Below are positions 1 to 64,000 of a stretch of 64,000 bases of DNA, one piece after another; within the stretch, counting starts at the first letter, position 1; the number at the start of each line of letters is the position of its first letter. The stretch spans positions 186,001 through 250,000 of the forward strand of contig CANMLW010000001.1 of assembly GCA_947498705.1 (NCBI GenBank). The letters are read 5' to 3'. The position numbers and the translations under genes are program-made. A model generated the notes under the pieces. That model searched no databases and was not told the origin of the DNA. It was given only the letters and a program-made list of their open reading frames with translations. Source of the stretch: an uncultured Aquimarina sp. Lineage in GTDB: Bacteria; Bacteroidota; Bacteroidia; Flavobacteriales; Flavobacteriaceae.

Positions 1-571
1 GTTCTCCCATTCCAGCAAGAATAAGTATTCCAGAAAAAACAACGACACCGATACCATCATTAAATAGTGATTCACCTTCGATTTTAATACTTAAACTTTT
101 TGCAATATTTGATTTTTTAAGAATTGCCATTACTGCTATTGGATCTGTTGGAGATATCAATGCTCCAAATAGCAAGGCATGTAAAAAAGGTAAATTTATA
201 CCGATTAATTGTGCTGTATAATAAGTTAAGCAACCTACAATAAAAGTAGATATTAGCACCCCTAATGTTGCAAAGAGAAGTATTGGCCATTTTTCTTTTG
301 CCAGTTCATCTATATTTACATGCAATGCTCCTGCAAAAAGAAGAAAACTTAAAATCCCGTCTAGCAATAATGACCTGAAATCAGAATTAGTAACAATATC
401 ACAGAAAAACTTATAGAATTCTGGAACTATATTTTTACTAAGAGTAATAAGGATGATGGTGACCAAACTCATTAGCATCAATCCAATAGTAGTAGGGAGC
501 CTAAACCACTTATAGTTTACAAAATTAAAAAAAGCAGCGATGGCAAAAATAATACTGAAAGATTGTAACAT
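1..571 (-). CDS. CPA1-family Na+/H+ antiporter, C-terminal part cut by window edge
   Basis: The reverse strand reads from an ATG at 571 to the window edge without a stop, giving the first 190 residues. At least five hydrophobic segments are visible. The motif ISPTDPIAV and, about 20 residues later, EGESLFNDG are the family signatures; the Asp residues belong to the ion-binding core of cation/proton antiporter family 1. The protein probably exchanges Na+ (or K+) for H+ across the inner membrane. A minus-strand -7-like box (CAAAAATA at 616-623) lies 45 bases upstream of the start. The rest of the protein lies to the left of the window, so any C-terminal TrkA or cNMP domain cannot be judged. Confidence 0.88.
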
Positions 572-746
572 AGGTGATCAAGTTTTTACATTAATATATT
601 TTACAATAAAGGGATCAAAAATAATTGCACTTTCCTTTTTTAAAATTAATTCATATTCAAAAAGAATGCTTTTTGTAAAAAAGTAAACTCAGAATAAAAA
701 AACAACCTAATAAATTGAACAACAAATAGAAATATTATTTCTATTA

Positions 747-2702
747 TTAAATAAGGTCAACATCTGTAATTACCTCTAGTAAAGCGGGACCTTTATGGTC
801 TCTTATTTTTTTCATAGCTGGTATTAAATCTTCTAATTTTTCTACACGTATGCCAAGTGCTCCACAATTTTGTGCAAATTCTGCAAAATTAGGGTTAACA
901 AGAGATGTTTGCCATACATCGAGTTCTGCTGCACGTTGTTCTTTAGAGATTTTTCCTAGTTCAGAATTATTAAGGACAATATGCTTAATATTCATATTGT
1001 ATTTTACCAAGGTTGTAATTTCTGAAAGGTATTGTCCAAGTCCACCGTCTCCAGATACAGACCAAATAGGACGTTCATGTCCTTGTGCTGCCCAGGCTCC
1101 AATTGCCGCCGGTAATGCAAAGCCTATCGATCCTAAATAACCAGACATGATGATAGATTGCTTTTTAGGTTCAAAATACCTCCCAAAAGAGTACGTATTA
1201 TTTCCAACATCAACCGCTATTACTGCATCATCAGGTGTTATCTTATTCATAGCATCAAAAAGTGCTATAGAACTAAGCCCTTTATTATTAGAATCTTCTA
1301 ATCTACTTTGTTTTTCCTCTCTCCAGATTTTCCACCGGGCTGCTATTTCTGGTTTTTGATTTATGGTATTGACTTTTCCTGTTGTTTTTTCTTTTAGTAC
1401 AGCCAAAGTTTCTGATATTTCTCCCCATAAAGCGGCATCTACTTTATGAAATTTACTTAGGGCCATAGGATCAAAATCTACCTGAATGATTGGTTTTTTG
1501 GGCGTAATCCCGGTATGATTAGAAAAAGAAGCTCCAAAAACAATTAGAAGGTCACTTTCATTCATAAACCAAGAAGCGATTGGAGTACCGCTTCTTCCTA
1601 GTACACCGCAACCTAATACATGATGATCAGGGATAAGTCCTTTTCCTTTAAAAGTTGTAATTACAGGACAGTTAAGTGTTTCTGCATAAGTAATTATAGC
1701 GTCCATATTAAATCTAGCACCATGACCTACAATAATAACTGGTCTTTTTGCAGATAGAATCATTGTACTTGCTTTGTTGATCATTTCTTTTGGAGGAGAA
1801 ATACAGAAAGAAGTAATTCTATTTTCTGGGGTTTGCGCTTTATCTCTTTTCTTCTTATTACTAAATGCTACTTCATCAGGAAAGGTTAAATGCGAAACTT
1901 CTCTTTTTATAAGTGCTGTTTTAATAGCTAGAGACATTAGTTCGCTATGGTTAGAATTTTGATGAACAGCATGATTAAACTCTGCAACCGATTCAAATGC
2001 TTTGGCAAGATCAACTTCCTGAAAAGCACCAGTGCCAACCACTTGGGTGTTTACTTGTCCTGATAATGCTAATAATGGCGCTCGATCTACTTTTGCATCC
2101 CACATCCCAGTAAACATATTGGTGGCACCTGGGCCTGCAATACCAAAACATGCAGCTGGCTTACCAGTAAGTTTTGCATATCCAGATGCAGCAAAAGCTG
2201 CGGCTCCTTCGTGTCTAATACCAAAATATCTAAGTTTTCCTTCGTTTTCTAATCTTCTCATAGCATCTGCAACACCAAGATTACTATGTCCTACCATACC
2301 AAATACTGTATTGACTCCCCAGTTAACCATAGTTTGTATCATCACATCAGAAACGGTTTCTTGATGTATAGTTTCTTCAGGTACGCCCACATAAATAGCG
2401 TTATCCTTTTCTTTAACATCAAAGGTGTTTACCCCATCGTCATAGCCACCTGGTGGTAATCCAGTACAAGGGTGAAAATCCCAACCATGCCATGGACAAC
2501 GCAGTAAACCATTTTCTATAGATCCTTCTCCCAACGGCCCTCCTTGATGAGGACATCGGTTGTCTAAAGCAGAAAATTTACCTTCAAAATGAGTTAAACA
2601 AATACCTTGATGACCGGCGGTAACGGTTTGTACTCTTCCTTCTGGTAGTTTGTCTTTTGTATCCAATACTTTATACCATACTGTCTCTTTTTTTGAAGCC
2701 AT
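747..2702 (-). CDS. Rieske [2Fe-2S] domain fused to a thiamine-diphosphate enzyme (pyruvate oxidase/acetolactate synthase-like)
   Basis: Residues 1-110 form a Rieske domain with ligands C50, H52, C69 and H72 (CPHQGG and CPWHGW). Residues from about 115 to 651 form a full ThDP enzyme: catalytic Glu165 in RHEGAAAF, a central Rossmann-like domain (about 310-420), and the GDGG...NN cofactor motif near 551-580. Known ThDP oxidases and lyases of this group decarboxylate 2-oxo acids or act on oxalyl/acyl-CoA substrates; the substrate cannot be read from the sequence. The fusion suggests electrons leave through the Fe-S cluster. It is the last gene of a minus-strand operon with 3897-5507, 3110-3859 and 2721-3104 (gaps of 37, 5 and 18 bases). 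I chose the ATG at 2702; a TTG two codons upstream is possible. Confidence 0.87.
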   Translation of the reverse strand: MASKKETVWYKVLDTKDKLPEGRVQTVTAGHQGICLTHFEGKFSALDNRCPHQGGPLGEGSIENGLLRCPWHGWDFHPCTGLPPGGYDDGVNTFDVKEKDNAIYVGVPEETIHQETVSDVMIQTMVNWGVNTVFGMVGHSNLGVADAMRRLENEGKLRYFGIRHEGAAAFAASGYAKLTGKPAACFGIAGPGATNMFTGMWDAKVDRAPLLALSGQVNTQVVGTGAFQEVDLAKAFESVAEFNHAVHQNSNHSELMSLAIKTALIKREVSHLTFPDEVAFSNKKKRDKAQTPENRITSFCISPPKEMINKASTMILSAKRPVIIVGHGARFNMDAIITYAETLNCPVITTFKGKGLIPDHHVLGCGVLGRSGTPIASWFMNESDLLIVFGASFSNHTGITPKKPIIQVDFDPMALSKFHKVDAALWGEISETLAVLKEKTTGKVNTINQKPEIAARWKIWREEKQSRLEDSNNKGLSSIALFDAMNKITPDDAVIAVDVGNNTYSFGRYFEPKKQSIIMSGYLGSIGFALPAAIGAWAAQGHERPIWSVSGDGGLGQYLSEITTLVKYNMNIKHIVLNNSELGKISKEQRAAELDVWQTSLVNPNFAEFAQNCGALGIRVEKLEDLIPAMKKIRDHKGPALLEVITDVDLI

Positions 2703-2720
2703 ACTCAAATTTTATTGGTG

Positions 2721-3104
2721 TTATGATTTATTATTGAATTGATCTTGCCTGATATTTACCGCTTTAAATGAATAAAGAATTAATATAATCAAGCCTAATA
2801 GGGCACTTATAATGCCAGTAATTGTAATGTATATTGCAGAATCAAAATTAGCTTGTGTACTTTTGTAAACACCTGCAATTAATGCCGAAATAACGAAAAG
2901 TGCCACTGCGATATATAGAAAAACCATTGCGCTATTAAGCAGTTTTAATTGTTTCAATTTTCGTTTTATAAGTCCTTCTTCAATGGTTACTTCTTTAATT
3001 AATTCTTTAATTTCAGTACTTAGATTAACTAAAAGATTAGAAGTAGATAATATCAAAAGCCCAATACCAGGAATTATAGTTGCCGGGATATACCAGTGTT
3101 CCAT
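2721..3104 (-). CDS. Small inner-membrane protein, possibly DUF2721-like
   Basis: This 127-residue protein has three predicted membrane helices: residues about 6-28, 59-80 and 90-112. A charged, helical stretch of about 30 residues separates helices one and two, carrying the run KRKLKQLKLLN. This layout resembles DUF2721 membrane proteins, but the match is only by impression. It lies 5 bases after 3110-3859 and 18 bases before the Rieske-ThDP gene, so it is almost certainly co-transcribed. It could anchor the two Rieske enzymes or pass electrons to the membrane; that is inference only. Confidence 0.7.
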   Translation of the reverse strand: MEHWYIPATIIPGIGLLILSTSNLLVNLSTEIKELIKEVTIEEGLIKRKLKQLKLLNSAMVFLYIAVALFVISALIAGVYKSTQANFDSAIYITITGIISALLGLIILILYSFKAVNIRQDQFNNKS

Positions 3105-3109
3105 TATAT

Positions 3110-3859
3110 TTATTTTTTATAACTGATAAACGCTTCTTCAAAAAAGGCACTGGCTTTATTTAGATCAACACCGGTTATCGGTAAAATAGCTCCTTTATAT
3201 TCTTCACTATACCACTTACCATGGGTTAAAGAAGAAAATTCTGAAGTATCAATCGCATCATGACCTTTATATGCACTTATATAAAAGTAATAATCATTAA
3301 CCATGGTATCTGGAATTGCAAGCCCTAGTCCCACAGATGTTCCTTTTTCATCATTAAAGGTAGAAAAAGCGCCAATGTCAAAGTGATGTGGCCAGACTCT
3401 AATTTCAGAATTCAAATGATGATTCTTCAGAAATGTTTCAAGAGTATGTTGTGCCAATTTTCTATGATTAATCAACTCTTGTAATGCCGTTTTATCTTGT
3501 AATGTAAATTTATAAGTATCTGTAATGGTTGGATAAGGTAATTCATAATGAAATTCATAGTGATACGGCTTTTCAATCGATGCTTTGGTAGCCATTTCTG
3601 ATATCCATTTTAGAACATCTTTATGGGTAGTGTTGTTTAATTGTAAAGTGTTTGTTGTAGCATTCGATTTCCATTCTAAAGAAAAATCATGATAGTTAAG
3701 TGATAACGTATCTCCTTTCTGATTTAGAGGACGAGTATACATCTTGGCTGTTACCGATGAAAACCCAAGATTAGTATGACTATCGTCATTTGTTTTGTTT
3801 AAAAAACTGATTCCAGCGGCGGCTAGGTATTGAGAGGCAATATGCATTTGTGTGGTCAT
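3110..3859 (-). CDS. Conserved hypothetical protein in the Rieske operon
   Basis: This soluble 249-residue protein has no signal peptide. I do not recognise the family. It contains a notable WPHHFDIG stretch near residue 156, which could bind a metal, and ends in a region rich in aromatics. It begins 37 bases after the Rieske-glutamate-synthase gene and ends 5 bases before the small membrane protein, so it belongs to the same operon. Its function is unknown. Confidence 0.75.
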   Translation of the reverse strand: MTTQMHIASQYLAAAGISFLNKTNDDSHTNLGFSSVTAKMYTRPLNQKGDTLSLNYHDFSLEWKSNATTNTLQLNNTTHKDVLKWISEMATKASIEKPYHYEFHYELPYPTITDTYKFTLQDKTALQELINHRKLAQHTLETFLKNHHLNSEIRVWPHHFDIGAFSTFNDEKGTSVGLGLAIPDTMVNDYYFYISAYKGHDAIDTSEFSSLTHGKWYSEEYKGAILPITGVDLNKASAFFEEAFISYKK

Positions 3860-3896
3860 ATTTTTAGTTTTTAGGTGTTAAGAATATTAGAATATG

Positions 3897-5507
3897 TTAT
3901 ACTACTCCAGCATAGTTAATACCTGATAATCTGTGTGTATCATAATCAAAAGTTGATAAATCGTCGGAGTTAAATTTGGCAATATCATCATATCCACATG
4001 CTCGGGCAATTACCTTGATGAGATCGTTGGTGGCATCAAAGTAATTATGAAGTTGTTTGGCAGAAGATTCTATTAATAATCTACTTCTTAAGGATTCTTT
4101 TTGTGTTGCAATACCTACCGGGCAATTATTACTTCCGCAAGCACGCATTCCCAAACAACCGATTGCTTGTAATGCAGAGTTTGATACTGCTATAGCATCT
4201 GCACCCAACATTAGAGCCTTGGCAAAATCTTCTGCTATTCGCAACCCTCCTGTAATTATTAAGGTAATGTCCTTGGCGTTAACGCTATCCAGGTACTTTC
4301 GTGCTCTTGCTAATGCGGGAATAGTTGGAACATTAATATTGTCTCTTAAGATAGTTGGGGCAGACCCTGTTCCTCCTCCACGGCCATCAAGAATGATATA
4401 ATCGACGCCTACATCCAAAGCAAATTGAATATCTTTTTCGATATGACTAGCTGCAATTTTAAAACCAATAGGAATACCGCCGGTTCTTTTTCTTACTTCT
4501 TCTGCAAAGTCCTTAAAATCGTTTACCCCATGAAAATCTGGAAAAGTGGCAGGAGATATTGCAGTTTGTCCTTCTTTTAGACCTCGTACAGCTGCAATCT
4601 CTTTAGTTACTTTGCTTCCGGGTAAATGACCTCCGGTTCCTGTTTTAGCCCCTTGTCCTCCTTTAAAATGAAATGCCTGAACCTTATCAAGTTTATCCCA
4701 TGAGAATCCAAATTTTGCAGAGGCTAGTTCGTAAAAGTATTTGGTATTATTCTCTTGTTCTTTGGGGAGCATTCCACCTTCTCCCGAACATATTCCCGTT
4801 CCCGCCATTTCTGCACCTCTGGACAATGCTATTTTTGCCTCACGTGAAAGCGCTCCAAAACTCATATCACTTACAAATAAAGGAATGTCTAGTTTTAATG
4901 GTTTTTTTGCATTAGGACCTATTACGACTTGAGTGACAACTTCTTCGTGATCTAATAAGGGCCTATTGGCCAGTTGAGCTGGTAAAAACTGAATGTTAGA
5001 CCATTTTGGCAATGTATTACGGTCAACACCCATAGAAGCCGAAAAGCCATGATGTCCAAGGTTTTTGAGTCCGTTTTTTGCAAGTTCTTTTATATAACCT
5101 GTATAAGGTTCTGTGTCTTCGGGATGAGTATCGGCATATGCCCCAAGATATTCATTTCTGTTAAAAGGCTGTGGGTGTTCTTCTAAATATGCATTGATTT
5201 CATTTTCATCAACATAAAGAGTATCTTTTTCTATCTTGGTATTAAATTTTTGTAATACTTCTTTGTTATTATATTCAGAAACTCCTGTATCATATCTATA
5301 ATCCCAACCATGTACACCGCAAATTAAATTATGTCCATCAATATGTCCATCGGCCATTAAGGCTCCTCTATGTAGACATCTTCCGTAAAGTACAGAAATA
5401 TCGTTGCCGTATTTAATAATGACTAAGTCTAATCCATTTACAAGAGCATGAGTAGGCTTTTTATCTTCTAAGTCATTTAGTTGAGCAATGGCGATGGGTT
5501 TTTTCAT
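3897..5507 (-). CDS. Rieske [2Fe-2S] domain fused to an FMN-binding glutamate synthase-like domain
   Basis: Residues 1-105 are a Rieske domain (C44, H46, C63, H66 in CLHRG and CGVHGWDY). From about 150 onward the protein is the FMN/TIM-barrel synthase domain of large-subunit glutamate synthase. It shows GGQGAKTGTGGHLPG, DGRGGGTGSAPT and a C-x5-C-x4-C cluster ending in NCPVGIATQ, which in GltB binds a 3Fe-4S centre. The glutamine amidotransferase domain and the beta-helix tail of true GltB are absent, so it need not make glutamate from glutamine. It is the first gene of the four-gene operon. The promoter should lie in 5508-5600, where a near-consensus CAAATATG is present on this strand. Confidence 0.88.
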   Translation of the reverse strand: MKKPIAIAQLNDLEDKKPTHALVNGLDLVIIKYGNDISVLYGRCLHRGALMADGHIDGHNLICGVHGWDYRYDTGVSEYNNKEVLQKFNTKIEKDTLYVDENEINAYLEEHPQPFNRNEYLGAYADTHPEDTEPYTGYIKELAKNGLKNLGHHGFSASMGVDRNTLPKWSNIQFLPAQLANRPLLDHEEVVTQVVIGPNAKKPLKLDIPLFVSDMSFGALSREAKIALSRGAEMAGTGICSGEGGMLPKEQENNTKYFYELASAKFGFSWDKLDKVQAFHFKGGQGAKTGTGGHLPGSKVTKEIAAVRGLKEGQTAISPATFPDFHGVNDFKDFAEEVRKRTGGIPIGFKIAASHIEKDIQFALDVGVDYIILDGRGGGTGSAPTILRDNINVPTIPALARARKYLDSVNAKDITLIITGGLRIAEDFAKALMLGADAIAVSNSALQAIGCLGMRACGSNNCPVGIATQKESLRSRLLIESSAKQLHNYFDATNDLIKVIARACGYDDIAKFNSDDLSTFDYDTHRLSGINYAGVV

Positions 5508-5945
5508 TAGTGGGAGTATTTATTTATATATTAATAATTAGAATGATGTTGTAGTAGTACATATCTACAAATATGATAATTGGTCTCATAAGTTTGATAA
5601 GTCTTTCATGTTTTCGAAAGATTAAATCGATTTGTGAAATTTTATCATAATAATATGGTACTTAAAGATATGAAACTTGTTTCAATTTTTTTAATAATCA
5701 ATAATCTTAGATAAAAGAGGTTAGCGTACATTTTTTATAAAATATTGATTAGTGTTTTTTGTTGGTTTTTACATTGAAAGTGTTGTGTTGATACGTTGAA
5801 TTCGATGATAATTTTTATAATTTTAAAAGTACTACATTCTTTATCCAAGAGTATTGGACATATTTCCGGAAGTTGTTTTCAGAATGGTTTAAACATTTTA
5901 TGCATATTTGTTTAATGAATCATTGAGAAATCAAAATTTGAATTA
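5508..5945. other. Divergent intergenic region (438 bp)
   Basis: This AT-rich stretch lies between the start of the Rieske operon (minus) and the lipoprotein gene at 5946 (plus). It must hold both promoters. No convincing ORF, RNA gene or repeat is visible. TTTG-containing boxes at about 5908-5910 and, on the minus strand, near 5570 are one base off the TAnnTTTG consensus. Confidence 0.6.
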
Positions 5946-6470
5946 ATGAAACTCTTTTTAGGAATAGTATTATCAACTTTTTGCTTTTTTGCTTGTTCAA
6001 AAGCAAATAGAGGACAGCACAATACGGCAACATCAACTACGAATCAGGATTTAGATAATGAAAAAGGTATAGATTACACACAGGTAGAATTAAAAATAGA
6101 GAGAGGTGCTTTTCATTACGATAAATTTGTTTTGGCAGATACAACAATAACTTTTTTTCCTTCTTTAGATGGATTTAAAAGTGAATTCGATAAGTATAAT
6201 CGTATTTCTAAGCAGAGAATTAGTAAAGAGAATAGAGATAAATTAATTAGACATTTGATAGATAATGATATATTCGATCTAAACGAGGTTTACCCTTGCA
6301 GTGCTTCTTGTAGTAGTGGGTTGATCGTAACATTAAACATTAACAATCGAACAAAAAAAATTATTTGTGATGACTTTAAACTAGATTGCCCAGCTCTTAT
6401 GCAATTTATTGAGCAAGAAATACTTCGTTTGCACGGTAAAAACTTAAAGCGAATTATGTTACCAGGGTGA
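5946..6470 (+). CDS. Hypothetical lipoprotein
   Basis: The N-terminus is a lipoprotein signal (hydrophobic residues 4-15, then FFAC with Cys17 as the likely lipidated residue) and an Asn/Thr-rich linker. The mature domain of about 125 residues has three close cysteines in YPCSASCSSG, a fourth in IICDD and a fifth in LDCPA, so disulfides are likely in the periplasm. I do not recognise the family. It stands alone on the plus strand, facing the lipoprotein pair at 6536-7985. Confidence 0.75.
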   Translation: MKLFLGIVLSTFCFFACSKANRGQHNTATSTTNQDLDNEKGIDYTQVELKIERGAFHYDKFVLADTTITFFPSLDGFKSEFDKYNRISKQRISKENRDKLIRHLIDNDIFDLNEVYPCSASCSSGLIVTLNINNRTKKIICDDFKLDCPALMQFIEQEILRLHGKNLKRIMLPG

Positions 6471-6535
6471 TTTATCGGGATTGTAAAATCTTTAAAATGT
6501 ATACGTTAATTTAAAAACGATCTTATACAAACCAA

Positions 6536-7066
6536 TTATTTGGTTACAGTAATCTCGTCTTCCCCAAATTCAAGTTGTTCTTGTCTTAATGAAAACTCGG
6601 CACCATTTAATGTAATATCTTTTAGTATTATTTTTCTGGTATAAATAATTGTAGAAGCTGTTTCTTCTTTAAGAGTATAAAGAATTTCGGCATTTCCATC
6701 GGTACTTAAGAATTCTTGATTTATAGTGATGCCAGAAGGAGGTACACTAGAACAAAAATAAGATGCTCCGTTTATTTTTGATCCAAAATTTCTATATACC
6801 AGTGTATTGGTGGTGTTGTTTAATTCGATAGTTACAGAAAGTTCATCGGGATCAGGCTCTAGTGTAAAAGTGGTACTGGTAAATCCTAACGAAAAAGAGC
6901 GAGTAGCTTCTTGGTCTATCTTATACAATACAAATGTGTTTTTTTCAGTATTTGTACAACTTTCTATAGGAGCTGTAAAATTATCGATATTGTTTTCTAG
7001 TACATCTCCTTCACTACAGCTGCTAAGTAGAAAATATAGAAAAAGTAAGTGTATTGATTTATGCAT
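6536..7066 (-). CDS. Hypothetical lipoprotein, paralogue of its upstream neighbour
   Basis: I start it at the ATG at 7066, because MHKSIHLLFLYFLLSSC is a clean lipoprotein signal with the lipidated Cys at residue 17. The longer reading from 7162 would overlap the neighbour's coding end and bury the signal. The mature domain repeats the plan of 7077-7985: an early Cys, a xxYxI-T/S core, then (F/Y)CSxVPxSxI near the middle. The two genes are separated by only 10 bases and form an operon. They probably arose by tandem duplication. The function is unknown, and an outer-membrane-anchored location is inferred. Confidence 0.75.
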   Translation of the reverse strand: MHKSIHLLFLYFLLSSCSEGDVLENNIDNFTAPIESCTNTEKNTFVLYKIDQEATRSFSLGFTSTTFTLEPDPDELSVTIELNNTTNTLVYRNFGSKINGASYFCSSVPPSGITINQEFLSTDGNAEILYTLKEETASTIIYTRKIILKDITLNGAEFSLRQEQLEFGEDEITVTK

Positions 7067-7076
7067 TATATATATT

Positions 7077-7985
7077 CTATTCATTTTTTTTGGTAACCTT
7101 ATTAATGGTAACATCTCGATGTCCAAAAGAAAAGTTGTCATTTTCAAAATTCTGATCACCACTGTCGAAAACTAGTTTGTTTACAGATATGGTTGTTCTA
7201 AAGGTTGTTCTAACGGTATTATCGAGTGCAGGGGCAATATCTATTTCTGTAGGAGTAGCTTCTGCATCAAGATAATAAGCAATACCGGTATCAGGATTTA
7301 TATCATCTCTGGGGTTTCCATTTTTATCAAAATCCTCATTTCTGGTTAGGATACCATCATTATCATCATCTTCTTCCAAATAATCAGGTATGTTATCGTT
7401 ATCTGTATCTCTTGGTTCATCGTTGTCAGGAATATTATTGGGCAATTCTACACTGGTTAGAATATTATCATTATCGTCATCCTGATCTTTATAATTAGGA
7501 ATTCCGTCACCGTCTGTATCATCATCTTCCAAATTACCATTATTATTTAAATCTTCGTCTTCTGCTGGGATACCATCATTATCATCTTCTTCTATGATTT
7601 CGGTAAAGATTTCTACCGTACCAGAGTTTCCTATACGTTCTTCTATAATAGAAATACTGCTGTTAGGAACATTAGAACAGTAGTAGTCATTTGTGATCTC
7701 TGAGGTAAAACTTCTATATATTAAAGTGTTTGGGTCTTGCCCTAATGTTATTAATAGTGGTGTTTCTGAAGCAATGGTGTCAGAAAAATTTTCATTAATA
7801 AAGCGAAAAGAAATGGATTCATTAATCGTTGTATTGATTTTATAAAAAACGTATTCATTTTCCTCAGATCCTTGGCAAAGTTCTAAGTCAGCTTCATCAA
7901 ACTCAAAGCTGGTTATGATAATGTCTCCATCGTCACAAGAAAACAATATCAGACTATAAAAAAATAAAAATATAAGCTTTTTCAC
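7077..7985 (-). CDS. Lipoprotein with thrombospondin type 3-like Asp-rich repeats
   Basis: A lipoprotein signal (residues 1-17, SLILFSC) is followed by a domain shared with the downstream paralogue (about 30-130). A run of DxDxDGI-type repeats follows at about 131-225 (DNDGIPAEDED, DTDGDGIPNY, DDDNDGILT). Such repeats bind calcium and act as stiff spacers in secreted Bacteroidota proteins. The last 60 residues resume a beta-type fold. Against the shorter paralogue, the Asp-rich block looks like an insertion between two halves of the shared domain. The gene faces away from the cysteine desulfurase at 8432. Confidence 0.8.
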   Translation of the reverse strand: MKKLIFLFFYSLILFSCDDGDIIITSFEFDEADLELCQGSEENEYVFYKINTTINESISFRFINENFSDTIASETPLLITLGQDPNTLIYRSFTSEITNDYYCSNVPNSSISIIEERIGNSGTVEIFTEIIEEDDNDGIPAEDEDLNNNGNLEDDDTDGDGIPNYKDQDDDNDNILTSVELPNNIPDNDEPRDTDNDNIPDYLEEDDDNDGILTRNEDFDKNGNPRDDINPDTGIAYYLDAEATPTEIDIAPALDNTVRTTFRTTISVNKLVFDSGDQNFENDNFSFGHRDVTINKVTKKNE

Positions 7986-8431
7986 CAGGTCTCAAAATTT
8001 TAATATTAGTACGTTATATATAAAGACGATAAAAAAACCATAATGTTTTGGTTATGTCTTCCGAATAACAATTTTGGACAAAAATAAGGCAATTGAAAGA
8101 TTATTGAATGACTGATTTAAAATAATTTTATTTTAACTAGTTTTGCACAAGAATATCATTGGGTTTTTGGGCTTTTCTGACAAATACTTTGCGATGGTTA
8201 AAGTTCTTTTAAATGAAAGTACTTAAGTAATAGAAAATGCCCTATACTATATATCCATCGTTATTTTCAGAATTATTCTTTTAAAAATAAACACATAATA
8301 TTCGATAGAGAGGATATTCCTTTTGGATTGATATGTTTTTAGTGAAGTAGTTTAACTATTTTAACAAATAAACTGATATTCTATACTCTTAAAATGTAAC
8401 ATCTAATAAGTTTCAAAAATACTGTATTCTT
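7986..8431. other. Divergent intergenic region (446 bp)
   Basis: This AT-rich spacer lies between the lipoprotein pair (minus) and the cysteine desulfurase (plus). No ORF above 40 codons on either strand looks coding. No tRNA, repeat or clear -7 box was found. Confidence 0.55.
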
Positions 8432-9580
8432 ATGCAAAAAATTTACTTTGATAATGCTGCTACAACGACCATAAGATCAGAAGTAATAACAAGAATGGTT
8501 GAAGTATTAGAAAGTGATTTCGGGAATGCTTCTTCTAGTCATTCTTATGGTAGATCTGCCAAAAATCATATAGAACAAACACGCAAAAATATTGCAAAAT
8601 ATTTAGGAGTGAGTGCCTCTGAAATTATTTTTACTTCTGGGGGTACCGAAGCTGATAATTTAGTTATCAATAGTGCGGTTAGAGATTTAGGTGTTTTACA
8701 TATTATTACATCAAGAATAGAACATCATGCAGTATTACATACAGTTCAGGAAATAGAATCTCGTACAAATGTAGTTGTAAGCTATGTTAGAATTAAAGAA
8801 AATGGGAGTGTGGATTATGAACATCTAGAGTCATTATTAGCTACTTCTAACACCAAGACATTGGTAAGTCTGATGCATATAAATAATGAAGTAGGAACAA
8901 TTCTAGATGTAGAAAGAGTTGGAGATTTATGCCAATCAAAAGGTGCTATTTTTCATAGTGATATGGTACAATCGATCGGTCATTATGAAGTAGATTTAAG
9001 TAAACTTTATATTGATTTTATAGCCGTAAGTGCTCATAAATTTCATGGCCCGAAAGGTGTTGGCTTTGCTTATGTACGAAAAAATTCGGGTTTAAAGCCG
9101 TTAATTTTTGGAGGAGAACAGGAACGAGGTTATAGAGCAGGAACAGAAAGCGTACATAATATTGTGGGTATGGACGTGGCATTACGATTAGCTTATGATC
9201 ATCTTGAAGAAGAAAAAAAATATATAGAAGAGATTAAGCAGTATTTTATAGATACACTAAAGAATGCTATTCACGGAGTTCGATTTAATGCAGACTCTGA
9301 TAGTAAGAAGCATTGCACCTATACTTTGATAAATGTGTGTTTGCCGGTTTCTGCCGAAAAAGCTGGTGTATTATTGTTTCATTTAGATATTAATGGAATT
9401 GCATGTTCTAAAGGAAGTGCATGCCAGAGTGGTAGTAGCAAGGGGTCTCATGTATTAACAGAAATTCTTTCTGAAGATGATTTGCAAAAACCATCGATTC
9501 GATTTTCTTTTTCAAAATATAATACAAAAGAAGAGGTAGACTATGTCGTAGGCGTATTAAAAGATTTTATTAATAGTTAG
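8432..9580 (+). CDS. Cysteine desulfurase (NifS/IscS-like, PLP-dependent)
   Basis: This 382-residue enzyme removes sulfur from cysteine as a persulfide for Fe-S or thio-cofactor synthesis. It shows DNAATT at the N-terminus, the PLP Lys203 in SAHKFHGPKG, His99 in the EHHA motif that stacks on PLP, and catalytic Cys331 in GSACQSG. The catalytic loop is long, as in the NifS/IscS class rather than SufS, although the rest is shorter than E. coli IscS. No scaffold or Fe-S assembly gene is adjacent, so its partner is unclear. A strong hairpin terminator follows at 9593. Confidence 0.92.
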   Translation: MQKIYFDNAATTTIRSEVITRMVEVLESDFGNASSSHSYGRSAKNHIEQTRKNIAKYLGVSASEIIFTSGGTEADNLVINSAVRDLGVLHIITSRIEHHAVLHTVQEIESRTNVVVSYVRIKENGSVDYEHLESLLATSNTKTLVSLMHINNEVGTILDVERVGDLCQSKGAIFHSDMVQSIGHYEVDLSKLYIDFIAVSAHKFHGPKGVGFAYVRKNSGLKPLIFGGEQERGYRAGTESVHNIVGMDVALRLAYDHLEEEKKYIEEIKQYFIDTLKNAIHGVRFNADSDSKKHCTYTLINVCLPVSAEKAGVLLFHLDINGIACSKGSACQSGSSKGSHVLTEILSEDDLQKPSIRFSFSKYNTKEEVDYVVGVLKDFINS

Positions 9581-9592
9581 AATAAACAATAA

Positions 9593-9621
9593 AAAAACCT
9601 AGCATAGTTCGCTAGGTTTTT
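9593..9621. terminator. Bidirectional hairpin terminator
   Basis: The 11-base arm AAAAACCTAGC (9593-9603) pairs perfectly with GCTAGGTTTTT (9611-9621) across a 7-base loop. Flanking A and T runs make it work in both directions. It lies between convergent 8432-9580 and 9642-10022. Confidence 0.9.
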
Positions 9622-9641
9622 ATCATATTTTATGTTGCGTT

Positions 9642-10022
9642 TTACTTAATAGCAACCACAGATATCTCTACATTTACAGATTTTGGTAATGTCAAAACAG
9701 CTACAGTTTCTCTAGCAGGAGCAGTGTCTTCATTAAAATAACTACCGTATATTTCGTTTACTGCAGCAAAATTGTTCATATCACTTAAAAAAATAGTTGT
9801 TTTAACCACATTTTCAAATGTCATTCCTGCTTCTTCTATAACTGCTTTTAAGTTTTGCATCACTAGTTGAGCTTCTGTTTTGATATCGCCTACCACTAGT
9901 TCTCCTGTTGCCGGATCAAGAGCAATCTGTCCAGAAGTGTATAACGTATTACCACTTAAAACAGCTTGGTTATAAGGACCGATTGGTGCTGGAGCTTTGG
10001 ATGTTGTTATTATTTTTTTCAT
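9642..10022 (-). CDS. ridA: RidA-family enamine/imine deaminase
   Basis: This 126-residue protein has the length and motifs of RidA (YjgF/YER057c/UK114): PAPIGPYNQA near residue 11, SGQIALDP near 30, and the key Arg104 in APARETVAV that binds the carboxylate of the enamine. RidA hydrolyses reactive 2-aminoacrylate-type enamines made by PLP enzymes, so it protects PLP-dependent metabolism. The gene lies convergent to a PLP enzyme (the cysteine desulfurase) and 64 bases downstream of lptD on the same strand. Confidence 0.93.
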   Translation of the reverse strand: MKKIITTSKAPAPIGPYNQAVLSGNTLYTSGQIALDPATGELVVGDIKTEAQLVMQNLKAVIEEAGMTFENVVKTTIFLSDMNNFAAVNEIYGSYFNEDTAPARETVAVLTLPKSVNVEISVVAIK

Positions 10023-10086
10023 GCGAAGAATATATTATAATTAATGATTGTTGCTTTAGACTAATTTATAGAACTTGCTTTTATAG

Positions 10087-12873
10087 TTATAATTGTCTGT
10101 CTGGTTCTCTCCTTTTATCCCATTTGATATCACTTAATACAGAAGACTTGATACCAATAAAGAAATTCCAGGAAGTACGGGAACTAAAAGGAATCCAGTT
10201 AAAATTCATAACCCAACTTTCTAAATCTCTTTGAAACCTTAAATTGGTATAAGTAAAGCCAGGATTTTTAAAATCATATCCCGATGAAACTCCTACAGAC
10301 CATCTGGGAGCAAGCTCTACATCTCCCGAAAACATTAAAGAATGAGAAGAAATCTCATTTTGACGTGCACTATTACTATAGTTTATATTATACGATAATC
10401 GCAAGGACCATGGAATTTTATAATTATAGTTTTTGACATCTTTATCAGTGTCTCTATCACTCTTTGTCTTATCGTATGATTGTTCATTATTAAAGTTGGT
10501 TCCTCCTCCAAAAAGGTTATCTGTCCTACCTTCATTCCTAAAGGTTTCATTTTCATAAGGGTCATCGTTAGGTTTTCCTTTCTCAAAATCAGCACTGCTA
10601 AAAGAGTATCCAAAATTACTACTGGCTCTGGTTAGACGAAACAAACTACCTCCATTATCGATATTCCAAACATCAATTTTACGATTGTTGTTGTCTAACG
10701 CATAAGGATCAAGGGTGGCATTAAAGTTAATGTCTAATTTGTTTTTGATAATAGGGATATTTCCAGAAACAGAAATCGGACTCAGTTTTAGAGAATCTCC
10801 TGCAATATTGTATGAGGTGCTAAAGTTTAGGTTATTAAGAATCGTTACTTTTTTTGCTTCTGTAGCAGTCGAATCTTTACTTCTAACCTTCATTTCAATA
10901 TTATTACTTAAAGAAAATCCAATAGAGCTTGAAAATGTATTTCCAGGAGCTCCAAAAGCACCGCCTTCAAACCTCGAATATTCTACTACTTCGGTTTCAT
11001 CTATATTAGCAGTATTAGGGTTGTCTGTTACTGTATAAGTATCATAAAACTCACTAAAAGCAGGTGTAATATTATAACTTATAGAAGGACGCATCGTATG
11101 TCGTATGGCTTCTATCTTTTTTCCTTTTTTAAATTGAAAGGTTCCATAAATAACAGTACCTAAACTGGTAGAAAAATTATAGGTTCTAAAAGCATCAAAC
11201 CCTTTTATAGTATCTTGAACTACGGCTCCTGCACCTTCATTAGCATCAGAATCATAACTTCTTTTTATGGTTTCAAATACCCAGTTTTCCTGAAAACTTG
11301 TTCCGGCTGTAGCACTCAAATATTTAAGGATCTTGAAATTGGTGGTTAATGGAATGGTGTGTTGCATACCGATTTGAGAATTTTGAAACATCTCGGGTTT
11401 AAAAAGCAAGCTATCGGTAGTTGTAATTCTGTTTTCTCCTCTAAAATTATATTGAGTATTTATATTTTGAATGATTCCTTTTTTAACTCCCACTTTTGGA
11501 GCAAAAGGAAATATCCTAGAAACACTGGCAGAAGCATTTGGTAAAGATAAATTAACCACTCCTGTATTGGTATTAGAGTTATGGGTGGCAGCAATATTAA
11601 GATTTACCTGTGGATCTCCAGGAATAGTTTTAGAGTAGGAAACAGAAGAACTTAATTGGTTATTTAAAAAGTTACCAGTATTTCTTTGATTTGTAGATTG
11701 CTGATAAAAACCACTCTTACCAAAATTTACAGATGCAGAAAAGCGAGAATTTGGGCTTGCTTTGGCATCTTGGCTATGAGACCATTGTATATTATAGGTA
11801 GTTCTTTTTGCAAAGTCAGGAAACCCTCTTTCACTTGTTAAATTATTTTCATACCTAAACCTTAAATTCCCTCTAAATCTATATCGCAATGCATAAGAGG
11901 TTTCAGAAGCTAATGTGTAACTTCCGTTGGTATAGTAATCTCCTGTAAGCGTTAAATCAGCATAATCACTAATAGCAAAATAATACCCCCCGTTTTGAAG
12001 GAAATACCCACGATTATTTTCTTCACCAGGGCTTGGCATAATAAAACCAGAAGTCCTGCTCTCTGACATAGGAAAATACCCAAACGGCAATAGTAGAGGA
12101 GTAGGGACATCTGCTATATACATATTAACAAGACTGGTGACAATCTTTTTTTTGGGAACAAATTTTATTCTTCGTGCATAGAAATAATATTCGGGATCTT
12201 CGATGTTTTCTGAAGTAGTGAACTTTACGTTTTTCATAAAAACAACAGAATCATTTTCTCGCTTAGAGATTTCATTTTTTATTTTGAAACCGTTTTGTTC
12301 TGTTCTCGAATTATAAATAAGTGCTTTTTCGGTGTCAAAATTAAACCGGATCGAATCGGGTTCTACGATATTTTGTCCCTGTTTAAAAATTGGAGGTTGA
12401 GTATATTCACCAAGAGAATCTTTAATTCCGTATGCATATACTTCATTTTTAGTGTTATCAACGATTATAAAGCCAGCATTAATCTGCATGTCTCCATACA
12501 CAATTTCGGCTTCATTGTACAGGTACATTTTATTCTCTTTACGACTTAATCGCATATAATCCACAGATTTGTATACTACTTTATCGGTCAATAACTGTGG
12601 CTCAGGTACAATACTATCTTGATCTGTAGTATCCTGAGTTCTTTCATTTAATAACTCTTCTGGCTTAACCTCTTGTCTTCTTAAAGTATCAGAAACTGTA
12701 TCTTGTTGGGTTACAGGAATAGAAACCTCTTTTGTTTTGTTTGTTTCTTGTGCAATGCTTTGACAAATACAAAACAGTGAAAAACTTAGTGAATAAAGTA
12801 TATGACGTACCGTTGTTTGCAATGGTTTAAATCCTATTTTTGTATAACTATGGCTTAGTTTTTGAAGTGCCAA
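10087..12873 (-). CDS. lptD: LptD-like LPS-assembly outer-membrane protein
   Basis: This protein of up to 928 residues has a signal-like stretch (about 25-41, ending SIAQ) and a proline/threonine-rich spacer. An OstA/LptA-like beta-jellyroll domain follows at about 95-240 (DKVVYKS...MYLYNEAEIVYGDMQINAG). The rest is a long run of alternating Gly/aromatic strands typical of the 26-stranded LptD barrel. LptD inserts lipopolysaccharide into the outer leaflet with LptE. The start is uncertain. The listed TTG (12871-12873) overlaps a perfect minus-strand -7 box (CAAAATTA, 12871-12878), which argues for a later start such as the TTG at 12822, preceded by AGGA and followed directly by the signal peptide. 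Confidence 0.87.
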   Translation of the reverse strand: MALQKLSHSYTKIGFKPLQTTVRHILYSLSFSLFCICQSIAQETNKTKEVSIPVTQQDTVSDTLRRQEVKPEELLNERTQDTTDQDSIVPEPQLLTDKVVYKSVDYMRLSRKENKMYLYNEAEIVYGDMQINAGFIIVDNTKNEVYAYGIKDSLGEYTQPPIFKQGQNIVEPDSIRFNFDTEKALIYNSRTEQNGFKIKNEISKRENDSVVFMKNVKFTTSENIEDPEYYFYARRIKFVPKKKIVTSLVNMYIADVPTPLLLPFGYFPMSESRTSGFIMPSPGEENNRGYFLQNGGYYFAISDYADLTLTGDYYTNGSYTLASETSYALRYRFRGNLRFRYENNLTSERGFPDFAKRTTYNIQWSHSQDAKASPNSRFSASVNFGKSGFYQQSTNQRNTGNFLNNQLSSSVSYSKTIPGDPQVNLNIAATHNSNTNTGVVNLSLPNASASVSRIFPFAPKVGVKKGIIQNINTQYNFRGENRITTTDSLLFKPEMFQNSQIGMQHTIPLTTNFKILKYLSATAGTSFQENWVFETIKRSYDSDANEGAGAVVQDTIKGFDAFRTYNFSTSLGTVIYGTFQFKKGKKIEAIRHTMRPSISYNITPAFSEFYDTYTVTDNPNTANIDETEVVEYSRFEGGAFGAPGNTFSSSIGFSLSNNIEMKVRSKDSTATEAKKVTILNNLNFSTSYNIAGDSLKLSPISVSGNIPIIKNKLDINFNATLDPYALDNNNRKIDVWNIDNGGSLFRLTRASSNFGYSFSSADFEKGKPNDDPYENETFRNEGRTDNLFGGGTNFNNEQSYDKTKSDRDTDKDVKNYNYKIPWSLRLSYNINYSNSARQNEISSHSLMFSGDVELAPRWSVGVSSGYDFKNPGFTYTNLRFQRDLESWVMNFNWIPFSSRTSWNFFIGIKSSVLSDIKWDKRREPDRQL

Positions 12874-13093
12874 AATTACATATATTTTTTATGCTTAGAT
12901 TGTAATTCATAAAAAAATAAAAAATTATATTGATTAGACACTTCATTAATAACGCTAACTTATAAGATAATTGCTTGTTACCAGCGAACTAACTTTATCA
13001 TATAAGTTATAGTATAGAAACTGTAGCTGTCTTAAAATGTTTCAAAAAAATAGAATAACATTAGAATTTGTAGGTCTGATGTGTACAAAATGA

Positions 13094-13101
13094 TAGTTTT
13101 G
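13094..13101 (+). promoter_or_regulatory. Bacteroidota -7 promoter box for the amidase gene
   Basis: TAGTTTTG matches TAnnTTTG. A TTG at 13068-13070 lies 23 bases upstream and could be the -33 element. The box is 38 bases before the ATG at 13140. Confidence 0.6.
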
Positions 13102-13139
13102 CAAAATAAAAGTCAGGATTATTAGAACAACATAAAAAC

Positions 13140-14264
13140 ATGAAATTTAATAAGTATCGAATTTTTCTTCTCGTTTTAATTTTTGTTTCTAATGGCATTA
13201 TTACTTCGGTAAATGCTCAGGAAAAGAAAAAATTTATAGTAGTCTTGGATGCAGGACATGGTGGGCATGATCCCGGAAATAGAGGAAATGGTTATAAAGA
13301 AAAAGATATTGCTCTTAAGGTAGTATTGGCAGTGGGAGAGGCTCTAAAACAAGAAGGTGGCTTTGAGATTGTGTATACAAGAAAAACTGATAAGTTTATC
13401 GAGTTGCATGAAAGAGGTAGTATTGCAAACAAAGCAGGAGCTGATCTTTTTGTTTCGATACATTGTAATTCTCATAGAACGCAAGCATACGGTACAGAAA
13501 CCTTTGTATTGGGGTTACATGCCAATGACGAAAATTTTAATGTTGCAAAGAATGAAAACTCGGTTATTCTTTTAGAAGATAACTATCAGGCAAATTATGA
13601 TGGATTTGACCCTAATTCTCCAGAATCAATTATTGGGTTAACCTTGATGCAGGAGGAATATTTGGATCAAAGTTTAACACTGGCAAGTTTTGTTCAAAAG
13701 AGATTTAAAAGAGCACTTGATAGAAAAAGTAGAGGGGTTAAACAGGCAGGTTTTGTAGTTTTACACCAGACATATATGCCAAGTGTTCTTATCGAATTAG
13801 GTTTTTTAACTAATAAGAACGAAGGAAAATATCTAAATTCTAAAAAAGGGCAGCAAGAAATGGCTACTTCGATTACAACTTCTGTTATAGAGTATAAAAA
13901 GAGTTTGGAGGCGACTTATAAAGTTGTAAAGCCAAAGATAATAGAAGTTACCAAAGTCGTAAATGAAGTTAAAAATGAAGAAGTAATAAGTAATGATATA
14001 AAGTTTAAAGTTCAAATAGGAGCAGGAACTGATGATATTGAGCTTAAATCTTTTAATTTTAGTGGGTTAGATCAGTTGTCTAAAATGAAAATAGGAGAGC
14101 TTTTTAAATATTATTATGGTAGTACTGATAATTATGAATCAATAAAAGAATTAAGAGAGGTTGCAGTTGATAAAGGTTTTGATTCAAGTTTTATTGTTGC
14201 TTTTCGTGGAGATCAGCCAATCCCTTTAAACGAAGCTTTAAAAGTAGAAGCTTCCTCTAATTAG
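13140..14264 (+). CDS. N-acetylmuramoyl-L-alanine amidase (Amidase_3) with C-terminal SPOR-like domain
   Basis: A signal peptide (residues 1-26, ending VNAQ) precedes a zinc amidase domain. It shows VLDAGHGGHDPG with the first His ligand, the Glu of YKEKDIAL, the His of SIHCNS, and the catalytic Glu of VLIELGFLTN near residue 219. It cleaves the bond between MurNAc and the stem peptide in the periplasm, typically for cell separation. Residues about 275-374 form a charged linker and a SPOR-like region (IKFKVQIGAG to the end), expected to bind denuded septal glycan. It is divergent from lptD. Confidence 0.9.
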   Translation: MKFNKYRIFLLVLIFVSNGIITSVNAQEKKKFIVVLDAGHGGHDPGNRGNGYKEKDIALKVVLAVGEALKQEGGFEIVYTRKTDKFIELHERGSIANKAGADLFVSIHCNSHRTQAYGTETFVLGLHANDENFNVAKNENSVILLEDNYQANYDGFDPNSPESIIGLTLMQEEYLDQSLTLASFVQKRFKRALDRKSRGVKQAGFVVLHQTYMPSVLIELGFLTNKNEGKYLNSKKGQQEMATSITTSVIEYKKSLEATYKVVKPKIIEVTKVVNEVKNEEVISNDIKFKVQIGAGTDDIELKSFNFSGLDQLSKMKIGELFKYYYGSTDNYESIKELREVAVDKGFDSSFIVAFRGDQPIPLNEALKVEASSN

Positions 14265-14339
14265 TTTCAAAGAAACTGTAAAATTGTTTTTGAGCTAATA
14301 ATTCCTAAAAGATTTGCTAATAGGAATTATATTTTATCC

Positions 14340-14347
14340 TAAATTTG
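14340..14347 (+). promoter_or_regulatory. Bacteroidota -7 promoter box for mlaD and the downstream cluster
   Basis: TAAATTTG fits TAnnTTTG. A TTG at 14314-14316 is 23 bases upstream. The box lies 20 bases before the TTG start of the MCE gene. Confidence 0.6.
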
Positions 14348-14367
14348 TGTTCTAAATATAAGCTATT

Positions 14368-15318
14368 TTGAAATTTACTCGAGAAGTTAAAACAGGAATA
14401 TTAGCAATATGTGCGATAGCACTTTTAATCTTTGGTTATACTTTCCTAAAAGGAAAGAATCTTCTGGAAAATGAACGAACCTTTTATGCTGTATATAATA
14501 ATGTAGAAGGTTTGATTGCATCGTCCCCAGTTACTATAAACGGTATGATCGTTGGTCAGGTAGTGTCAATAGATTTTGCAGATGCAAAAGGAAACCTTGT
14601 GGTAGAATTTAATGTAGATAGTGATTTTACTTTTTCTAAGAATAGTGAAGCAAAAGTGTATGGGGGTGGTCTTATAGGAGGCAAATCCTTGGCTATTATT
14701 CCTAAATATGAACAAGGCAATGATGCGAAGGATGGAGATACATTACAAGGAAGAATAGAAGCAGGTCTTTTAGAGTTGGTAAATGATAGATTAACTCCTT
14801 TACAAGAAAAACTTGAAGCTGCTATTACAGATGCAGATACATTGTTAAATTCTGTAAATGGCATTCTTAATGTAGATAATAAAAATAACTTAAACTCTAT
14901 TTTTAAAGACTTAAGTGCTACCGTAAAAAACTTTAAAGTGGCATCCTCCTCTTTAAATAGCGTTTTATCAGGTAATCAGGATAAATTAAACAATACAATT
15001 TCTAATCTTGATAAAATGTCTGCCAATCTTAGTAAGGTTTCAGATTCGATATCTCAAATAAATGTTGCCAACCTAGGAAAGAAGCTAGAAAAAGTTTTGA
15101 TTAGTTTTGATAAAATATCAAATGATCTCAATTCGGGAAAAGGAACCGCTGGAAAATTGCTTAAGGATAATAAGTTATATGATAACTTAGAGCGTACTAG
15201 TAAGCAATTAGAACTTTTGTTACAGGATTTGAGATTAAATCCTAAAAGGTACGTTCATATATCAGTATTTGGGAAGAAAAATGCCCCTTACGAAAAACCA
15301 ACAGATTCAATAGACTAA
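14368..15318 (+). CDS. MlaD/MCE-family lipid-transport substrate-binding protein
   Basis: The start is a TTG (14368); the next residues KFTREVKTGILAICAIALLIFGYTF give one N-terminal membrane anchor (about 8-27). The MCE domain spans about 35-115 (YNNVEGLIASSPVTINGMIVGQV, YGGGLIGGKSLAI). A long helical tail of about 190 residues follows, as expected for proteins that form periplasmic tunnels moving phospholipids between membranes. Neither the permease (MlaE) nor the ATPase (MlaF) is next to it. The next gene starts 2 bases after its stop, so translation is probably coupled. Confidence 0.88.
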   Translation: MKFTREVKTGILAICAIALLIFGYTFLKGKNLLENERTFYAVYNNVEGLIASSPVTINGMIVGQVVSIDFADAKGNLVVEFNVDSDFTFSKNSEAKVYGGGLIGGKSLAIIPKYEQGNDAKDGDTLQGRIEAGLLELVNDRLTPLQEKLEAAITDADTLLNSVNGILNVDNKNNLNSIFKDLSATVKNFKVASSSLNSVLSGNQDKLNNTISNLDKMSANLSKVSDSISQINVANLGKKLEKVLISFDKISNDLNSGKGTAGKLLKDNKLYDNLERTSKQLELLLQDLRLNPKRYVHISVFGKKNAPYEKPTDSID

Positions 15319-15319
15319 T

Positions 15320-16648
15320 ATGATGCAATATGTACCTAATATACTTTTTGTAATAGCCCTTGTAGCAGGTATTGGATATTTTACTAAAAATATACGTAAA
15401 GTTATTCGAAATATCCGATTAGGGAAAGATGTAGATCGTTCTGATAATAAAAGTGAACGGTTTAAAAACATGATGAGAGTTGCTTTAGGGCAATCAAAGA
15501 TGGTGCGTCGCCCTATTGCTGGATTTTTACATATTGTAGTATATATTGGATTTTTAATTATTAATGTAGAGGTTTTAGAAATTATCATTGATGGTATTTT
15601 TGGAACCCATAGAGTTTTTGCGTTTTTAGGAGGTCTTTATGATTTTCTAATTGCTTCATTCGAGATTTTAGCATTACTTGTTTTAGTAGGAGTTATCGTT
15701 TTTTGGATTAGACGTAATGTTATTAAACTAAAACGTTTCTGGAATCCTGAAATGAAAGGTTGGCCAAAAAGCGATGGTAACTGGATTCTTTATTTCGAAA
15801 TGATATTAATGACTTTGTTTTTAGTAATGAATGCTTCCGATTTGCAGTTGCAAAATATAGGGGCAGAACATTATATAAAAGCAGGTTCTTATCCAGTTAG
15901 TCAGTTTATTTCACCTTTTTTTGATGGGCTTTCAGAAATAACACTTATTGTGATAGAGAGAACTGCATGGTGGCTACATATTTTAGGAATTCTGGTGTTT
16001 TTAAATTATTTATATTTTTCAAAACACCTACATATCATATTGGCTTTTCCTAATACCTATTATGAAAATCTAAACCCTAAAGGGCAATTGGATAACCTTG
16101 AAGCCGTTACAAATGAGGTAAAACTTATGATGGATCCAAATGCAGACCCTTTTGCAGCACCAGCTGAAGATGATGTTGCGGGTGAACCAGAAAAGTTTGG
16201 AGCATCAGATGTTACGGACCTTAATTGGGTACAATTGTTAAACGCCTATACATGTACAGAATGTGGTCGATGTACTAGTGAATGTCCGGCAAACCAAACA
16301 GGAAAGAAATTATCTCCACGAAAAATTATGATGGATACCCGTGATCGTCTTAAGGAGGTAGGGGATAATATAGATAAAAATGGCAGTTTTGAAGATGATA
16401 ATAAACAGCTATTAGGTGACTATATCAGTGCAGAAGAGTTATGGGCATGTACAAGTTGTAATGCTTGTGTAGAAACCTGTCCTGTAGGTATAAGCCCTTT
16501 GTCAATTATAATCGATATGCGACGTTATCTGGTGATGGAGCAAAGTGCGGCACCATCAGATTTAAATAATATGATGTCTAATATTGAAAACAATGGAGCT
16601 CCTTGGCCATTTAACCAAATGGATCGTTTAAACTGGAGTAACGAATAA
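15320..16648 (+). CDS. Membrane (Fe-S)-binding oxidoreductase subunit, HdrD/GlpC N-half type
   Basis: This 442-residue protein has an N-terminal membrane domain with about five helices (residues 5-25, 75-95, 108-132, 155-175 and 215-240) of the nitrate-reductase gamma/HdrE type, probably haem-binding. A C-terminal bi-cluster ferredoxin domain has CTECGRCTSECP near 312 and CTSCNACVETCP near 376, binding two 4Fe-4S clusters. The CCG domains of a full HdrD are missing here and are encoded separately at 17215-18006. Together they probably shuttle electrons between quinone and a cytosolic acceptor. Its physiological substrate is unknown. Confidence 0.88.
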   Translation: MMQYVPNILFVIALVAGIGYFTKNIRKVIRNIRLGKDVDRSDNKSERFKNMMRVALGQSKMVRRPIAGFLHIVVYIGFLIINVEVLEIIIDGIFGTHRVFAFLGGLYDFLIASFEILALLVLVGVIVFWIRRNVIKLKRFWNPEMKGWPKSDGNWILYFEMILMTLFLVMNASDLQLQNIGAEHYIKAGSYPVSQFISPFFDGLSEITLIVIERTAWWLHILGILVFLNYLYFSKHLHIILAFPNTYYENLNPKGQLDNLEAVTNEVKLMMDPNADPFAAPAEDDVAGEPEKFGASDVTDLNWVQLLNAYTCTECGRCTSECPANQTGKKLSPRKIMMDTRDRLKEVGDNIDKNGSFEDDNKQLLGDYISAEELWACTSCNACVETCPVGISPLSIIIDMRRYLVMEQSAAPSDLNNMMSNIENNGAPWPFNQMDRLNWSNE

Positions 16649-16715
16649 TAACCACATTTTTACTATTTAATTATTAACCACAATTCACCACCATTTTAAT
16701 GAAAAAACTTAAAGT

Positions 16716-17162
16716 ATGAAAAAAGAAGAAATTGATAAATTATTGCACGACAAGGTAGAAGAAGGAGAACATGTAAGTCCGGTATTACCAGAAGGTATTA
16801 AAAATTACCTTATCGATATAGATGGTACAATTACTGAAGATGTACCAAATGAGGAGCCTGAACGTATGGCAACTTGTAAGCCCTTCCCAGATGCTTTAAA
16901 AACATTAAATGAATGGTATGACCAAGGACATATTATATGTTTTTTTACCTCTAGAACCGAAGCTCATAGAGAAGTAACAGAGATTTGGCTTAAAGAGCAT
17001 GGTTTTAAGTACCACAGTATATTAATGGGAAAACCAAGGGGAGGTAATTATCATTGGATCGATAATCACTTGGTAAAAGCTACAAGGTATACAGGTAAGT
17101 TTACCGAGTTGGTAGAACGCGTTGTTACTATAGAAGTCTTTGACGATGGTAAACACGATTAA
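16716..17162 (+). CDS. HAD-superfamily phosphatase-like protein
   Basis: This 148-residue protein has HAD motif I (IDIDGT, the two Asp at about 34 and 36), motif II (FFTSRTEA near 81) and motifs III/IV as KPRGGNYHWIDNH (about 109-121). There is almost no cap, so it should act on large or polymeric phosphorylated substrates. Its place between two halves of an Fe-S oxidoreductase is striking and suggests co-transcription, although a direct functional tie is not evident. Confidence 0.8.
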   Translation: MKKEEIDKLLHDKVEEGEHVSPVLPEGIKNYLIDIDGTITEDVPNEEPERMATCKPFPDALKTLNEWYDQGHIICFFTSRTEAHREVTEIWLKEHGFKYHSILMGKPRGGNYHWIDNHLVKATRYTGKFTELVERVVTIEVFDDGKHD

Positions 17163-17214
17163 AAAAAGCTTTTGATTTTCCTTTGTTAAAAAGGATAACT
17201 ATAAAAATAAGAAT

Positions 17215-18006
17215 ATGAGCGAAGCGATAAAAGTGCCAACAATGGCAGAGTATATGGCAGAAGGAAAGAAACCAGAAGTTCTTTTTTGGGTTGGATGTGC
17301 AGGTAGTTTTGATGATCGGGCAAAGAAAATCACAAAGGCTTTTGTTAAATTACTTCATAATGCTAATGTCGATTTCGCTGTATTGGGTACAGAAGAAAGT
17401 TGTACGGGGGACCCGGCAAAAAGAGCGGGTAATGAGTTTTTGTTTCAGATGCAAGCCGTTACGAATATAGAAGTAATGAATGCCTATGAGATTAAAAAGG
17501 TAGTTACTGCATGCCCACATTGCTTTAACACTCTAAAGAATGAATATCCTGTATTAGGAGGAGATTACGATGTAATGCACCATACAGAGTTTCTTAAGTC
17601 ACTTCTTGATGAAGGCCGCTTAAAAGTTGAAGGAGGTAAGTTTAAAGGAAAACGAATTACGTTTCATGATCCCTGTTATTTGGGACGCGCAAATAACGTG
17701 TACGAGGCCCCTAGAGATTTACTTAAGAAATTAGAGGTGGAACTTATAGAAATGAAAAGATGCAAGCGTAATGGTTTGTGTTGTGGGGCAGGAGGAGCAC
17801 AGATGTTTAAAGAGCCAGAGCCGGGAAATAAAGATGTTAATGTCGAAAGAACAGAAGAAGCGTTAGAAACAAAGCCAGATATCATCGCCGCAGGTTGTCC
17901 TTTTTGTAATACAATGATGACAGACGGGGTAAAAAACAAAGAAAAAGAAGATAGTATACAGGTTTTGGATGTAGCAGAACTTATTGCTAACGCTCAGGAT
18001 ATATAA
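17215..18006 (+). CDS. Cytosolic CCG-domain (Fe-S)-binding protein, HdrB/GlpC C-half type
   Basis: This 263-residue protein contains two cysteine-rich CCG-type domains. The first has CPHCFNTL near 97. The second has HDPCYLGRANN near 152, NGLCCGAGGAQMF near 189 and AAGCPFCNTMMTDG near 225. This fold binds a noncubane 4Fe-4S cluster in heterodisulfide reductase HdrB and also occurs in LutA and GlpC. It is the natural partner of the membrane Fe-S protein at 15320-16648, from which it is split by the HAD gene. The start is an ATG at 17215. Confidence 0.88.
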   Translation: MSEAIKVPTMAEYMAEGKKPEVLFWVGCAGSFDDRAKKITKAFVKLLHNANVDFAVLGTEESCTGDPAKRAGNEFLFQMQAVTNIEVMNAYEIKKVVTACPHCFNTLKNEYPVLGGDYDVMHHTEFLKSLLDEGRLKVEGGKFKGKRITFHDPCYLGRANNVYEAPRDLLKKLEVELIEMKRCKRNGLCCGAGGAQMFKEPEPGNKDVNVERTEEALETKPDIIAAGCPFCNTMMTDGVKNKEKEDSIQVLDVAELIANAQDI

Positions 18007-18118
18007 ACCATATATAATAACGCTAAAAACAACAGCGAGTGTCTCTTTTAAGAATAAGTACTTTTTTTGTAACTTAAAAGACAGAATCGTTTTTGTTTTA
18101 TTAATAAAAGAATAGCTC

Positions 18119-18604
18119 ATGTTAGTAGATTTTAATGACCTTCCAGAAACATCACGAGTATGGATTTATCAAGCAAATAGGTCATTTACTGTAGAAGAAC
18201 TTGAAGAAGTAAGAGGACAATTAGATCAGTTTTTGTCACAATGGACGGCGCATGGTTCGGATTTAAAAGCGGGCTATGAAATTAAGTATAAAAGATTTAT
18301 TGCTATTGGGTTGGATCAAGGATTAAACCCTGCAACAGGTTGTTCTATTGATGCTTCTGTTCACTTTATTCAAAAAATTGAACAAACATATAGTGTAGAC
18401 CTATTAGATAAGATGAATGTTTCTTTTAAACAGGGAGAGTTTGTAGCTTATAAAACTCTTTCTGATTTTAAAAAGATGGCTAAAAATAGATCAGTATCCC
18501 CAAATACTATCGTGTTCAATAACCTGGTTACTAATATCGCCGAATATCGAACAAATTGGGAAATTCCCGCAAAAGATAGTTGGCATAATCGTTTCTTAAA
18601 CTAA
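18119..18604 (+). CDS. Conserved Bacteroidota protein of unknown function
   Basis: This soluble 161-residue protein has the highly conserved stretches SRVWIYQANR, TAHGSDLKAGYE and NPATGCSIDASVHFI. Homologues are often labelled ABC transporter ATPase, but I see no Walker A, Walker B or LSGGQ motif and the protein is far too short, so I reject that label. It sits 112 bases after the Fe-S protein and 7 bases before the GH3 gene, inside a plus-strand cluster. Function unknown. Confidence 0.78.
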   Translation: MLVDFNDLPETSRVWIYQANRSFTVEELEEVRGQLDQFLSQWTAHGSDLKAGYEIKYKRFIAIGLDQGLNPATGCSIDASVHFIQKIEQTYSVDLLDKMNVSFKQGEFVAYKTLSDFKKMAKNRSVSPNTIVFNNLVTNIAEYRTNWEIPAKDSWHNRFLN

Positions 18605-18611
18605 AATTTTT

Positions 18612-21536
18612 GTGTGGCATATCGATAAAAACTATATTCTTTTCATAATTTTTGTTGTTTCTTTTAAGCTTTATTCACAAGTAGAAAGTCCTTTGTTAGC
18701 AAAAGACTCTCAAGCTCAAAAGATGTGGGTGGATAGTGTCTACAATAAAATGACACTTAAGGAAAAAGTAGGTCAATTGTTCATGGTAAATATATCTTCT
18801 TCTGACCAGATCAGAGAAACAGATAGATTAAAACAATTGATTAATGATTTTTATATAGGGGGTATTATTTTCTCTAAAGGAGGACCAAAGCGACAGGCAA
18901 AATTAACAAACGATTATCAAGAATTGTCAAAAGTGCCATTGCTTATTGGGATGGATGCAGAATGGGGGTTAGGTATGAGATTGGATTCTACACAAGTTTT
19001 TCCTTGGAATATGGCTTTGGGTGCAATTCAAAACGATACCTTAATAGAAAAAACTGGGAGACAAATAGCTAAACATTGTAAACGATTAGGCGTGCATATT
19101 AATTTTGCCCCTGTAGTCGATATAAATACTAATCCTAATAATCCTATTATTGGTAATCGATCCTTTGGCGAGGAAAGAGAAAATGTAACTCGTAAAGCAT
19201 TGGCTTTTATGAAGGGAATGCAGAAGGAAGGTGTATTAGCAAGCGCAAAACATTTTCCTGGACATGGAGATACAGATAGTGATTCTCATATAACATTGCC
19301 AACTATTGGATTCGATGCCAAAAGAATTGATAGCATCGAATTGTATCCATATAAAAAATTAATTAAAGAAGGATTGCCAAGCATCATGGTAGCTCACCTA
19401 AATGTGCCTGCTCTTGAACCTAGATCAAATCACCCTTCGTCTCTTTCAAAAAATATTGTTGCTACAATTTTAAGAGACAGTTTGCAATTTAATGGTTTGG
19501 TAATTACAGATGCTCTTAATATGAAAGGTGTGTCAGATTTTGAAGCTCCTGGTGATATTGATTTGGCTGCATTTGTAGCAGGAAATGACATGCTGTTAAT
19601 GTCTGAAGATGTGCCATTGGCTTCTCAAAAAATAATATCTGCTTATTATGCTGGAGCAATAAACGAAGAACGATTGTCATATTCAGTAAAAAAAATACTG
19701 TACGCAAAATACAAGGTTGGTCTTTATGATTATGTTCCAATCGATACTCATTTTATTGAAGAAGAGTTGAATAGTGCTAAGAATGAAGTTTTAAATCACG
19801 AATTGGTAGAAAATTCGCTAACAATAATAAAGAATAGTAGAGCATCTTTACCAATTAAAAACTTGGATTTAAAGAAAATTGCATATGTTTCGTTTGGTGA
19901 TGATTCTGGAGAAACGTTTTATAATGAACTTAATAAGTATGCACAAGTAGATTGGGTAAAAGCCAGTCTGCTTAATGAAATGATAGATAAGCTAAAAGAT
20001 TATAATTATGTAATCGTGGGCTTTCATAAAGCTAATGATTCTCCATGGGAGAAATATAAATTTAAAGATAAAGAGTTGGTTTGGTTATATGAAATAGCAA
20101 GAATGAATACCACAATTCTTAATGTGTTTACAAAGCCTTATGCAATTTCTGATATGATTTCGACCACTAATTTTGAAGGGATTTTGGTGGCTTATCAAAA
20201 CAGTAAAATAGCTCAGGAAAAATCGGCTCAATTACTTTTTGGAGCGATTCCCTCTAAGGGGAAGTTGCCGGTAAGTGTTTCTGATGATTTTCCTGTTGGA
20301 GTAGGTGAAGAAACGAGATCCTTAAAAAGACTATCATACGGAGTTCCGGAAAGTGTTGGTGTAAATTCACATAAACTTGCCAAAATAGATTCTATTGTTG
20401 CTGTTGCAATACAAGAAAGAATGACGCCAGGAGTACAACTAATCGTTGCTAGAAAAGGAAAAGTAATTTTTCATAAAAATTATGGATACCATTCGTATGA
20501 AAAAACTAGAAAGGTAAAAAATACAGATATTTATGATTTAGCATCGTTAACAAAGATATTAGCAACCCTGCCTCTTTTAATAGAGTTGAAAGATAAGGGG
20601 ATTGTAGCCTTAGATACTAAGGTGGGGGATATGTTGCCTTCTTTCAAAGGTTCTAATAAAGAGGACATAACAATAAAATCAATGCTTTCTCATTATGCAA
20701 GATTAAGAGCGTGGATACCTTTTTATGTGCATACTATGGACTCTGTAACTCAAAAACCAGATTATAAGTATTATAGAACCAGTAAGTCAGAAAACTTTGG
20801 CTTGCAGGTGACTAAAAACTTATATTTCCGGAACGATATGAAGGATTCGTTGTTAATTAAAATAAGGGATAGTAAACTAAGAAAAAGACTTAGTTATAAA
20901 TATAGTGACCTTCCATATTACCTTTTAAAATCCTATATAGAAGATTATTATGGAAATTCGCTAAATGACTTAACTCAACAACATATTTACAAACCATTAG
21001 GGGCAAATAATACCTCCTATGTGCCATTGTCTAAATTTAAAAGAAAAAGAATTGTCCCAACAGAGAATGATATGATTTATAGGGGTGAGCTAATTCATGG
21101 GTATGTACATGATCAGGGGGCTGCAATGTTAGGTGGTGTTGGCGGTCATGCTGGACTGTTTGCTAATGCAAATGATGTTACCAAAATTATGCAAATGTAT
21201 CTTAATGGAGGTTATTATGGCGGTAAACAGTACTTTAGTAAGCAAACATTAGAAGAGTTTAATACTTGTTATTATTGTGATAGAGATGTTCGACGAGGAA
21301 TAGGGTTTGACAAACCGCAATTAGGAACCGTAGGACCAACCTGTGGATGTATATCTATGACTAGTTTTGGACATAGTGGTTTTACAGGAACATTTACCTG
21401 GGCTGATCCTGAAGAAGAAATTATATACGTATTTTTAAGTAATCGTATTCATCCTAATGCTGCCAATAGAAAATTAATATCTAATGATATTAGATCTGAA
21501 ATCCAAAGGGTTATTTATGAGGCTATAGACTATTAG
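18612..21536 (+). CDS. Glycoside hydrolase family 3 (NagZ-like) fused to a class C beta-lactamase-type serine hydrolase
   Basis: The start is a GTG at 18612, followed by a signal-like stretch (residues 7-22). Residues about 35-390 are a GH3 beta-N-acetylhexosaminidase. They show KHFPGHGDTDSDSH near 215, the His-Asp general acid/base dyad of NagZ enzymes, and the nucleophile Asp in ITDALNMKG near 299. A (beta/alpha)6-type second GH3 domain follows to about 580. Residues from about 600 to 974 are a penicillin-binding/beta-lactamase fold: SLTK near 646, YSD near 764 and HSGFTG near 920. The protein probably trims GlcNAc from muropeptides and cuts an ester or amide bond. This fusion is known in Bacteroidota. 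Confidence 0.9.
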   Translation: MWHIDKNYILFIIFVVSFKLYSQVESPLLAKDSQAQKMWVDSVYNKMTLKEKVGQLFMVNISSSDQIRETDRLKQLINDFYIGGIIFSKGGPKRQAKLTNDYQELSKVPLLIGMDAEWGLGMRLDSTQVFPWNMALGAIQNDTLIEKTGRQIAKHCKRLGVHINFAPVVDINTNPNNPIIGNRSFGEERENVTRKALAFMKGMQKEGVLASAKHFPGHGDTDSDSHITLPTIGFDAKRIDSIELYPYKKLIKEGLPSIMVAHLNVPALEPRSNHPSSLSKNIVATILRDSLQFNGLVITDALNMKGVSDFEAPGDIDLAAFVAGNDMLLMSEDVPLASQKIISAYYAGAINEERLSYSVKKILYAKYKVGLYDYVPIDTHFIEEELNSAKNEVLNHELVENSLTIIKNSRASLPIKNLDLKKIAYVSFGDDSGETFYNELNKYAQVDWVKASLLNEMIDKLKDYNYVIVGFHKANDSPWEKYKFKDKELVWLYEIARMNTTILNVFTKPYAISDMISTTNFEGILVAYQNSKIAQEKSAQLLFGAIPSKGKLPVSVSDDFPVGVGEETRSLKRLSYGVPESVGVNSHKLAKIDSIVAVAIQERMTPGVQLIVARKGKVIFHKNYGYHSYEKTRKVKNTDIYDLASLTKILATLPLLIELKDKGIVALDTKVGDMLPSFKGSNKEDITIKSMLSHYARLRAWIPFYVHTMDSVTQKPDYKYYRTSKSENFGLQVTKNLYFRNDMKDSLLIKIRDSKLRKRLSYKYSDLPYYLLKSYIEDYYGNSLNDLTQQHIYKPLGANNTSYVPLSKFKRKRIVPTENDMIYRGELIHGYVHDQGAAMLGGVGGHAGLFANANDVTKIMQMYLNGGYYGGKQYFSKQTLEEFNTCYYCDRDVRRGIGFDKPQLGTVGPTCGCISMTSFGHSGFTGTFTWADPEEEIIYVFLSNRIHPNAANRKLISNDIRSEIQRVIYEAIDY

Positions 21537-21663
21537 AACCAAATGAAAGTTTTTTGTTTCTGCAAACAAACTAAATATAAACGTGATATAAGCTTTTTAA
21601 AAACTATCGTTTCGATAAATTACTGTTTAAACAACCAAAAAGATTATCTATATGGGTGTTGGG

Positions 21664-22200
21664 TTATTTTTCAAAAAAACTAAAAACAGACCCTCCATAT
21701 TTTCTAGAATGACTAAAATGAACAGAGTTTTCTAGGGAAGTATGTTTTGAGTGTTCTATTATAAGAATTCCGCCTGGATTTAATAATTCATTTTCAAAAA
21801 CTAACGTTGCTATTTTTTCAAATTGATCTACGGTGAAATCATAAGGAGGATCGGCAAAAATTATATCTGCTTTGCGCTTTACCTTTTCTAAATAACTGTA
21901 TACATCACTTTTTATGGTTTCGATAGGGGCTTCAAGTTCTCTGGCAATCGTTTTTATATATGAAAGACATGCATAATGAGAATCTACAGAAGTAATTGAT
22001 TTTGTTCCTCTTGAAATAAATTCATAACTAATATTTCCTGTTCCTGCAAACAAGTCGATGACAGATATATTCGAGAAGTTGTATTGATTTCTTAAAATGT
22101 TAAAAAGCCCTTCTTTTGCCATATCGGTTGTGGGTCTAACGGGCAGTTTTTTGGGAGCTGTAAGCCTTTTTCCTTTATATTTTCCTGAAATAATTCGCAT
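21664..22200 (-). CDS. rsmD: 16S rRNA (guanine966-N2)-methyltransferase RsmD
   Basis: This 178-residue protein of RsmD length has RIISGKYKGKRL at the start, PTTDMAKEGLFN near 26, the SAM-binding DLFAGTGN near 49 and the catalytic ADPPYDF near 115. It methylates G966 of 16S rRNA in the 30S subunit. It starts one base after the end of the DUF3822 gene, so the two are translationally coupled. Confidence 0.93.
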   Translation of the reverse strand: MRIISGKYKGKRLTAPKKLPVRPTTDMAKEGLFNILRNQYNFSNISVIDLFAGTGNISYEFISRGTKSITSVDSHYACLSYIKTIARELEAPIETIKSDVYSYLEKVKRKADIIFADPPYDFTVDQFEKIATLVFENELLNPGGILIIEHSKHTSLENSVHFSHSRKYGGSVFSFFEK

Positions 22201-22201
22201 A

Positions 22202-23026
22202 TTAAAAATGACTACTTAGTAAAACAAAATGTTTGTGAGGATTGAGCAAAGCGACATCTGTACCTAATTTTATGTTGTTCATGTTTTCTCCAAAACTTAT
22301 ATTTCTAACATAAGTGTAAGCGATTTTGTAAAGAGCACTTTCTTTAGAGAGGTTTCCTGTGAAAATAAGTTCAAATTCTTCTGGGTTAAGTTGTAATTGC
22401 TCTGTGGTAAATAAAAGATAGTATAGAAAATCTTCTTTGGAATGGTAGGCATATGTATTGCATAAAACTAAATTTCCGTTAGTAATTATAGCAAGATCAA
22501 AGGAGGTATCATTAATATTTGCAAAAACAGAAGAAGATTTGCTATTTTTTTTTTGAGTCAGTAAAGAGTCAACTAATACGGTGCTTGTGTGTTTGTATGT
22601 AAAAGTACCGAAATTATCAAAAAAGAAATTATTGATATTCGTATAAGGAATATAAACGGTAACAATATTGTGTTGCTCAAGCTCGTCGAATGCTATAAAA
22701 TCATTTTTTAGTACCTTGATATTATATTTTAAATATTCGTTTAGAGACTCTGCGTTAAATAGTGGTTTTGGGACAATGGTGTATAAATCGTTTTGGTATA
22801 TAACGTTTACTTTGTCAAAGCTCTCTTTTAAATTAGTGTTATGGTCAAAAACGTATTTGATTTTATCAAGGATTTGCTCGGGTGTTAATTGTATTCCGAA
22901 GCTTTCATGATTGATCGCAGTGATTTGTTGGTCAATCCAAGTACAAAAAGAAAGTCCATTCAAGCCTACCTGAATGGACAATGTCTTTGACGTATTATTA
23001 ATGGTATTATTGGTCGTTTGCACCAT
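22202..23026 (-). CDS. DUF3822 family protein
   Basis: This 274-residue protein is typical of the DUF3822 proteins found immediately upstream of rsmD across Bacteroidota. It has an N-terminal LSIQVGLNGLSFC segment, then repeats that suggest two halves of an actin-like ATPase fold, and a central DLAIITNGNLVLCNTY. No enzymatic role is established. Its start overlaps the end of the 23007-23651 gene by 20 bases, giving a three-gene operon ending in rsmD. Confidence 0.82.
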   Translation of the reverse strand: MVQTTNNTINNTSKTLSIQVGLNGLSFCTWIDQQITAINHESFGIQLTPEQILDKIKYVFDHNTNLKESFDKVNVIYQNDLYTIVPKPLFNAESLNEYLKYNIKVLKNDFIAFDELEQHNIVTVYIPYTNINNFFFDNFGTFTYKHTSTVLVDSLLTQKKNSKSSSVFANINDTSFDLAIITNGNLVLCNTYAYHSKEDFLYYLLFTTEQLQLNPEEFELIFTGNLSKESALYKIAYTYVRNISFGENMNNIKLGTDVALLNPHKHFVLLSSHF

Positions 23027-23651
23027 AGGTTCTTGGCCAATTACCAGAGGTCATTACTTCTGTCATAGATCCAACAGATAAGAAAGGTCCATTAACCCCA
23101 TCTACAGAAACTACTTCTTTTTCCTGAGCCAATAAATCTTTATCTTGATCATGTAATAAAATATCTTTTGAAACCTTCGCTTCAAAAACTGGAATTCTTA
23201 AGTCATTCTTATTTATAAAACCTGCATCCATTTCAAAATTTGCATCAACTCCTTCAATAGGAACTTTTAACATTGTCTTATGGCTTCCTGTTTTAAACAA
23301 AGAATCTTTTACCGATGCATATCCTAGAGTATCGATAACAACCGTATCTCTAGGTTCGTCGATCTTAAGTATTTTATTAAAGCTTATAAAGCTAGAATCC
23401 CTTCTTTGAGTTAAAGTGAATTTTGCAGTGTCTATAAAAGAAACTAACTGAACAGGGTCTTTGGTGAATTTCCCGGTTATTGATCTGTATGCCAGTTGTG
23501 CGGTACGAATATCTCTTAAATTTTCGACAGCTTTAGCATATCTCACTTGTTTTAATTTATTGAACTTTACTGGACCATTAATAGAATTGAATACTAAGTA
23601 CCCTAAGAACCCTATTACTATCCAAAGAACTAACTGAACAACAATTTTCAT
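23007..23651 (-). CDS. Conserved hypothetical protein with one N-terminal membrane helix
   Basis: The 214-residue protein has a single hydrophobic helix (residues 4-22). It is followed by LRDIRTAQLAYRSITGKFTKD, which resembles the segment after the helix of type II/IV pseudopilins. The remainder is probably periplasmic. It is the first gene of the rsmD operon. A -7 box on this strand (CAAATCTA, 23685-23692) lies 34 bases upstream. Function unknown. Confidence 0.75.
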   Translation of the reverse strand: MKIVVQLVLWIVIGFLGYLVFNSINGPVKFNKLKQVRYAKAVENLRDIRTAQLAYRSITGKFTKDPVQLVSFIDTAKFTLTQRRDSSFISFNKILKIDEPRDTVVIDTLGYASVKDSLFKTGSHKTMLKVPIEGVDANFEMDAGFINKNDLRIPVFEAKVSKDILLHDQDKDLLAQEKEVVSVDGVNGPFLSVGSMTEVMTSGNWPRTYGANDQ

Positions 23652-23684
23652 TTTACGATTTAGCTTTAAACATTAGTGTATACG

Positions 23685-23692
23685 CAAATCTA
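23685..23692 (-). promoter_or_regulatory. Bacteroidota -7 box for the rsmD operon
   Basis: The minus strand reads TAGATTTG, matching TAnnTTTG. It sits 34 bases before the ATG at 23651. No good -33 TTG was found. Confidence 0.5.
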
Positions 23693-23737
23693 CAATTTTT
23701 TTTTAATCGTAAAAGTTTATTGCCAAAAAATCATCCC

Positions 23738-23745
23738 TATCTTTG
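23738..23745 (+). promoter_or_regulatory. Bacteroidota -7 box for the RecD-like helicase
   Basis: TATCTTTG matches TAnnTTTG. TTG at 23720-23722 is a possible -33 element with a short spacing of 15 bases. Because the box contains the TTG that would open the long reading frame, transcription should begin after it. This moves the true start to the ATG at 23788. Confidence 0.65.
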
Positions 23746-23787
23746 ATTTATTATTATAAGTATGATCAATTTACAGATATAAATTTA

Positions 23788-25215
23788 ATGAAGGAAAAAG
23801 AGTTTTATGGATTATTGAAAGAAGATTTTCCTTTTGAACCGACTGTAAAACAGGATGTTGTTTTACAAAAACTATCTCAGTTTGTATTATCTAGAGCAAA
23901 AAATGAACTTTTTTTACTTAAAGGATATGCCGGTACAGGAAAAACTACACTGATAGGAGCCTTGGTTAGAAACCTTGGAAAGGCAAAATTGAACACCGTT
24001 CTGTTGGCACCCACGGGACGAGCAGCAAAAGTGATTAGTAATTTTTCTGGGCGACAAGCTCAAACGATTCATAGAAATATCTATTATCCCAAAAAAAACC
24101 AAAGTGGAGGACTGGCGTTTCAGTTAAAACAGAATAAATGTAGAAATACTATTTTTATTGTTGATGAAGCTTCAATGATACCAGATACACCAAGTGATAA
24201 TAAACTTTTCGAAAATGGTTCTCTTTTAGATGACTTAATGATGTATGTCTATTCTGGATACAATTGTAAGATTCTGCTTATTGGGGATACCGCACAATTA
24301 CCGCCAGTTAAGTTAGAGGTTAGTCCAGCTCTGGATGCTAATAATTTGGAAATTGGTTTTAATACCGAAGTAACACAGATAGAGTTAGATGAAGTGGTAA
24401 GGCAAGCAGAAGGAAGTGGAGTGTTAATGAATGCAACCTATATTAGAGAAACACTTAAGGACGGGTTTTATGATTCATTTCGTTTTGATATCACAGGATA
24501 TCCTGATGTGATAAGACTTGTTGATGGACATGAAATTATGGATGCCTTAAATGATGGTTATATAACCTCTGGTCATGAAGAGTCTGTAATTATTTTGCGT
24601 TCAAATAAAAGAGCTAATATTTACAATCAACAAATTCGTTCAAGAATTCTTTTTCAGGAAGAGGAGTTATCTACAGGTGATTATCTTATGGTAGTCAAGA
24701 ATAATTATTTTTGGTTGGATACAAAAAGTGAAGCAGGCTTTATTGCTAATGGAGATATTATTAAAGTACTTGAAATTTTTTCAGTAAAAGAATTGTACGG
24801 GTTTAAGTTTGCAATTGTAAATGTAGCTATGGTAGATTATCCAAATCAAAAACCTTTTGAAACAGTATTGTTATTAGATACTTTAACTTCTGAAACTCCC
24901 TCTTTATCATACGAAGAGTCAAATAAATTGTATCAAGAAGTTATGAAAGATTTTGAGGATGAAAAATCAAAATATAAACGTTTTTTAGGCGTTAAAAACA
25001 ATAGATTCTTTAATAGCTTACAAGTAAAGTTTTCATATGCTATTACTTGTCATAAATCTCAAGGAGGTCAGTGGGATAATGTGTTTGTAGAACAACCTTA
25101 CCTCGCAGAAGGTATCACCAAAGATTATTTAAGATGGTTGTATACAGCCATTACGAGAACAAAAAAGAAATTATTTCTTATTGGATTTAAAGACGATTTC
25201 TTTGCAGAAAATTAA
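23788..25215 (+). CDS. RecD2-like superfamily 1 DNA helicase
   Basis: This 475-residue helicase has Walker A GYAGTGKTTLI near residue 46, a DEAS Walker B (FIVDEASMI) near 128, GDTAQLPP (motif III) near 172, and C-terminal motifs CHKSQGGQWDNV (V) and YTAITRTKK (VI). It resembles ATP-dependent RecD-like helicases without RecBC and probably acts 5'-3' on DNA during repair or replication. The start is placed at the ATG of MKEKEFYGLL rather than the TTG at 23743, which is part of the promoter box. Confidence 0.88.
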   Translation: MKEKEFYGLLKEDFPFEPTVKQDVVLQKLSQFVLSRAKNELFLLKGYAGTGKTTLIGALVRNLGKAKLNTVLLAPTGRAAKVISNFSGRQAQTIHRNIYYPKKNQSGGLAFQLKQNKCRNTIFIVDEASMIPDTPSDNKLFENGSLLDDLMMYVYSGYNCKILLIGDTAQLPPVKLEVSPALDANNLEIGFNTEVTQIELDEVVRQAEGSGVLMNATYIRETLKDGFYDSFRFDITGYPDVIRLVDGHEIMDALNDGYITSGHEESVIILRSNKRANIYNQQIRSRILFQEEELSTGDYLMVVKNNYFWLDTKSEAGFIANGDIIKVLEIFSVKELYGFKFAIVNVAMVDYPNQKPFETVLLLDTLTSETPSLSYEESNKLYQEVMKDFEDEKSKYKRFLGVKNNRFFNSLQVKFSYAITCHKSQGGQWDNVFVEQPYLAEGITKDYLRWLYTAITRTKKKLFLIGFKDDFFAEN

Positions 25216-25313
25216 TTGTTTTAATTGTTTTTCAAGTTTTGTTTTATGACTTTTTTAAGAAATATATATGAAACTAAATTAATTTTGAATAACAAAAATT
25301 GATTTAAAAAAGT

Positions 25314-25321
25314 TAATTTTG
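25314..25321 (+). promoter_or_regulatory. Bacteroidota -7 box for the KdsB-KdnB fusion gene
   Basis: TAATTTTG fits TAnnTTTG and ends 23 bases before the TTG start at 25345. TTG triplets upstream (25285, 25299) are not at ideal spacing. Confidence 0.5.
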
Positions 25322-25344
25322 CAAATTAAGAAAAGCAATACATT

Positions 25345-27219
25345 TTGAACAAAAATACTCTAAAAACTATCGCAATGATTCCTGCGAGGTATGCTGCCAC
25401 GCGTTTTCCTGGTAAGCTAATGCAAGATCTTGAAGGAAAAAGTGTAATTAGAAGAACTTACGAAGCCGCTGTTAATTCTGGACTTTTTGAAGAAGTATAT
25501 GTTGTTACGGATAGTGACATTATTTATGATGAAATTACTTCTCATGGGGGAGTAGCTATTATGAGTAAAAAAGAGCATAGTTGCGGAAGCGACCGAATTG
25601 CTGAAGCGGTAGAAGATATGGATGTCGATATCGTGGTAAATGTGCAAGGTGATGAACCGTTTACCGATCGCGAAAGCTTAGAAAAAGTGCTAAGTGTTTT
25701 TTATAAAGAAGATTCTGATAAAATAGATTTGGCAAGCCTAATGACACCCATGGAAGACTGGGATGATATTATGAATCCAAATAGTGTAAAAGTTATTGTA
25801 GATGAAAATAATTATGCACTGTATTTTTCAAGAGCGCCAATTCCATATCCTCGAGATAAAGAAACAAATCACACATATTATAAGCATAAAGGAGTTTATG
25901 CCTTTAGAAAGCAAGCGATTTTAGATTTTTATAATTTACCCATGAAGTCGTTAGAAGCTTCTGAAAAAATTGAGTGTATTCGATATCTGGAGTATGGGAA
26001 AAACATAAAAATGATAGAGACTAAGCATGAGGGAGTAGAGATTGATACTCCCGAAGATTTAGAAAGAGCAAAAAAAATAATAAATAAAGAAAGCCAATTG
26101 AATATACAAGCCACACCTTCTATACCTACTCCAGTTTCGACTTTTAAGAATTTTCCAATGGTTCCAAAAGTGGTTTTCGGGGTTGGGGCTTTTAATCAGA
26201 TTAGTCAAATTGTTTCTCCACAACGAAATGGTGTTACTCCGTTTATATATTTGATCGATGAAGTTTTTGAAAATAATAAATCTTTTATCGAAAACAGGAT
26301 TCCTTTGGCATATACAGACGAGATAGTTTATATCTCAACAGCAGAAGAGCCTAAGACCTCTCAAGTAGATGAAATTGTATCAGATATTAAAAATAAATGT
26401 CAATATACTCCTAGTGGTATTATTGGCATCGGTGGTGGGTCGATATTAGATTTGGCAAAAGCTGTTTCTATTATGTTAACTAACCCAGGAAGTGCAACAG
26501 AGTATCAAGGATGGGATTTAGTAAACAATAAAGCTGTGTATCATGTAGGAGTTCCAACAATTTCTGGAACTGGAGCAGAAGTTTCGCGAACAACCGTATT
26601 AACAGGTCCTGAACGTAAATTAGGAATTAATTCTGATTTTACACCTTTTGATCAAGTAATACTTGATCCAGAATTAATTAAAGATGTTCCAAAAGATCAA
26701 TGGTTCTATACAGGGATGGATTGTTATATTCATTGCGTAGAATCATTAAACGGTACGTATCTTAATGCTTTTAGCCAAAGTTATGGAGAAAAAGCTTTAG
26801 ATCTATGTGAAGAAATATTTTTAGAAAACTCACTTAGTAAAGAAGAGGCAGACGCAAAACTAATGATGGCATCATGGCATGGAGGGATGAGTATTGCATA
26901 CTCTCAAGTGGGGGTTGCTCACGCAATGAGTTATGGACTTGCCTATGTTTTAGGAACAAAACATGGTGTTGGAAATTGTATTGTGTTTGATAAATTAGAA
27001 AAGTATTATCCAGAAGGAGTTGCTACTTTTAAGAAGATGAAAGAATATCATAACATTACTATACCAAAAGGAGTATGTGCAAACGTTACAGAAGACCAAT
27101 TAAATGTAATGACTAGAGTTGCCTTAAGTTTAGAACCTCTTTGGGAAAATGCACTTGGATCTGATTGGAAATCGAAAATAAATGCCGATAAATTAAAAGA
27201 AATTTATCGATCGCTGTAA
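25345..27219 (+). CDS. Fusion of CMP-Kdo synthetase (KdsB) and Kdo 8-oxidase-like iron alcohol dehydrogenase (KdnB)
   Basis: Residues 8-247 are a complete cytidylyltransferase: [22 protein letters not shown] at 80, NVQGDEPF at 99 and SRAPIPYPR at 162. KdsB activates Kdo with CTP for LPS inner core. After a linker (about 248-268) comes a group III iron alcohol dehydrogenase: [13 protein letters not shown] at 361 binds NAD, and D459, H463, H526 and H540 are the metal ligands. The dehydrogenase resembles KdnB, which with the aminotransferase KdnA makes 8-amino-Kdo in Shewanella. Linking both in one chain suggests channelling to CMP-Kdo8N. The start is TTG; MIPARY begins 10 codons later. No KdnA is in the window. 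Confidence 0.87.
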
Positions 27220-27240
27220 TTGTTTGATTTTTAATTTACT

Positions 27241-27289
27241 AAATAAGTGTTAGTTTTGTTAAAAGATTTAACAAAACTAACACTTATTT
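27241..27289. terminator. Long perfect hairpin, probable terminator
   Basis: Two 23-base arms (27241-27263 and 27267-27289) are perfectly complementary around an AGA loop, and a T run follows. It lies 21 bases after the KdsB-KdnB stop codon and 13 bases before the acyltransferase start. It is longer than a usual rho-independent hairpin. Confidence 0.8.
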
Positions 27290-27302
27290 TTATCATAAGC
27301 CT

Positions 27303-27860
27303 ATGAAACGTTTTGCAGCCTTTGTATATCATAACCTTTTAGGGTGGAAAATGATTGGGGATTTTAATGCAGATTCTGTAAAAAAGTGTGTAATCGTTGT
27401 TGTGCCTCATACTAGTTGGCACGATTTCTACATTGGGTTGTTAATTCGTAAATTGGCGAATATTAAAATTAGTTTTTTAGCAAAAAAAGAACTTTTTAAA
27501 TGGCCATTAGGATGGTATATGAGAAAAGTTGGAGGAATTTCTTTGGATAGAACTTCGGGGCAAAATAAAGTTGAAGCAATAGCTGAATTGTTTCACAAAC
27601 GAAACGAATTAAGGCTAGCGCTGGCTCCAGAAGGGACTAGAAAAAAGGTAGAAGATTGGAAAACTGGTTTCTACCATATAGCAAAAACAGCAGAAGTTCC
27701 TATAATCATGGTAACATTTGATTTTGGTAAAAAACAAAACCTTATCTCGGCGCCTTTCTATCCATCCAATGATATCGAAAAAGATCTAAAGTTTATGTAT
27801 GATTTTTTTAAAGATGTTAAAGGAAAAATAGCAGAAAATAGTTTCCAACCGAAAAATTAA
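27303..27860 (+). CDS. PlsC-like acyltransferase
   Basis: This 185-residue protein shows the glycerolphosphate acyltransferase motif H-x4-D (PHTSWHDF near 36), a KxxLFKWP substrate loop, SLDRTS near 80, and PEGTRKK near 104. Such enzymes transfer an acyl chain to lysophosphatidate or to other lipids at the inner membrane. It is shorter than typical PlsC and has no clear membrane helix. Its 3' end overlaps the convergent gene 27857-28357 by 4 bases. Following the Kdo gene it may serve envelope lipid synthesis, which is inference. Confidence 0.82.
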   Translation: MKRFAAFVYHNLLGWKMIGDFNADSVKKCVIVVVPHTSWHDFYIGLLIRKLANIKISFLAKKELFKWPLGWYMRKVGGISLDRTSGQNKVEAIAELFHKRNELRLALAPEGTRKKVEDWKTGFYHIAKTAEVPIIMVTFDFGKKQNLISAPFYPSNDIEKDLKFMYDFFKDVKGKIAENSFQPKN

Positions 27861-28357
27861 AATTTTTGAACTTTCCTTTCTTCTATTTCTTTAGAAGGTT
27901 CTTCTGTTTTATTTCCAGTTCCAAAAAGTAAAGGAGTACTAGAGAAGGTAGTGCCAAAGTTTTTTGCTGCTAAGTGTACCTGCGAAATAGCATCCTCTAC
28001 CTGTTGATTCGAAAGTTCTTTTAAAGGATGTATATAAACAGACCAAAGAACGCCGTTAGAAATAGCATATTTAACATCTAATGCCGAATGAAAATTAGCG
28101 GTCATGCTATCTAGTAATAAATCCTTGTCCAATTGTGTCGTCTCTACAACGGGAGTGATAATCCTCATTCTGTTATTTGTTTCATCAGTAATACATAACA
28201 TTAGAGTCTCTTTGTAAATAAATTTCCAATTACCAGTTACTCCATTTATGGTGTCTGCTTTTTTATGAATGATATCTTTCAAAGTACTATTATCCATGTT
28301 TTGAGCGTATAATAGACTTGTGAATAAAAATAGAAAAAGGATACTTAGATGTTTCAT
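27857..28357 (-). CDS. Secreted hypothetical protein
   Basis: A signal peptide (residues 1-18, ending LLYAQ) precedes about 148 mature residues of mixed alpha/beta type with no motif I recognise. The tail (about 140-166) is charged and rich in Glu and Lys. It is monocistronic and convergent with the acyltransferase. It is probably periplasmic; function unknown. Confidence 0.72.
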   Translation of the reverse strand: MKHLSILFLFLFTSLLYAQNMDNSTLKDIIHKKADTINGVTGNWKFIYKETLMLCITDETNNRMRIITPVVETTQLDKDLLLDSMTANFHSALDVKYAISNGVLWSVYIHPLKELSNQQVEDAISQVHLAAKNFGTTFSSTPLLFGTGNKTEEPSKEIEERKVQKF

Positions 28358-28860
28358 GATTAATATTTGAATTATAGTCGAAATAAGTATTCAAACATGA
28401 CAAATTTTTGAATGATTTGTTGTTATAGAAAAAGAATAGCTTATCGTATTTAAACTTTTATAGAATAACAAACAGTATGATCGTATGTAAACGTTAATGT
28501 AGTCCTTAATAATAAAAAATGTGGTTTTGCCGTATCCTACTATTATGGTAATTCACTTAATTTTATAGTTAAAAATTTAACATATATATGCAAAGTATTG
28601 TCAATGCTATAGATATAATGTTATTGTAATGTTAAAATTATAAACTAGGAATAGGGGTTAAGCGTAGAAAGTTGGGGAGTTTATCCTGTTTATTATAAAT
28701 TTCATTTAGCATCATTTTTCTGAAAAAATTACTTTTATTATGAATATTTAAGTAGGTGTCTAAAAGTATGAAAGGTATATGTTGATCCCTAGATAAATGA
28801 TTTTCAAAAGAAGTTCGGAAAGGTATTAGGAAAAATTATAATAATTTAACTCTATGCTTT
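28358..28860. other. Intergenic region (503 bp) at the left edge of the phage-like module
   Basis: This very AT-rich stretch has no ORF that looks coding on either strand. I found no tRNA, no perfect direct repeat and no clear -7 box. It may contain the left junction of the phage-like region, but no att-like repeat could be identified by eye. Confidence 0.5.
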
Positions 28861-29124
28861 ATGTTACGACGATTGTTTAATAAATATATAAATAATAGAA
28901 AATACTTTTTTGGTACCGCTGTTAAAAAACTAAAAGAAACAGAAATTAGAAATGAAGTAAAAAAAAGTATTAAACAGGATGATGCTAAAAATCAATTGTT
29001 GTTAGAAAAACAAGTCTATAAGTATGTACAACTTAAAACTTTTATTGAAGAAATTAAGGCAAAGGATAAATTATATACAGAATCAGAAATTGCTAATTTA
29101 TATCAGGAAATAATTGAAGATTAA
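28861..29124 (+). CDS. Small hypothetical protein
   Basis: This 87-residue protein is highly charged (about one third Lys, Glu or Asp) and mostly helical, with a possible coiled coil at about 20-60. No known domain. It begins with ATG at 28861 and reads towards the repressor, whose gene runs convergently to it. Confidence 0.5.
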   Translation: MLRRLFNKYINNRKYFFGTAVKKLKETEIRNEVKKSIKQDDAKNQLLLEKQVYKYVQLKTFIEEIKAKDKLYTESEIANLYQEIIED

Positions 29125-29197
29125 TTTTATTTAAAAATGCTATGGATATTAAATAATGACTGATATAAGGTTGTTAAAATTTACTATAAATGATTTG

Positions 29198-29644
29198 TTA
29201 CTTCTCTGAAATCTTATCCTTCATTAGAGCTTTTAATTCTTCCATTTTAGCGTCAATATTTGCTTGTATTTCTTCGGTGGCTAATATTTGCTTTGCTTTA
29301 GACCTTAAATAAGCTTTAAAATCTTTATCACTCATATAAACATCATCATTATCCAAAAGATGTTTGATAGTTTTTAAGATGTCTAGTTTATCAACTTTGT
29401 TAGAATTAAAATCCAAGTCAATCTCGGCATCACTTGTATTTGTTAATAGCATTTCTCCAATGCCGGTGATTAACCAATAAGAATTAATATCTGGATATGT
29501 TTTGAGTATGTTCTCTATTTTAGAAGATCCTATGTCTTTAACTTTATCTAAAAAGCCGTTTGAAAGGCCGGTTTCTTTATAAAATCTACTCTTATTTAGA
29601 TTTTTATACTCTATTATTTCTAATATTCTAGATATTATACTCAT
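29198..29644 (-). CDS. XRE/CI-type helix-turn-helix repressor
   Basis: The 148-residue protein has an N-terminal helix-turn-helix (about 5-60), including LNKSRFYKETGLSNGFLDKV and SSKIENILKTYPDINSYWLITGIGEML, the pattern common in Bacteroidota phage repressors. The tail (about 100-148) is acidic and helical and could mediate dimerisation. It has no LexA-like peptidase motif, so induction by RecA self-cleavage is unlikely. It is divergent from 29731-29943; a candidate operator lies in the 86-base gap. Confidence 0.78.
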   Translation of the reverse strand: MSIISRILEIIEYKNLNKSRFYKETGLSNGFLDKVKDIGSSKIENILKTYPDINSYWLITGIGEMLLTNTSDAEIDLDFNSNKVDKLDILKTIKHLLDNDDVYMSDKDFKAYLRSKAKQILATEEIQANIDAKMEELKALMKDKISEK

Positions 29645-29660
29645 AAATTTTAGATTTAAG

Positions 29661-29685
29661 ACTCAATAATTTGGATAAATTGAGT
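29661..29685. promoter_or_regulatory. Candidate operator: 7-base inverted repeat between divergent genes
   Basis: ACTCAAT (29661-29667) and ATTGAGT (29679-29685) are perfectly complementary with an 11-base spacer, so half-site centres are 18 bases apart, under two helical turns. It lies 17 bases upstream of the repressor start and upstream of the plus-strand gene, where a CI-like dimer would control both. Confidence 0.5.
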
Positions 29686-29730
29686 AAATACTCTATATTT
29701 ATAATGATAAACAACAATTTCTACAAATAT

Positions 29731-29943
29731 ATGAAAACTACTGAGAATATAAGAACAAATTCAGCAGTCAAACAACAGTGTGACCTAAGGCATAATTTGA
29801 TGATAAGAGCTTCTGTACATCAAAATGAAATTATAAACAGAGTAGAAAAACTGTTTAGGAGTAAAATAAAGTCTCACAAATTGTATCCAATTATTTTAAG
29901 ATTTAAAATAGATGTTTATAACCAAAAAGCAGCAGTATTCTAA
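29731..29943 (+). CDS. Small hypothetical protein under the divergent promoter
   Basis: I place the start at the ATG of MKTTENIRT (29731), giving 70 residues. The longer TTG reading from 29671 would run through the candidate operator. The protein is basic and helical and contains NEIINRVEKLFRSK. It may be an early phage-type gene. No family recognised. Confidence 0.5.
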   Translation: MKTTENIRTNSAVKQQCDLRHNLMIRASVHQNEIINRVEKLFRSKIKSHKLYPIILRFKIDVYNQKAAVF

Positions 29944-29998
29944 ATTGTCTAAGAGACCTAATAACCAAAAATAGTATACTTTTAAAACCCAAAATAAA

Positions 29999-30190
29999 AT
30001 GGAAAAATATTACACCGCCAATAATTTCGACATTACATTTCGAATAAAACTCGGATTAACAGATTTTTTTCTAGGTGCAAATTTAAAAGCACAACAAAAA
30101 TCTGAGTCTTACGCCAGAAAAAATAGAACATATTGTTATCCCGTCTATGATAAGAGAGGGAAATCAATTGGATTCGCAGTACCCAAATAA
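29999..30190 (+). CDS. Small hypothetical protein
   Basis: This 63-residue basic protein starts with MEKYYTANNFDITFR, has a central KAQQKSESYARK and ends YPVYDKRGKSIGFAVPK. It starts with ATG 55 bases after the previous gene and probably shares its transcript. Unknown function. Confidence 0.5.
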   Translation: MEKYYTANNFDITFRIKLGLTDFFLGANLKAQQKSESYARKNRTYCYPVYDKRGKSIGFAVPK

Positions 30191-30288
30191 ACATTTATAT
30201 CTCTAATAAACTGCGATAACCTTACATAGCGAGTAAGGTGCTAAAAACCTGATTCTTAACCCCAAAGATATAGTAGTAAAAATGCAAA

Positions 30289-30308
30289 AATGACCTAATT
30301 AGGTTATT
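30289..30308. repeat. Palindrome around ACCTAATTAGGT
   Basis: The core ACCTAATTAGGT (30293-30304) is a perfect 12-base palindrome. With one mismatched pair it extends to 20 bases (30289-30308). It could be a regulator site for the fibre-lysis genes; it has no T run, so it is not a simple terminator. Confidence 0.45.
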
Positions 30309-30463
30309 ATGCAGAATATCTACTAGTAAAGCATCTTCTTATTTTATATGCATAGAATTCTAATTAATCATATAGGATGTCTATTTAGTATGTATTTGAT
30401 ATCCTATAAATGTTAAGTAAGAATTACTTCGATTGACCTTAAGAGACTAGCACTAATAAAAAC

Positions 30464-30586
30464 TTGAGTTCAATAACAGCATTGACGCTATTGGATTGGT
30501 TATCTAAAAAACTTGAGAAAATAAACCTTTATAAAGACGATTTAGTCAATCAACTATTGTCTTTATATAAAAAAGAAAATTCTTAA
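30464..30586 (+). CDS. Possible 40-residue peptide upstream of the beta-helix gene
   Basis: A TTG-started frame encodes SSITALTLLDWLSKKLEK and a helical tail ending KKENS, with a stop 20 bases before the beta-helix ATG. The first half is amphipathic. Its size and TTG start make it uncertain. It may instead be the remnant of a longer gene. Confidence 0.25.
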   Translation: MSSITALTLLDWLSKKLEKINLYKDDLVNQLLSLYKKENS

Positions 30587-30605
30587 ACCTACAAAAATTA
30601 TAAAC

Positions 30606-33600
30606 ATGAAAACAATACTAATAATTATAGGACTATTTTTTTGTGCTTTTGCAAATTCACAAATAAATTCGGCACAAGTAGAGCAAACAAAAAATAATAA
30701 AACCGCCTTAGACCTAAGGTTTTCTAAACTTTCAAATTGTATTAATGACTATGAAAATAATATATGTGTAATAAAACAGCTTACATCATTTGGTAAAAGT
30801 TTAAAAACAGGAAACTCAAACAATAGAAGTAAAGCCGGTTTGTCTTCTGCGTCAGATAACAAATTAGATTTGTTATGTACTCCTGTGAGTAAGTTAACAT
30901 TTGGAATTAACGATACTAGCTGTTTATATGCCAAGAAAAGGAATGATTATAATAGTAAAGATAAAATAGTCAACTCACGAGAGGTACCTGGTACTAGTTT
31001 AGAAGATTTAATAAATCAGGCAAATGCTAATAAAATTTTATGTATCCAACAAAAAATAGTACTTGTCAACGACATAACGCTTGCTGATAATATTGTTCTA
31101 AAAGATTGCGGAGGAGAAATAGATTTAAATGGCTTTACCTTAACTGGCCAAAACACCGGATTGATCATCTCTGGAAAAAAAATGTTGATCAATGCTTTTA
31201 CTGGTGTTATAAAAGGAAGTTGGGATACTCCTTTGGATATTTATGCAACCAATTTTGGTTTAAAGCCAGATGCCAAAGAATATAAAGATGGCACTATGAT
31301 GAATGGAAGTGCTATACTTACCTCTGCCACTGCTAATTTTACAGATGCAGATATAGGTAAACCTATAGGTGTAATGGCTGCAAATCACGAATATATTGAA
31401 ACACAACCTTCAGCTTCACGAGGAACAGTTATAGGTACAATTATTAGTGTACAAAGCCCGACACAAGTTACACTGTCTGAAATAGCTACCAGAACTGTCT
31501 CTAATACCTATTTTAGATATGGTTCTGATAATTATATAGCAGGAAGAAATGCATTATATGTGAGAAATAGAAAATCAGGAAATTTTATTTTTCCAACAGG
31601 AAATTATATGAAAAGAGAAGTCGAGTACCCTCTTCAAAGTAGACTTAATATCTTACCCAATACATGGTTTATTGGTGATGGAACCGATGATATTCATGTC
31701 AAAGGGAACGGAAGTAGATTAATGAGTATTCCGCATGGTATTACAAAAACTCACTTTTTTAAGACGCATAATACCAAACGATCTTCTTTTAGTAATTTGT
31801 TTTTGGATGGAGAGTTTAATTATCATAATCATGTCGGAAATTATGCTGATGAGCCTATACATGGATTGGTTATAGGAACAGCTTCTTACAATACAACCAT
31901 AAAGAATGTGAGCATTGTTAATTTTACTGGAGATGGTTTTTATATGACAGGAGATTTGCAATTTACAAACGCAATAAAAGGTAGTGCCGTATTTGGTTAT
32001 CCTGGTGTTTCAGAATTTGAAATAGGTACAATTGGTACCAATGGCATTTTTGAAACGGATCAAAATAAAATTAGAACCAATACTATGATTGATTTAACTG
32101 GGCATCAATTCGAAAAAACAAGAGTCGCAACTCCAGATCGAAATGGAAATAGACATTATCAGTTTTCCGGATCATCTTTTGCAGGGTGGTCAGGACTAAA
32201 AAATCCAGTTTATACAGCATATTTTTACGGTAAAGAAGGTATGACTGATTTTTTAGGAAAAAGTACTCCTCGCGAATTTTATAAAACATATGAATACCCA
32301 GATAATGTGCACTATATGCATATTGTTATGGATAAAGTAGATGACTTGACTATTATAGACGCGCAGGTTAGAGCACCTTTGGATCCAAGATATACGTTGC
32401 TTGATAATGTGAATATTTCTGATTGTGGTAGACACGGAGGAGCGAATCTAGGTTCATATACTACATGGACCAATTCTGTAATTAAAAATATTGGAAATAC
32501 ACTTCCTGCTTTTGGTATCAATATAGAAGATCAAAGGCGAGCAGCCACCAATTTCTTATTTCAAAATGTAACATTTAAAGATTGTTATTCGGGTGGTTTA
32601 AATTTGGTTGGAACGGTTAACGTTGATGTTATTGCCTGTAAGTTTGAAGGTACCACTGCGCCTGGAAGATTGTTACACCCAGAATATTTTGGAGCTATGG
32701 GATTATGGAGAGGGCGTAATGTAAATGCAATAAATAATTATGTAAGCAGAGGTTCTGCAAGTATTGGAAGAAGTGGAGTTATTTCTAATTTGAATATGGA
32801 ATATGGAGATGTTGCTTTTGAATTAAACGGATCTAAAATTATGGATTCTAATTTACACCAGACCGCCGTAAATATTGTGGGAGGTCAGGGAGCAACGAAT
32901 AGGGTTAAATCTCTTTTCAAAGGCAATACAATGACATATGACAGATCTTTACCTAGGGTGTTTGATGTTACAAATATGGAATACGATATTATAGATGTTA
33001 CTGTCAAAGTAAATGATGTAAGTAGACTTAGTAATTTGGTTACTCCAGAATCGTATGAAGAAATTGTTTTAAATAGTTCTAATTATCTTTTTAACCAAAC
33101 CCCAACACCGACAAAAGACTACGGTGGTATTATAGAAGATTTTAGTTTTAGTGGTGCCCGACCCGAAAGATCTAAAAGAGATTTCGTGTCTTATAATTCA
33201 TTTCCGGTAACAGATATGAAAGATGTGTATAGCGAGTCCTCTATATCGTTAGCATTTGGTTTACCTAAGGATAGGTGTATAAAAAACCTAACCATCGATG
33301 GGTGGTTAGAGTTGCACCTTACCCAATTTGAAAATTCGATGGTATCCAAAACACCAACTATTACTTTTGAAAACTTACAGTTAACCATTCCTGAAAGCCA
33401 ATTTGACTGGACCAATACAGGAGCATATATTTTTGAAACCAAATCCAAAAATGTGAATGTAGTTATTAATAAAGGTAAATTTGATTTGCAGAAGGAGAGT
33501 GGTGTTATAGGATCTTCGAATCGATATATGAAGTTGGCGCAATTAGGAAGTATTGAGTTTAATGAAGTAACATTTATTAGTGCAAGTCCAAAAGTAATTG

Positions 33601-34097
33601 ATTTTACAAATAAAATAATTTACCCATCTAACACTGGACCTATTACTATTCGAAATCCAAAACTAAAAAACATATCATTTGTTTTAAGACCACAGGATAG
33701 ATTAATATATACAGAACTACCCAACATTAGTACTCAACAAATTTTGGATGGGCAGGTTTTGGCTTGGAATGCAACCAAGCAATATTATGAACCTGTGGAT
33801 TATAAAGAAGCTTCTGTTCAGTACAATTTAGATAAAACGGCGTCTTTAAGTAATGCACATTCTACCGTTAATTTTAATAATGGTGCTAACCTAACGTATA
33901 CAATACCTAAAAATACGGTAGTACCCTTTGATATAGGTGCCAAAATTTTGGTAAACAATGAAAATGCAGATTTGGTTACAATAGTTCCAGAACCAGGTGT
34001 TAGTTTGGTAGGAGGGAAGCCTCAGTTAAATGGCAAGGAGGCTGCCTATTTAATTCATTTAACAACAGATGAATGGTTGATTATTAATCTAAATTGA
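30606..34097 (+). CDS. Large secreted right-handed beta-helix protein, phage fibre- or pectate-lyase-like
   Basis: The 1163-residue protein begins with a signal peptide (residues 1-19, ending FANSQ). Residues about 110-740 show the short, periodic strand-turn pattern of a right-handed beta-helix (for example VLKDCGGEIDLNGFTLTG, NTTIKNVSIVNFTGDGFYM), a fold shared by pectate lyases and phage tailspikes. A second repeat-rich part follows (about 780-1020). The last 85 residues (NGANLTYTIPKNTVVPFDIGA to the terminal DEWLIINLN) resemble the C-terminal domain of phage structural proteins. It has no T9SS tail. It is followed closely by holin-like and amidase genes. A Sec signal on a phage-like fibre is odd. 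Confidence 0.72.
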   Translation: MKTILIIIGLFFCAFANSQINSAQVEQTKNNKTALDLRFSKLSNCINDYENNICVIKQLTSFGKSLKTGNSNNRSKAGLSSASDNKLDLLCTPVSKLTFGINDTSCLYAKKRNDYNSKDKIVNSREVPGTSLEDLINQANANKILCIQQKIVLVNDITLADNIVLKDCGGEIDLNGFTLTGQNTGLIISGKKMLINAFTGVIKGSWDTPLDIYATNFGLKPDAKEYKDGTMMNGSAILTSATANFTDADIGKPIGVMAANHEYIETQPSASRGTVIGTIISVQSPTQVTLSEIATRTVSNTYFRYGSDNYIAGRNALYVRNRKSGNFIFPTGNYMKREVEYPLQSRLNILPNTWFIGDGTDDIHVKGNGSRLMSIPHGITKTHFFKTHNTKRSSFSNLFLDGEFNYHNHVGNYADEPIHGLVIGTASYNTTIKNVSIVNFTGDGFYMTGDLQFTNAIKGSAVFGYPGVSEFEIGTIGTNGIFETDQNKIRTNTMIDLTGHQFEKTRVATPDRNGNRHYQFSGSSFAGWSGLKNPVYTAYFYGKEGMTDFLGKSTPREFYKTYEYPDNVHYMHIVMDKVDDLTIIDAQVRAPLDPRYTLLDNVNISDCGRHGGANLGSYTTWTNSVIKNIGNTLPAFGINIEDQRRAATNFLFQNVTFKDCYSGGLNLVGTVNVDVIACKFEGTTAPGRLLHPEYFGAMGLWRGRNVNAINNYVSRGSASIGRSGVISNLNMEYGDVAFELNGSKIMDSNLHQTAVNIVGGQGATNRVKSLFKGNTMTYDRSLPRVFDVTNMEYDIIDVTVKVNDVSRLSNLVTPESYEEIVLNSSNYLFNQTPTPTKDYGGIIEDFSFSGARPERSKRDFVSYNSFPVTDMKDVYSESSISLAFGLPKDRCIKNLTIDGWLELHLTQFENSMVSKTPTITFENLQLTIPESQFDWTNTGAYIFETKSKNVNVVINKGKFDLQKESGVIGSSNRYMKLAQLGSIEFNEVTFISASPKVIDFTNKIIYPSNTGPITIRNPKLKNISFVLRPQDRLIYTELPNISTQQILDGQVLAWNATKQYYEPVDYKEASVQYNLDKTASLSNAHSTVNFNNGANLTYTIPKNTVVPFDIGAKILVNNENADLVTIVPEPGVSLVGGKPQLNGKEAAYLIHLTTDEWLIINLN

Positions 34098-34103
34098 AAC
34101 GAG

Positions 34104-34319
34104 ATGAAAAATATACTTAGAAAATATAGTGTTTGGGAGTATGTGTTTTTTATCATAGGGTTGTCCATTTTAGGAAAAATAACATATAGTTTTATAAAAG
34201 ATACCTTAGAAAATACAGTGCTAAACGGAATTGCATTGATCGTAGGAATTCTTCTATTGGCGGCACCATCTACATTAGTCGAAATAGTTAAGAAAAAAGC
34301 CAATGAAAATACCAATTAA
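34104..34319 (+). CDS. Two-helix holin-like membrane protein
   Basis: The 71-residue protein has two hydrophobic helices (about 10-32 and 36-58), a short loop, and a charged C-terminus ending KKKANENTN. The size, topology and position 6 bases after a fibre-like gene and upstream of an endolysin-type amidase fit a class II holin. Nothing in the sequence proves pore formation; it could also be a small membrane anchor. Confidence 0.6.
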   Translation: MKNILRKYSVWEYVFFIIGLSILGKITYSFIKDTLENTVLNGIALIVGILLLAAPSTLVEIVKKKANENTN

Positions 34320-34577
34320 AAACAAATAGATATATGAAATTGATTTATATGATTTATTATAAATAGTAAAACAAGATGCATAAAAATGGGCCCAAATTTA
34401 TGCGATTGAAATACTAGATTAAGACTTGTATTCGCCTAAAAGAAAACATAAAGAAAATAGAATGCGAATCACAATTAAAGCGTAGAAGTAATCAATTAGA
34501 TATCTAACAAAAGTTCTTTAAAAAAAAGGCAAAAAGTATCAAGAAATATTTAATTTTAGGAGATAGATACATATCAT
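34320..34577 (+). other. Gap between holin-like gene and amidase with broken short frames
   Basis: These 258 bases carry short open stretches in two frames, each interrupted by stops. One reads IRLKENIKKIECESQLKR-like helical residues (about 34415-34500). In phages a spanin gene often sits here, so this may be a decayed one. No intact ORF is supported. Confidence 0.35.
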
Positions 34578-35024
34578 ATGAAAATAGAGAAAATATTCAT
34601 TCATTGTACAGCAACTATCGAAGGTCAAGACCTTGGTGCAAAAGATATTGATCGTTGGCATCGACAAAAAGGTTGGAATGGGATAGGATATCATTATGTT
34701 GTAAAACTTGATGGTTCTGTAGAGAAAGGGAGACCCGATAATGTTATGGGAGCACACGTTAGAGGATATAATAGAAACTCATTGGGTGTTACCTATGTTG
34801 GTGGACTTAATACACTTAAGGCACCTGCTGATACCAGAACTGACGCTCAAAAGGAGGCATTGCTTAAACTTCTTAAAGAGCTAAAACAGAAACATCCTCG
34901 AGCAACTATATTAGGACATAGAGATGTTAGTAAAGACAGGAATAATAATGGTATAATAGAGCCTTTCGAGTGGATGAAACATTGCCCTTGTTTTGATGCG
35001 ATTCCTGAGTACAAGCATATTTAA
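34578..35024 (+). CDS. T7-lysozyme-type N-acetylmuramoyl-L-alanine amidase (Amidase_2), endolysin-like
   Basis: The 148-residue zinc amidase has ligands H9 (FIHCTAT), H114 (LGHRDVS) and C136 (KHCPCFD) and the conserved YHYVV and GAHVRGYN segments. It cuts MurNAc from the stem peptide. It lacks a signal peptide, unlike the cellular amidase at 13140, as expected for an endolysin that needs a holin. Length and motifs match phage T7 lysozyme-like enzymes common in Bacteroidota phages. Confidence 0.88.
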   Translation: MKIEKIFIHCTATIEGQDLGAKDIDRWHRQKGWNGIGYHYVVKLDGSVEKGRPDNVMGAHVRGYNRNSLGVTYVGGLNTLKAPADTRTDAQKEALLKLLKELKQKHPRATILGHRDVSKDRNNNGIIEPFEWMKHCPCFDAIPEYKHI

Positions 35025-35127
35025 GAACAAGATTTTATACAATACTTTATTTTCTGATGTAAGAGAAAATAGATACGATTTTGAAGGTGCAACTATTAAT
35101 TTAGAACTAATAAATATGTTGCCATGA
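34996..35127 (+). CDS. Possible 43-residue ORF overlapping the amidase 3' end
   Basis: An ATG in the +1 frame of the last amidase codons opens a frame encoding MRFLSTSIFKNK and, past the amidase stop, an ordinary-looking soluble stretch ending INMLP. Overlapping small genes are common in phage lysis cassettes, but no family match is recognised. It may be chance. Confidence 0.2.
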   Translation: MRFLSTSIFKNKILYNTLFSDVRENRYDFEGATINLELINMLP

Positions 35128-35237
35128 TACGTATAATTCATTACTATAGTTTCGGTAATCTAAAATATTTTGGTATTATTGAATAGTAATAATAAATGTA
35201 ATTTCCCCGTTATATTATCGTAAACCCGTCAAAATCA

Positions 35238-35495
35238 ATGAAAATAAATCAATCCCTTATTAAGGAACATATAGAAAAATCCTTTGATAAAGGATATATT
35301 GAAATTGTAGATCACAGAAATAATACACTTATTTTGAATAATGGTTCTTTTGAATTTAATGGTTGTGTACAACCAAAATCTAAAGCAAGTATAGAATCAA
35401 TTTTTTTAGAAGCGTTTAAATTAACTCGATCCATTAAATTAAATGATCAACGATACATAAGAGAGCTAAATAAATGGTATTTAAAAAATAGATAA
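35238..35495 (+). CDS. Small hypothetical protein at the right edge of the phage-like module
   Basis: This 85-residue protein begins MKINQSLIKEHIEKSF, has a short beta-rich middle (IEIVDHRNNTLILNNGSFEFNG) and a basic helical end. No domain recognised. It is separated from the amidase by 213 bases and followed by a long hairpin. Confidence 0.5.
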   Translation: MKINQSLIKEHIEKSFDKGYIEIVDHRNNTLILNNGSFEFNGCVQPKSKASIESIFLEAFKLTRSIKLNDQRYIRELNKWYLKNR

Positions 35496-35575
35496 TTTTT
35501 TATTAGAGTTTTGATGGGGTCTAAATGATTATCGATCTTATTTTTTATAGTTGTCGTTTTTATAAAACGTTATAA

Positions 35576-35623
35576 AGCAAATAACCTCATTCTATAAATA
35601 TTTATAGAATGAGGTTATTTGCT
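35576..35623. terminator. 48-base perfect palindrome, probable bidirectional terminator
   Basis: Two 24-base arms (35576-35599 and 35600-35623) are perfectly complementary with no unpaired loop base, centred at TAAATATTTA. It lies between the plus-strand gene ending at 35495 and the minus-strand hydrolase ending at 35685. The absence of a spacer makes it longer and tighter than a standard terminator. Confidence 0.65.
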
Positions 35624-35684
35624 ATTATGTATTTATTCTGAAATTTTTAAAAACTACCAAACTACATAGGACATAGTTAGTTTA

Positions 35685-37691
35685 CTACTTTGTTTTTTTA
35701 AAGTAAAGATTTCGAACACGACCGTTAGAGACTTTACAACCAGTAATTTTCTGATTAGCATCTCTGATAAATTCTACTTGCCTAAACATCCAGCTAGAAC
35801 CTCCAAATTTATCTTTTCCTGTTGGGTTTAACTTAAAATCATTTAGTTTACGGTGTTTTACAACAAGGTTGGCATCTTCAACAATAAAAGTATAGGTGGT
35901 AGAAAGTTCTTGACTAAAGTAAGTTCCAGAAAAATCATTTAGATTTACAACAGTCTTGTCAAATTCTTTTAATCGATTTGCATCTAGTATTTGTCCACCC
36001 TGATAAAGTTTTAGCAGTTTAATAGTATCTCCTTCGTTAGGTATGAACTCTATTTTTGCTTCAACTCCTACGATCTTAAATTCTGTTGTTGATAGGGGCG
36101 TTAATGAAAAAGCTGATTGCCCTGTTGCCTGACCGGTTAATTGACCATCTTTCTTACTAATATTGATGTTGAACCCTGGCTGTAGTTCAAAATTTCCAAT
36201 ATAAGTGTCTAATATGCTCTGATCAATATCTACAATAGAAGAAGTATTTTCTTTTTTAGGTATTTCTTTTTTGATATTGGTTTTGAGTTTATCTTTTAGA
36301 TAAATATCGGCTATTTTATGTGCTATTCGATTAGGGTTAAAACTAGCCGAATTACTAAGAATCATTACCGAGAAATTTTCCTCAGGAAAACGAGCCAGGT
36401 AAGAACGATATCCTGCATCTGCTCCTCCGTGTTGTATTTCTTTTATTCCTTTGTATTCGGTTACAAATTGCCCTAGCGCTCCTCCAAAAGTTTTTCCGTT
36501 ATTTAGGGTTGCAGGCGTGTTCATCTTATCAATAATACTGGCATCACCAACTTTTATATTCGAAAAATTCATAGCCCATAAGCCTAAATCTTCAGCAGTA
36601 GTAAAAAGACTTGTAGCTCCTACGTTCGCATAGTTTAAGACACTTTTTTTATAACCTAAACTATCGGTATGATAGGAGTATGCTCTATTTTTAACAATCT
36701 TTTCGTGATCGTCATAAAATAGTGTGTTTTCCATTTTTAGAGGTTTAAAAATATTGACATCGGTAAACTGTGCGAAAGACATATCGGTTATCCTCGAAAC
36801 AACTTCTGCCAAAAGAGTAAAACCAGTATTACAATATACATATTCTTCTCCAGGGTCAAAGTTTAGTTCTTTTTGCTGACTTATGATTTTTAGAATATGC
36901 TTCTTGGTAATGACATCATCAATTCTCCAACCTGCCATTCCTAATAAATTCCATTGATCCCTTAACCCACTTGTATGAGAGGCTAAATGTCTTAATGTAA
37001 TTTTTTTTCCAAAATCAGGTACTTCAGGAATATACTTTCTAATATCATCATCCAAGTTTAATTTTCCTTGCTTTTCTAATAAAAGAATAGAAAAAACAGT
37101 AAACTGTTTTGAGATAGAAGCGATATGAAATACAGAAGAAGGTGTAATAGGAATATCATATTCTAAATTAGCCAACCCATAACCATTTTTATGTACAACT
37201 ACTCCATCTTTAACAATTGCAACAGAGGCTCCAGGTGTATCATTAGTATCCCAGGGAGTAAATATTTCATCGACCTGCTCATTGGGTAAAGTAGCTTTAG
37301 GTTTTATTTTTTCGAGAATTAAGTCATAATTACCAGATGGTTCCTTTTGATCATAAGGATATATTTCTATGATATATTTTCCTTTACTACTCGAGGTTAT
37401 GGCAAATAATTCATACCCATTTTGACCATTAGGACTGTCAAAAACTTCTATTTTTTCATTATGGACGTTATACGTTGTAATTTTTAGGTCAACGCCTTTT
37501 TGTAGTAGTCTAAAAAAAGCAAATTGATCTTTTTCTAGGTTTATATAGTATCGATGTTTTTCGGTTGAATGAATTGTAGAAGAATTTAATTTATCTTTTA
37601 AAATTTCTCCTTTTTCAATTTGGGCTTGAAGTATTCCGGTAATGGTTAGTAATACTAGTAGTAATAATCGTTTAATGATGGTTTGATTCAT
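35685..37691 (-). CDS. Secreted serine hydrolase of the beta-lactamase/PBP4 family with extra domains
   Basis: A signal peptide (1-23, ending ILQAQ) is followed by a beta-sandwich pre-domain (about 25-130). The catalytic class C-type domain spans about 140-470: SISK near 193 with the nucleophile Ser and its Lys, YCNTG near 283, and HGGADAGY near 413. C-terminal residues from about 490 to 668 carry a lipocalin-like, beta-rich domain found in many such hydrolases. It may be a peptidase or esterase; true beta-lactamase activity is not implied. It is divergent from another serine hydrolase at 37971. Confidence 0.87.
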   Translation of the reverse strand: MNQTIIKRLLLLVLLTITGILQAQIEKGEILKDKLNSSTIHSTEKHRYYINLEKDQFAFFRLLQKGVDLKITTYNVHNEKIEVFDSPNGQNGYELFAITSSSKGKYIIEIYPYDQKEPSGNYDLILEKIKPKATLPNEQVDEIFTPWDTNDTPGASVAIVKDGVVVHKNGYGLANLEYDIPITPSSVFHIASISKQFTVFSILLLEKQGKLNLDDDIRKYIPEVPDFGKKITLRHLASHTSGLRDQWNLLGMAGWRIDDVITKKHILKIISQQKELNFDPGEEYVYCNTGFTLLAEVVSRITDMSFAQFTDVNIFKPLKMENTLFYDDHEKIVKNRAYSYHTDSLGYKKSVLNYANVGATSLFTTAEDLGLWAMNFSNIKVGDASIIDKMNTPATLNNGKTFGGALGQFVTEYKGIKEIQHGGADAGYRSYLARFPEENFSVMILSNSASFNPNRIAHKIADIYLKDKLKTNIKKEIPKKENTSSIVDIDQSILDTYIGNFELQPGFNINISKKDGQLTGQATGQSAFSLTPLSTTEFKIVGVEAKIEFIPNEGDTIKLLKLYQGGQILDANRLKEFDKTVVNLNDFSGTYFSQELSTTYTFIVEDANLVVKHRKLNDFKLNPTGKDKFGGSSWMFRQVEFIRDANQKITGCKVSNGRVRNLYFKKTK

Positions 37692-37970
37692 GTATATATT
37701 TTTATAGAACAGTTTCTATTACAGGAGTTACATCTGTATAAAATGTTACACTTTTTTAATATAAATTTATCATAATTATTTAGATGTTGCTTTGTAGGGT
37801 ATTTAAAAATTTATTTGAATACTAAAAGTTTAATATTTTGGTTGGTGTACAGTAAATAGGTTGTTTTATGTAAGTTTACCGAAACACTTTTTTATACATT
37901 TGATAGAACAATTATGAATACATATTGAATATGTAACGGTATGTATTATTCTGAAAATATAAATTACTGT

Positions 37971-38999
37971 ATGAAAACAAAATACCTGGTATTGGCATTG
38001 TCGTTTCTACTCTTTTCGTGCAAAGAAACCGTAAAAGAGATACCTGATAAAGCGATTACTTCAGAAATTATCCCACAAGTACAAGATGGTATTTTTTCGA
38101 CCTTAATTTCAAAAAAAGGAAAAATAGTATTCGAAGAATATTATAATGGAAAATCAAAAGATAGTTTATGTGATGTGCAGTCATTAACCAAAGGACTGAT
38201 GAGTATTTTTATTGGTATTGCGATCGACAAACAATACATTACCGATGTAGATGACCCTATAAAAAAGTACTTCCCAGACGAATTCGAAAATTTGACTAAC
38301 AAAAGTAAAGAAGCGATTACGATCAGACATCTTTTAAATCAAACTTCTGGTCTTTCCTGGAAAGGGTATTTAGAGCATGAAGCATGGAAACAAAGTAGTA
38401 ATCCCGTTTCTTTTGTTTTAGAAAATAATTTAGAAAATGAGCCCGGTACAGCATATAATTACAATTCTGGAGCTACTCACTTATTATCGGTAATCATTAG
38501 CAAAGCGACCAATATGACTACTTTAGAATTTGCAAACGAAACTTTGTTTAAACATTTACATATTGATTTGGTAGATTGGAAAAAAAGAAATGATGGATAT
38601 TATGATGGTAGTGGATTGGGTCTTAAAATGAAACCAGGAGACTTGATGAAGATTGGTCAATTGCTGGAGAAAAATGGAGTTTGGGAAAAAGAACAACTGG
38701 TATCAAAAAAATGGATAGAAAGATTGTTTGACATAGATGAAAAGTCTGAAACAAAATGGGGATTAAAAAACTCTAAACACGGTTTTTGTTGGTACAAAGC
38801 CAACTTCGAAGGAAATGAGATTGAATATGGAATGGGATATGGCGGACAGTTTATCATACTTATTCCTGACAAAGAATTAATTTTTGTTGTCACGCACAAT
38901 CACGATACTCCAAATGGAATTGAACAACAGATCAAATTTTTAAATAGAAAACTACCAAAATTGATAGCGAAGTACGGTGTATTAGACGTACGAAAATAA
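37971..38999 (+). CDS. Serine hydrolase lipoprotein, beta-lactamase family
   Basis: The start is moved to the ATG at 37971 so that MKTKYLVLALSFLLFSC forms a lipoprotein signal with Cys17. The class C-type domain follows: SLTK near 72 (nucleophile and Lys), YNYNSG near 164 and GMGYGGQF near 285, which replaces the usual KTG/HSG. It is smaller than its neighbour and lacks accessory domains. It is probably an outer-membrane-anchored esterase or peptidase. Confidence 0.85.
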   Translation: MKTKYLVLALSFLLFSCKETVKEIPDKAITSEIIPQVQDGIFSTLISKKGKIVFEEYYNGKSKDSLCDVQSLTKGLMSIFIGIAIDKQYITDVDDPIKKYFPDEFENLTNKSKEAITIRHLLNQTSGLSWKGYLEHEAWKQSSNPVSFVLENNLENEPGTAYNYNSGATHLLSVIISKATNMTTLEFANETLFKHLHIDLVDWKKRNDGYYDGSGLGLKMKPGDLMKIGQLLEKNGVWEKEQLVSKKWIERLFDIDEKSETKWGLKNSKHGFCWYKANFEGNEIEYGMGYGGQFIILIPDKELIFVVTHNHDTPNGIEQQIKFLNRKLPKLIAKYGVLDVRK

Positions 39000-39052
39000 A
39001 TATTTTTTATCCAATTTTGATTAATAAAATTTCACAATTTTTATTAAAAAAA

Positions 39053-39092
39053 TATACATACAATATTTGAATATTCAAATAATGTATGTATA
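39053..39092. repeat. 40-base nested palindrome
   Basis: Outer arms TATACATAC (39053-39061) and GTATGTATA (39084-39092) pair perfectly. The centre ATTTGAATATTCAAAT is itself a 16-base perfect palindrome. There is no U-tract, so it is not an ordinary terminator. It overlaps the 22-base repeat by 5 bases. Confidence 0.6.
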
Positions 39093-39109
39093 CAAAATTT
39101 GTTTGTATA
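39088..39109 (+). repeat. Left copy of an identical 22-base direct repeat
   Basis: GTATACAAAATTTGTTTGTA plus TA. It contains an 8-base inverted repeat TATACAAA/TTTGTATA around ATTTG. The same 22 bases occur in the same orientation at 45691-45712, outside the other end of the cassette array. Confidence 0.7.
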
Positions 39110-39369
39110 ATCATAAGTAAAACCAACAGTAATCGATAGGGGTTACTATTAGAGTACTTTTATAAATAGGCTTTAATATGTTTTATAATCAAAATGATAG
39201 CGGTTTTTTTATAGTATATCAAATGGATTCAAAGTGTTTTGTATAAAAAAAAGGCGTGTCTTGTTAAAACAAAGGCAACCATTTAAAAACATCTTACGTC
39301 TTTATAGCTAGAGGTAATACAACATTAAAATCTAAAATTTCATTTTAATTTTTAAATCAATAGCTTACT

Positions 39370-39822
39370 ATGACAAATACTAGCCCAAAATCTAAAGGAC
39401 TTATAGATTCTAAAATCGATGTAAAAGTAAAATTAGCTTCATTATGGGCTAGTTTGATGTTTCTATATATTTATTGTGATTTTTTCGATATGATGAGTCC
39501 AGGTAATATAGAAAGTAAAATTAACCTTACTACTCCGGTTGGTCCTGTAACCCCTCAACTACTGGTTATATTTTCCTTGATTTTAATTGTACCAACATTA
39601 ATGATTTGTCTATCGACGCTATTAAAGCCGAGAATAAATAAATGGTTAAATATCATTGTAGCTATGGTATGGTCTTCAATGTCTTTTATTATACTGGTTT
39701 GGGATATTATTGATCAAAGCTTACCTTGGTCTGCTTTTTACGATCTGTTTCAATTGGTAGAGATTGTTGTATTCTGTATCATTGTTCGTACTGCCTGGAA
39801 ATGGCCAAAAGTAGAAGCATAA
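39370..39822 (+). CDS. Four-helix membrane protein, DUF6326-like
   Basis: The 150-residue protein has four membrane helices: about 24-41 (with ASLMFLYIYCDFFDMM), 66-86, 95-116 and 124-142. The YIYCD motif and length recall the DUF6326 membrane family, judged by eye. It stands alone, outside the cassette array but inside the 22-base repeats. Function unknown. Confidence 0.7.
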   Translation: MTNTSPKSKGLIDSKIDVKVKLASLWASLMFLYIYCDFFDMMSPGNIESKINLTTPVGPVTPQLLVIFSLILIVPTLMICLSTLLKPRINKWLNIIVAMVWSSMSFIILVWDIIDQSLPWSAFYDLFQLVEIVVFCIIVRTAWKWPKVEA

Positions 39823-39960
39823 TAGATGTTTTAATAACTTCATAATAAGGTTCTGAAATATGCTGAAATATTTGTTCTTAAATAAATGTGCTAATTTTTG
39901 AGTAATGAATTGGTAGTTAGTTAATTATTATTTAATAAATAACTTTAAAACAAATGTATT

Positions 39961-40347
39961 ATGGAAGCAAAAGAAATTACGTATGATGAAATGCGTGAAA
40001 AAGAAATTCAGAACATACAAAAAGAATCGGGATCCAGTCAACCCTTGTTGGCCTTATCATTGTCTAGCGTAAGTAATAATTGTAAGTGTGATTTTGTTTG
40101 GAATACAAATGACTTTAATACCCTGTATATTGGTTTGAAAACACCTTTTAATTCTAATTCTTCTTGCCAGGTTATGGTAGATACTCAGTATACCAATAGA
40201 CCCAACAGTCAAGTACCTTATACTATTAAAAATGGGAGGTATTTTAAATTCGAGAATACCTATAATAGTATAACGTCTATATCGATATCTTTTATGATAG
40301 GTAAAGGCTTAACACCTGAGTCGATTTTATCTATAGGCGTTATATAA
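39961..40347 (+). CDS. Hypothetical protein
   Basis: This 128-residue protein has no signal peptide. Its first 38 residues are charged then Ser/Leu-rich. A beta-rich part follows (NCKCDFVWNTNDFNTLYIGL, MVDTQYTNRP). It could be a small secreted-like or effector-like domain, but no family is recognised. A hairpin terminator follows at 40366. Confidence 0.55.
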   Translation: MEAKEITYDEMREKEIQNIQKESGSSQPLLALSLSSVSNNCKCDFVWNTNDFNTLYIGLKTPFNSNSSCQVMVDTQYTNRPNSQVPYTIKNGRYFKFENTYNSITSISISFMIGKGLTPESILSIGVI

Positions 40348-40365
40348 TCTTAAATACGATACTGT

Positions 40366-40403
40366 AAAAAAAGCTGTCTAAAAACATTTAGACGGTCTTT
40401 TTG
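40366..40403 (+). terminator. Hairpin terminator after 39961-40347
   Basis: An A-rich arm ending CTGTCTAAA pairs with TTTAGACGGTC, with a G-T pair, around ACA and is followed by a T run (40398-40402). Confidence 0.75.
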
Positions 40404-40485
40404 TTTTAGCTGCGACGTAGTTTTATTCTTTTGACATTGAACTCAGTATTCTTTTATTTTCGGGTCTAGTTTTGTTTATTGTTGA

Positions 40486-40581
40486 ATAAAAAGAATTGAT
40501 ATAAAATATTTATGTATTGAAATCTCACAACAAGAAATTGCAGCAATTTCCCATTATTTAGGTTTGTTTTATGATTTGTGA
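40486..40581 (+). pseudogene. Decayed Crp/Fnr-type helix-turn-helix fragment
   Basis: A 31-codon frame reads KRIDIKYLCIEISQQEIA and then SHYLGL before a stop. ISQQEIAxYLGL is the recognition-helix pattern of Bacteroidota Crp-like regulators. No start codon or N-terminal cNMP domain is present, so this is at most a gene remnant. Confidence 0.35.
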
Positions 40582-40668
40582 AGAGTTAATTGTATTTTAG
40601 TTTCTACAGAACTAATATATATAGAATATAATAGCAATTGCTATTATAACATTGTTAGCTGCAATAAT

Positions 40669-41400
40669 ATGGATCAACTAAATAATTATGCGGACAGTAG
40701 ATTACTAAATGGATGCATCTATTGCGGAGGTCCACCAGAAACGAGAGAACACGTACCATCTAAATGTCTTCTTGAAAGTCCCTACCCAACAAATTTAAAT
40801 GTAGTGGGTTGTTGTGAATCCTGTAATCAAAGTTTCTCAAAAGACGAACAGTATTTTGTGTGCCTAATTGAGAGTGTTCTTTGTGGATCTACTGATACCG
40901 ACAAAATTGGTCGTCCTTCTGTTGCTAAAATTTTGAAAAAGACACCAGCCTTACGACAACGTATTGAAAATTCTAGACGAGAAATAGATGGTCAAATTGT
41001 CTTTGAACCAGAAATTGAACGAGTGAATAATGTGATGTTAAAATTAGCGAGAGGTCACGCAAGTTATGAACTAAGTCAGCCTTGTCGATCTGACCCCAAT
41101 CATTTCTGGTGTGGTCCACTTCTAACTCTTCCAAAAGAAGATCAAGAGACTTTTAATTCAGTTCATTTTCAACAGAATTTTGGAGAAGTTGGATCTCGTA
41201 ATATGCAACGCCTACTTGTTACACAGATGACCGTAAAATCGGAAGATGGTAAAGAAAAGAATGTAAGTATGGTTATTAACGATTGGATTGATGTTCAGGA
41301 TGATTTATATAGATTCATTGCTATAGATGATATGGGAATGTTAATAATTAGAATTGTTATTGCCGAGTATTTTGCCTGTGAAGTTGCTTGGGAAATTTAG
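40669..41400 (+). CDS. HNH-like zinc protein, cassette 1
   Basis: The 243-residue protein has CIYCGG near residue 17, REHVPSKCLL near 27 and CCESCN near 48. This CxxC...H...CxxC order is that of HNH nuclease zinc folds, the H of EHVPSK being the candidate catalytic or ligand residue. The remaining 180 residues are not recognised. A nuclease role (restriction, toxin or repair) is inferred only. The gene starts 15 bases after GTTAGCTGC, the cassette's left border, leaving no room for its own promoter within the cassette. Confidence 0.65.
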   Translation: MDQLNNYADSRLLNGCIYCGGPPETREHVPSKCLLESPYPTNLNVVGCCESCNQSFSKDEQYFVCLIESVLCGSTDTDKIGRPSVAKILKKTPALRQRIENSRREIDGQIVFEPEIERVNNVMLKLARGHASYELSQPCRSDPNHFWCGPLLTLPKEDQETFNSVHFQQNFGEVGSRNMQRLLVTQMTVKSEDGKEKNVSMVINDWIDVQDDLYRFIAIDDMGMLIIRIVIAEYFACEVAWEI

Positions 41401-41409
41401 ACAAGAAAA

Positions 41410-41607
41410 GCAGCTAACAATGTATAAGAAAACATAGGACTTTTAGGCTTAATCAAAAGGTCTGTGTTTATTTGCAAAGTCGCCAAATATAAAATTTGGT
41501 TTTTATGAAAAAATGATAAAAGCAAAATATTTACATTTGGCTTAGTACCAATCCGAAACGCATTGCTTATCAACCACCCTACGTTTCTTATACGGGACGT
41601 TGTACAA
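41410..41607 (+). repeat. attC-like element 1
   Basis: The left end GCAGCTAAC (41410-41418) is the exact reverse complement of GTTAGCTGC at the cassette start (40654-40662). GTATAAGAAA (41422-41431) pairs perfectly with TTTCTTATAC (41584-41593). The right end is GGGACGTTGTACAAC. The inside carries TTAGGCTTAATC and, later, GGCTTAGTACCAATCCGAAA. Confidence 0.6.
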
Positions 41608-41613
41608 CATTAG

Positions 41614-41907
41614 ATGAAACTAATAGAATTTTTAACAAATATTCAAAATACTGACGAAGAATCCGTTCTTTATGTTAAAAGGATTGACGGTGAATTTTCT
41701 AGTGAATCAGAAGTCACAATACTCAATTTGACAGAGGAAGAGTTAGAATGGAAAACTTTTGAAGTAACAGAAAAAAAATGTCCTGGTTTCGAATATTTTA
41801 TGGAAGCTTTCCTTATAAGAGAATTTATGGAAGATATATCATCACAATATCCTACTCTTGAAAAAAAATGTGAAAGATTGATACATTATGTGGTATTTGA
41901 CGCTTAA
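41614..41907 (+). CDS. Small acidic hypothetical protein, cassette 2 first gene
   Basis: This 97-residue acidic protein contains ESVLYVKRIDGEFSSESE, LTEEELEWKT and KKCPGFEYFMEAFLIREF. Similar small proteins, often called DUF7716-like, occur in Bacteroidota accessory regions, and I cannot confirm the family. It starts 13 bases after the element end and shares its unit with 41918-42454 (gap 10 bases). Confidence 0.6.
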   Translation: MKLIEFLTNIQNTDEESVLYVKRIDGEFSSESEVTILNLTEEELEWKTFEVTEKKCPGFEYFMEAFLIREFMEDISSQYPTLEKKCERLIHYVVFDA

Positions 41908-41917
41908 ACAATACTAG

Positions 41918-42454
41918 ATGTTCTGGAAAAGAAGGAGAAATAAAACAATTGAATTTAAATGCTCTAAATGTGGAGAAGTTCATTCGGAATGGCCAGCATT
42001 AGCTTTTAGTTCACCTGCTAATTATCATAATCTTTCTGAAAATGAAAAATCAGAAATTGGAATACTGGATACAGACTTTTGTGAAATTCGATACGAAGAC
42101 CAAATTGACCGATTTATAAGAGTAACACTTACTCAAAAAGTAAATGACGCTTGTGAAACACTGGAATACGGACTTTGGGTTTCATTAAGCGAAAAAAGTT
42201 ATTCGGATTATAAGTCCAATTTTGACAATGAAAACCATGAAACTGGATATTTTGGTTGGTTATGTAGTAATATCTCCGAATATGGAGACACTTCTTCTAT
42301 TCCTTGTGATGTAATGACAAAAAGCGGAAATGATAAACCTGAGATTTTTCCGCACGAAGATTTTGACCATCCGTTTGTTAGAGATTACTACGATGGAATT
42401 ACAAAAGAAGAAGCGGAAAAAAGAATAAATGAAATGATAAAAAACGTTGGGTAA
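41918..42454 (+). CDS. DUF2199 family protein, cassette 2 second gene
   Basis: The 178-residue protein has the DUF2199 pattern: FKCSKCGEVHSEWPALAF near 13, a GILDTDFCEI motif, IDRFIRVTLTQ and LEYGLWVSLSEKSY. The paired cysteines CSKCG probably bind zinc. No function is known for the family. It ends within the left end of the next attC-like element, so the stop codon overlaps the recombination-site-like sequence, as often in tight cassettes. Confidence 0.75.
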   Translation: MFWKRRRNKTIEFKCSKCGEVHSEWPALAFSSPANYHNLSENEKSEIGILDTDFCEIRYEDQIDRFIRVTLTQKVNDACETLEYGLWVSLSEKSYSDYKSNFDNENHETGYFGWLCSNISEYGDTSSIPCDVMTKSGNDKPEIFPHEDFDHPFVRDYYDGITKEEAEKRINEMIKNVG

Positions 42455-42637
42455 CAACACCTATGCAATAATACAGGGTTTAGGTCTAATCGAAAAGTTA
42501 TTGTCTATTTGGTTTGTCGCTAAAGATTTAAATTTAGTATTTTAGAAAAGATAAAAACAAAACATAAACTTTGGCTAAGTGTTTGTTCGAAAGCTAGTGA
42601 TTTTCTAATTCCGAACTGAGCATAGCTAAACGTTTAC
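42451..42637 (+). repeat. attC-like element 2
   Basis: It runs from GTAACAACACCTATGC to GCATAGCTAAACGTTTAC. CTATGC (42461-42466) pairs with GCATAG (42620-42625). The inside has TTTAGGTCTAATCGAAAAG and TTTGGCTAAGTGTTTG, both recurring in elements 1 and 3. Confidence 0.6.
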
Positions 42638-42653
42638 TATAATTAAAAACTAA

Positions 42654-43157
42654 ATGAATATTACTTTTAATCAAATAGAAATTAACGAAAAAGAAAAGGT
42701 GTTACAGTTGTTTAAAGAAACTGCTGAAAAAATTAATAAAATGAATATTGACCATTGGCAATATTGGAAAAATCCTCCGATAGAAAAAATAAAATGGGTT
42801 GAGAAAGGTATTGAAGATAAAGAGTTTTTTTTTATAAAAACCTCCAATAATGAAGATTTAGGAATAGTGAGAATTCTTAATGAAGATATTTTGTATTGGG
42901 GGAAACAAGAACATAAAGCTAAATATATTCACTCATTAATAGTAAAAGAAAAATATAATGGAAAAGGATTGGGGTCAAAAATAATTCAGGAAATAGAAAA
43001 TAATGCAAAAAAAAATAATTGCGAATATCTAAGACTTGATGCTGATTCAAAAAACCCTAAACTTTGTAATTATTATGAGAAATTAGGATTCAATAAAGTT
43101 GGAACAAAAAAATTACCGTTATCCGTATATAATCTTTACCAGAAACAATTGAAGTAA
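42654..43157 (+). CDS. GNAT-family N-acetyltransferase, cassette 3
   Basis: The 167-residue GNAT fold shows the acetyl-CoA pyrophosphate loop in YNGKGLGSKII near 103 and the C-terminal NCEYLRLDADSKNPKLCNYYEKLGF segment near 123. It transfers an acetyl group to an amine; the acceptor is unknown. GNAT genes are among the commonest integron cassette contents, and some modify antibiotics or toxins. Confidence 0.87.
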   Translation: MNITFNQIEINEKEKVLQLFKETAEKINKMNIDHWQYWKNPPIEKIKWVEKGIEDKEFFFIKTSNNEDLGIVRILNEDILYWGKQEHKAKYIHSLIVKEKYNGKGLGSKIIQEIENNAKKNNCEYLRLDADSKNPKLCNYYEKLGFNKVGTKKLPLSVYNLYQKQLK

Positions 43158-43163
43158 AAACTA

Positions 43164-43360
43164 CAGTCAACAATGGCTATAGTTAATACAGTTTTTGATG
43201 CTTAATCCAATGTTCATTGCATTTAACCAAGTCCACTAAATCTTTTTGATTTGGCTTTATAAAGAAAAGATAAAAATAGAATAAAAAGTTTAGGCTAAGT
43301 GCTTAATCGAAAGTTTATTACTTTTAATTCCCGTACTAACCATATACAAGCACGTTAGCT
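43164..43360 (+). repeat. attC-like element 3
   Basis: It runs from AGTCAACAATGGCTATAG to TATACAAGCACGTTAGCT. The inside holds GATGCTTAATCC, a CTAAATC...GATTTGG hairpin, and GGCTAAGTGCTTAATCGAAA, shared with elements 1 and 2 at the same relative positions. Length is about 197 bases, matching those elements. Confidence 0.6.
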
Positions 43361-43398
43361 ACAATACGAAAATCGACAAACTAAAGAATATATAATTT

Positions 43399-43875
43399 AT
43401 GAAGATTGCACCAAAACGTCTGGGAGAATTAGTATTAAGAACATCAAATGTAAATGCTCTAACCGAATTCTATGTCAATGTGGTTGGACTTGAATTATAT
43501 GCCAGTTTTGGAAATAATCGTTTTTTGAAAGTTGCTGATGATTTTGAGGGACACCCTCAATTATTAGCAATTTTTGATAATTCGAAAGAATTTCACGGGC
43601 CAAAAAACATTGAAAAAGGAAAATCAGAAAATGGATTAGGAACATTGCATCATTTCGCATTTGCTCTGGAAAAATCTGATTTTAAATCTGAAAAAAAAAG
43701 GTTAGAACATCTGAAAATTGATTTTATAAGTGAAGAGTATAGAGTATTTGGATGGCATTCAATTCATTTTTACGACATTGATGGAAATTCTGTGGAATTT
43801 GTTTGTTATGATTCGGGAAGCATAAATATTGAGGAGAACAAGAAAATAAGAAGTGCTAACGACTTTAAAAAATAA
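43399..43875 (+). CDS. VOC-family (glyoxalase/dioxygenase/bleomycin-resistance fold) protein, cassette 4
   Basis: This 158-residue protein has two paired beta-alpha-beta-beta-beta modules. Metal-type ligands appear in LGELVLRTSN near 8, LHHFAFALE near 76 and DGNSVEFVCYD near 132, the standard His/Glu positions. Extradiol dioxygenase, glyoxalase and drug-binding members cannot be separated by sequence reading. It lies 39 bases after element 3. Confidence 0.85.
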   Translation: MKIAPKRLGELVLRTSNVNALTEFYVNVVGLELYASFGNNRFLKVADDFEGHPQLLAIFDNSKEFHGPKNIEKGKSENGLGTLHHFAFALEKSDFKSEKKRLEHLKIDFISEEYRVFGWHSIHFYDIDGNSVEFVCYDSGSINIEENKKIRSANDFKK

Positions 43876-43915
43876 AGGTAACAATTTACGCTGCTATGAC
43901 CATTAAGCGTTAGTT
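43876..43915 (+). repeat. attC-like element 4 (short form)
   Basis: The whole gap is only 57 bases. GGTAACAATTTACGC at the left and TTAAGCGTTAGTTGC at the right give AAC...GTT core ends. It lacks the long internal part of elements 1-3, so long and short classes exist, as for integron attC sites. Confidence 0.5.
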
Positions 43916-43932
43916 GCAATTCGGAAATAAGA

Positions 43933-44388
43933 ATGATTCAAGATTCAATTTTAATAGAAAACAGACATAAAAGGTTTATAAAAGCAGTTTGTAACTCCGA
44001 AATTGTATGGGGACTTGAAAATCATGAAGGGTTTGCAAGCTCCAAATCAGTTTATTACGAAGATGATGATGGAGAACCTATCGGAATTATTTGTTTTTGG
44101 GGTGAGAAGGCATTGGCAACATCTTGTATCAAAGACAGGTGGACAAAATATAAGACTACAGAAATCTCATTATCTGACTTTATGGAAAATTGGTGTGTCG
44201 GAATGGGAAATGACAGACTTCTTATCGGAACGGAATTTGACCAGAACTTGTTTGGTTTTGAAGCTGACCCTTACGAATTAATACTGGACTTATCATCTGA
44301 ATTAAAATCCATTGGAAAAGATTTAAATTTTAGAAAATTCAATGGTGTAAATGATTTAGAAAGTCAAGTAAAGGAGGCAATTGAATAA
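43933..44388 (+). CDS. DUF2750 family protein, cassette 5
   Basis: The 151-residue protein matches DUF2750 by pattern: RHKRFIKAVCNSEIVWGLEN near 12, EPIGIICFWGEKALATSC near 47 and ISLSDFMENWCVGMGND near 78. No function has been established for the family; some occur near toxins as possible immunity proteins. It lies between elements 4 and 5. Confidence 0.75.
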   Translation: MIQDSILIENRHKRFIKAVCNSEIVWGLENHEGFASSKSVYYEDDDGEPIGIICFWGEKALATSCIKDRWTKYKTTEISLSDFMENWCVGMGNDRLLIGTEFDQNLFGFEADPYELILDLSSELKSIGKDLNFRKFNGVNDLESQVKEAIE

Positions 44389-44396
44389 ATAAAAAA

Positions 44397-44527
44397 GCAG
44401 CTTAAAAGGCGTGTAATTCATTATGAACGAGTTGCTTAACTGAATTCATTGCAGATTTACTACCTTAGTGACTCTTTGGAGTGTTTCCTTCAAAAAATTC
44501 TGCAACAAGCCATATACAGAACGTTAG
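44397..44527 (+). repeat. attC-like element 5
   Basis: It runs from GCAGCTTAAAAGGCG to CCATATACAGAACGTTAGG. The left end is close to the reverse complement (GCAACTAAC) of cassette 5's start GTTAGTTGC (43909). Its inside differs from elements 1-3 but contains TTGCAG...CTGCAA pairing (44450-44455 with 44501-44506). Confidence 0.5.
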
Positions 44528-44556
44528 GCTTCATCAAAATAAAGAAAGTGAGATAA

Positions 44557-45201
44557 ATGAGTAAATCAAAAAAATTTTGGGATAGTGCTTCAAAAAATTA
44601 TGACAAAACAGAAGAGCGTTTTGAATACATTCACCAAAAGTCAAGGGAAAACGCTAAAATGCATTTAGAAGGTTCTAATGTTGTTTTAGATTATGGATGT
44701 GGAACAGGTACAACAGCTTGCGAGATTGCAAATGATGTTAAAGAGGTTTATGCTATTGATATATCTCCTAAAATGATTGAAATTTCTAAAAGGAAGGCTA
44801 CTGAAAAAAACATCAAAAATATAATATTTGCTGAAGGGGATATTTTTGATGAAAAGCTAAAAAAAGAATCTTATGATAGAATTTTGGCTTTTAATATGTT
44901 GCATACTATTCCTAATCCCGAGAGTGCAGTGCAAAGAATAAATGAATTACTCAAACCTGATGGGTTGTTTATATCTATCACTCCTTGTTTAGGAGATAAA
45001 ATGTCTTTTCTAATTGGATTGCAAATTCGACTAGTTCAGATACTGTGTAAAATAGGGACAATCCCAGTTCCTATAAGAAGGGTTAAAAGTTTAGATTTGG
45101 ATGAATTAATTACAAACGGTAATTTTCTAAATATTCGTACTGAAAAGATTTATAAGGGAGCATCTAGCTATTTTATGGTATCAAGAAAGAAGGGTGCTTA
45201 A
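44557..45201 (+). CDS. Class I SAM-dependent methyltransferase, cassette 6
   Basis: The 214-residue protein has SAM motif I VLDYGCGTGTTACEIA near 43, the acidic AIDISPKMIE end of beta-2, AEGDIFDEKL near 90 and FNMLHTIPNPE near 112. It resembles small-molecule (UbiE/type 11-like) methyltransferases; substrate unknown. A hydrophobic stretch near 150-175 may contact lipid or a ligand. Its right-hand attC-like element matches its own start. Confidence 0.88.
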   Translation: MSKSKKFWDSASKNYDKTEERFEYIHQKSRENAKMHLEGSNVVLDYGCGTGTTACEIANDVKEVYAIDISPKMIEISKRKATEKNIKNIIFAEGDIFDEKLKKESYDRILAFNMLHTIPNPESAVQRINELLKPDGLFISITPCLGDKMSFLIGLQIRLVQILCKIGTIPVPIRRVKSLDLDELITNGNFLNIRTEKIYKGASSYFMVSRKKGA

Positions 45202-45210
45202 TAAGAAGTA

Positions 45211-45347
45211 ATGAAGCATAATAATGTGTATAAGTAATAGCGGTTTAAGTGCAAAACCGAAAGTATAAAGATAAAATAAAGGTCAATGAAAAACCGAAGG
45301 ACCTTTGAGTAAAATCCACTACTGGTCATAAACGAGACCATTGTACT
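45211..45347 (+). repeat. attC-like element 6 (degenerate right end)
   Basis: ATGAAGCATAAT (45211-45222) matches, at 10 of 12 positions, the reverse complement of GTTAGGCTTCAT that opens cassette 6 (44523-44534). The inside has AGCGGTTTAAGTGCAAAACC. The right end reads GAGACCATTGTAC instead of GGGACGTTGTAC, so it may be inactive. Confidence 0.55.
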
Positions 45348-45359
45348 TAATTAATAGGA

Positions 45360-45593
45360 TTGATAGAAACGCTGGAAATAATACCCAACTCAAATCTTGA
45401 TTTGTTTACAAAACAGAATTCGGGAAAATTCTAATGAAGTCCATGATATGGGTATGGGGCATATGACTGGATCTCTGAAATATAAAAGTTGAGCATGAAT
45501 ATTTCAGTAATTTCACTTTGCTTCGAAGAAGAAGAATTATTTGAAATCTCGATGATAGTAGATGGTAAAACACTTTACCAATCTTCTGATTAG
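45360..45593 (+). pseudogene. Possible frameshifted gene after element 6
   Basis: Three overlapping open stretches read LIETLEIIPNSNLDLFTKQN, then NEVHDMGMGHMTGSLKYK, then MNISVISLCFEEEELFE to a stop at 45593. They are successive in position but in different frames, as if one short gene had suffered two frameshifts. It would be the seventh cassette. Family unknown. Confidence 0.35.
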
Positions 45594-45690
45594 AATTCAA
45601 GGAGTGAACAAAAGGAAAAAACCTAAAGCTTTTTATAATCGTTACTCGTAAACTTCAAAATCATATAAATAAACTAATCAAAATTTATTT

Positions 45691-45712
45691 GTATACAAAA
45701 TTTGTTTGTATA
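45691..45712 (+). repeat. Right copy of an identical 22-base direct repeat
   Basis: The 22 bases are identical to 39088-39109, with TATACAAA/TTTGTATA arms around ATTTG. Flanking sequence differs. The two copies enclose about 6.6 kb, including the whole cassette array. Confidence 0.7.
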
Positions 45713-45758
45713 TATTGTCTCAATAAAAATGAATCATCAACAAACAATAGTCACAAAA

Positions 45759-45781
45759 AAATGCCCAAAAAATGGGCATTT
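45759..45781 (-). terminator. Hairpin terminator of yebC
   Basis: AAATGCCCA (45759-45767) pairs with TGGGCATTT (45773-45781). The A run at 45754-45761 is a U-tract on the minus strand, so it ends yebC transcription. Confidence 0.85.
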
Positions 45782-45835
45782 ATGTGTTTTTAAATATGTG
45801 TTCGTTATTAGCTTAACGCCTGTAAACCACCCTTG

Positions 45836-46558
45836 CTATTCGGGCGCTGACTCCTCCATGGTATGATATACATTTTGCACATCATCATCTTCCTCTATTT
45901 TTTCTAACAACTTATCTACATCTGCAGCTTGTTCTGGTGTTAATTTTTTGGTAACCTGTGGGATACGTTCAAATCCAGAGGATAAAATTTCTATTTCTCT
46001 AGTTTCTAATTCTTTTTGAATGGTTCCAAAACTTCCAAAAGGAGCATAGATTAAGATACCATCGTCATCCTGAAATACTTCTTCGGCTCCAAAATCAATA
46101 AATTCTAATTCTAACTCTTCTGGATCTAGACCTTCACCATTAATTCTAAAGTTGCAGGTATGATCAAACATAAATTCTACAGAGCCTGATGTTCCCAGAT
46201 TTCCGTCACATTTATTAAAATAAGATCGAATATTAGCTACTGTTCTGTTATTATTATCGGTAGCAGTTTCTACCAAAATAGCAATACCATGGGGTGCATA
46301 CCCTTCAAAAAGCACTTCTTTATACTCACCTTGACTTTTATCAGAAGCTCTTTTGATCGCTCTTTCGATATTGTCTTTGGGCATGTTTACAGATTTGGCG
46401 TTCTGTATTACCGCTCTTAAACGAGAATTAGAATCAGGATCTGGCCCTCCTTCTTTAACAGCCATCACAATATCTTTACCGATTCTAGTAAATGCTTTGG
46501 CCATTGCAGACCAACGTTTCATTTTACGTGCTTTTCTAAATTCAAAAGCTCTTCCCAT
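45836..46558 (-). CDS. YebC/PmpR-family protein
   Basis: The 240-residue protein starts MGRAFEFRKARKMKRW at the ATG 46558. The upstream TTG at 46585 lies inside the -7 box and is rejected. Family marks include ARKMKRWSAMAKAFTRIGKDI, NIERAIKRASDK near 80, EGYAPHGIAILVE and the acidic C-terminal DDVQNVYH. YebC proteins act as transcription regulators or help ribosomes at proline runs. It has a consensus promoter and its own terminator, so it is monocistronic. Confidence 0.92.
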   Translation of the reverse strand: MGRAFEFRKARKMKRWSAMAKAFTRIGKDIVMAVKEGGPDPDSNSRLRAVIQNAKSVNMPKDNIERAIKRASDKSQGEYKEVLFEGYAPHGIAILVETATDNNNRTVANIRSYFNKCDGNLGTSGSVEFMFDHTCNFRINGEGLDPEELELEFIDFGAEEVFQDDDGILIYAPFGSFGTIQKELETREIEILSSGFERIPQVTKKLTPEQAADVDKLLEKIEEDDDVQNVYHTMEESAPE

Positions 46559-46582
46559 AGTGCATAATTTAAATTCTAAATA

Positions 46583-46613
46583 CAAACATAAGTAGAAACC
46601 TAGTTTTTGACAA
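46583..46613 (-). promoter_or_regulatory. Bacteroidota promoter of yebC
   Basis: On the minus strand TTG (46611-46613) and TATGTTTG (46583-46590) are separated by 20 bases, the best -33/-7 match in the window. The box ends 24 bases before the ATG at 46558. Confidence 0.75.
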
Positions 46614-46623
46614 ATGTTATTTT

Positions 46624-46784
46624 ATACCAATTCTGATTTAAAAATACTCAAATAAAACACAGAGATTTTTTGTTTAGGCAAAAAAGAAAATGCAGACATA
46701 GCCATAGCTACGATTAAATTTTGTTTTGAAACATCAACGAAAAAGAACAAATTTTAGTGAGTAATTTTAAATCAGAAATGGTAT
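46624..46784. mobile_element. MITE-like element with 26-base terminal inverted repeats
   Basis: The left end (46624-46649, starting ATACCAATTCTGATTTAA) and right end (46759-46784, ending ATCAGAAATGGTAT) are inverted repeats matching at 24 of 26 positions. The 161-base element has no ORF and an internal GCCATAGCTACG near its middle. It fills the gap between yebC and the pterin dehydratase. Only one copy is in this window. Confidence 0.55.
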
Positions 46785-46789
46785 TAACG

Positions 46790-47077
46790 TTACTCTCCTT
46801 CTATAATTTGATCTATAGTTTTAGCTAGTTTAAAATCATTATTAGTGATTCCGTCAGCATCATGAGTAGATAGACTAATATGCAATTTGTTATACACATT
46901 GGTCCAGTCTGGGTGATGATTTTGTGCTTCTGCTTCAAATGCAATACGAGTCATTACAGAGAATGCATCTTTAAAATCATTAAACTCGAATGTGGTATGA
47001 AGTGCATTGTCTCGATACTCCCATCCATCAACATCTTTTAGTTTTTCTTCGATTTCAGATTTAGATAATTTTGTCAT
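46790..47077 (-). CDS. Pterin-4-alpha-carbinolamine dehydratase
   Basis: The 95-residue protein has the family core NHHPDWTNVYNKLHISLSTHDADGIT (about 50-75), with the catalytic His pair and the DxxG turn. It dehydrates 4a-hydroxytetrahydropterin and so recycles the cofactor of aromatic amino acid hydroxylases. No hydroxylase is adjacent. It precedes the MITE-like element by 5 bases on the 3' side. Confidence 0.92.
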   Translation of the reverse strand: MTKLSKSEIEEKLKDVDGWEYRDNALHTTFEFNDFKDAFSVMTRIAFEAEAQNHHPDWTNVYNKLHISLSTHDADGITNNDFKLAKTIDQIIEGE

Positions 47078-47114
47078 GTATGATTTGTTGTTTTATTGTT
47101 TTTGGTATGAGGTT

Positions 47115-48080
47115 TTATTTAAGATTCAGTTCTTTTCTTAGAACTTCATCTTCGTTGCGATTTTTGCTCCAATAGTCAGAATTGATACTTTTTATTTTGG
47201 TTGCTTTGGTAGTAAGTTTTTTTGCATTTTTTCCAAAACCGCTTTTAAAGGTTTCGACCCAACTTTCTATGGTATACGGAAACGCATTCGAAAAGGTGAT
47301 ACTTATAGTTCGTTCTAGTGTTGGGTATTCTATCGTATAGGTATTGCTATCGGTACCTTTTTTAATACTTGCTGTGGCATTATATGCTTTTACCTCTTTG
47401 TGTTTTAGTCTACAAAACTCAAAAGAAGGAATAATATTAATAGCTCCCTTCGGTAAATTATTAGGACTAATTCTAATTTTTGTCCACACTTCATTTTCTA
47501 AAAGTGTTTTGTCAAGTTTAAAATTTTGATCAGCTTCATTTTCAAAATAAGAATGTGATGATATTTCAAATTGTTCTCGATTGTTTAATTGAGAATATAC
47601 GTGTCCACACCATTCTTGCATCGAGCTCGACACCTTAACTGCATGCTGATTATCTGCAACCGGATAAAAAGTACTCTGCATAATAGAATAAGGATAAATA
47701 CCAGTATTGAATTTTTTAGTGGCATTCAATTTTAAGACAGGAATATTGTCAACGTTTTGTCTATCTGCTTTTACCTGTTGTTTAGCAAGAAAATCTTCTG
47801 TTACATAGATCAGCACCGCAGATCCCTTTCTAATCTCTCCATATCTCGCTTGTTCTAATTGATAGGAAGAAATTTCTGCTTTACCAGCATACCAATACTT
47901 TTTAAAATTTTCAGAAAGCTCTTTTTTAGGTTTTTTTTCGAAAGTAGGAGGAGCTTTAGTGATCGTACTTTGTGCTATAGAGGCCGTTACTTCTTTTTTT
48001 GTGTTTTCGACATTACTATTACTACAGGCCATTAGAATCGATACACTAATAATAATTGATAGAAATACATACTTTTTCAT
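47115..48080 (-). CDS. Hypothetical lipoprotein next to maf
   Basis: The 321-residue protein has a lipoprotein signal (residues 1-19, ILMAC), a Thr/Lys-rich linker and a beta-rich mature domain with KYWYAGKAEISSYQLEQARYGE near 66, QSTFYPVADNQHAVKVSSSMQEWCGHVYSQ-like residues near 135 and SFEFCRLKH near 222. Homologues sit next to maf and are sometimes called septum formation proteins by position only. Co-transcribed with maf (35-base gap). Function unknown. Confidence 0.72.
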   Translation of the reverse strand: MKKYVFLSIIISVSILMACSNSNVENTKKEVTASIAQSTITKAPPTFEKKPKKELSENFKKYWYAGKAEISSYQLEQARYGEIRKGSAVLIYVTEDFLAKQQVKADRQNVDNIPVLKLNATKKFNTGIYPYSIMQSTFYPVADNQHAVKVSSSMQEWCGHVYSQLNNREQFEISSHSYFENEADQNFKLDKTLLENEVWTKIRISPNNLPKGAINIIPSFEFCRLKHKEVKAYNATASIKKGTDSNTYTIEYPTLERTISITFSNAFPYTIESWVETFKSGFGKNAKKLTTKATKIKSINSDYWSKNRNEDEVLRKELNLK

Positions 48081-48115
48081 GACGACTAATTTTTAAGTAG
48101 TAAATTACGATAAAC

Positions 48116-48703
48116 CTATGATTTGGCAAGTGAGCTTAACGTTTCATAAACAATATGAGTAGGCAATCCCATGACATTAAAGTAGCTACCCTCGATATTA
48201 GAAATGCCAATAAAACCAATCCATTCCTGTATGCCGTACGCACCAGCTTTGTCTAATGGTTTATAATTATAGACATAGTATTCGATTTCTTCTTTTGAAA
48301 GGTTTTTAAATGTTACCCGTGTAGATTGATGCACCGTTTTTATCGAATGAGAAGTTTTAAAACAAACAGAGGTGATTACCTCATGCGTATCACCAGATAA
48401 CGAGCCTATTATTTTTATTGCTTCTTCGAGATCTTTCGGTTTTCCCAGAGCTTTGTTTTTATGCCAAACAATAGTGTCACTGGTAATAAGAATATCATTA
48501 GTGTTTAAATCTTTAAAAGCACCTGCCTTAAGCTCTGCTAGGTAATTAGAAATCTCTTCAGCTATTAAATGTGCTGGATATACTTCTTCTATTTCTTTTA
48601 ACTGTATTGTAAAATCCAGATTAAGATCCTTAAAAAATTGTTGTCTTCGGGGTGAGCCTGAAGCAAGAATTATGTTTTTATCTTTTAATAAATCTTTTAG
48701 CAT
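48116..48703 (-). CDS. maf: Maf-family nucleoside triphosphate pyrophosphatase
   Basis: The 195-residue protein has ILASGSPRRQQFF (phosphate loop) near residue 12, SDTIVWHKNKALGKPKD near 73 and DKAGAYGIQEWIG near 153. Maf proteins hydrolyse dTTP, UTP or modified nucleotides to monophosphates, which limits their misincorporation. It lies 6 bases after the UbiA-like gene and 35 bases before the lipoprotein, forming an operon. Confidence 0.93.
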   Translation of the reverse strand: MLKDLLKDKNIILASGSPRRQQFFKDLNLDFTIQLKEIEEVYPAHLIAEEISNYLAELKAGAFKDLNTNDILITSDTIVWHKNKALGKPKDLEEAIKIIGSLSGDTHEVITSVCFKTSHSIKTVHQSTRVTFKNLSKEEIEYYVYNYKPLDKAGAYGIQEWIGFIGISNIEGSYFNVMGLPTHIVYETLSSLAKS

Positions 48704-48709
48704 ACTTTA

Positions 48710-49609
48710 TTATAAAACGAACTGATAAAATACAAGTGAAATAGCAGTTATGATTAGAACAATCTTTAAAACAAGAGAAAGCCTGGTAAGTAATTTATCG
48801 GTCGTAGCACCAAAGCATTTTATCATAACATATAATAAAGGGGCAATAACAAATAATAACACAAAAACGACTACAGTAGTATTAGAAAAAAGATACGTAT
48901 ATATATAATAGAATATTAAAATAATTGGGATCAATACAAGTAATCCAATAAGTTTTAAGGATCTTTCTTTTCCTACTACTATAGGAATGGTTTTAATATC
49001 GAGTTTATGATCTCTATCTATATGAATACAATCTTTAATAAGCTCTCTTAAAAAGATGATAAAAAAAGTAAAAATTGAATAATCTAGTATAATCGAGAAA
49101 ATCACCACTTGAAATTCTTTGTTCTCTTCGTTGATAGCAGGAAGAAGGTCAAAGATTCCTATAACGATTAAGCATAACCCAGCCAGAGCTGCAATACACA
49201 CATTTTTAACAATTAAAATTTCCTTTAGATACGTAGCATAAACATAAAATATACCCGATGTGATAATAAAAAGCGCTACAAACCCAGGCTTGCTAATCAA
49301 GTTTGCCAAATAGAACCCTATCAATACACCAATTACATTTAAAACGATAAAAAGTGTATTTGCAGATTTTTGAGTAATAGTACCATATAATAAATTATTG
49401 GTAGCAGAAGTTTCCTGATCGTATTGTGCTATAACAATATTACCCGCTGCAACAATAGAAATAGTTGCGAGTACCAATAAGCTTACTCCAAACCCATTTA
49501 AAGTAATCGGAATATTAAAAGGCTCAAAAAGACCATATTTAAGGCAAAATTGAGCGAAAGCAATGATAAGAAGATTGTCAAATTTAATGAGTTTCAAATA
49601 AGACCGCAT
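48710..49609 (-). CDS. UbiA-superfamily prenyltransferase with altered first Asp motif
   Basis: The 299-residue protein has eight or nine membrane helices. The second Asp motif is DRDHKLDIKTIPI near 200. In place of the first motif NDxxDxxxD it reads NIVIAQYDQETS near 60, losing the first and last Asp. Family members attach prenyl chains to quinone precursors, haem or glycerol phosphate. A changed first motif may alter or abolish Mg-diphosphate binding. I start it at the ATG 49609; the TTG at 49636 belongs to the -7 box CAAATGTA (49634-49641). Confidence 0.8.
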   Translation of the reverse strand: MRSYLKLIKFDNLLIIAFAQFCLKYGLFEPFNIPITLNGFGVSLLVLATISIVAAGNIVIAQYDQETSATNNLLYGTITQKSANTLFIVLNVIGVLIGFYLANLISKPGFVALFIITSGIFYVYATYLKEILIVKNVCIAALAGLCLIVIGIFDLLPAINEENKEFQVVIFSIILDYSIFTFFIIFLRELIKDCIHIDRDHKLDIKTIPIVVGKERSLKLIGLLVLIPIILIFYYIYTYLFSNTTVVVFVLLFVIAPLLYVMIKCFGATTDKLLTRLSLVLKIVLIITAISLVFYQFVL

Positions 49610-49633
49610 AAAGATGATAGGTTGGTTAGTTCG

Positions 49634-49641
49634 CAAATGTA
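49634..49641 (-). promoter_or_regulatory. Bacteroidota -7 box of the UbiA-maf-lipoprotein operon
   Basis: The minus strand reads TACATTTG, matching TAnnTTTG, 25 bases before the ATG at 49609. Confidence 0.6.
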
Positions 49642-49773
49642 ATAATTAATACTATTTTTTCACCTATTAACATAAATACTTAAATCCCCTGTTTTATAAG
49701 GCATCAAAGAACTTATTAACGTTAATACTCGGTTAACGATGTAATTTTTCTTCTTATCAGAGTGTGTATCCAA

Positions 49774-49781
49774 TACCTTTG
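49774..49781 (+). promoter_or_regulatory. Bacteroidota -7 box for the S41 peptidase gene
   Basis: TACCTTTG fits TAnnTTTG, 30 bases before the ATG at 49812. No clear -33 TTG is present. Confidence 0.5.
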
Positions 49782-49811
49782 ATCCTATCATCAATCAAAA
49801 AATGAACTGTT

Positions 49812-51023
49812 ATGAAATCCATTGTATATTGTATATTTTTTATTGGATTTACTGTTCTTGGGCAGACTAAGTATCAAAAAGATTTCGAGTATTTATGGAA
49901 TACCGTTGATACTTATTTTGCCTATTTTGATACGCAAAAAGTAAATTGGGACAAGGTAAAAATGATATATCAACCTAGGATTGATAATGTAAAAAATAAT
50001 GCCGAGTTTATAAAAGTTTTAGAGCAGATTACAAGAGAACTTCATAATGGACATGTAGGCCTTAATACCAATTTGCCATCATCCCATAGATTGATACCAA
50101 CGGGAACAGACCTATGGGTAGGATATAAGGATCATGAATTTATAGTTAGTGCTATTAGAGAAGGATCTCTATCTGAGACATTAGAGATTAAGTTGGGAGA
50201 TAGAATTACTGGGATAAATCAAAGACCTATTAATGAGGTGGTAAAAGAATATTTACCAAAGAGTACCAAAAAATATAGCGATAGGATGTATGAGTTTATT
50301 GCAAATATGCTCATTGCAGGAACGCATGACACCAAGCGCTTAATAACTGTTAATGACTCATTAACTTTAAATTTAGAGGCTTTTAAAAACAAAGAATCCG
50401 AGAGTTATATAGAAACAAAATTACTTACAGATGCTATTGGGTATATAAAGTTTAATAATTCTTTGGGAGAAGAGGATATGATATTGGCCTTTGATAACGC
50501 AATTGACGATATGAGTACTACAGATGGATTAATATTAGATTTTAGAGAAACACCAAGTGGAGGCAATTCTACAGTAGCCAGAGCAATTATGAGTAGATTT
50601 ATAAAGAAAGAACGACCTTACCAAAGGCATAGTTTTCCCTTTGAAGAGAAGTTGTATGGGATAGAACGCAATACCATAGAGTTAGTATCTCCCAGAGAAA
50701 AAACATATACCAAACCATTGGTAGTACTGTGTGGTAAATGGACAGGTAGTATGGGAGAAGGAATCGTTATAGGGTTAGACGCCATGGATCGAGCACTAAT
50801 AGTAGGAACAGAAATGGCTGGATTATTAGGCGCAATTTATAGTTATACACTGTCAGAAACAGAAATAGGTTTTCAAATACCTGCAGAAAAGTTGTTTCAT
50901 ATAAATGGAACTCCAAGAGAAGATTTTAGACCAAAACACTATATATTAGATACAGAGAAACAATTAAAAAAAGCCATACAGTTGATTTTAAAAAATACTA
51001 ACAAAGGTTTTGATACACAGTAG
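49812..51023 (+). CDS. S41-family peptidase (tricorn/CTP type), secreted
   Basis: A signal peptide (residues 1-17, ending VLGQ) precedes a 386-residue S41 peptidase. It shows RELHNGHVGLNTN near 76, a PDZ-like IKLGDRITGINQRPI near 130, DGLILDFRETPSGGNSTVA near 237 and the nucleophile Ser in WTGSMGEG near 313. The Lys that follows the Ser in CtpA/Prc is not evident; the HNGH histidine suggests a tricorn-like Ser-His arrangement. It is followed by a two-component system 46 bases later, which may be co-transcribed. Confidence 0.83.
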   Translation: MKSIVYCIFFIGFTVLGQTKYQKDFEYLWNTVDTYFAYFDTQKVNWDKVKMIYQPRIDNVKNNAEFIKVLEQITRELHNGHVGLNTNLPSSHRLIPTGTDLWVGYKDHEFIVSAIREGSLSETLEIKLGDRITGINQRPINEVVKEYLPKSTKKYSDRMYEFIANMLIAGTHDTKRLITVNDSLTLNLEAFKNKESESYIETKLLTDAIGYIKFNNSLGEEDMILAFDNAIDDMSTTDGLILDFRETPSGGNSTVARAIMSRFIKKERPYQRHSFPFEEKLYGIERNTIELVSPREKTYTKPLVVLCGKWTGSMGEGIVIGLDAMDRALIVGTEMAGLLGAIYSYTLSETEIGFQIPAEKLFHINGTPREDFRPKHYILDTEKQLKKAIQLILKNTNKGFDTQ

Positions 51024-51069
51024 AAAGATTATTTGGTGAATTGAGTGATATATAAAAAAGCATAAACGA

Positions 51070-52464
51070 ATGAAACAAAAAATAAATATTCTTATTGTCA
51101 CATCTGTTTTGGCATTGGTAGCGCTTTCCGCCATCCAAGGATATTTGATTTATAATACTTATCAATTAAAAAAAGATGTATTTATCAAAGAAACCAAAGA
51201 GTCCATTTTAGGAATTAATAATACAAAAGAAATGGATTCTATAACAGAACTTTGGCATAATCATTTAACAAAGCAATTAGCAGCATATAAAAAGAATAGC
51301 ATAGTTAAAAAAGATGCGATAGAGTATTTTAAACCCTATGCAGATTCATTAAATGATGCTTTTAATATGTATTATCAAAACGAAATAGAGAAAATTAATT
51401 TAGGGTTTTCTTTAAAGTTAAAAAAAACAATAACGAGTATCATCGCATACGATAAAGATAAAATCGATACTATATTTTATGGAAATGAAGGAAGTAATTA
51501 TTTTTTGTTTGGAGAAAATTTTCCTCATAAAGAAGGAAATGTAATTCGTAAATCAAGATGGTTTACAGAACATGATTATGAGCAAGAAAATGAAGGAGAA
51601 ATGTTTAACGCTAAACTTAACTTGGAGATAAAGACAGAAGATTCTATGAGTATTATAGATTGGAAAAAAATTGTTTTTAGCCAGATGGCCACGCTATTTT
51701 TATTTTCTGTATTCCTATTTCTATTTGTAGTATTACTTCTTTTTTATTCTATAAAAACCCTAATTGGACAAAAAAGAATTGCAGATGTACGTAATGATTT
51801 TATAAACAATATTACACATGAGTTAAAGACACCTTTGGCAACCTTGGGCATTGCTTCGAAAAGTTTAAGAAATAAAGATGCACAGAACTCACCCGATATT
51901 TTTGAGAATGCATTAGATATTCTTGACCGACAAAATAACAGATTGCAAAAAATCATTGATCAGGTGATGAGTAATACCTTGGGGTCAGAAGAGATTTCTC
52001 TTCAAAAAGAAAAAATATCAGATAAAAAATATCTTCAGGAAGTGGTAGAAGATTTTAAATTATCGGTTATTGATAAACCGGTTAAGGTTGATACAAAATT
52101 CACCTTAAAAAAAGTAACGCTTACTATAGATAGATTCTTATTTACTACCGCATTACTTAATATCCTGGATAATGCAGTAAAATATGGTAAAGAAGATGTT
52201 CAAATTACCATACAAACCGAGTTTGATGATAATGCCTATAAAATTTTGATCAAGGACAATGGGGTAGGGATTTCAGAAAAAGAATATCAAAGAATTTTTG
52301 AAAAATTTTATAGAGTGACCACTGGTAATGTTCATGATGTAAAAGGACTGGGGTTAGGGCTTTTTTATACCAATCAAGTTGTTAAAGCTCATAAGGGGAG
52401 TATTACTATAGAAAGCAAATTAGATAAGGGAACTACATTTATAATTTCAATTCCGATCCAGTAA
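51070..52464 (+). CDS. Sensor histidine kinase
   Basis: The 464-residue membrane kinase has helices at about 6-28 and 203-226 enclosing a periplasmic sensor of about 170 residues with no recognised fold. The HisKA box is NNITHELKTPLATLG near 249. The ATPase has LLNILDNAVKYGK near 361 (N box), IKDNGVGISEKEYQRIFEKF near 394 (G1) and GLGLGLFYTNQVVKAHKG near 426 (G2). It should phosphorylate the response regulator at 52538. The signal is unknown; the neighbouring S41 peptidase suggests envelope sensing. Confidence 0.92.
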   Translation: MKQKINILIVTSVLALVALSAIQGYLIYNTYQLKKDVFIKETKESILGINNTKEMDSITELWHNHLTKQLAAYKKNSIVKKDAIEYFKPYADSLNDAFNMYYQNEIEKINLGFSLKLKKTITSIIAYDKDKIDTIFYGNEGSNYFLFGENFPHKEGNVIRKSRWFTEHDYEQENEGEMFNAKLNLEIKTEDSMSIIDWKKIVFSQMATLFLFSVFLFLFVVLLLFYSIKTLIGQKRIADVRNDFINNITHELKTPLATLGIASKSLRNKDAQNSPDIFENALDILDRQNNRLQKIIDQVMSNTLGSEEISLQKEKISDKKYLQEVVEDFKLSVIDKPVKVDTKFTLKKVTLTIDRFLFTTALLNILDNAVKYGKEDVQITIQTEFDDNAYKILIKDNGVGISEKEYQRIFEKFYRVTTGNVHDVKGLGLGLFYTNQVVKAHKGSITIESKLDKGTTFIISIPIQ

Positions 52465-52537
52465 GTTTGGTATATGATAAGAAAAGAATAAGTGTGATAT
52501 CAAATTATTTTACGAATTAAAAAAGAAATTTAGACCG

Positions 52538-53221
52538 ATGAAAAAACACATACTATTGGCAGAAGATGATTTTGATTTTGGTAGTATTCTTAAGCAATAT
52601 TTAGAGCTTCATGATTATGTGATTACGTGGTGCAAAGATGGTAAAGAGGCTTTAGAAACATTTGATACTGGTAAGTTTGATATTTGTGTTTTTGATGTAA
52701 TGATGCCAAAAATGGATGGATTTACATTAGCCGAAAAAATAGTGGATATTGAGCCAGAAGTTCCATTCGTTTTTCTTACCGCAAAGAAAATGAAAGATGA
52801 TAAAATAAGAGGACTAAAATTAGGAGCAGATGATTACATCGTAAAGCCTTTTGAAGCCGATATTCTGGTTTTAAAATTGCAAAATATATTGAAAAGAAGT
52901 AACCAGATGACTTCTTTCAAAGAAGAAATAGTATCTATAGGGAAGTACAAGTTTGATATAAGTAATCATCTGCTAAAACTTGATAGTGATTCTCAACGAT
53001 TAACAGAAAAAGAAACAGTGTTGATACAGTATTTATGGATACATAAGAATAAAATGATAAAGAGAGAAGATCTTCTTAAAGAAGTCTGGGGTAACGATGA
53101 CTTTTTTTCGGGACGAAGTATGGATGTATTTATAAGCAGATTACGTAAATATTTTAAGCAAGACAATAACATATCTATAGAAAGTGTAAGAGGGGTTGGA
53201 CTTACATTTTATGTAGCATAA
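52538..53221 (+). CDS. OmpR/PhoB-family response regulator
   Basis: The 227-residue regulator has a receiver domain (acid pocket D10-D11, phosphoacceptor D53 in VFDVMMPKMDG, Thr in VFLTAKK near 82, Lys in DYIVKPFEAD near 104). A C-terminal winged helix follows (about 130-225) with RLTEKETVLIQYLWIHKN and SGRSMDVFISRLRKYF recognition helix. It lies 73 bases after its kinase and should bind DNA as a dimer when phosphorylated. Confidence 0.93.
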   Translation: MKKHILLAEDDFDFGSILKQYLELHDYVITWCKDGKEALETFDTGKFDICVFDVMMPKMDGFTLAEKIVDIEPEVPFVFLTAKKMKDDKIRGLKLGADDYIVKPFEADILVLKLQNILKRSNQMTSFKEEIVSIGKYKFDISNHLLKLDSDSQRLTEKETVLIQYLWIHKNKMIKREDLLKEVWGNDDFFSGRSMDVFISRLRKYFKQDNNISIESVRGVGLTFYVA

Positions 53222-53413
53222 CATAGGCTCGTCTTCACTTTTTGTTTTTAGCCAAAAATGAGTTGAAGTTTGACCAGATGAGACACTTTTTGAAAATCAT
53301 AGCAGCGCTAGGGTAAGAAAATAACAAAACATGAGTGAGTTTTAGCCATTTTTTTAAGAAAAAGAAAAGGCTCAGATGAGTTCTATAAATAATTAAATCA
53401 AAAATCGAACACT

Positions 53414-53857
53414 ATGAAAACGTTAGTAACAATTGTAGTACATCTCATTATGGGATTACTAGTAGCATGCGCTCAAACCACATCTTCAAAAAGTACCACA
53501 TCTTCTACAAAGACAACCGTGAAAACTTGTGGAGAAACAAACAAGGAAAATTATTACAGATCTTTTACTGTTATAAATAACGATGAAAATTATAAGATCA
53601 AGGTGAAGTTTATGGAGAACATGCAAAATGAAGTTAAATCTTTTCTTATAGAGCAGTTCGGACAAGAAAAAATGATCACCAATACAACTTCTTATATTTG
53701 GAAAAAAGAGATTGATGATTCAAAAATGTATATGGTAGAACTCAATGAGAATCAACTTAGAATGAGTATCGACAAAGAGTTGGCATCTGATAAACTACTT
53801 AAAAAATTTATGTATATCGGGAAAGAATTAAAATTGTTAACCGCTAAAAAGATATAA
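53414..53857 (+). CDS. Small secreted or lipid-anchored hypothetical protein
   Basis: The 147-residue protein has a signal with GLLVAC at residues 14-19, so lipidation at Cys19 is likely. A Ser/Thr-rich linker (22-36) precedes a beta-alpha domain of about 105 residues with KIKVKFMENMQNEVKSFLIEQF. No family recognised. It lies 192 bases after the response regulator and could be its target; no evidence of that is visible. Confidence 0.68.
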   Translation: MKTLVTIVVHLIMGLLVACAQTTSSKSTTSSTKTTVKTCGETNKENYYRSFTVINNDENYKIKVKFMENMQNEVKSFLIEQFGQEKMITNTTSYIWKKEIDDSKMYMVELNENQLRMSIDKELASDKLLKKFMYIGKELKLLTAKKI

Positions 53858-53907
53858 TGCAATTACATTTTATGTAGATCTTTAGTGAACCAGACTTAAT
53901 AATCAAG

Positions 53908-53947
53908 AGCATTGAATAGAGGAGAAACCTTTTTCAATGCTTTTTTT
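53908..53947 (+). terminator. Hairpin terminator
   Basis: AGCATTGAA (53908-53916) pairs with TTCAATGCT (53933-53941) and is followed by seven T. It ends the transcript of 53414-53857. Confidence 0.85.
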
Positions 53948-54036
53948 ATTACAATAGATGGTTGGATTTAAAGTACTTTATTTATTTTAACAGTATTGAA
54001 AAAAGTTTAAACCAGTTCTATAAGTAATGACAAAAA

Positions 54037-55329
54037 ATGACTAGAAAATCTAAAGATTTTTCATTCGTAAATGGACTAAACCTGGCATGGATCGAGTTTG
54101 GAAGAGATACCGGGGTGGACCCTGTTAACCCTCAAAAGTATTTTCGACCTGATATGGTAAGGTTCGAAGAAGCTATGGATTTTGCCTGCGAACATGGAGC
54201 AACATTGATTAGATGGTGGTATCATACTAATGGATCTACCAATCCAGTTTTTGATGCTCATAAAAAAGTGACTCCAAACCCTGATTTTTTTCATGAGGAT
54301 GTAAAAAAAATACTAGACCTCGCGCAGCAAAAAAAATTGCAAGTCCAAATTTGTCTTTGGTCTTTTGATATGCTCAAGAAACAATGGGGAGTAGACCCTA
54401 TTGCTAATAAAAAGTTGATTACAGAAGATACTTTTACACAGGCATATATAGAAAATGCTTTAGTCCCATTAGTAAAATACATAGGAAACCATAGTGCACT
54501 TTTTGCCTGGGAAATTTTTAATGAACCAGAAGGAATGACCAATAAATATGCTCAACATTGGCCAGGTTTTGAAGAAAGAGTAGAAATGAAAGATATCCAA
54601 AAATTTATCAATAGGGTAGCAGGAGCGATTCGTAAAACAGAACCACAAGTAAAAATTACAAATGGAGCACTAGGTTTTTTAACCAATGTTGATGACCCAA
54701 AAAAGGGGTTTTATAATGCATATTCTGACGCTAACCTTTTTGATAAAGGAAAAAATGATTTGGGGTATTTAGATTTTTATAATATTCATTATTATAGTTG
54801 GGCACGTAGTAAGGGATCGCCATTTCACACAAAATACAGTCCAAAATTAATAGATAAACCTGCTATTATAGGAGAGTATTATCCCGATGATCTATCGTTT
54901 AAATATAAGGTGGGAGATAACGATCATAAACTTGACATTTTCCCTGCTTCAGATTTAGGAACAATATTAATTGAAAATCAATGGGCTGGTTCTATTGCAT
55001 GGTCATGGACTGATAGAAAATCAAAAGAAGAAAGAAATAGGATGGCTAGTATTATCCATAATGTTGCAGAAAGCATGGTACAAACAAGCCATGTTGGTAA
55101 TGAAGTAGTAGAAGATATTAAAATATACCCTAACCCTGCCAAAGAGGTAATGCATATCACTGGTGTTAAAAAAGGAGAAGAAATCATCATATATGATTTT
55201 ACAGGTAAAATTGTAAAAAAGAAACGAGTACGCAATACTCCCGAAAAGATTTTAATTTCAGAATTATATCGCGGTTATTATAGAGTTATGGTTGTTGGTA
55301 GAATTCAATTAAGTCTTTATAAAGAATAG
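54037..55329 (+). CDS. GH5-like glycoside hydrolase with T9SS sorting tail but no signal peptide
   Basis: The 430-residue protein has a TIM-barrel enzyme core (about 10-350) with the acid/base Glu in FNEPEG near 165 and the likely nucleophile Glu in IIGEYYPDD near 283. This is a clan GH-A endo-beta-mannanase/cellulase pattern. Residues about 362-430 form a type A T9SS tail (IKIYPNPAKEVMHI, IYDFTGKIVKK, LYRGYYRVMV). The N-terminus MTRKSKDFSFVNGLNLAW shows no Sec signal, and in-frame stops TAA and TGA lie at 54025-54030, so none can be added. That is odd for a T9SS cargo. Confidence 0.82.
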   Translation: MTRKSKDFSFVNGLNLAWIEFGRDTGVDPVNPQKYFRPDMVRFEEAMDFACEHGATLIRWWYHTNGSTNPVFDAHKKVTPNPDFFHEDVKKILDLAQQKKLQVQICLWSFDMLKKQWGVDPIANKKLITEDTFTQAYIENALVPLVKYIGNHSALFAWEIFNEPEGMTNKYAQHWPGFEERVEMKDIQKFINRVAGAIRKTEPQVKITNGALGFLTNVDDPKKGFYNAYSDANLFDKGKNDLGYLDFYNIHYYSWARSKGSPFHTKYSPKLIDKPAIIGEYYPDDLSFKYKVGDNDHKLDIFPASDLGTILIENQWAGSIAWSWTDRKSKEERNRMASIIHNVAESMVQTSHVGNEVVEDIKIYPNPAKEVMHITGVKKGEEIIIYDFTGKIVKKKRVRNTPEKILISELYRGYYRVMVVGRIQLSLYKE

Positions 55330-55339
55330 TTTAAGTTGA

Positions 55340-55813
55340 TTATCGATGATGATACGGTTCGTTTCTTAGAATACTAAACCCACGGTACAATTGCTCCACA
55401 AAAAATAGACGAATCATTTGATGAGAAAAAGTCATTTTTGATAAAGATAGCTTACCATTAGCGCGGTAATATACATCTTGACTAAAGCCATAGGGACCAC
55501 CTATTACAAACACTAACTGCTTTATACCACTATTCATATGCTTTTGTAATACTTCAGAAAAGCCAACAGAATCATATTGTTTCCCGTTTTCGTCTAATAA
55601 AATAAGAACATCAGGATTGTCAATTTTTTCTAAGATTAACTTCCCTTCTTTTTCTTTTTGCTGAGTTTCACTTAAATTTTTTGCATTTTTTATATCTGGA
55701 ATAATCTCAAAATTAAATTTAACATAAAAACCTAAACGTTTGATATATGCGTTTATAAGTTCGGTGAGTTGAGCATTATCGGTTTTTCCTATCGCTAATA
55801 ATTTAATATTCAT
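55340..55813 (-). CDS. rlmH: 23S rRNA (pseudouridine1915-N3)-methyltransferase RlmH
   Basis: The 157-residue SPOUT methyltransferase has MNIKLLAIGKT at the start, LLDENGKQYDSVGFSE near 69, the SAM-knot FVIGGPYGFS near 99 and the conserved end LRNEPYHHR. It methylates pseudouridine 1915 in 23S rRNA helix 69 on 70S ribosomes. It converges with the GH5-like gene (10-base gap) and diverges from nadC. Its -7 box lies at 55833-55840. Confidence 0.95.
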   Translation of the reverse strand: MNIKLLAIGKTDNAQLTELINAYIKRLGFYVKFNFEIIPDIKNAKNLSETQQKEKEGKLILEKIDNPDVLILLDENGKQYDSVGFSEVLQKHMNSGIKQLVFVIGGPYGFSQDVYYRANGKLSLSKMTFSHQMIRLFFVEQLYRGFSILRNEPYHHR

Positions 55814-55832
55814 TCTTCTTTTTTTACATTAG

Positions 55833-55840
55833 CAAAAATA
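55833..55840 (-). promoter_or_regulatory. Bacteroidota -7 box for rlmH
   Basis: The minus strand reads TATTTTTG, fitting TAnnTTTG, 20 bases before the ATG at 55813. Confidence 0.5.
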
Positions 55841-55850
55841 ACCATTCAAT

Positions 55851-56708
55851 ATGATTAGTAAAACCCAATTCAATAAAGAAATTGATTTGATAATTGCCAA
55901 TGCCATAAGAGAAGATGTAGGTGACGGTGATCATAGCTCATTGGCCTGTATTCCTGAATCTGCAACAGGAAAAGCAAAATTATTGGTTAAGGATGAAGGG
56001 ATTCTTGCAGGAGTAGAATTTGCTCAAAAAGTGTTCGAGTATGTTGACCCTAATATCGAAATAGATGTAAGAATAAAAGATGGCACCCAGGTAAAACATG
56101 GAGATATTGCCTTTTATGTAACGGGTAACTCACAAACAATTCTTAAAGCAGAACGATTAGTGTTAAATGCAATGCAACGCATGAGTGCAATAGCTACCAA
56201 AGCTAATCATTTTGCGTCTTTGCTAGAAGGGACTCAAACCAAAATTTTGGATACCCGTAAAACTACTCCAGGGATACGTGCCTTAGAAAAATGGGCTGTA
56301 AAGATTGGAGGAGGAGAAAATCATAGATTTGCATTATATGATATGATTATGCTAAAAGATAATCATATTGATTTTGCAGGAGGTATTACAAAAGCTATAG
56401 AAAAGACCAAGCAATATCTAGCAGATAATAATCTTGATTTAAAAATTATTGTAGAAGCTAGAAACCTCGATGAGATAAGAGAAATACTTAAAACACCTGG
56501 TGTTTATAGAATATTGATTGATAATTTTGATTATGAAGATACAAGAAAAGCTGTAACATTAATAGGAGATACGTGTCTTACAGAGTCGAGCGGCGGTATC
56601 AATGAAGAAACTGTTCGTAAATATGCCGAGTGTGGTGTAGATTATATAAGCAGTGGTGCGTTAACACATTCTGTCTATAACCTTGATCTAAGTTTGAAAG
56701 CAGTGTAA
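55851..56708 (+). CDS. nadC: Nicotinate-nucleotide pyrophosphorylase (quinolinate phosphoribosyltransferase)
   Basis: The 285-residue enzyme has EDVGDGDHSS near 20, ILDTRKTTPGIRALEKWAV near 130, the substrate-binding GGGENHRFALYDMIMLKDNHI near 153 and the C-terminal SSGGINEETVRKYAECGVDYIS. It makes nicotinate mononucleotide from quinolinate and PRPP in NAD synthesis. The YihY/BrkB gene follows 4 bases later, so they are co-transcribed. NadA and NadB are not nearby. Confidence 0.95.
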   Translation: MISKTQFNKEIDLIIANAIREDVGDGDHSSLACIPESATGKAKLLVKDEGILAGVEFAQKVFEYVDPNIEIDVRIKDGTQVKHGDIAFYVTGNSQTILKAERLVLNAMQRMSAIATKANHFASLLEGTQTKILDTRKTTPGIRALEKWAVKIGGGENHRFALYDMIMLKDNHIDFAGGITKAIEKTKQYLADNNLDLKIIVEARNLDEIREILKTPGVYRILIDNFDYEDTRKAVTLIGDTCLTESSGGINEETVRKYAECGVDYISSGALTHSVYNLDLSLKAV

Positions 56709-56712
56709 ATAT

Positions 56713-57633
56713 ATGTCGAAACCCATAGAAGATAAGCTTAAAAAAATTCCTGGTGTAAATTTGTTAATTACCTTGGGGAAAAAGCTAATTCTTCCTGGTT
56801 TTGAAGGGATGTCACTATATGATTTGGTGAAAATTTATACCATTGGGATTGTAAAAGGAACATTCTCTACCAGAGCCAGTGCCATCTCATGGAGTTTTTT
56901 TTTATCGCTTTTTCCATTCTTATTATTTTTATTAAACCTTATTCCTTTTGTTCCGATAGAGAATTTTAAGGAAGACATACTTTTTAATTTTATTAACGAT
57001 GCGTTACCCAAACAATCTTCAGGTTTCTTTAAAGATATTTTTGATGATATAGCTTCTAACCCTAGAGGAGGGTTATTATCTACCGTATTTTTACTATCTG
57101 TTTTTTTAATGACAAACGGAGTTAACGCCGTGTTTTCTGGATTTGAGAATTCCTACCATGTGACTCTTAACCGTAATTTTGTTCGTCAATACATAATTGC
57201 ATTAGGAGTTTCTTTGATTGTGGCATTCTTATTGATTACTACGGTTATAAGTACTTTGTATTTTTCATATTTGATTGCAGATTTGAAAGAAATAGGAGTT
57301 GTAGATGATTCTGTTTTTTGGTTGACATTTGGTAAGTATTCATTGTTTGTATTTATGATTTTTATTACCATATCGATATTGTTTTACTTCGGAACACATG
57401 AAGGGAAACAAAATAGATTTTTTTCTCCGGGAGCAGTAATGACAACACTGTTGATCATTGTAACTACTTATTTATTTGGTGTTTATATTGATAACTTTTC
57501 AAATTACAATAAACTATATGGATCAATAGGTGCGATGTTAATATTAATGTTGTATATCTGGCTTAATGCAAATTTATTGTTGTTAGGCTTCGAATTAAAT
57601 GCTTCTTTAAATAAATTAAGAAGAATTTTTTGA
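56713..57633 (+). CDS. YihY/BrkB-family inner-membrane protein
   Basis: The 306-residue protein has six membrane helices. It shows the family segments TRASAISWSFFLSLFPFLLFL near 56, GGLLSTVFLLSVFLMTNGVNAV near 122 and YKLYGSIGAMLILMLYIWLNANLLLLG-like residues near 265. Some members are annotated RNase BN by an old error. The role is unknown (possibly transport or flippase). Co-transcribed with nadC, as in many Bacteroidota. Confidence 0.88.
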   Translation: MSKPIEDKLKKIPGVNLLITLGKKLILPGFEGMSLYDLVKIYTIGIVKGTFSTRASAISWSFFLSLFPFLLFLLNLIPFVPIENFKEDILFNFINDALPKQSSGFFKDIFDDIASNPRGGLLSTVFLLSVFLMTNGVNAVFSGFENSYHVTLNRNFVRQYIIALGVSLIVAFLLITTVISTLYFSYLIADLKEIGVVDDSVFWLTFGKYSLFVFMIFITISILFYFGTHEGKQNRFFSPGAVMTTLLIIVTTYLFGVYIDNFSNYNKLYGSIGAMLILMLYIWLNANLLLLGFELNASLNKLRRIF

Positions 57634-57672
57634 TATATTTAAGAATATAAATACGTAAAAACAATTATATAA

Positions 57673-58233
57673 ATGAAGAAATTTACTATACTACTTTTCG
57701 TTTTGATGACTATTTTCACTACCAATGCGCAAACTAAAATTGGGGATGCACAAGTGCCCAATCAAATTAATTATGGAGGCGAAAATTTGGTGATAAATGG
57801 AGGAGGATTAAGAGAGAAATTCTTTTTTGATATTTACGCAGGAGTGTTGTATCTTAAAGCTAAAAATAATACTGCATCTTCTATTGCAAATGCAGATGAG
57901 ACAATGGCAGTCAGAGTGCACATATTATCTGGGTTAATGTCTAGAAAAAAAATGGCCTCTGCACTTAAAAGTGGTTTTGAAAGATCTACTAATAACAATA
58001 CAGCCCCTTTAAAAGATCGTATAGAAAAGTTTATTGGATTCGTTTCTGAAGAAATAGAAGTAGGCCAAGTATTTGATATGGTTTATGAAAAAGGAAAAGG
58101 TAGTGTGTTGTATAAGAACGGTGTAGAGAAGGGTTATGTTGAAGGTTTGGATTTTAAGAAAGCCTTATTTAATATTTGGTTAGGAAATAATCCAGTTGAT
58201 AAAGGATTGAAAGGAGAAATGTTAGGTAACTAG
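57673..58233 (+). CDS. Chalcone-isomerase-like secreted protein, paralogue 1
   Basis: A signal peptide (residues 1-19, ending TNAQ) precedes a 167-residue chalcone-isomerase-like domain: KIGDAQVPNQINYGGENLVING, the GLREKFFFDIYAGVLYL core, ADETMAVRVHIL and a C-terminal ALFNIWLGNNPVDKGLKGEMLG. Bacterial members are periplasmic, bind fatty acids or other hydrophobic ligands, and mostly lack isomerase activity. It is the first of three tandem copies. Confidence 0.85.
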   Translation: MKKFTILLFVLMTIFTTNAQTKIGDAQVPNQINYGGENLVINGGGLREKFFFDIYAGVLYLKAKNNTASSIANADETMAVRVHILSGLMSRKKMASALKSGFERSTNNNTAPLKDRIEKFIGFVSEEIEVGQVFDMVYEKGKGSVLYKNGVEKGYVEGLDFKKALFNIWLGNNPVDKGLKGEMLGN

Positions 58234-58319
58234 CTGGATAAAGTACATTTTTACAGGTCAAAACACACAATATTAGATATTTAGTCTATTTTTTATTATG
58301 CAGACATAATATATTTTAT

Positions 58320-58327
58320 TACATTTG
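58320..58327 (+). promoter_or_regulatory. Bacteroidota -7 box for chalcone-isomerase-like paralogue 2
   Basis: TACATTTG fits TAnnTTTG and lies 30 bases before the ATG at 58358. The TTG at 58325 that opens the longer frame is part of this box. Confidence 0.6.
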
Positions 58328-58357
58328 CCCATTCAAAAAATAAAATTTTTAAAAGAA

Positions 58358-58921
58358 ATGAAAAAGATTACTTTATTATTCATTGCTCTAATTTCATTAA
58401 CAACAACTACAGCACAGATTAGAGTAGGTAAAGCGATACTACCATATGAAGAATCATTTGAAGGTGTTGATTTGAAATTAAATGGTGCAGGAATGAGAAA
58501 AGTACTTTGGATTGATATGTATGCAGGTGGGCTTTATTTGCAAAAAAAGAGCAAAGATCCTAGAGTTATATTGGATGCAGATGAAACAATGGCTATGAAA
58601 CTAAATATTGTATCTGGTTTTGTAACCCAGAAAAAATTTATAAAAGCAGCAAAAGAAGGTTTCGAGAAAGCTACTTTCGGAAACACTAAACCTCTAGATG
58701 GCAGAATTAGTAAGTTTATCAAATTCTTTTCTGAGCCTATCGTAAAGAATGATATTTTTGATCTTGTTTATGTAAAAGATGTAGGTGTTAAAGCTTTTAA
58801 AAATGGAAAAGAATTGGGATTAATTAAAGGTAGAGATTTTAAATATGCATTATTTAAAATTTGGTTAGGAGAGGAACCTGCTAGTGAAGGAATTAAAAAT
58901 GGTATGTTGGGCATACAATAA
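58358..58921 (+). CDS. Chalcone-isomerase-like secreted protein, paralogue 2
   Basis: The start is the ATG of MKKITLLFIALISLTTTTAQ, a clear signal peptide. The domain parallels paralogue 1 with RVGKAILPYEESFEGVDLKLNG, GMRKVLWIDMYAGGLYL, ADETMAMKLNIV, and a more conserved KGRDFKYALFKIWLGEEPASEGIKNGMLG. It is closer to paralogue 3 than to 1. It has its own -7 box and a terminator, so it can be transcribed alone. Confidence 0.85.
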   Translation: MKKITLLFIALISLTTTTAQIRVGKAILPYEESFEGVDLKLNGAGMRKVLWIDMYAGGLYLQKKSKDPRVILDADETMAMKLNIVSGFVTQKKFIKAAKEGFEKATFGNTKPLDGRISKFIKFFSEPIVKNDIFDLVYVKDVGVKAFKNGKELGLIKGRDFKYALFKIWLGEEPASEGIKNGMLGIQ

Positions 58922-58949
58922 TAATTTGATTACTACCCATAAAATATTT

Positions 58950-58979
58950 AAAAGCTACCATCCAAAATTGGTAGCTTTT
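58950..58979 (+). terminator. Hairpin terminator after paralogue 2
   Basis: AAAAGCTACCA (58950-58960) pairs perfectly with TGGTAGCTTTT (58969-58979), and the T run continues to 58980. Confidence 0.88.
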
Positions 58980-59018
58980 TATTTTTACAAACAATCACAC
59001 TAATTTTAAGATATTACT

Positions 59019-59441
59019 ATGAATCATGCAGTTTTAATCGTGTTTCTTTTGTTTTTCTCTATGCTAAGCGCACAAGATGCTATAGAAGGTACCTGGAAAA
59101 CAATTGACGATACAAGTGGTAAACCAAGATCAATTGTCAATATATATAAGAAGAATGGAAAATGGTATGGTCGCATAAAACGTGTTCTTGATGAAAATGA
59201 AAGAGGTCAGTTATGTGTAGAATGCAAAGGAAATGACTACAATAAACCTATTGAAGGATTAGAAATAATCAAAAATTTAAAAAAAGACGAAGATGAGTAT
59301 ACGAATGGTACCATTATGGATCCTGAAAATGGTAAAGTATACAAATGCAAAATATGGATCGATGATGCAGATTCAAATATTCTTAATGTAAGAGGTTATA
59401 TTGCCTTCTTTTACAGGACGCAACGTTGGGTAAGAGAGTAG
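59019..59441 (+). CDS. DUF2147 family secreted protein
   Basis: The 140-residue protein has a signal peptide (1-18, ending MLSAQ) and the DUF2147 lipocalin-like fold: IEGTWKTIDDTSGKPRSIVNIYKKNGKWYGRIKRV-like residues near 22, CVECKGNDYNKPIEGLEII near 66, and WIDDADSNILNVRGYI near 113. The paired Cys of CVECKG are conserved. Family function is unknown. It lies between two chalcone-isomerase-like genes, which suggests a shared ligand or process (inference). Confidence 0.85.
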   Translation: MNHAVLIVFLLFFSMLSAQDAIEGTWKTIDDTSGKPRSIVNIYKKNGKWYGRIKRVLDENERGQLCVECKGNDYNKPIEGLEIIKNLKKDEDEYTNGTIMDPENGKVYKCKIWIDDADSNILNVRGYIAFFYRTQRWVRE

Positions 59442-59544
59442 TTTAAAAGTGTAATTTTGGACGAATGTTAAAAATTAACGTTTTTTTTAGTTAGGTTTTT
59501 AAATATTTTAGACTAAACCCCTGAAATAAATAAAATCCTCAAAA

Positions 59545-60111
59545 ATGAAAAACATAATTACATTAATAGCGGTACTTATCTTTAGTATTGCATCATTTGC
59601 GCAAGTACGAATAGGAGATATTGTTGTTCCTGATAAACTAAAGTTCGATGAAGAAGAACTAGTTTATAACGGTGGGGCAATGCGTAGGGTATTATCTTTT
59701 AAAACCTATGCAGGAACCTTATATACCAAAACGAAATATTCTGATGATAAAAAAGTACTTGATTCTGATGAAACAATGGCAATCCGCCTCAATATTGCAT
59801 CCAAAAAAGTTACCAACGAACGAATGATCAAAGTTTTTAGAAAAGGATTTGATGACGCGATGTTTGGTAATACACAAAGCTTGGATGCAAGAATAGAAGA
59901 TTTTCTAAAACTTTTTAGCTCTCCGATGCTAATAAATGATTTTTATGATTTGGTATATATAAAAGGAAAAGGAGTTAAAACATATAAAAATGGTGAAGAA
60001 TTAGGATTTATTAAAGGTCGAGACTTTAAATACGCATTGTTTAAAATTTGGTTAGGAAATGAACCAGCCTGCGAAATTATTAAAGGAGGAATGCTTGGCC
60101 TTAGTAAATAA
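59545..60111 (+). CDS. Chalcone-isomerase-like secreted protein, paralogue 3
   Basis: A signal peptide (1-19, ending SFAQ) leads into the same domain: RIGDIVVPDKLKFDEEELVYNG, AMRRVLSFKTYAGTLYT, SDETMAIRLNIA and KGRDFKYALFKIWLGNEPACEIIKGGMLG. The C-terminal motif is nearly identical to paralogue 2. A hairpin terminator follows 25 bases later. Confidence 0.85.
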   Translation: MKNIITLIAVLIFSIASFAQVRIGDIVVPDKLKFDEEELVYNGGAMRRVLSFKTYAGTLYTKTKYSDDKKVLDSDETMAIRLNIASKKVTNERMIKVFRKGFDDAMFGNTQSLDARIEDFLKLFSSPMLINDFYDLVYIKGKGVKTYKNGEELGFIKGRDFKYALFKIWLGNEPACEIIKGGMLGLSK

Positions 60112-60135
60112 ATTTTGAATTTTAGTTTGTAATGA

Positions 60136-60164
60136 AAAAAAGGGAGCCATTGGCTCCCTTTTTT
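60136..60164. terminator. Bidirectional hairpin terminator
   Basis: AAAAAAGGGAGCC (60136-60148) pairs with GGCTCCCTTTTTT (60152-60164) around a 3-base loop. It separates convergent paralogue 3 and the DUF3472 gene. Confidence 0.92.
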
Positions 60165-60178
60165 ATTAGTCAGTTTTA

Positions 60179-61708
60179 TTATTCTAACCCAGAAAAATTA
60201 ATTGTGGGTATTTCAGAACTACTATCATTTCTGTTAAACATTGTATTCTTTGCGGTATTGTCATTAAAGAAACCACAGTTTCTCAAGAAAAATCCGTCAC
60301 CAGATACACCACCCGAGTAATCAAATCGAAACTCATTTTGTGCTGTGGCGTCATATGTAAACCTGGCTTTAGTGATTTGATGCCATTTATTGTTAGTATC
60401 GTATACCCATTGGTTATAAAAGTTTGCAGCACGCTCTGTATCCCCTGTATGTGTGATGAAATTTTCTAAGAAAGAATATTGACTTTTTAGATAAGCATTC
60501 GTTCGGGGTCTTCTAAAACTAGCAATTAAGTCCCATTTACCCTTTGTAGGATCCATAAAGTAAGCAGTGAAATCGGTATAATTATTACCTGCTGGTTTTC
60601 CTAACAATAGGAATTTGTAACGAATACCGGCTTTCCAATCAAATACTTTATAGCTTTGTCCTCCAGAACCTTCACCACCAAACTGATTGGTGGTAACACC
60701 AGTACCTTTTTTAAGTAGTTTTATTCTATCTTCTTCAGGGATAGTGTCTGGATTATCTGTAACAAAAGGACTCCAAACAGAGAATAAAATCCTTCTTTCA
60801 GTATTCGAATTTACTTGTATCCCAAAATATCCATGTTGAAAACCATTTGTCATAAAATAAGAACCTATAACATCTTGGCCAGGAGTTATTTCAAGCTCGC
60901 TATAAAAAGCTTGTATATTATTGTTGGTAGGGATTACATAGTTAAGATGTACAGAAGGACCTCTTCTTCCAAAATGAATATCATCTTTTACAAATTTAAC
61001 TGTACTAGAAGTAGCATCTTTACCCAGTAAGATACTTTTTATAGTAGCATATGTCGTAGATTCTTTAGAGATTGCTTTTAAATCTAAATAGTAGTACCCT
61101 TTTTCTGAAGCTTCAATTTCTCCCAGGTATATCTTTTTAAAATTAGTGTTAGAGAGCTTTATTTTTTTTGATTTGCTCCCAAACGTGGCTTCTAGTTCAG
61201 AGTTACCAGATCGTACTTTGGCATCAATACCTACACTATAAGTACCTGGTTTGGTAATATAAAAATAGGTTCGTACAGTTAATTTTTTGTCACTCCAGTT
61301 GTTAATACCATTGGCATTAATCATTTGTTGTGTGGCAGATGGGTTTTTGGTTACCCAGCTATTACCTTGAGTTGCAATGGTAACTGTAAAATTGTTATCA
61401 GGATTATCAGGAGTATCACTGCACATACCAAGGTTAGTCCAACTTCTTCGTGCACGTTCGTACACATAAAATGGCCTTGCAGTGTTCGATCGGTATTTTA
61501 CCTTATCACCAATTCTATAACGGGTAAACCGATCCCATTCTTTTATTTTATTGCAATCACCTGGATAGTCGACCAAACTTTTACTTTCATTAGTGCCTGG
61601 TTCTATAAATTCTTGTTGCTCTGTAAAGTCATTGTCATAAGTACAGGAAGTTATTATAGCTATACAACTTAGTAGAGAGAATAGTAGTTTGATTTTAATT
61701 AGTTTCAT
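60179..61708 (-). CDS. DUF5077/DUF3472 lipoprotein, carbohydrate-related
   Basis: I start at the ATG 61708, because MKLIKIKLLFSLLSCIAIITSC is a lipoprotein signal with Cys22. Residues about 50-85 resemble a short chitin-binding-like module (KIKEWDRFTRYRIGDKVKY...). Then comes a DUF5077-like beta-sandwich (about 95-210) and a DUF3472 domain (about 215-440) with VHLNYVIP, FQHGYFGIQ and GGQSYKVFDWKAGIRYKFLL. The end holds a concanavalin-like region with DYSGGVSGDGFFLRNCGFF. Such proteins bind or act on polysaccharide. The longer frame to 61756 buries the signal and is rejected. Confidence 0.8.
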   Translation of the reverse strand: MKLIKIKLLFSLLSCIAIITSCTYDNDFTEQQEFIEPGTNESKSLVDYPGDCNKIKEWDRFTRYRIGDKVKYRSNTARPFYVYERARRSWTNLGMCSDTPDNPDNNFTVTIATQGNSWVTKNPSATQQMINANGINNWSDKKLTVRTYFYITKPGTYSVGIDAKVRSGNSELEATFGSKSKKIKLSNTNFKKIYLGEIEASEKGYYYLDLKAISKESTTYATIKSILLGKDATSSTVKFVKDDIHFGRRGPSVHLNYVIPTNNNIQAFYSELEITPGQDVIGSYFMTNGFQHGYFGIQVNSNTERRILFSVWSPFVTDNPDTIPEEDRIKLLKKGTGVTTNQFGGEGSGGQSYKVFDWKAGIRYKFLLLGKPAGNNYTDFTAYFMDPTKGKWDLIASFRRPRTNAYLKSQYSFLENFITHTGDTERAANFYNQWVYDTNNKWHQITKARFTYDATAQNEFRFDYSGGVSGDGFFLRNCGFFNDNTAKNTMFNRNDSSSEIPTINFSGLE

Positions 61709-61856
61709 TTTGTGTGAGTTTTGTAAATTGAGTGTAAAACCCCAACGAGATACCAACCTGAAGATTATATTAGTGATGTTAATTTTTTTATAATAGAGTT
61801 AAGGTGTATTTTTATTCTTAGTTCTTTTTTGATGGTATACAAATAAGATATTCTTG

Positions 61857-61864
61857 TATTTTTG
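61857..61864 (+). promoter_or_regulatory. Bacteroidota -7 box for priA
   Basis: TATTTTTG fits TAnnTTTG, 40 bases before the ATG at 61905. TTG at 61829-61831 is 25 bases upstream. Confidence 0.5.
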
Positions 61865-61904
61865 TTTCTTACTAGTTAATTTATTTTGGTTTATTTAAAA
61901 ACTA

Positions 61905-64000
61905 ATGGCGTATTTTATAAATGTAATTCTTCCTATTCCCCTCAATAAAGAGTTTACATATAGTATTAATAAAAATGAAGCAGCATTTATACAGCCAGGT
62001 ATGAGAGTTGCAGTGCAGTTTGGTAAAAGTAAAATATATGCGGCATTAGTTACTACGGTTCATCAAATCCCTCCAGCGGTCTATGAAGCAAAGGAAATAG
62101 AACATATATTGGATGAAAATCCAATTGTTACTGCACATCAATTAGAATTGTGGACATGGATATCTAAGTACTATATGTGTACCATGGGAGAGGTAATGCG
62201 TGCAGCACTTCCAGGAGCTTTTTTATTGGAAAGCGAAACTTTAGTACATAAAAACGAAAAATCGGTTATTGATGAGTCCCTTTTAAAAGATGATGAGTTT
62301 CTTATTTATGAAGCATTGCAATACCAAAGTTTACTTCGTATTCAGGAAATTATGGATATTACTGGCAAAAAAAATGTACTTCCGGTAGTAAAGAGATTGT
62401 TAGAGAAAGAGGTTATAACGGTGCAAGAAGAAATTTATGAGCAGTATAAACCTAAAATAGTACGTTATGTACGATTACACTCAAAATATAAGGATGAAGA
62501 ATCATTGCGTACGTTACTTGATTCGATGACAAGAGCTCCAAAGCAACGAGAAATCCTAATGCATCTTTTTACGCTTCAGGCACAATCTACAAAATCTATA
62601 AAAGTAAGTCAACTGGTTAAATCGGTAAATAGTTCTTCGACAGTTGTAAAGGCACTGATTGATAAAGAAATATTAGAAGAATATCACTTAAAAACCGATA
62701 GAGTAACCTATAGCGGTAATACAGGTGGAGCATTAAAAACTTTAAATGAATTTCAACAAACGGCTTATGATGAGATTGAAAATGTTTTTCGGGATAAAGG
62801 AGTGTGTCTTTTTCATGGCGTTACATCATCTGGAAAAACCGAAGTTTATGTAAAGCTTATAGCAAAAACTATTCAGGAAGGAAAGCAGGTATTATACTTA
62901 CTACCAGAGATTGCTTTAACCACACAACTCATCACTCGCTTGCAAGAGTATTTTGGAGAAAAACTAACAGTGTATCATTCCAAATATTCGGTAAATGAAC
63001 GGGTAGAAGCCTGGAATAATATTAAAGAACAAAAATCGAAAGCTCAAGTCGTAATAGGGGCAAGATCAGCAATATTTTTACCATTTGTCAACTTGGGATT
63101 AGTTATTATCGATGAAGAACATGAAAATACATTTAAGCAGTATGACCCAGCACCAAGATATCACGCCAGAGATACCGCAATAGTATTGTCAAGAATGTTT
63201 GATGCAAAGGTATTACTAGGGTCAGCAACCCCTGCCTTAGAAACATATTATAATGCACAAAAAGGGAAATATGGTTATGTACAATTAACAAGGAGATATG
63301 GTAATGTGTTGATGCCAGAAATTAATTTGGTTGATATCAAAACAAAGTATAAAAAGAGGGAGATGACTGGGCATTTTAGTGATACTTTGTTAGAGAACAT
63401 TCAAGAATCGTTAAAAGAAGGGGAGCAGGTCATTCTTTTTCAAAATAGAAGAGGGTATTCTCCTGTTGTAGAGTGCACAACCTGTGGCCATTCACCACAA
63501 TGTCCTAATTGTGATGTTAGTCTGACTTTTCATAGTCATAAAAATCAGTTACGATGTCATTATTGCGGATATCATATGGCAATGCCAAATACTTGCGCTG
63601 CTTGTGATAGTGTTGATTTAGCTACTAAGGGGTTTGGCACAGAACAAATAGAAAAAGAATTGCAGCAACTTTTTCCTGATCATAAAGTAGGTAGAATGGA
63701 TCAAGATACTACTAGGGGAAAACATGGTTATGAAAAAATTATAAATCGTTTCGAAGATGGTGAGATTGATATTATGGTTGGTACCCAAATGCTTTCTAAG
63801 GGGTTAGACTTTCGAAAAGTGAGTCTGGTTGGTATTATGAATGCAGATAATCTTTTAAATTTCCCAGATTTTAGAGCACACGAGCGCAGCTTTCAATTAA
63901 TGCAACAAGTGGCGGGAAGAGCAGGAAGAACTCAAAAAAGAGGAAAAGTTCTTATTCAAACATACAATCCGTTTCATCAAATTTTGCAGCAAGTATCGGT
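61905..64000 (+). CDS. priA: Primosomal protein N' (PriA helicase), 3' end cut by window edge
   Basis: From the ATG at 61905 the frame is open to the window edge (698 codons). The N-terminal 3'BD domain begins MAYFINVILPIPLNKEFTYS. Walker A is HGVTSSGKTEVY near 305 and Walker B is IIDEEHENTFKQYDPAPRYHARD near 402. Zinc ligands follow: CTTCGHSPQCPNCD near 525 and CHYCGYHMAMPNTCAACD near 547. Motif VI is QQVAGRAGRT near 668. PriA reloads the replisome at stalled forks. About 115 residues are missing. Confidence 0.93.
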   Translation, partial: MAYFINVILPIPLNKEFTYSINKNEAAFIQPGMRVAVQFGKSKIYAALVTTVHQIPPAVYEAKEIEHILDENPIVTAHQLELWTWISKYYMCTMGEVMRAALPGAFLLESETLVHKNEKSVIDESLLKDDEFLIYEALQYQSLLRIQEIMDITGKKNVLPVVKRLLEKEVITVQEEIYEQYKPKIVRYVRLHSKYKDEESLRTLLDSMTRAPKQREILMHLFTLQAQSTKSIKVSQLVKSVNSSSTVVKALIDKEILEEYHLKTDRVTYSGNTGGALKTLNEFQQTAYDEIENVFRDKGVCLFHGVTSSGKTEVYVKLIAKTIQEGKQVLYLLPEIALTTQLITRLQEYFGEKLTVYHSKYSVNERVEAWNNIKEQKSKAQVVIGARSAIFLPFVNLGLVIIDEEHENTFKQYDPAPRYHARDTAIVLSRMFDAKVLLGSATPALETYYNAQKGKYGYVQLTRRYGNVLMPEINLVDIKTKYKKREMTGHFSDTLLENIQESLKEGEQVILFQNRRGYSPVVECTTCGHSPQCPNCDVSLTFHSHKNQLRCHYCGYHMAMPNTCAACDSVDLATKGFGTEQIEKELQQLFPDHKVGRMDQDTTRGKHGYEKIINRFEDGEIDIMVGTQMLSKGLDFRKVSLVGIMNADNLLNFPDFRAHERSFQLMQQVAGRAGRTQKRGKVLIQTYNPFHQILQQVS

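Follow-up and report, generated by a model that had tools for sequence, protein, structure and literature searches.

Pyruvate oxidase (POX) and E. coli PoxB are ThDP- and FAD-dependent enzymes that pass their electrons to O2 (POX) or to quinone (PoxB). Among flavoproteins built on the FMN domain of glutamate synthase (GltS), two kinds carrying an additional iron domain are already in print. CD0828, the rubredoxin-GltS protein of the C. difficile rbr-perR-sor operon, is needed for peroxide survival, deletion lowering survival in H2O2 by 3-5 logs; in the passages covered its partners are left unsettled, electron transfer from CD0828 to Rbr/Sor is judged by its authors too slow to be physiological, and a menadione phenotype was not seen (PMC11980386), the last two of which we count against the relay proposed below. 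In the type 5 CDGSH (CISD) proteins, which the part of the source covered classifies without giving a function, a twin CDGSH is fused to the same FMN domain (PMC3174974). In the ferric reductase domain superfamily, one bacterial model counts Rieske among its electron-transfer domains, and the passages covered draw no tie from this superfamily to GltS or ThDP (PMC3591440). The earlier note on this DNA called its arrangement undescribed, which is too broad for GltS fusions as such, given the rubredoxin and CDGSH forms, and stands for Rieske-GltS, Rieske-ThDP and their linkage, for which no paper was found in the open-licence literature. A third tag on the GltS core, linked across phyla to a Rieske-ThDP and a Rieske membrane protein, provides candidate partners that are directly testable.

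The window, i.e., the whole stretch of 64,000 nucleotides analysed, from an uncultured Aquimarina sp., carries a run of four genes encoding a Rieske-GltS protein, a WPHHFD protein, a DUF2721 membrane protein and a Rieske-ThDP protein, followed by a Na+/H+ antiporter gene (Table 1). The order and coordinates given previously are correct, as are the two fusions and the two proteins lying between them. The intergenic gaps across the run are 37, 5 and 12 bp, and the antiporter gene starts 175 bp downstream of the ThDP gene, for which an ATG at 2702, 6 bases after the TTG, would give 651 aa. A promoter scan returned 18 sites against 24.4 expected, i.e., not over background, and the four window proteins had no match in a defence-system library. 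We propose, tentatively and as a reading that falls a little short of probable, that the locus encodes part of a modular one-electron redox relay of Rieske-tagged enzymes, probably serving in oxidative or electrophile stress.

Table 1. Features of the four-gene run and its downstream neighbour in the window
Feature	Position	Strand	Remarks
Rieske + GltS-like FMN/3Fe-4S protein	5507-3897	(-)	536 aa, without amidotransferase
N-terminal Rieske domain of GltS-like protein	5199..5507	(-)	ligands C44 H46 C63 H66
WPHHFD protein, DUF5996-related	3859-3110	(-)	249 aa
DUF2721 membrane protein	3104-2721	(-)	127 aa; Pfam
Rieske + pyruvate-oxidase-like ThDP protein	2708-747	(-)	653 aa from TTG
N-terminal Rieske domain of ThDP protein	2382..2684	(-)	ligands C52 H54 C71 H74
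Na+/H+ antiporter, start of gene	1..571	(-)	414 aa, continues beyond left edge of window

The GltS-like protein matches Pfam Rieske (43.5 bits) and Glu_synthase (PF01645; 292.6 bits vs a cut-off of 20.4), and all Pfam domain scores of both fusions exceed the curated cut-offs. Among solved structures it is closest to glutamate synthase large chains, and the fusion had been read correctly as one that keeps the 3Fe-4S cysteines without an amidotransferase: C451/C457/C462 are conserved in 63/63 relatives, and the 536-aa chain has no amidotransferase family among its Pfam matches, which sets it apart from a GOGAT holoenzyme. The Lys and Gln of the 2-oxoglutarate site, which we take to be K972 and Q978 of Azospirillum glutamate synthase, have fared differently, the Lys being kept in all 63 relatives and the Gln being His in the window protein, in 51/55 Rieske forms and in 5/5 rubredoxin forms. 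The window protein thus lacks the Lys-Gln pair of a GOGAT 2-oxoglutarate site and, because of the His, its substrate has probably changed.

By description, the protein resembles CD0828 as given in the part of PMC11980386 covered: both are about 480-540 aa long, with an N-terminal one-electron iron domain, a GltS FMN domain and a C-x5-C-x4-C 3Fe-4S motif, and in this sense the window protein is a redox-tagged GltS fusion of the CD0828 type. Unlike CD0828 it carries Rieske in place of rubredoxin, and no rubrerythrin match was found in 80 named loci, whereas rubredoxin-GltS relatives adjoin rubrerythrin, as CD0828 does, in 8/12 loci (one of the other four ends at a contig edge). The type 5 CDGSH proteins, as described in the passages covered of PMC3174974, have the same core type, with CDGSH [2Fe-2S] domains where Rieske stands here, and three CDGSH forms (L092, L093 and one on a Vibrio fortis plasmid) nest within the Rieske clade of the GltS core. 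Across relatives, the N-terminal domain of this core is exchanged, being Rieske, rubredoxin (often beside rubrerythrin) or twin CDGSH. In genus g280, among 14 genomes with the top three candidates per genome scored, four have Rieske-GltS, ten have rubredoxin-GltS and none has both. An aerobic replacement of rubredoxin by Rieske was also considered; COX1 was over cut-off in 39/43 genomes, on both sides, and as it did not tell genomes with the rubredoxin form from those with Rieske, the claim was dropped.

The ThDP protein matches Pfam Rieske (56.2 bits) and TPP_enzyme N, M and C (117, 111 and 114 bits), and it has the catalytic Glu and the GDG...NN motif of the ThDP superfamily. Among solved structures, those nearest to it across the three ThDP domains are pyruvate oxidase and pyruvate dehydrogenase [cytochrome] (PoxB), with E 5e-63 and 2e-61; the match to POX, a chain of 585 residues, stops at residue 535. 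It differs from pyruvate oxidase in the N-terminal Rieske domain, in NCBIfam scores far under the equivalog cut-offs (PRK08611, 406.1 vs 742 bits; TIGR02720, 310.1 vs 637.85 bits) and in the pocket, where H141 and K586 are invariant at the positions of Gly and Phe in POX, with E167, F229, Q230 and E590 kept. The two replacements suggest a substrate with extra negative charge.

Both Rieske domains combine a significant PF00355 score with the complete C-x-H ... C-x2-H ligand set, as had been noted. The ligands are intact in 31/31 ThDP relatives, in 23/23 of a second set and in 55/63 GltS relatives; the remaining eight comprise five rubredoxin forms, two CDGSH forms and one degenerate Rieske, a second copy in genome G001 (L081) that has lost all four. 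That single copy is what would be expected if the domains were functionless structural adaptors, the outcome named beforehand as fatal to a shared route; judged by residue conservation, and with seven of the eight exceptions bearing a different iron domain, this is highly improbable. Since the ligands are conserved and the GltS core swaps Rieske, rubredoxin and CDGSH, the tags most likely function in carrying electrons.

Across 249 Flavobacteriaceae genomes, 18 carry both fusions, five the ThDP fusion only, 11 the GltS fusion only and 215 neither (Fisher p 8e-16; here and below, Fisher values ignore genome relatedness). In the gene-neighbourhood survey suggested by the earlier note, 25 of the 80 named GltS loci, spread over four bacterial phyla, have Rieske-ThDP 8-4091 bp from GltS, on the same strand in 23 of the 25; one locus (L236) was left out of the tally (26 to 25) as its ThDP gene is of another type without Rieske. 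Among the 78 named loci with a called GltS gene, 50 have 4 kb or more of flanking sequence on each side, and Rieske-ThDP is present in 20/50. Three of five ThDP-bearing plasmids carry both fusions, all three haloarchaeal. The gene caller followed a simple rule, preferring the longest frames, and failed to call GltS in L220 and L240 of the 80 loci and in L151 and L159 of 77, plus others, so that the neighbour counts are lower bounds; the named and unnamed locus sets overlap, with redundancy kept. Of 26 genomes with both fusions, 20 have them within 5 kb and one at 9 kb; the fusions are thus not in separate places in most genomes that have both, and five (G415, G422, G476, G491 and G595 of the phylum set) have them on different contigs of draft assemblies. 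The co-occurrence, and the loci shared across four bacterial phyla and haloarchaeal plasmids, show that the pairing is not due to chance and support a functional link between the fusions. The side-by-side pair in distant bacteria and haloarchaea suggests a shared electron route, possibly in oxidative stress.

The pairing is not obligate. Rieske-ThDP is missing from 11/29 Flavobacteriaceae genomes with Rieske-GltS and, phylum-wide, from 50/60 GltS-core genomes (10/60 have it; 12/60 are rubredoxin forms), a count that weighs against the relay, as does the finding of neither fusion in the single other genome of the same genus sampled (G177). GltS often occurs without ThDP and must therefore have a role of its own and other partners. 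Conversely, phylum-set genome G370 has the ThDP fusion, on a 3.9-kb contig, without a GltS match. The shared electron route of the earlier note is supported as a functional link and not as an obligate one. Its specific form, in which ThDP oxidation of a 2-oxo acid drives a GltS-like reduction (e.g., imine to amine) from Rieske to Rieske, is quite unlikely: it agrees with gaps of only 8-30 bp in Geminicoccaceae, Hoeflea, Myxococcales and Roseibium loci and with the presence, in 23/23 Flavobacteriaceae ThDP genomes, of GltS (in G150, scored positive, in three frame pieces) or of an FMN-reductase-like (FMN_red) protein instead, and is opposed by the GltS genomes without ThDP and by the His at the 2-oxoglutarate-site Gln, whose role is presumed as above.

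The FMN_red gene lies near ThDP in all five Flavobacteriaceae genomes with ThDP and without GltS, and a protein at least 89% identical occurs in 5/5 of these vs 0/18 with both fusions (p 3e-5). Only this comparison, which is conditional on the presence of ThDP, is used in the argument: a mutual exclusion between Rieske-GltS and FMN_red was tried, and the overlap of 0 in 11 close-form genomes (at least 86% identity) is not significant alone, because only about 1.3 were expected. Neither fusion is found in 6/11 genomes carrying the close form, which counts against the relay, and distant relatives (47-56%) coexist with GltS in G011, G242, G063, G076 and G203; a Mycobacteroides relative, 56% identical, is at the level of these distant, widespread forms.

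A membrane protein of ferric-reductase type is the third fusion with Rieske; it was found in 22/80 named loci, and its histidines and Rieske ligands are kept in all 16 sequences aligned out of the 22 found. It shares the Rieske plus ferric reductase architecture of the bacterial model as described in the passages covered of PMC3591440. Among Flavobacteriaceae it is intact in 11/23 ThDP genomes vs 0/11 GltS-only genomes (p 0.006), or in 13 (p 0.002) when two more ThDP genomes are included, one with the gene in two frame pieces and one with it cut by a contig end. A search of the source genome did not find it, a point against the relay. Mean identities between the three Rieske types are 24%, 22% and 34%; being distinct groups, which also counts against the relay, they allow independent roles. 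Two redox stress enzymes, co-regulated and co-transferred without exchanging electrons, would fit this and the varying neighbours of related loci (a Crp-type regulator, PycTM, a K+ channel, the antiporter and an NAD(P)HX epimerase-like protein), as well as the five genomes with the genes on different contigs. We consider this alternative rather unlikely, as both proteins bear the same type of tag, albeit from distinct groups, and the close FMN_red form is confined, among Flavobacteriaceae ThDP genomes, to exactly those without GltS.

In the proposed relay, the ThDP protein, judged by its kept residues, would work like pyruvate oxidase, decarboxylating a 2-oxo acid and reducing FAD with two electrons, which its Rieske domain would then release singly instead of to O2 or quinone; if true, a ThDP-flavin enzyme with its own Rieske outlet would be a third type beside POX and PoxB. 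The GltS-like protein, by analogy, may act like CD0828, its FMN, 3Fe-4S cluster and one-electron tag being wired to outside partners. A common one-electron pool would join both, namely the membrane Rieske-haem protein where present and, in genomes without it such as the source genome, a soluble carrier or the two enzymes directly. The likely purpose would be to maintain reductant flow under oxidative or electrophile stress, and the antiporter, K+ channel and NAD(P)HX-epimerase-like neighbours may belong to the same response. We infer the substrates, direction and partners. A broader version, which we regard as unlikely, is a horizontally mobile bacterial and haloarchaeal network defined by the Rieske tag and not by the catalytic core, in which the ThDP enzyme, the GltS-like flavoenzyme and the haem membrane protein were each independently tagged and single electrons moving from Rieske to Rieske drain a 2-oxo acid (and possibly damaged reduced cofactors) into peroxide or electrophile defence.

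Among the other genes, the small membrane protein scores 36.4 bits against DUF2721 (cut-off 28.3), and its cluster is present in 11/77 loci. The antiporter family occurs in 17/37 Flavobacteriaceae loci, another member of it scoring 199 bits with Na_H_Exchanger (Pfam). The WPHHFD motif spans residues 156-161, with W156, H158, H159 and D161 kept in 38/38 relatives. The window protein has no match to DUF5996 (PF19459) at E up to 10, and two of six relatives tested do (133 and 189.5 bits); at the level of sequence it is related to DUF5996 through these relatives. No paper naming DUF5996 was found in the open-licence literature. The AlphaFold model of the WPHHFD protein is confident (mean pLDDT 95.9); Foldseek gave no match with E <0.001, and the best VIA-align hit (Z 8.7, rmsd 3.4, 104 aligned) covers the C-terminal half only. 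Related loci also encode an anchored Cys/His protein, whose model (pLDDT 84) gave generic OB-type matches only, three Foldseek hits lying just below E 0.001 (best Z 7.8).

The minus-strand region running from 5507 to the antiporter gene reads as a single unit, in which a GltS-like FMN/3Fe-4S protein and a pyruvate-oxidase-like ThDP protein each carry an N-terminal Rieske domain (Rieske-GltS and Rieske-ThDP). As the earlier note had described, the GltS part keeps the 3Fe-4S cysteines (C451, C457 and C462), its domain calls include no amidotransferase, and all four ligands are found in both Rieske domains. One single additional Rieske match is present in this genome, in a separate 401-aa frame (C1:636822). 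The closest named relatives of the GltS protein, among the matches listed, are from Aquimarina (88-90% identity), and both fusions are absent from G177, the sole other genome of the genus in our sample.

Features of the window (plain positions) and of surveyed loci (L-numbers)
Feature	Location	Strand	Remark
Rieske-GltS	5507-3897	-	clear domain calls
WPHHFD protein	3859-3110	-	
DUF2721 membrane protein	3104-2721	-	
Rieske-ThDP	2708-747	-	clear domain calls
Na+/H+ antiporter	start 571, extends beyond window	-	175 bp after Rieske-ThDP
Rubredoxin-GltS	L165:4201-5790; L163, L164, L166, L167, L254-L260		one or two N-terminal rubredoxin domains
Twin-CDGSH GltS	L092:6823-8334; L093:2216-3724; L253:5680-7230		
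Ligand-less GltS copy	L081:5105-6739		
Ferric-reductase-type transmembrane protein	L060:3748-4779; also L131, L132, L212, others		C-terminal Rieske
PycTM-family protein	L085:6519-7145; 10 further		
YjeF_N gene	L079:9095-9826; L077, L080, L083, L084, L089; L251:12098-12829		
Dihydrolipoyl-dehydrogenase-annotated genes	L250:3838-5274; L251:6138-7568, 15912-17273		
Different GltS-like protein beside a ThDP gene lacking Rieske	L236:4445-7716		hydrophobic N-terminus

Among 249 Flavobacteriaceae genomes, 18 carry both fusions, 5 Rieske-ThDP only, 11 Rieske-GltS only and 215 neither (Fisher test, odds 70, p 8e-16, which overstates the co-occurrence because the genomes are related). In a survey of 395 genomes of the phylum, the GltS core was found in 60 (12 of them with rubredoxin forms) and Rieske-ThDP in 11, ten of which fall among those 60. 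The neighbourhood survey proposed in the earlier note, for which fusions lying apart in most genomes would have counted as a refutation, came out for linkage: in the 26 distinct genomes with both, they lie within 5 kb in 20, 9 kb apart in G242, and on different contigs in five genomes of the phylum.

From at least 589 confirmed GltS relatives in named genomes the best 80 were kept as loci, and these, going by the titles of their records, include Alpha- and Gammaproteobacteria, Nitrospinaceae, Nitrospirales, Planctomycetota, Myxococcales, Gemmatimonadetes, Acidobacteriota, Poribacteria and Candidatus Lucifugimonas, which we take to belong to the Chloroflexota. A Rieske-ThDP gene lies 8-4091 bp from GltS in 25 of these best 80, on the same strand in 23. 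Bacteroidota account for 16 of the 25 and Alphaproteobacteria for 6, and Myxococcales, Nitrospirales and Gammaproteobacteria contribute a single locus each. Full-length Rieske-ThDP matches were detected in five of 72,556 plasmid records (four haloarchaea and one Mycobacteroides); Rieske ligands and pocket motifs are present in all four plasmid proteins translated, and Rieske-GltS is also found on three of the haloarchaeal plasmids, at distances of 1.4, 4 and 17 kb. The plasmid-borne and cross-phylum pairs therefore point to horizontal transfer of the linked set.

The GltS core carries other iron domains at the tag position. One or two rubredoxin domains occur there in 12 phylum-survey genomes, with rubrerythrin adjoining at 8 of the 12 loci (one of the other four stops at a contig edge); within genus g280, Rieske and rubredoxin forms were never found together (4 and 10 genomes, respectively). 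Two CDGSH domains occupy the position at two loci and on a Vibrio fortis plasmid. In a tree built from 145 cores, of which 135 are Rieske forms, the rubredoxin forms fall outside (clade support 0.90; remaining group 0.71 only) and the CDGSH forms (0.996) are nested within a Rieske group (0.96), a topology that implies at least two tag exchanges. The Rieske domains of the GltS, ThDP and membrane proteins (see below) separate into one group each, with supports of 0.46, 0.97 and 0.91 and a mean identity of 22-34% from one group to another, so that independent acquisition is likely, although not proven. The earlier note would have taken Rieske domains that are structural adaptors without a cluster as a refutation. 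The position nearly always holds an iron domain, whatever its type, and its role is thus best explained by electron transfer; the single counter-example, a second GltS copy in G001, has lost all four Rieske ligands and is a natural cluster-free paralogue.

The solved structures closest to the ThDP protein are pyruvate oxidase and PoxB of E. coli. The alignment to pyruvate oxidase shows E167 (the catalytic Glu), F229, Q230 and E590 kept, whereas the pocket Gly and Phe of pyruvate oxidase (presumably G35 and F479) are His141 and Lys586 here. Both are invariant in 23/23 aligned relatives; in a second set His141 is found in 31/31 and Lys586 in 30/31, with a gap in the one other row. The gain of two positive or polar groups in the pocket suggests that the substrate may be dianionic.

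A third Rieske fusion, the ferric-reductase-type membrane protein, occurs at 22 of the best 80 of at least 589 relatives, and would, judging from its family, bind two haems. A membrane-anchored protein, usually encoded just after it, accompanies it in 20 of the 22, with C170/H183/C186/C190 invariant in 20/20 aligned; the one member searched gave no Pfam match. Intact ferric-reductase-type genes are present in 11/23 Flavobacteriaceae ThDP genomes versus 0/11 GltS-only genomes (p 0.006 with 11 counted, 0.002 with 13); in two ThDP genomes the gene is in frame pieces (G150) or cut by a contig end (G079). Three genomes (G379, G430 and G292, one from Balneolaceae) have it with GltS and no ThDP match. 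We favour a modular one-electron relay in a stress context, in which the Rieske-tagged oxidase, the Rieske-tagged flavoenzyme and, where present, the Rieske-tagged membrane haem protein would take part, with wiring and purpose that we infer; nearly as likely, the GltS and ThDP proteins are co-regulated but functionally separate.

All five Flavobacteriaceae ThDP genomes without GltS have an FMN_red-family gene near ThDP: it adjoins the WPHHFD gene upstream in three, lies one gene farther upstream in G211, and immediately precedes ThDP in G217. The close FMN_red form is absent from all 18 ThDP genomes with GltS (p 3e-5), and the Mycobacteroides plasmid has a relative (56% identity) some 2 kb away from its ThDP gene. 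FMN_red is not exclusive to the system, since six further genomes without either fusion carry the close form and distant forms are common. The DUF5996-related WPHHFD protein is found in 26/34 Flavobacteriaceae genomes with either fusion (18/23 ThDP, 8/11 GltS-only) and at 38/77 loci. Other neighbours of the fusion loci are antiporters, a Crp-type regulator, a K+ channel, PycTM and a YjeF_N protein; near the haloarchaeal ThDP genes, an antiporter and K+ channel, or an NAD(P)H-hydrate epimerase, are again found.

The earlier note had called a possible shared electron route undescribed to its knowledge. Searches of open-licence literature found nothing on Rieske-GltS, Rieske-ThDP or their linkage, nor on DUF5996, but the tagged core as such is in print, as CD0828 and as CDGSH-GltS. 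According to PMC11980386, CD0828 of C. difficile belongs to the rbr-perR-sor operon, H2O2 survival of its mutants falls by 3-5 logs, its reduction by NADH is slow, and its electron transfer to Rbr/Sor was considered too slow for a physiological role. It shares the GltS-like FMN/3Fe-4S core with the window protein, but its tag is rubredoxin instead of Rieske. CDGSH-GltS is the 'type 5' class of PMC3174974, and also appears in PMC5859297; Rieske is counted among ferric reductase domains in PMC3591440.

Several neighbours were observed besides. A PycTM-family (Pycsar effector-like) membrane protein gene, often downstream of GltS/WPHHFD, is found at 11/37 Flavobacteriaceae loci. In Bacteroidota and Haloferax, GltS or ThDP has a stand-alone YjeF_N gene (NAD(P)H-hydrate epimerase-like) in its vicinity, a possible hint that damaged NAD(P)H is a substrate. 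Dihydrolipoyl-dehydrogenase-annotated genes lie near ThDP on two haloarchaeal plasmids, one of which also has pirin and DsrE genes, and a third plasmid (L249) has a peroxiredoxin gene; this neighbourhood looks like a stress island. At L236, a different GltS-like protein adjoins a Rieske-less ThDP gene, with Rieske-GltS just upstream, and is a parallel GltS-ThDP pairing.
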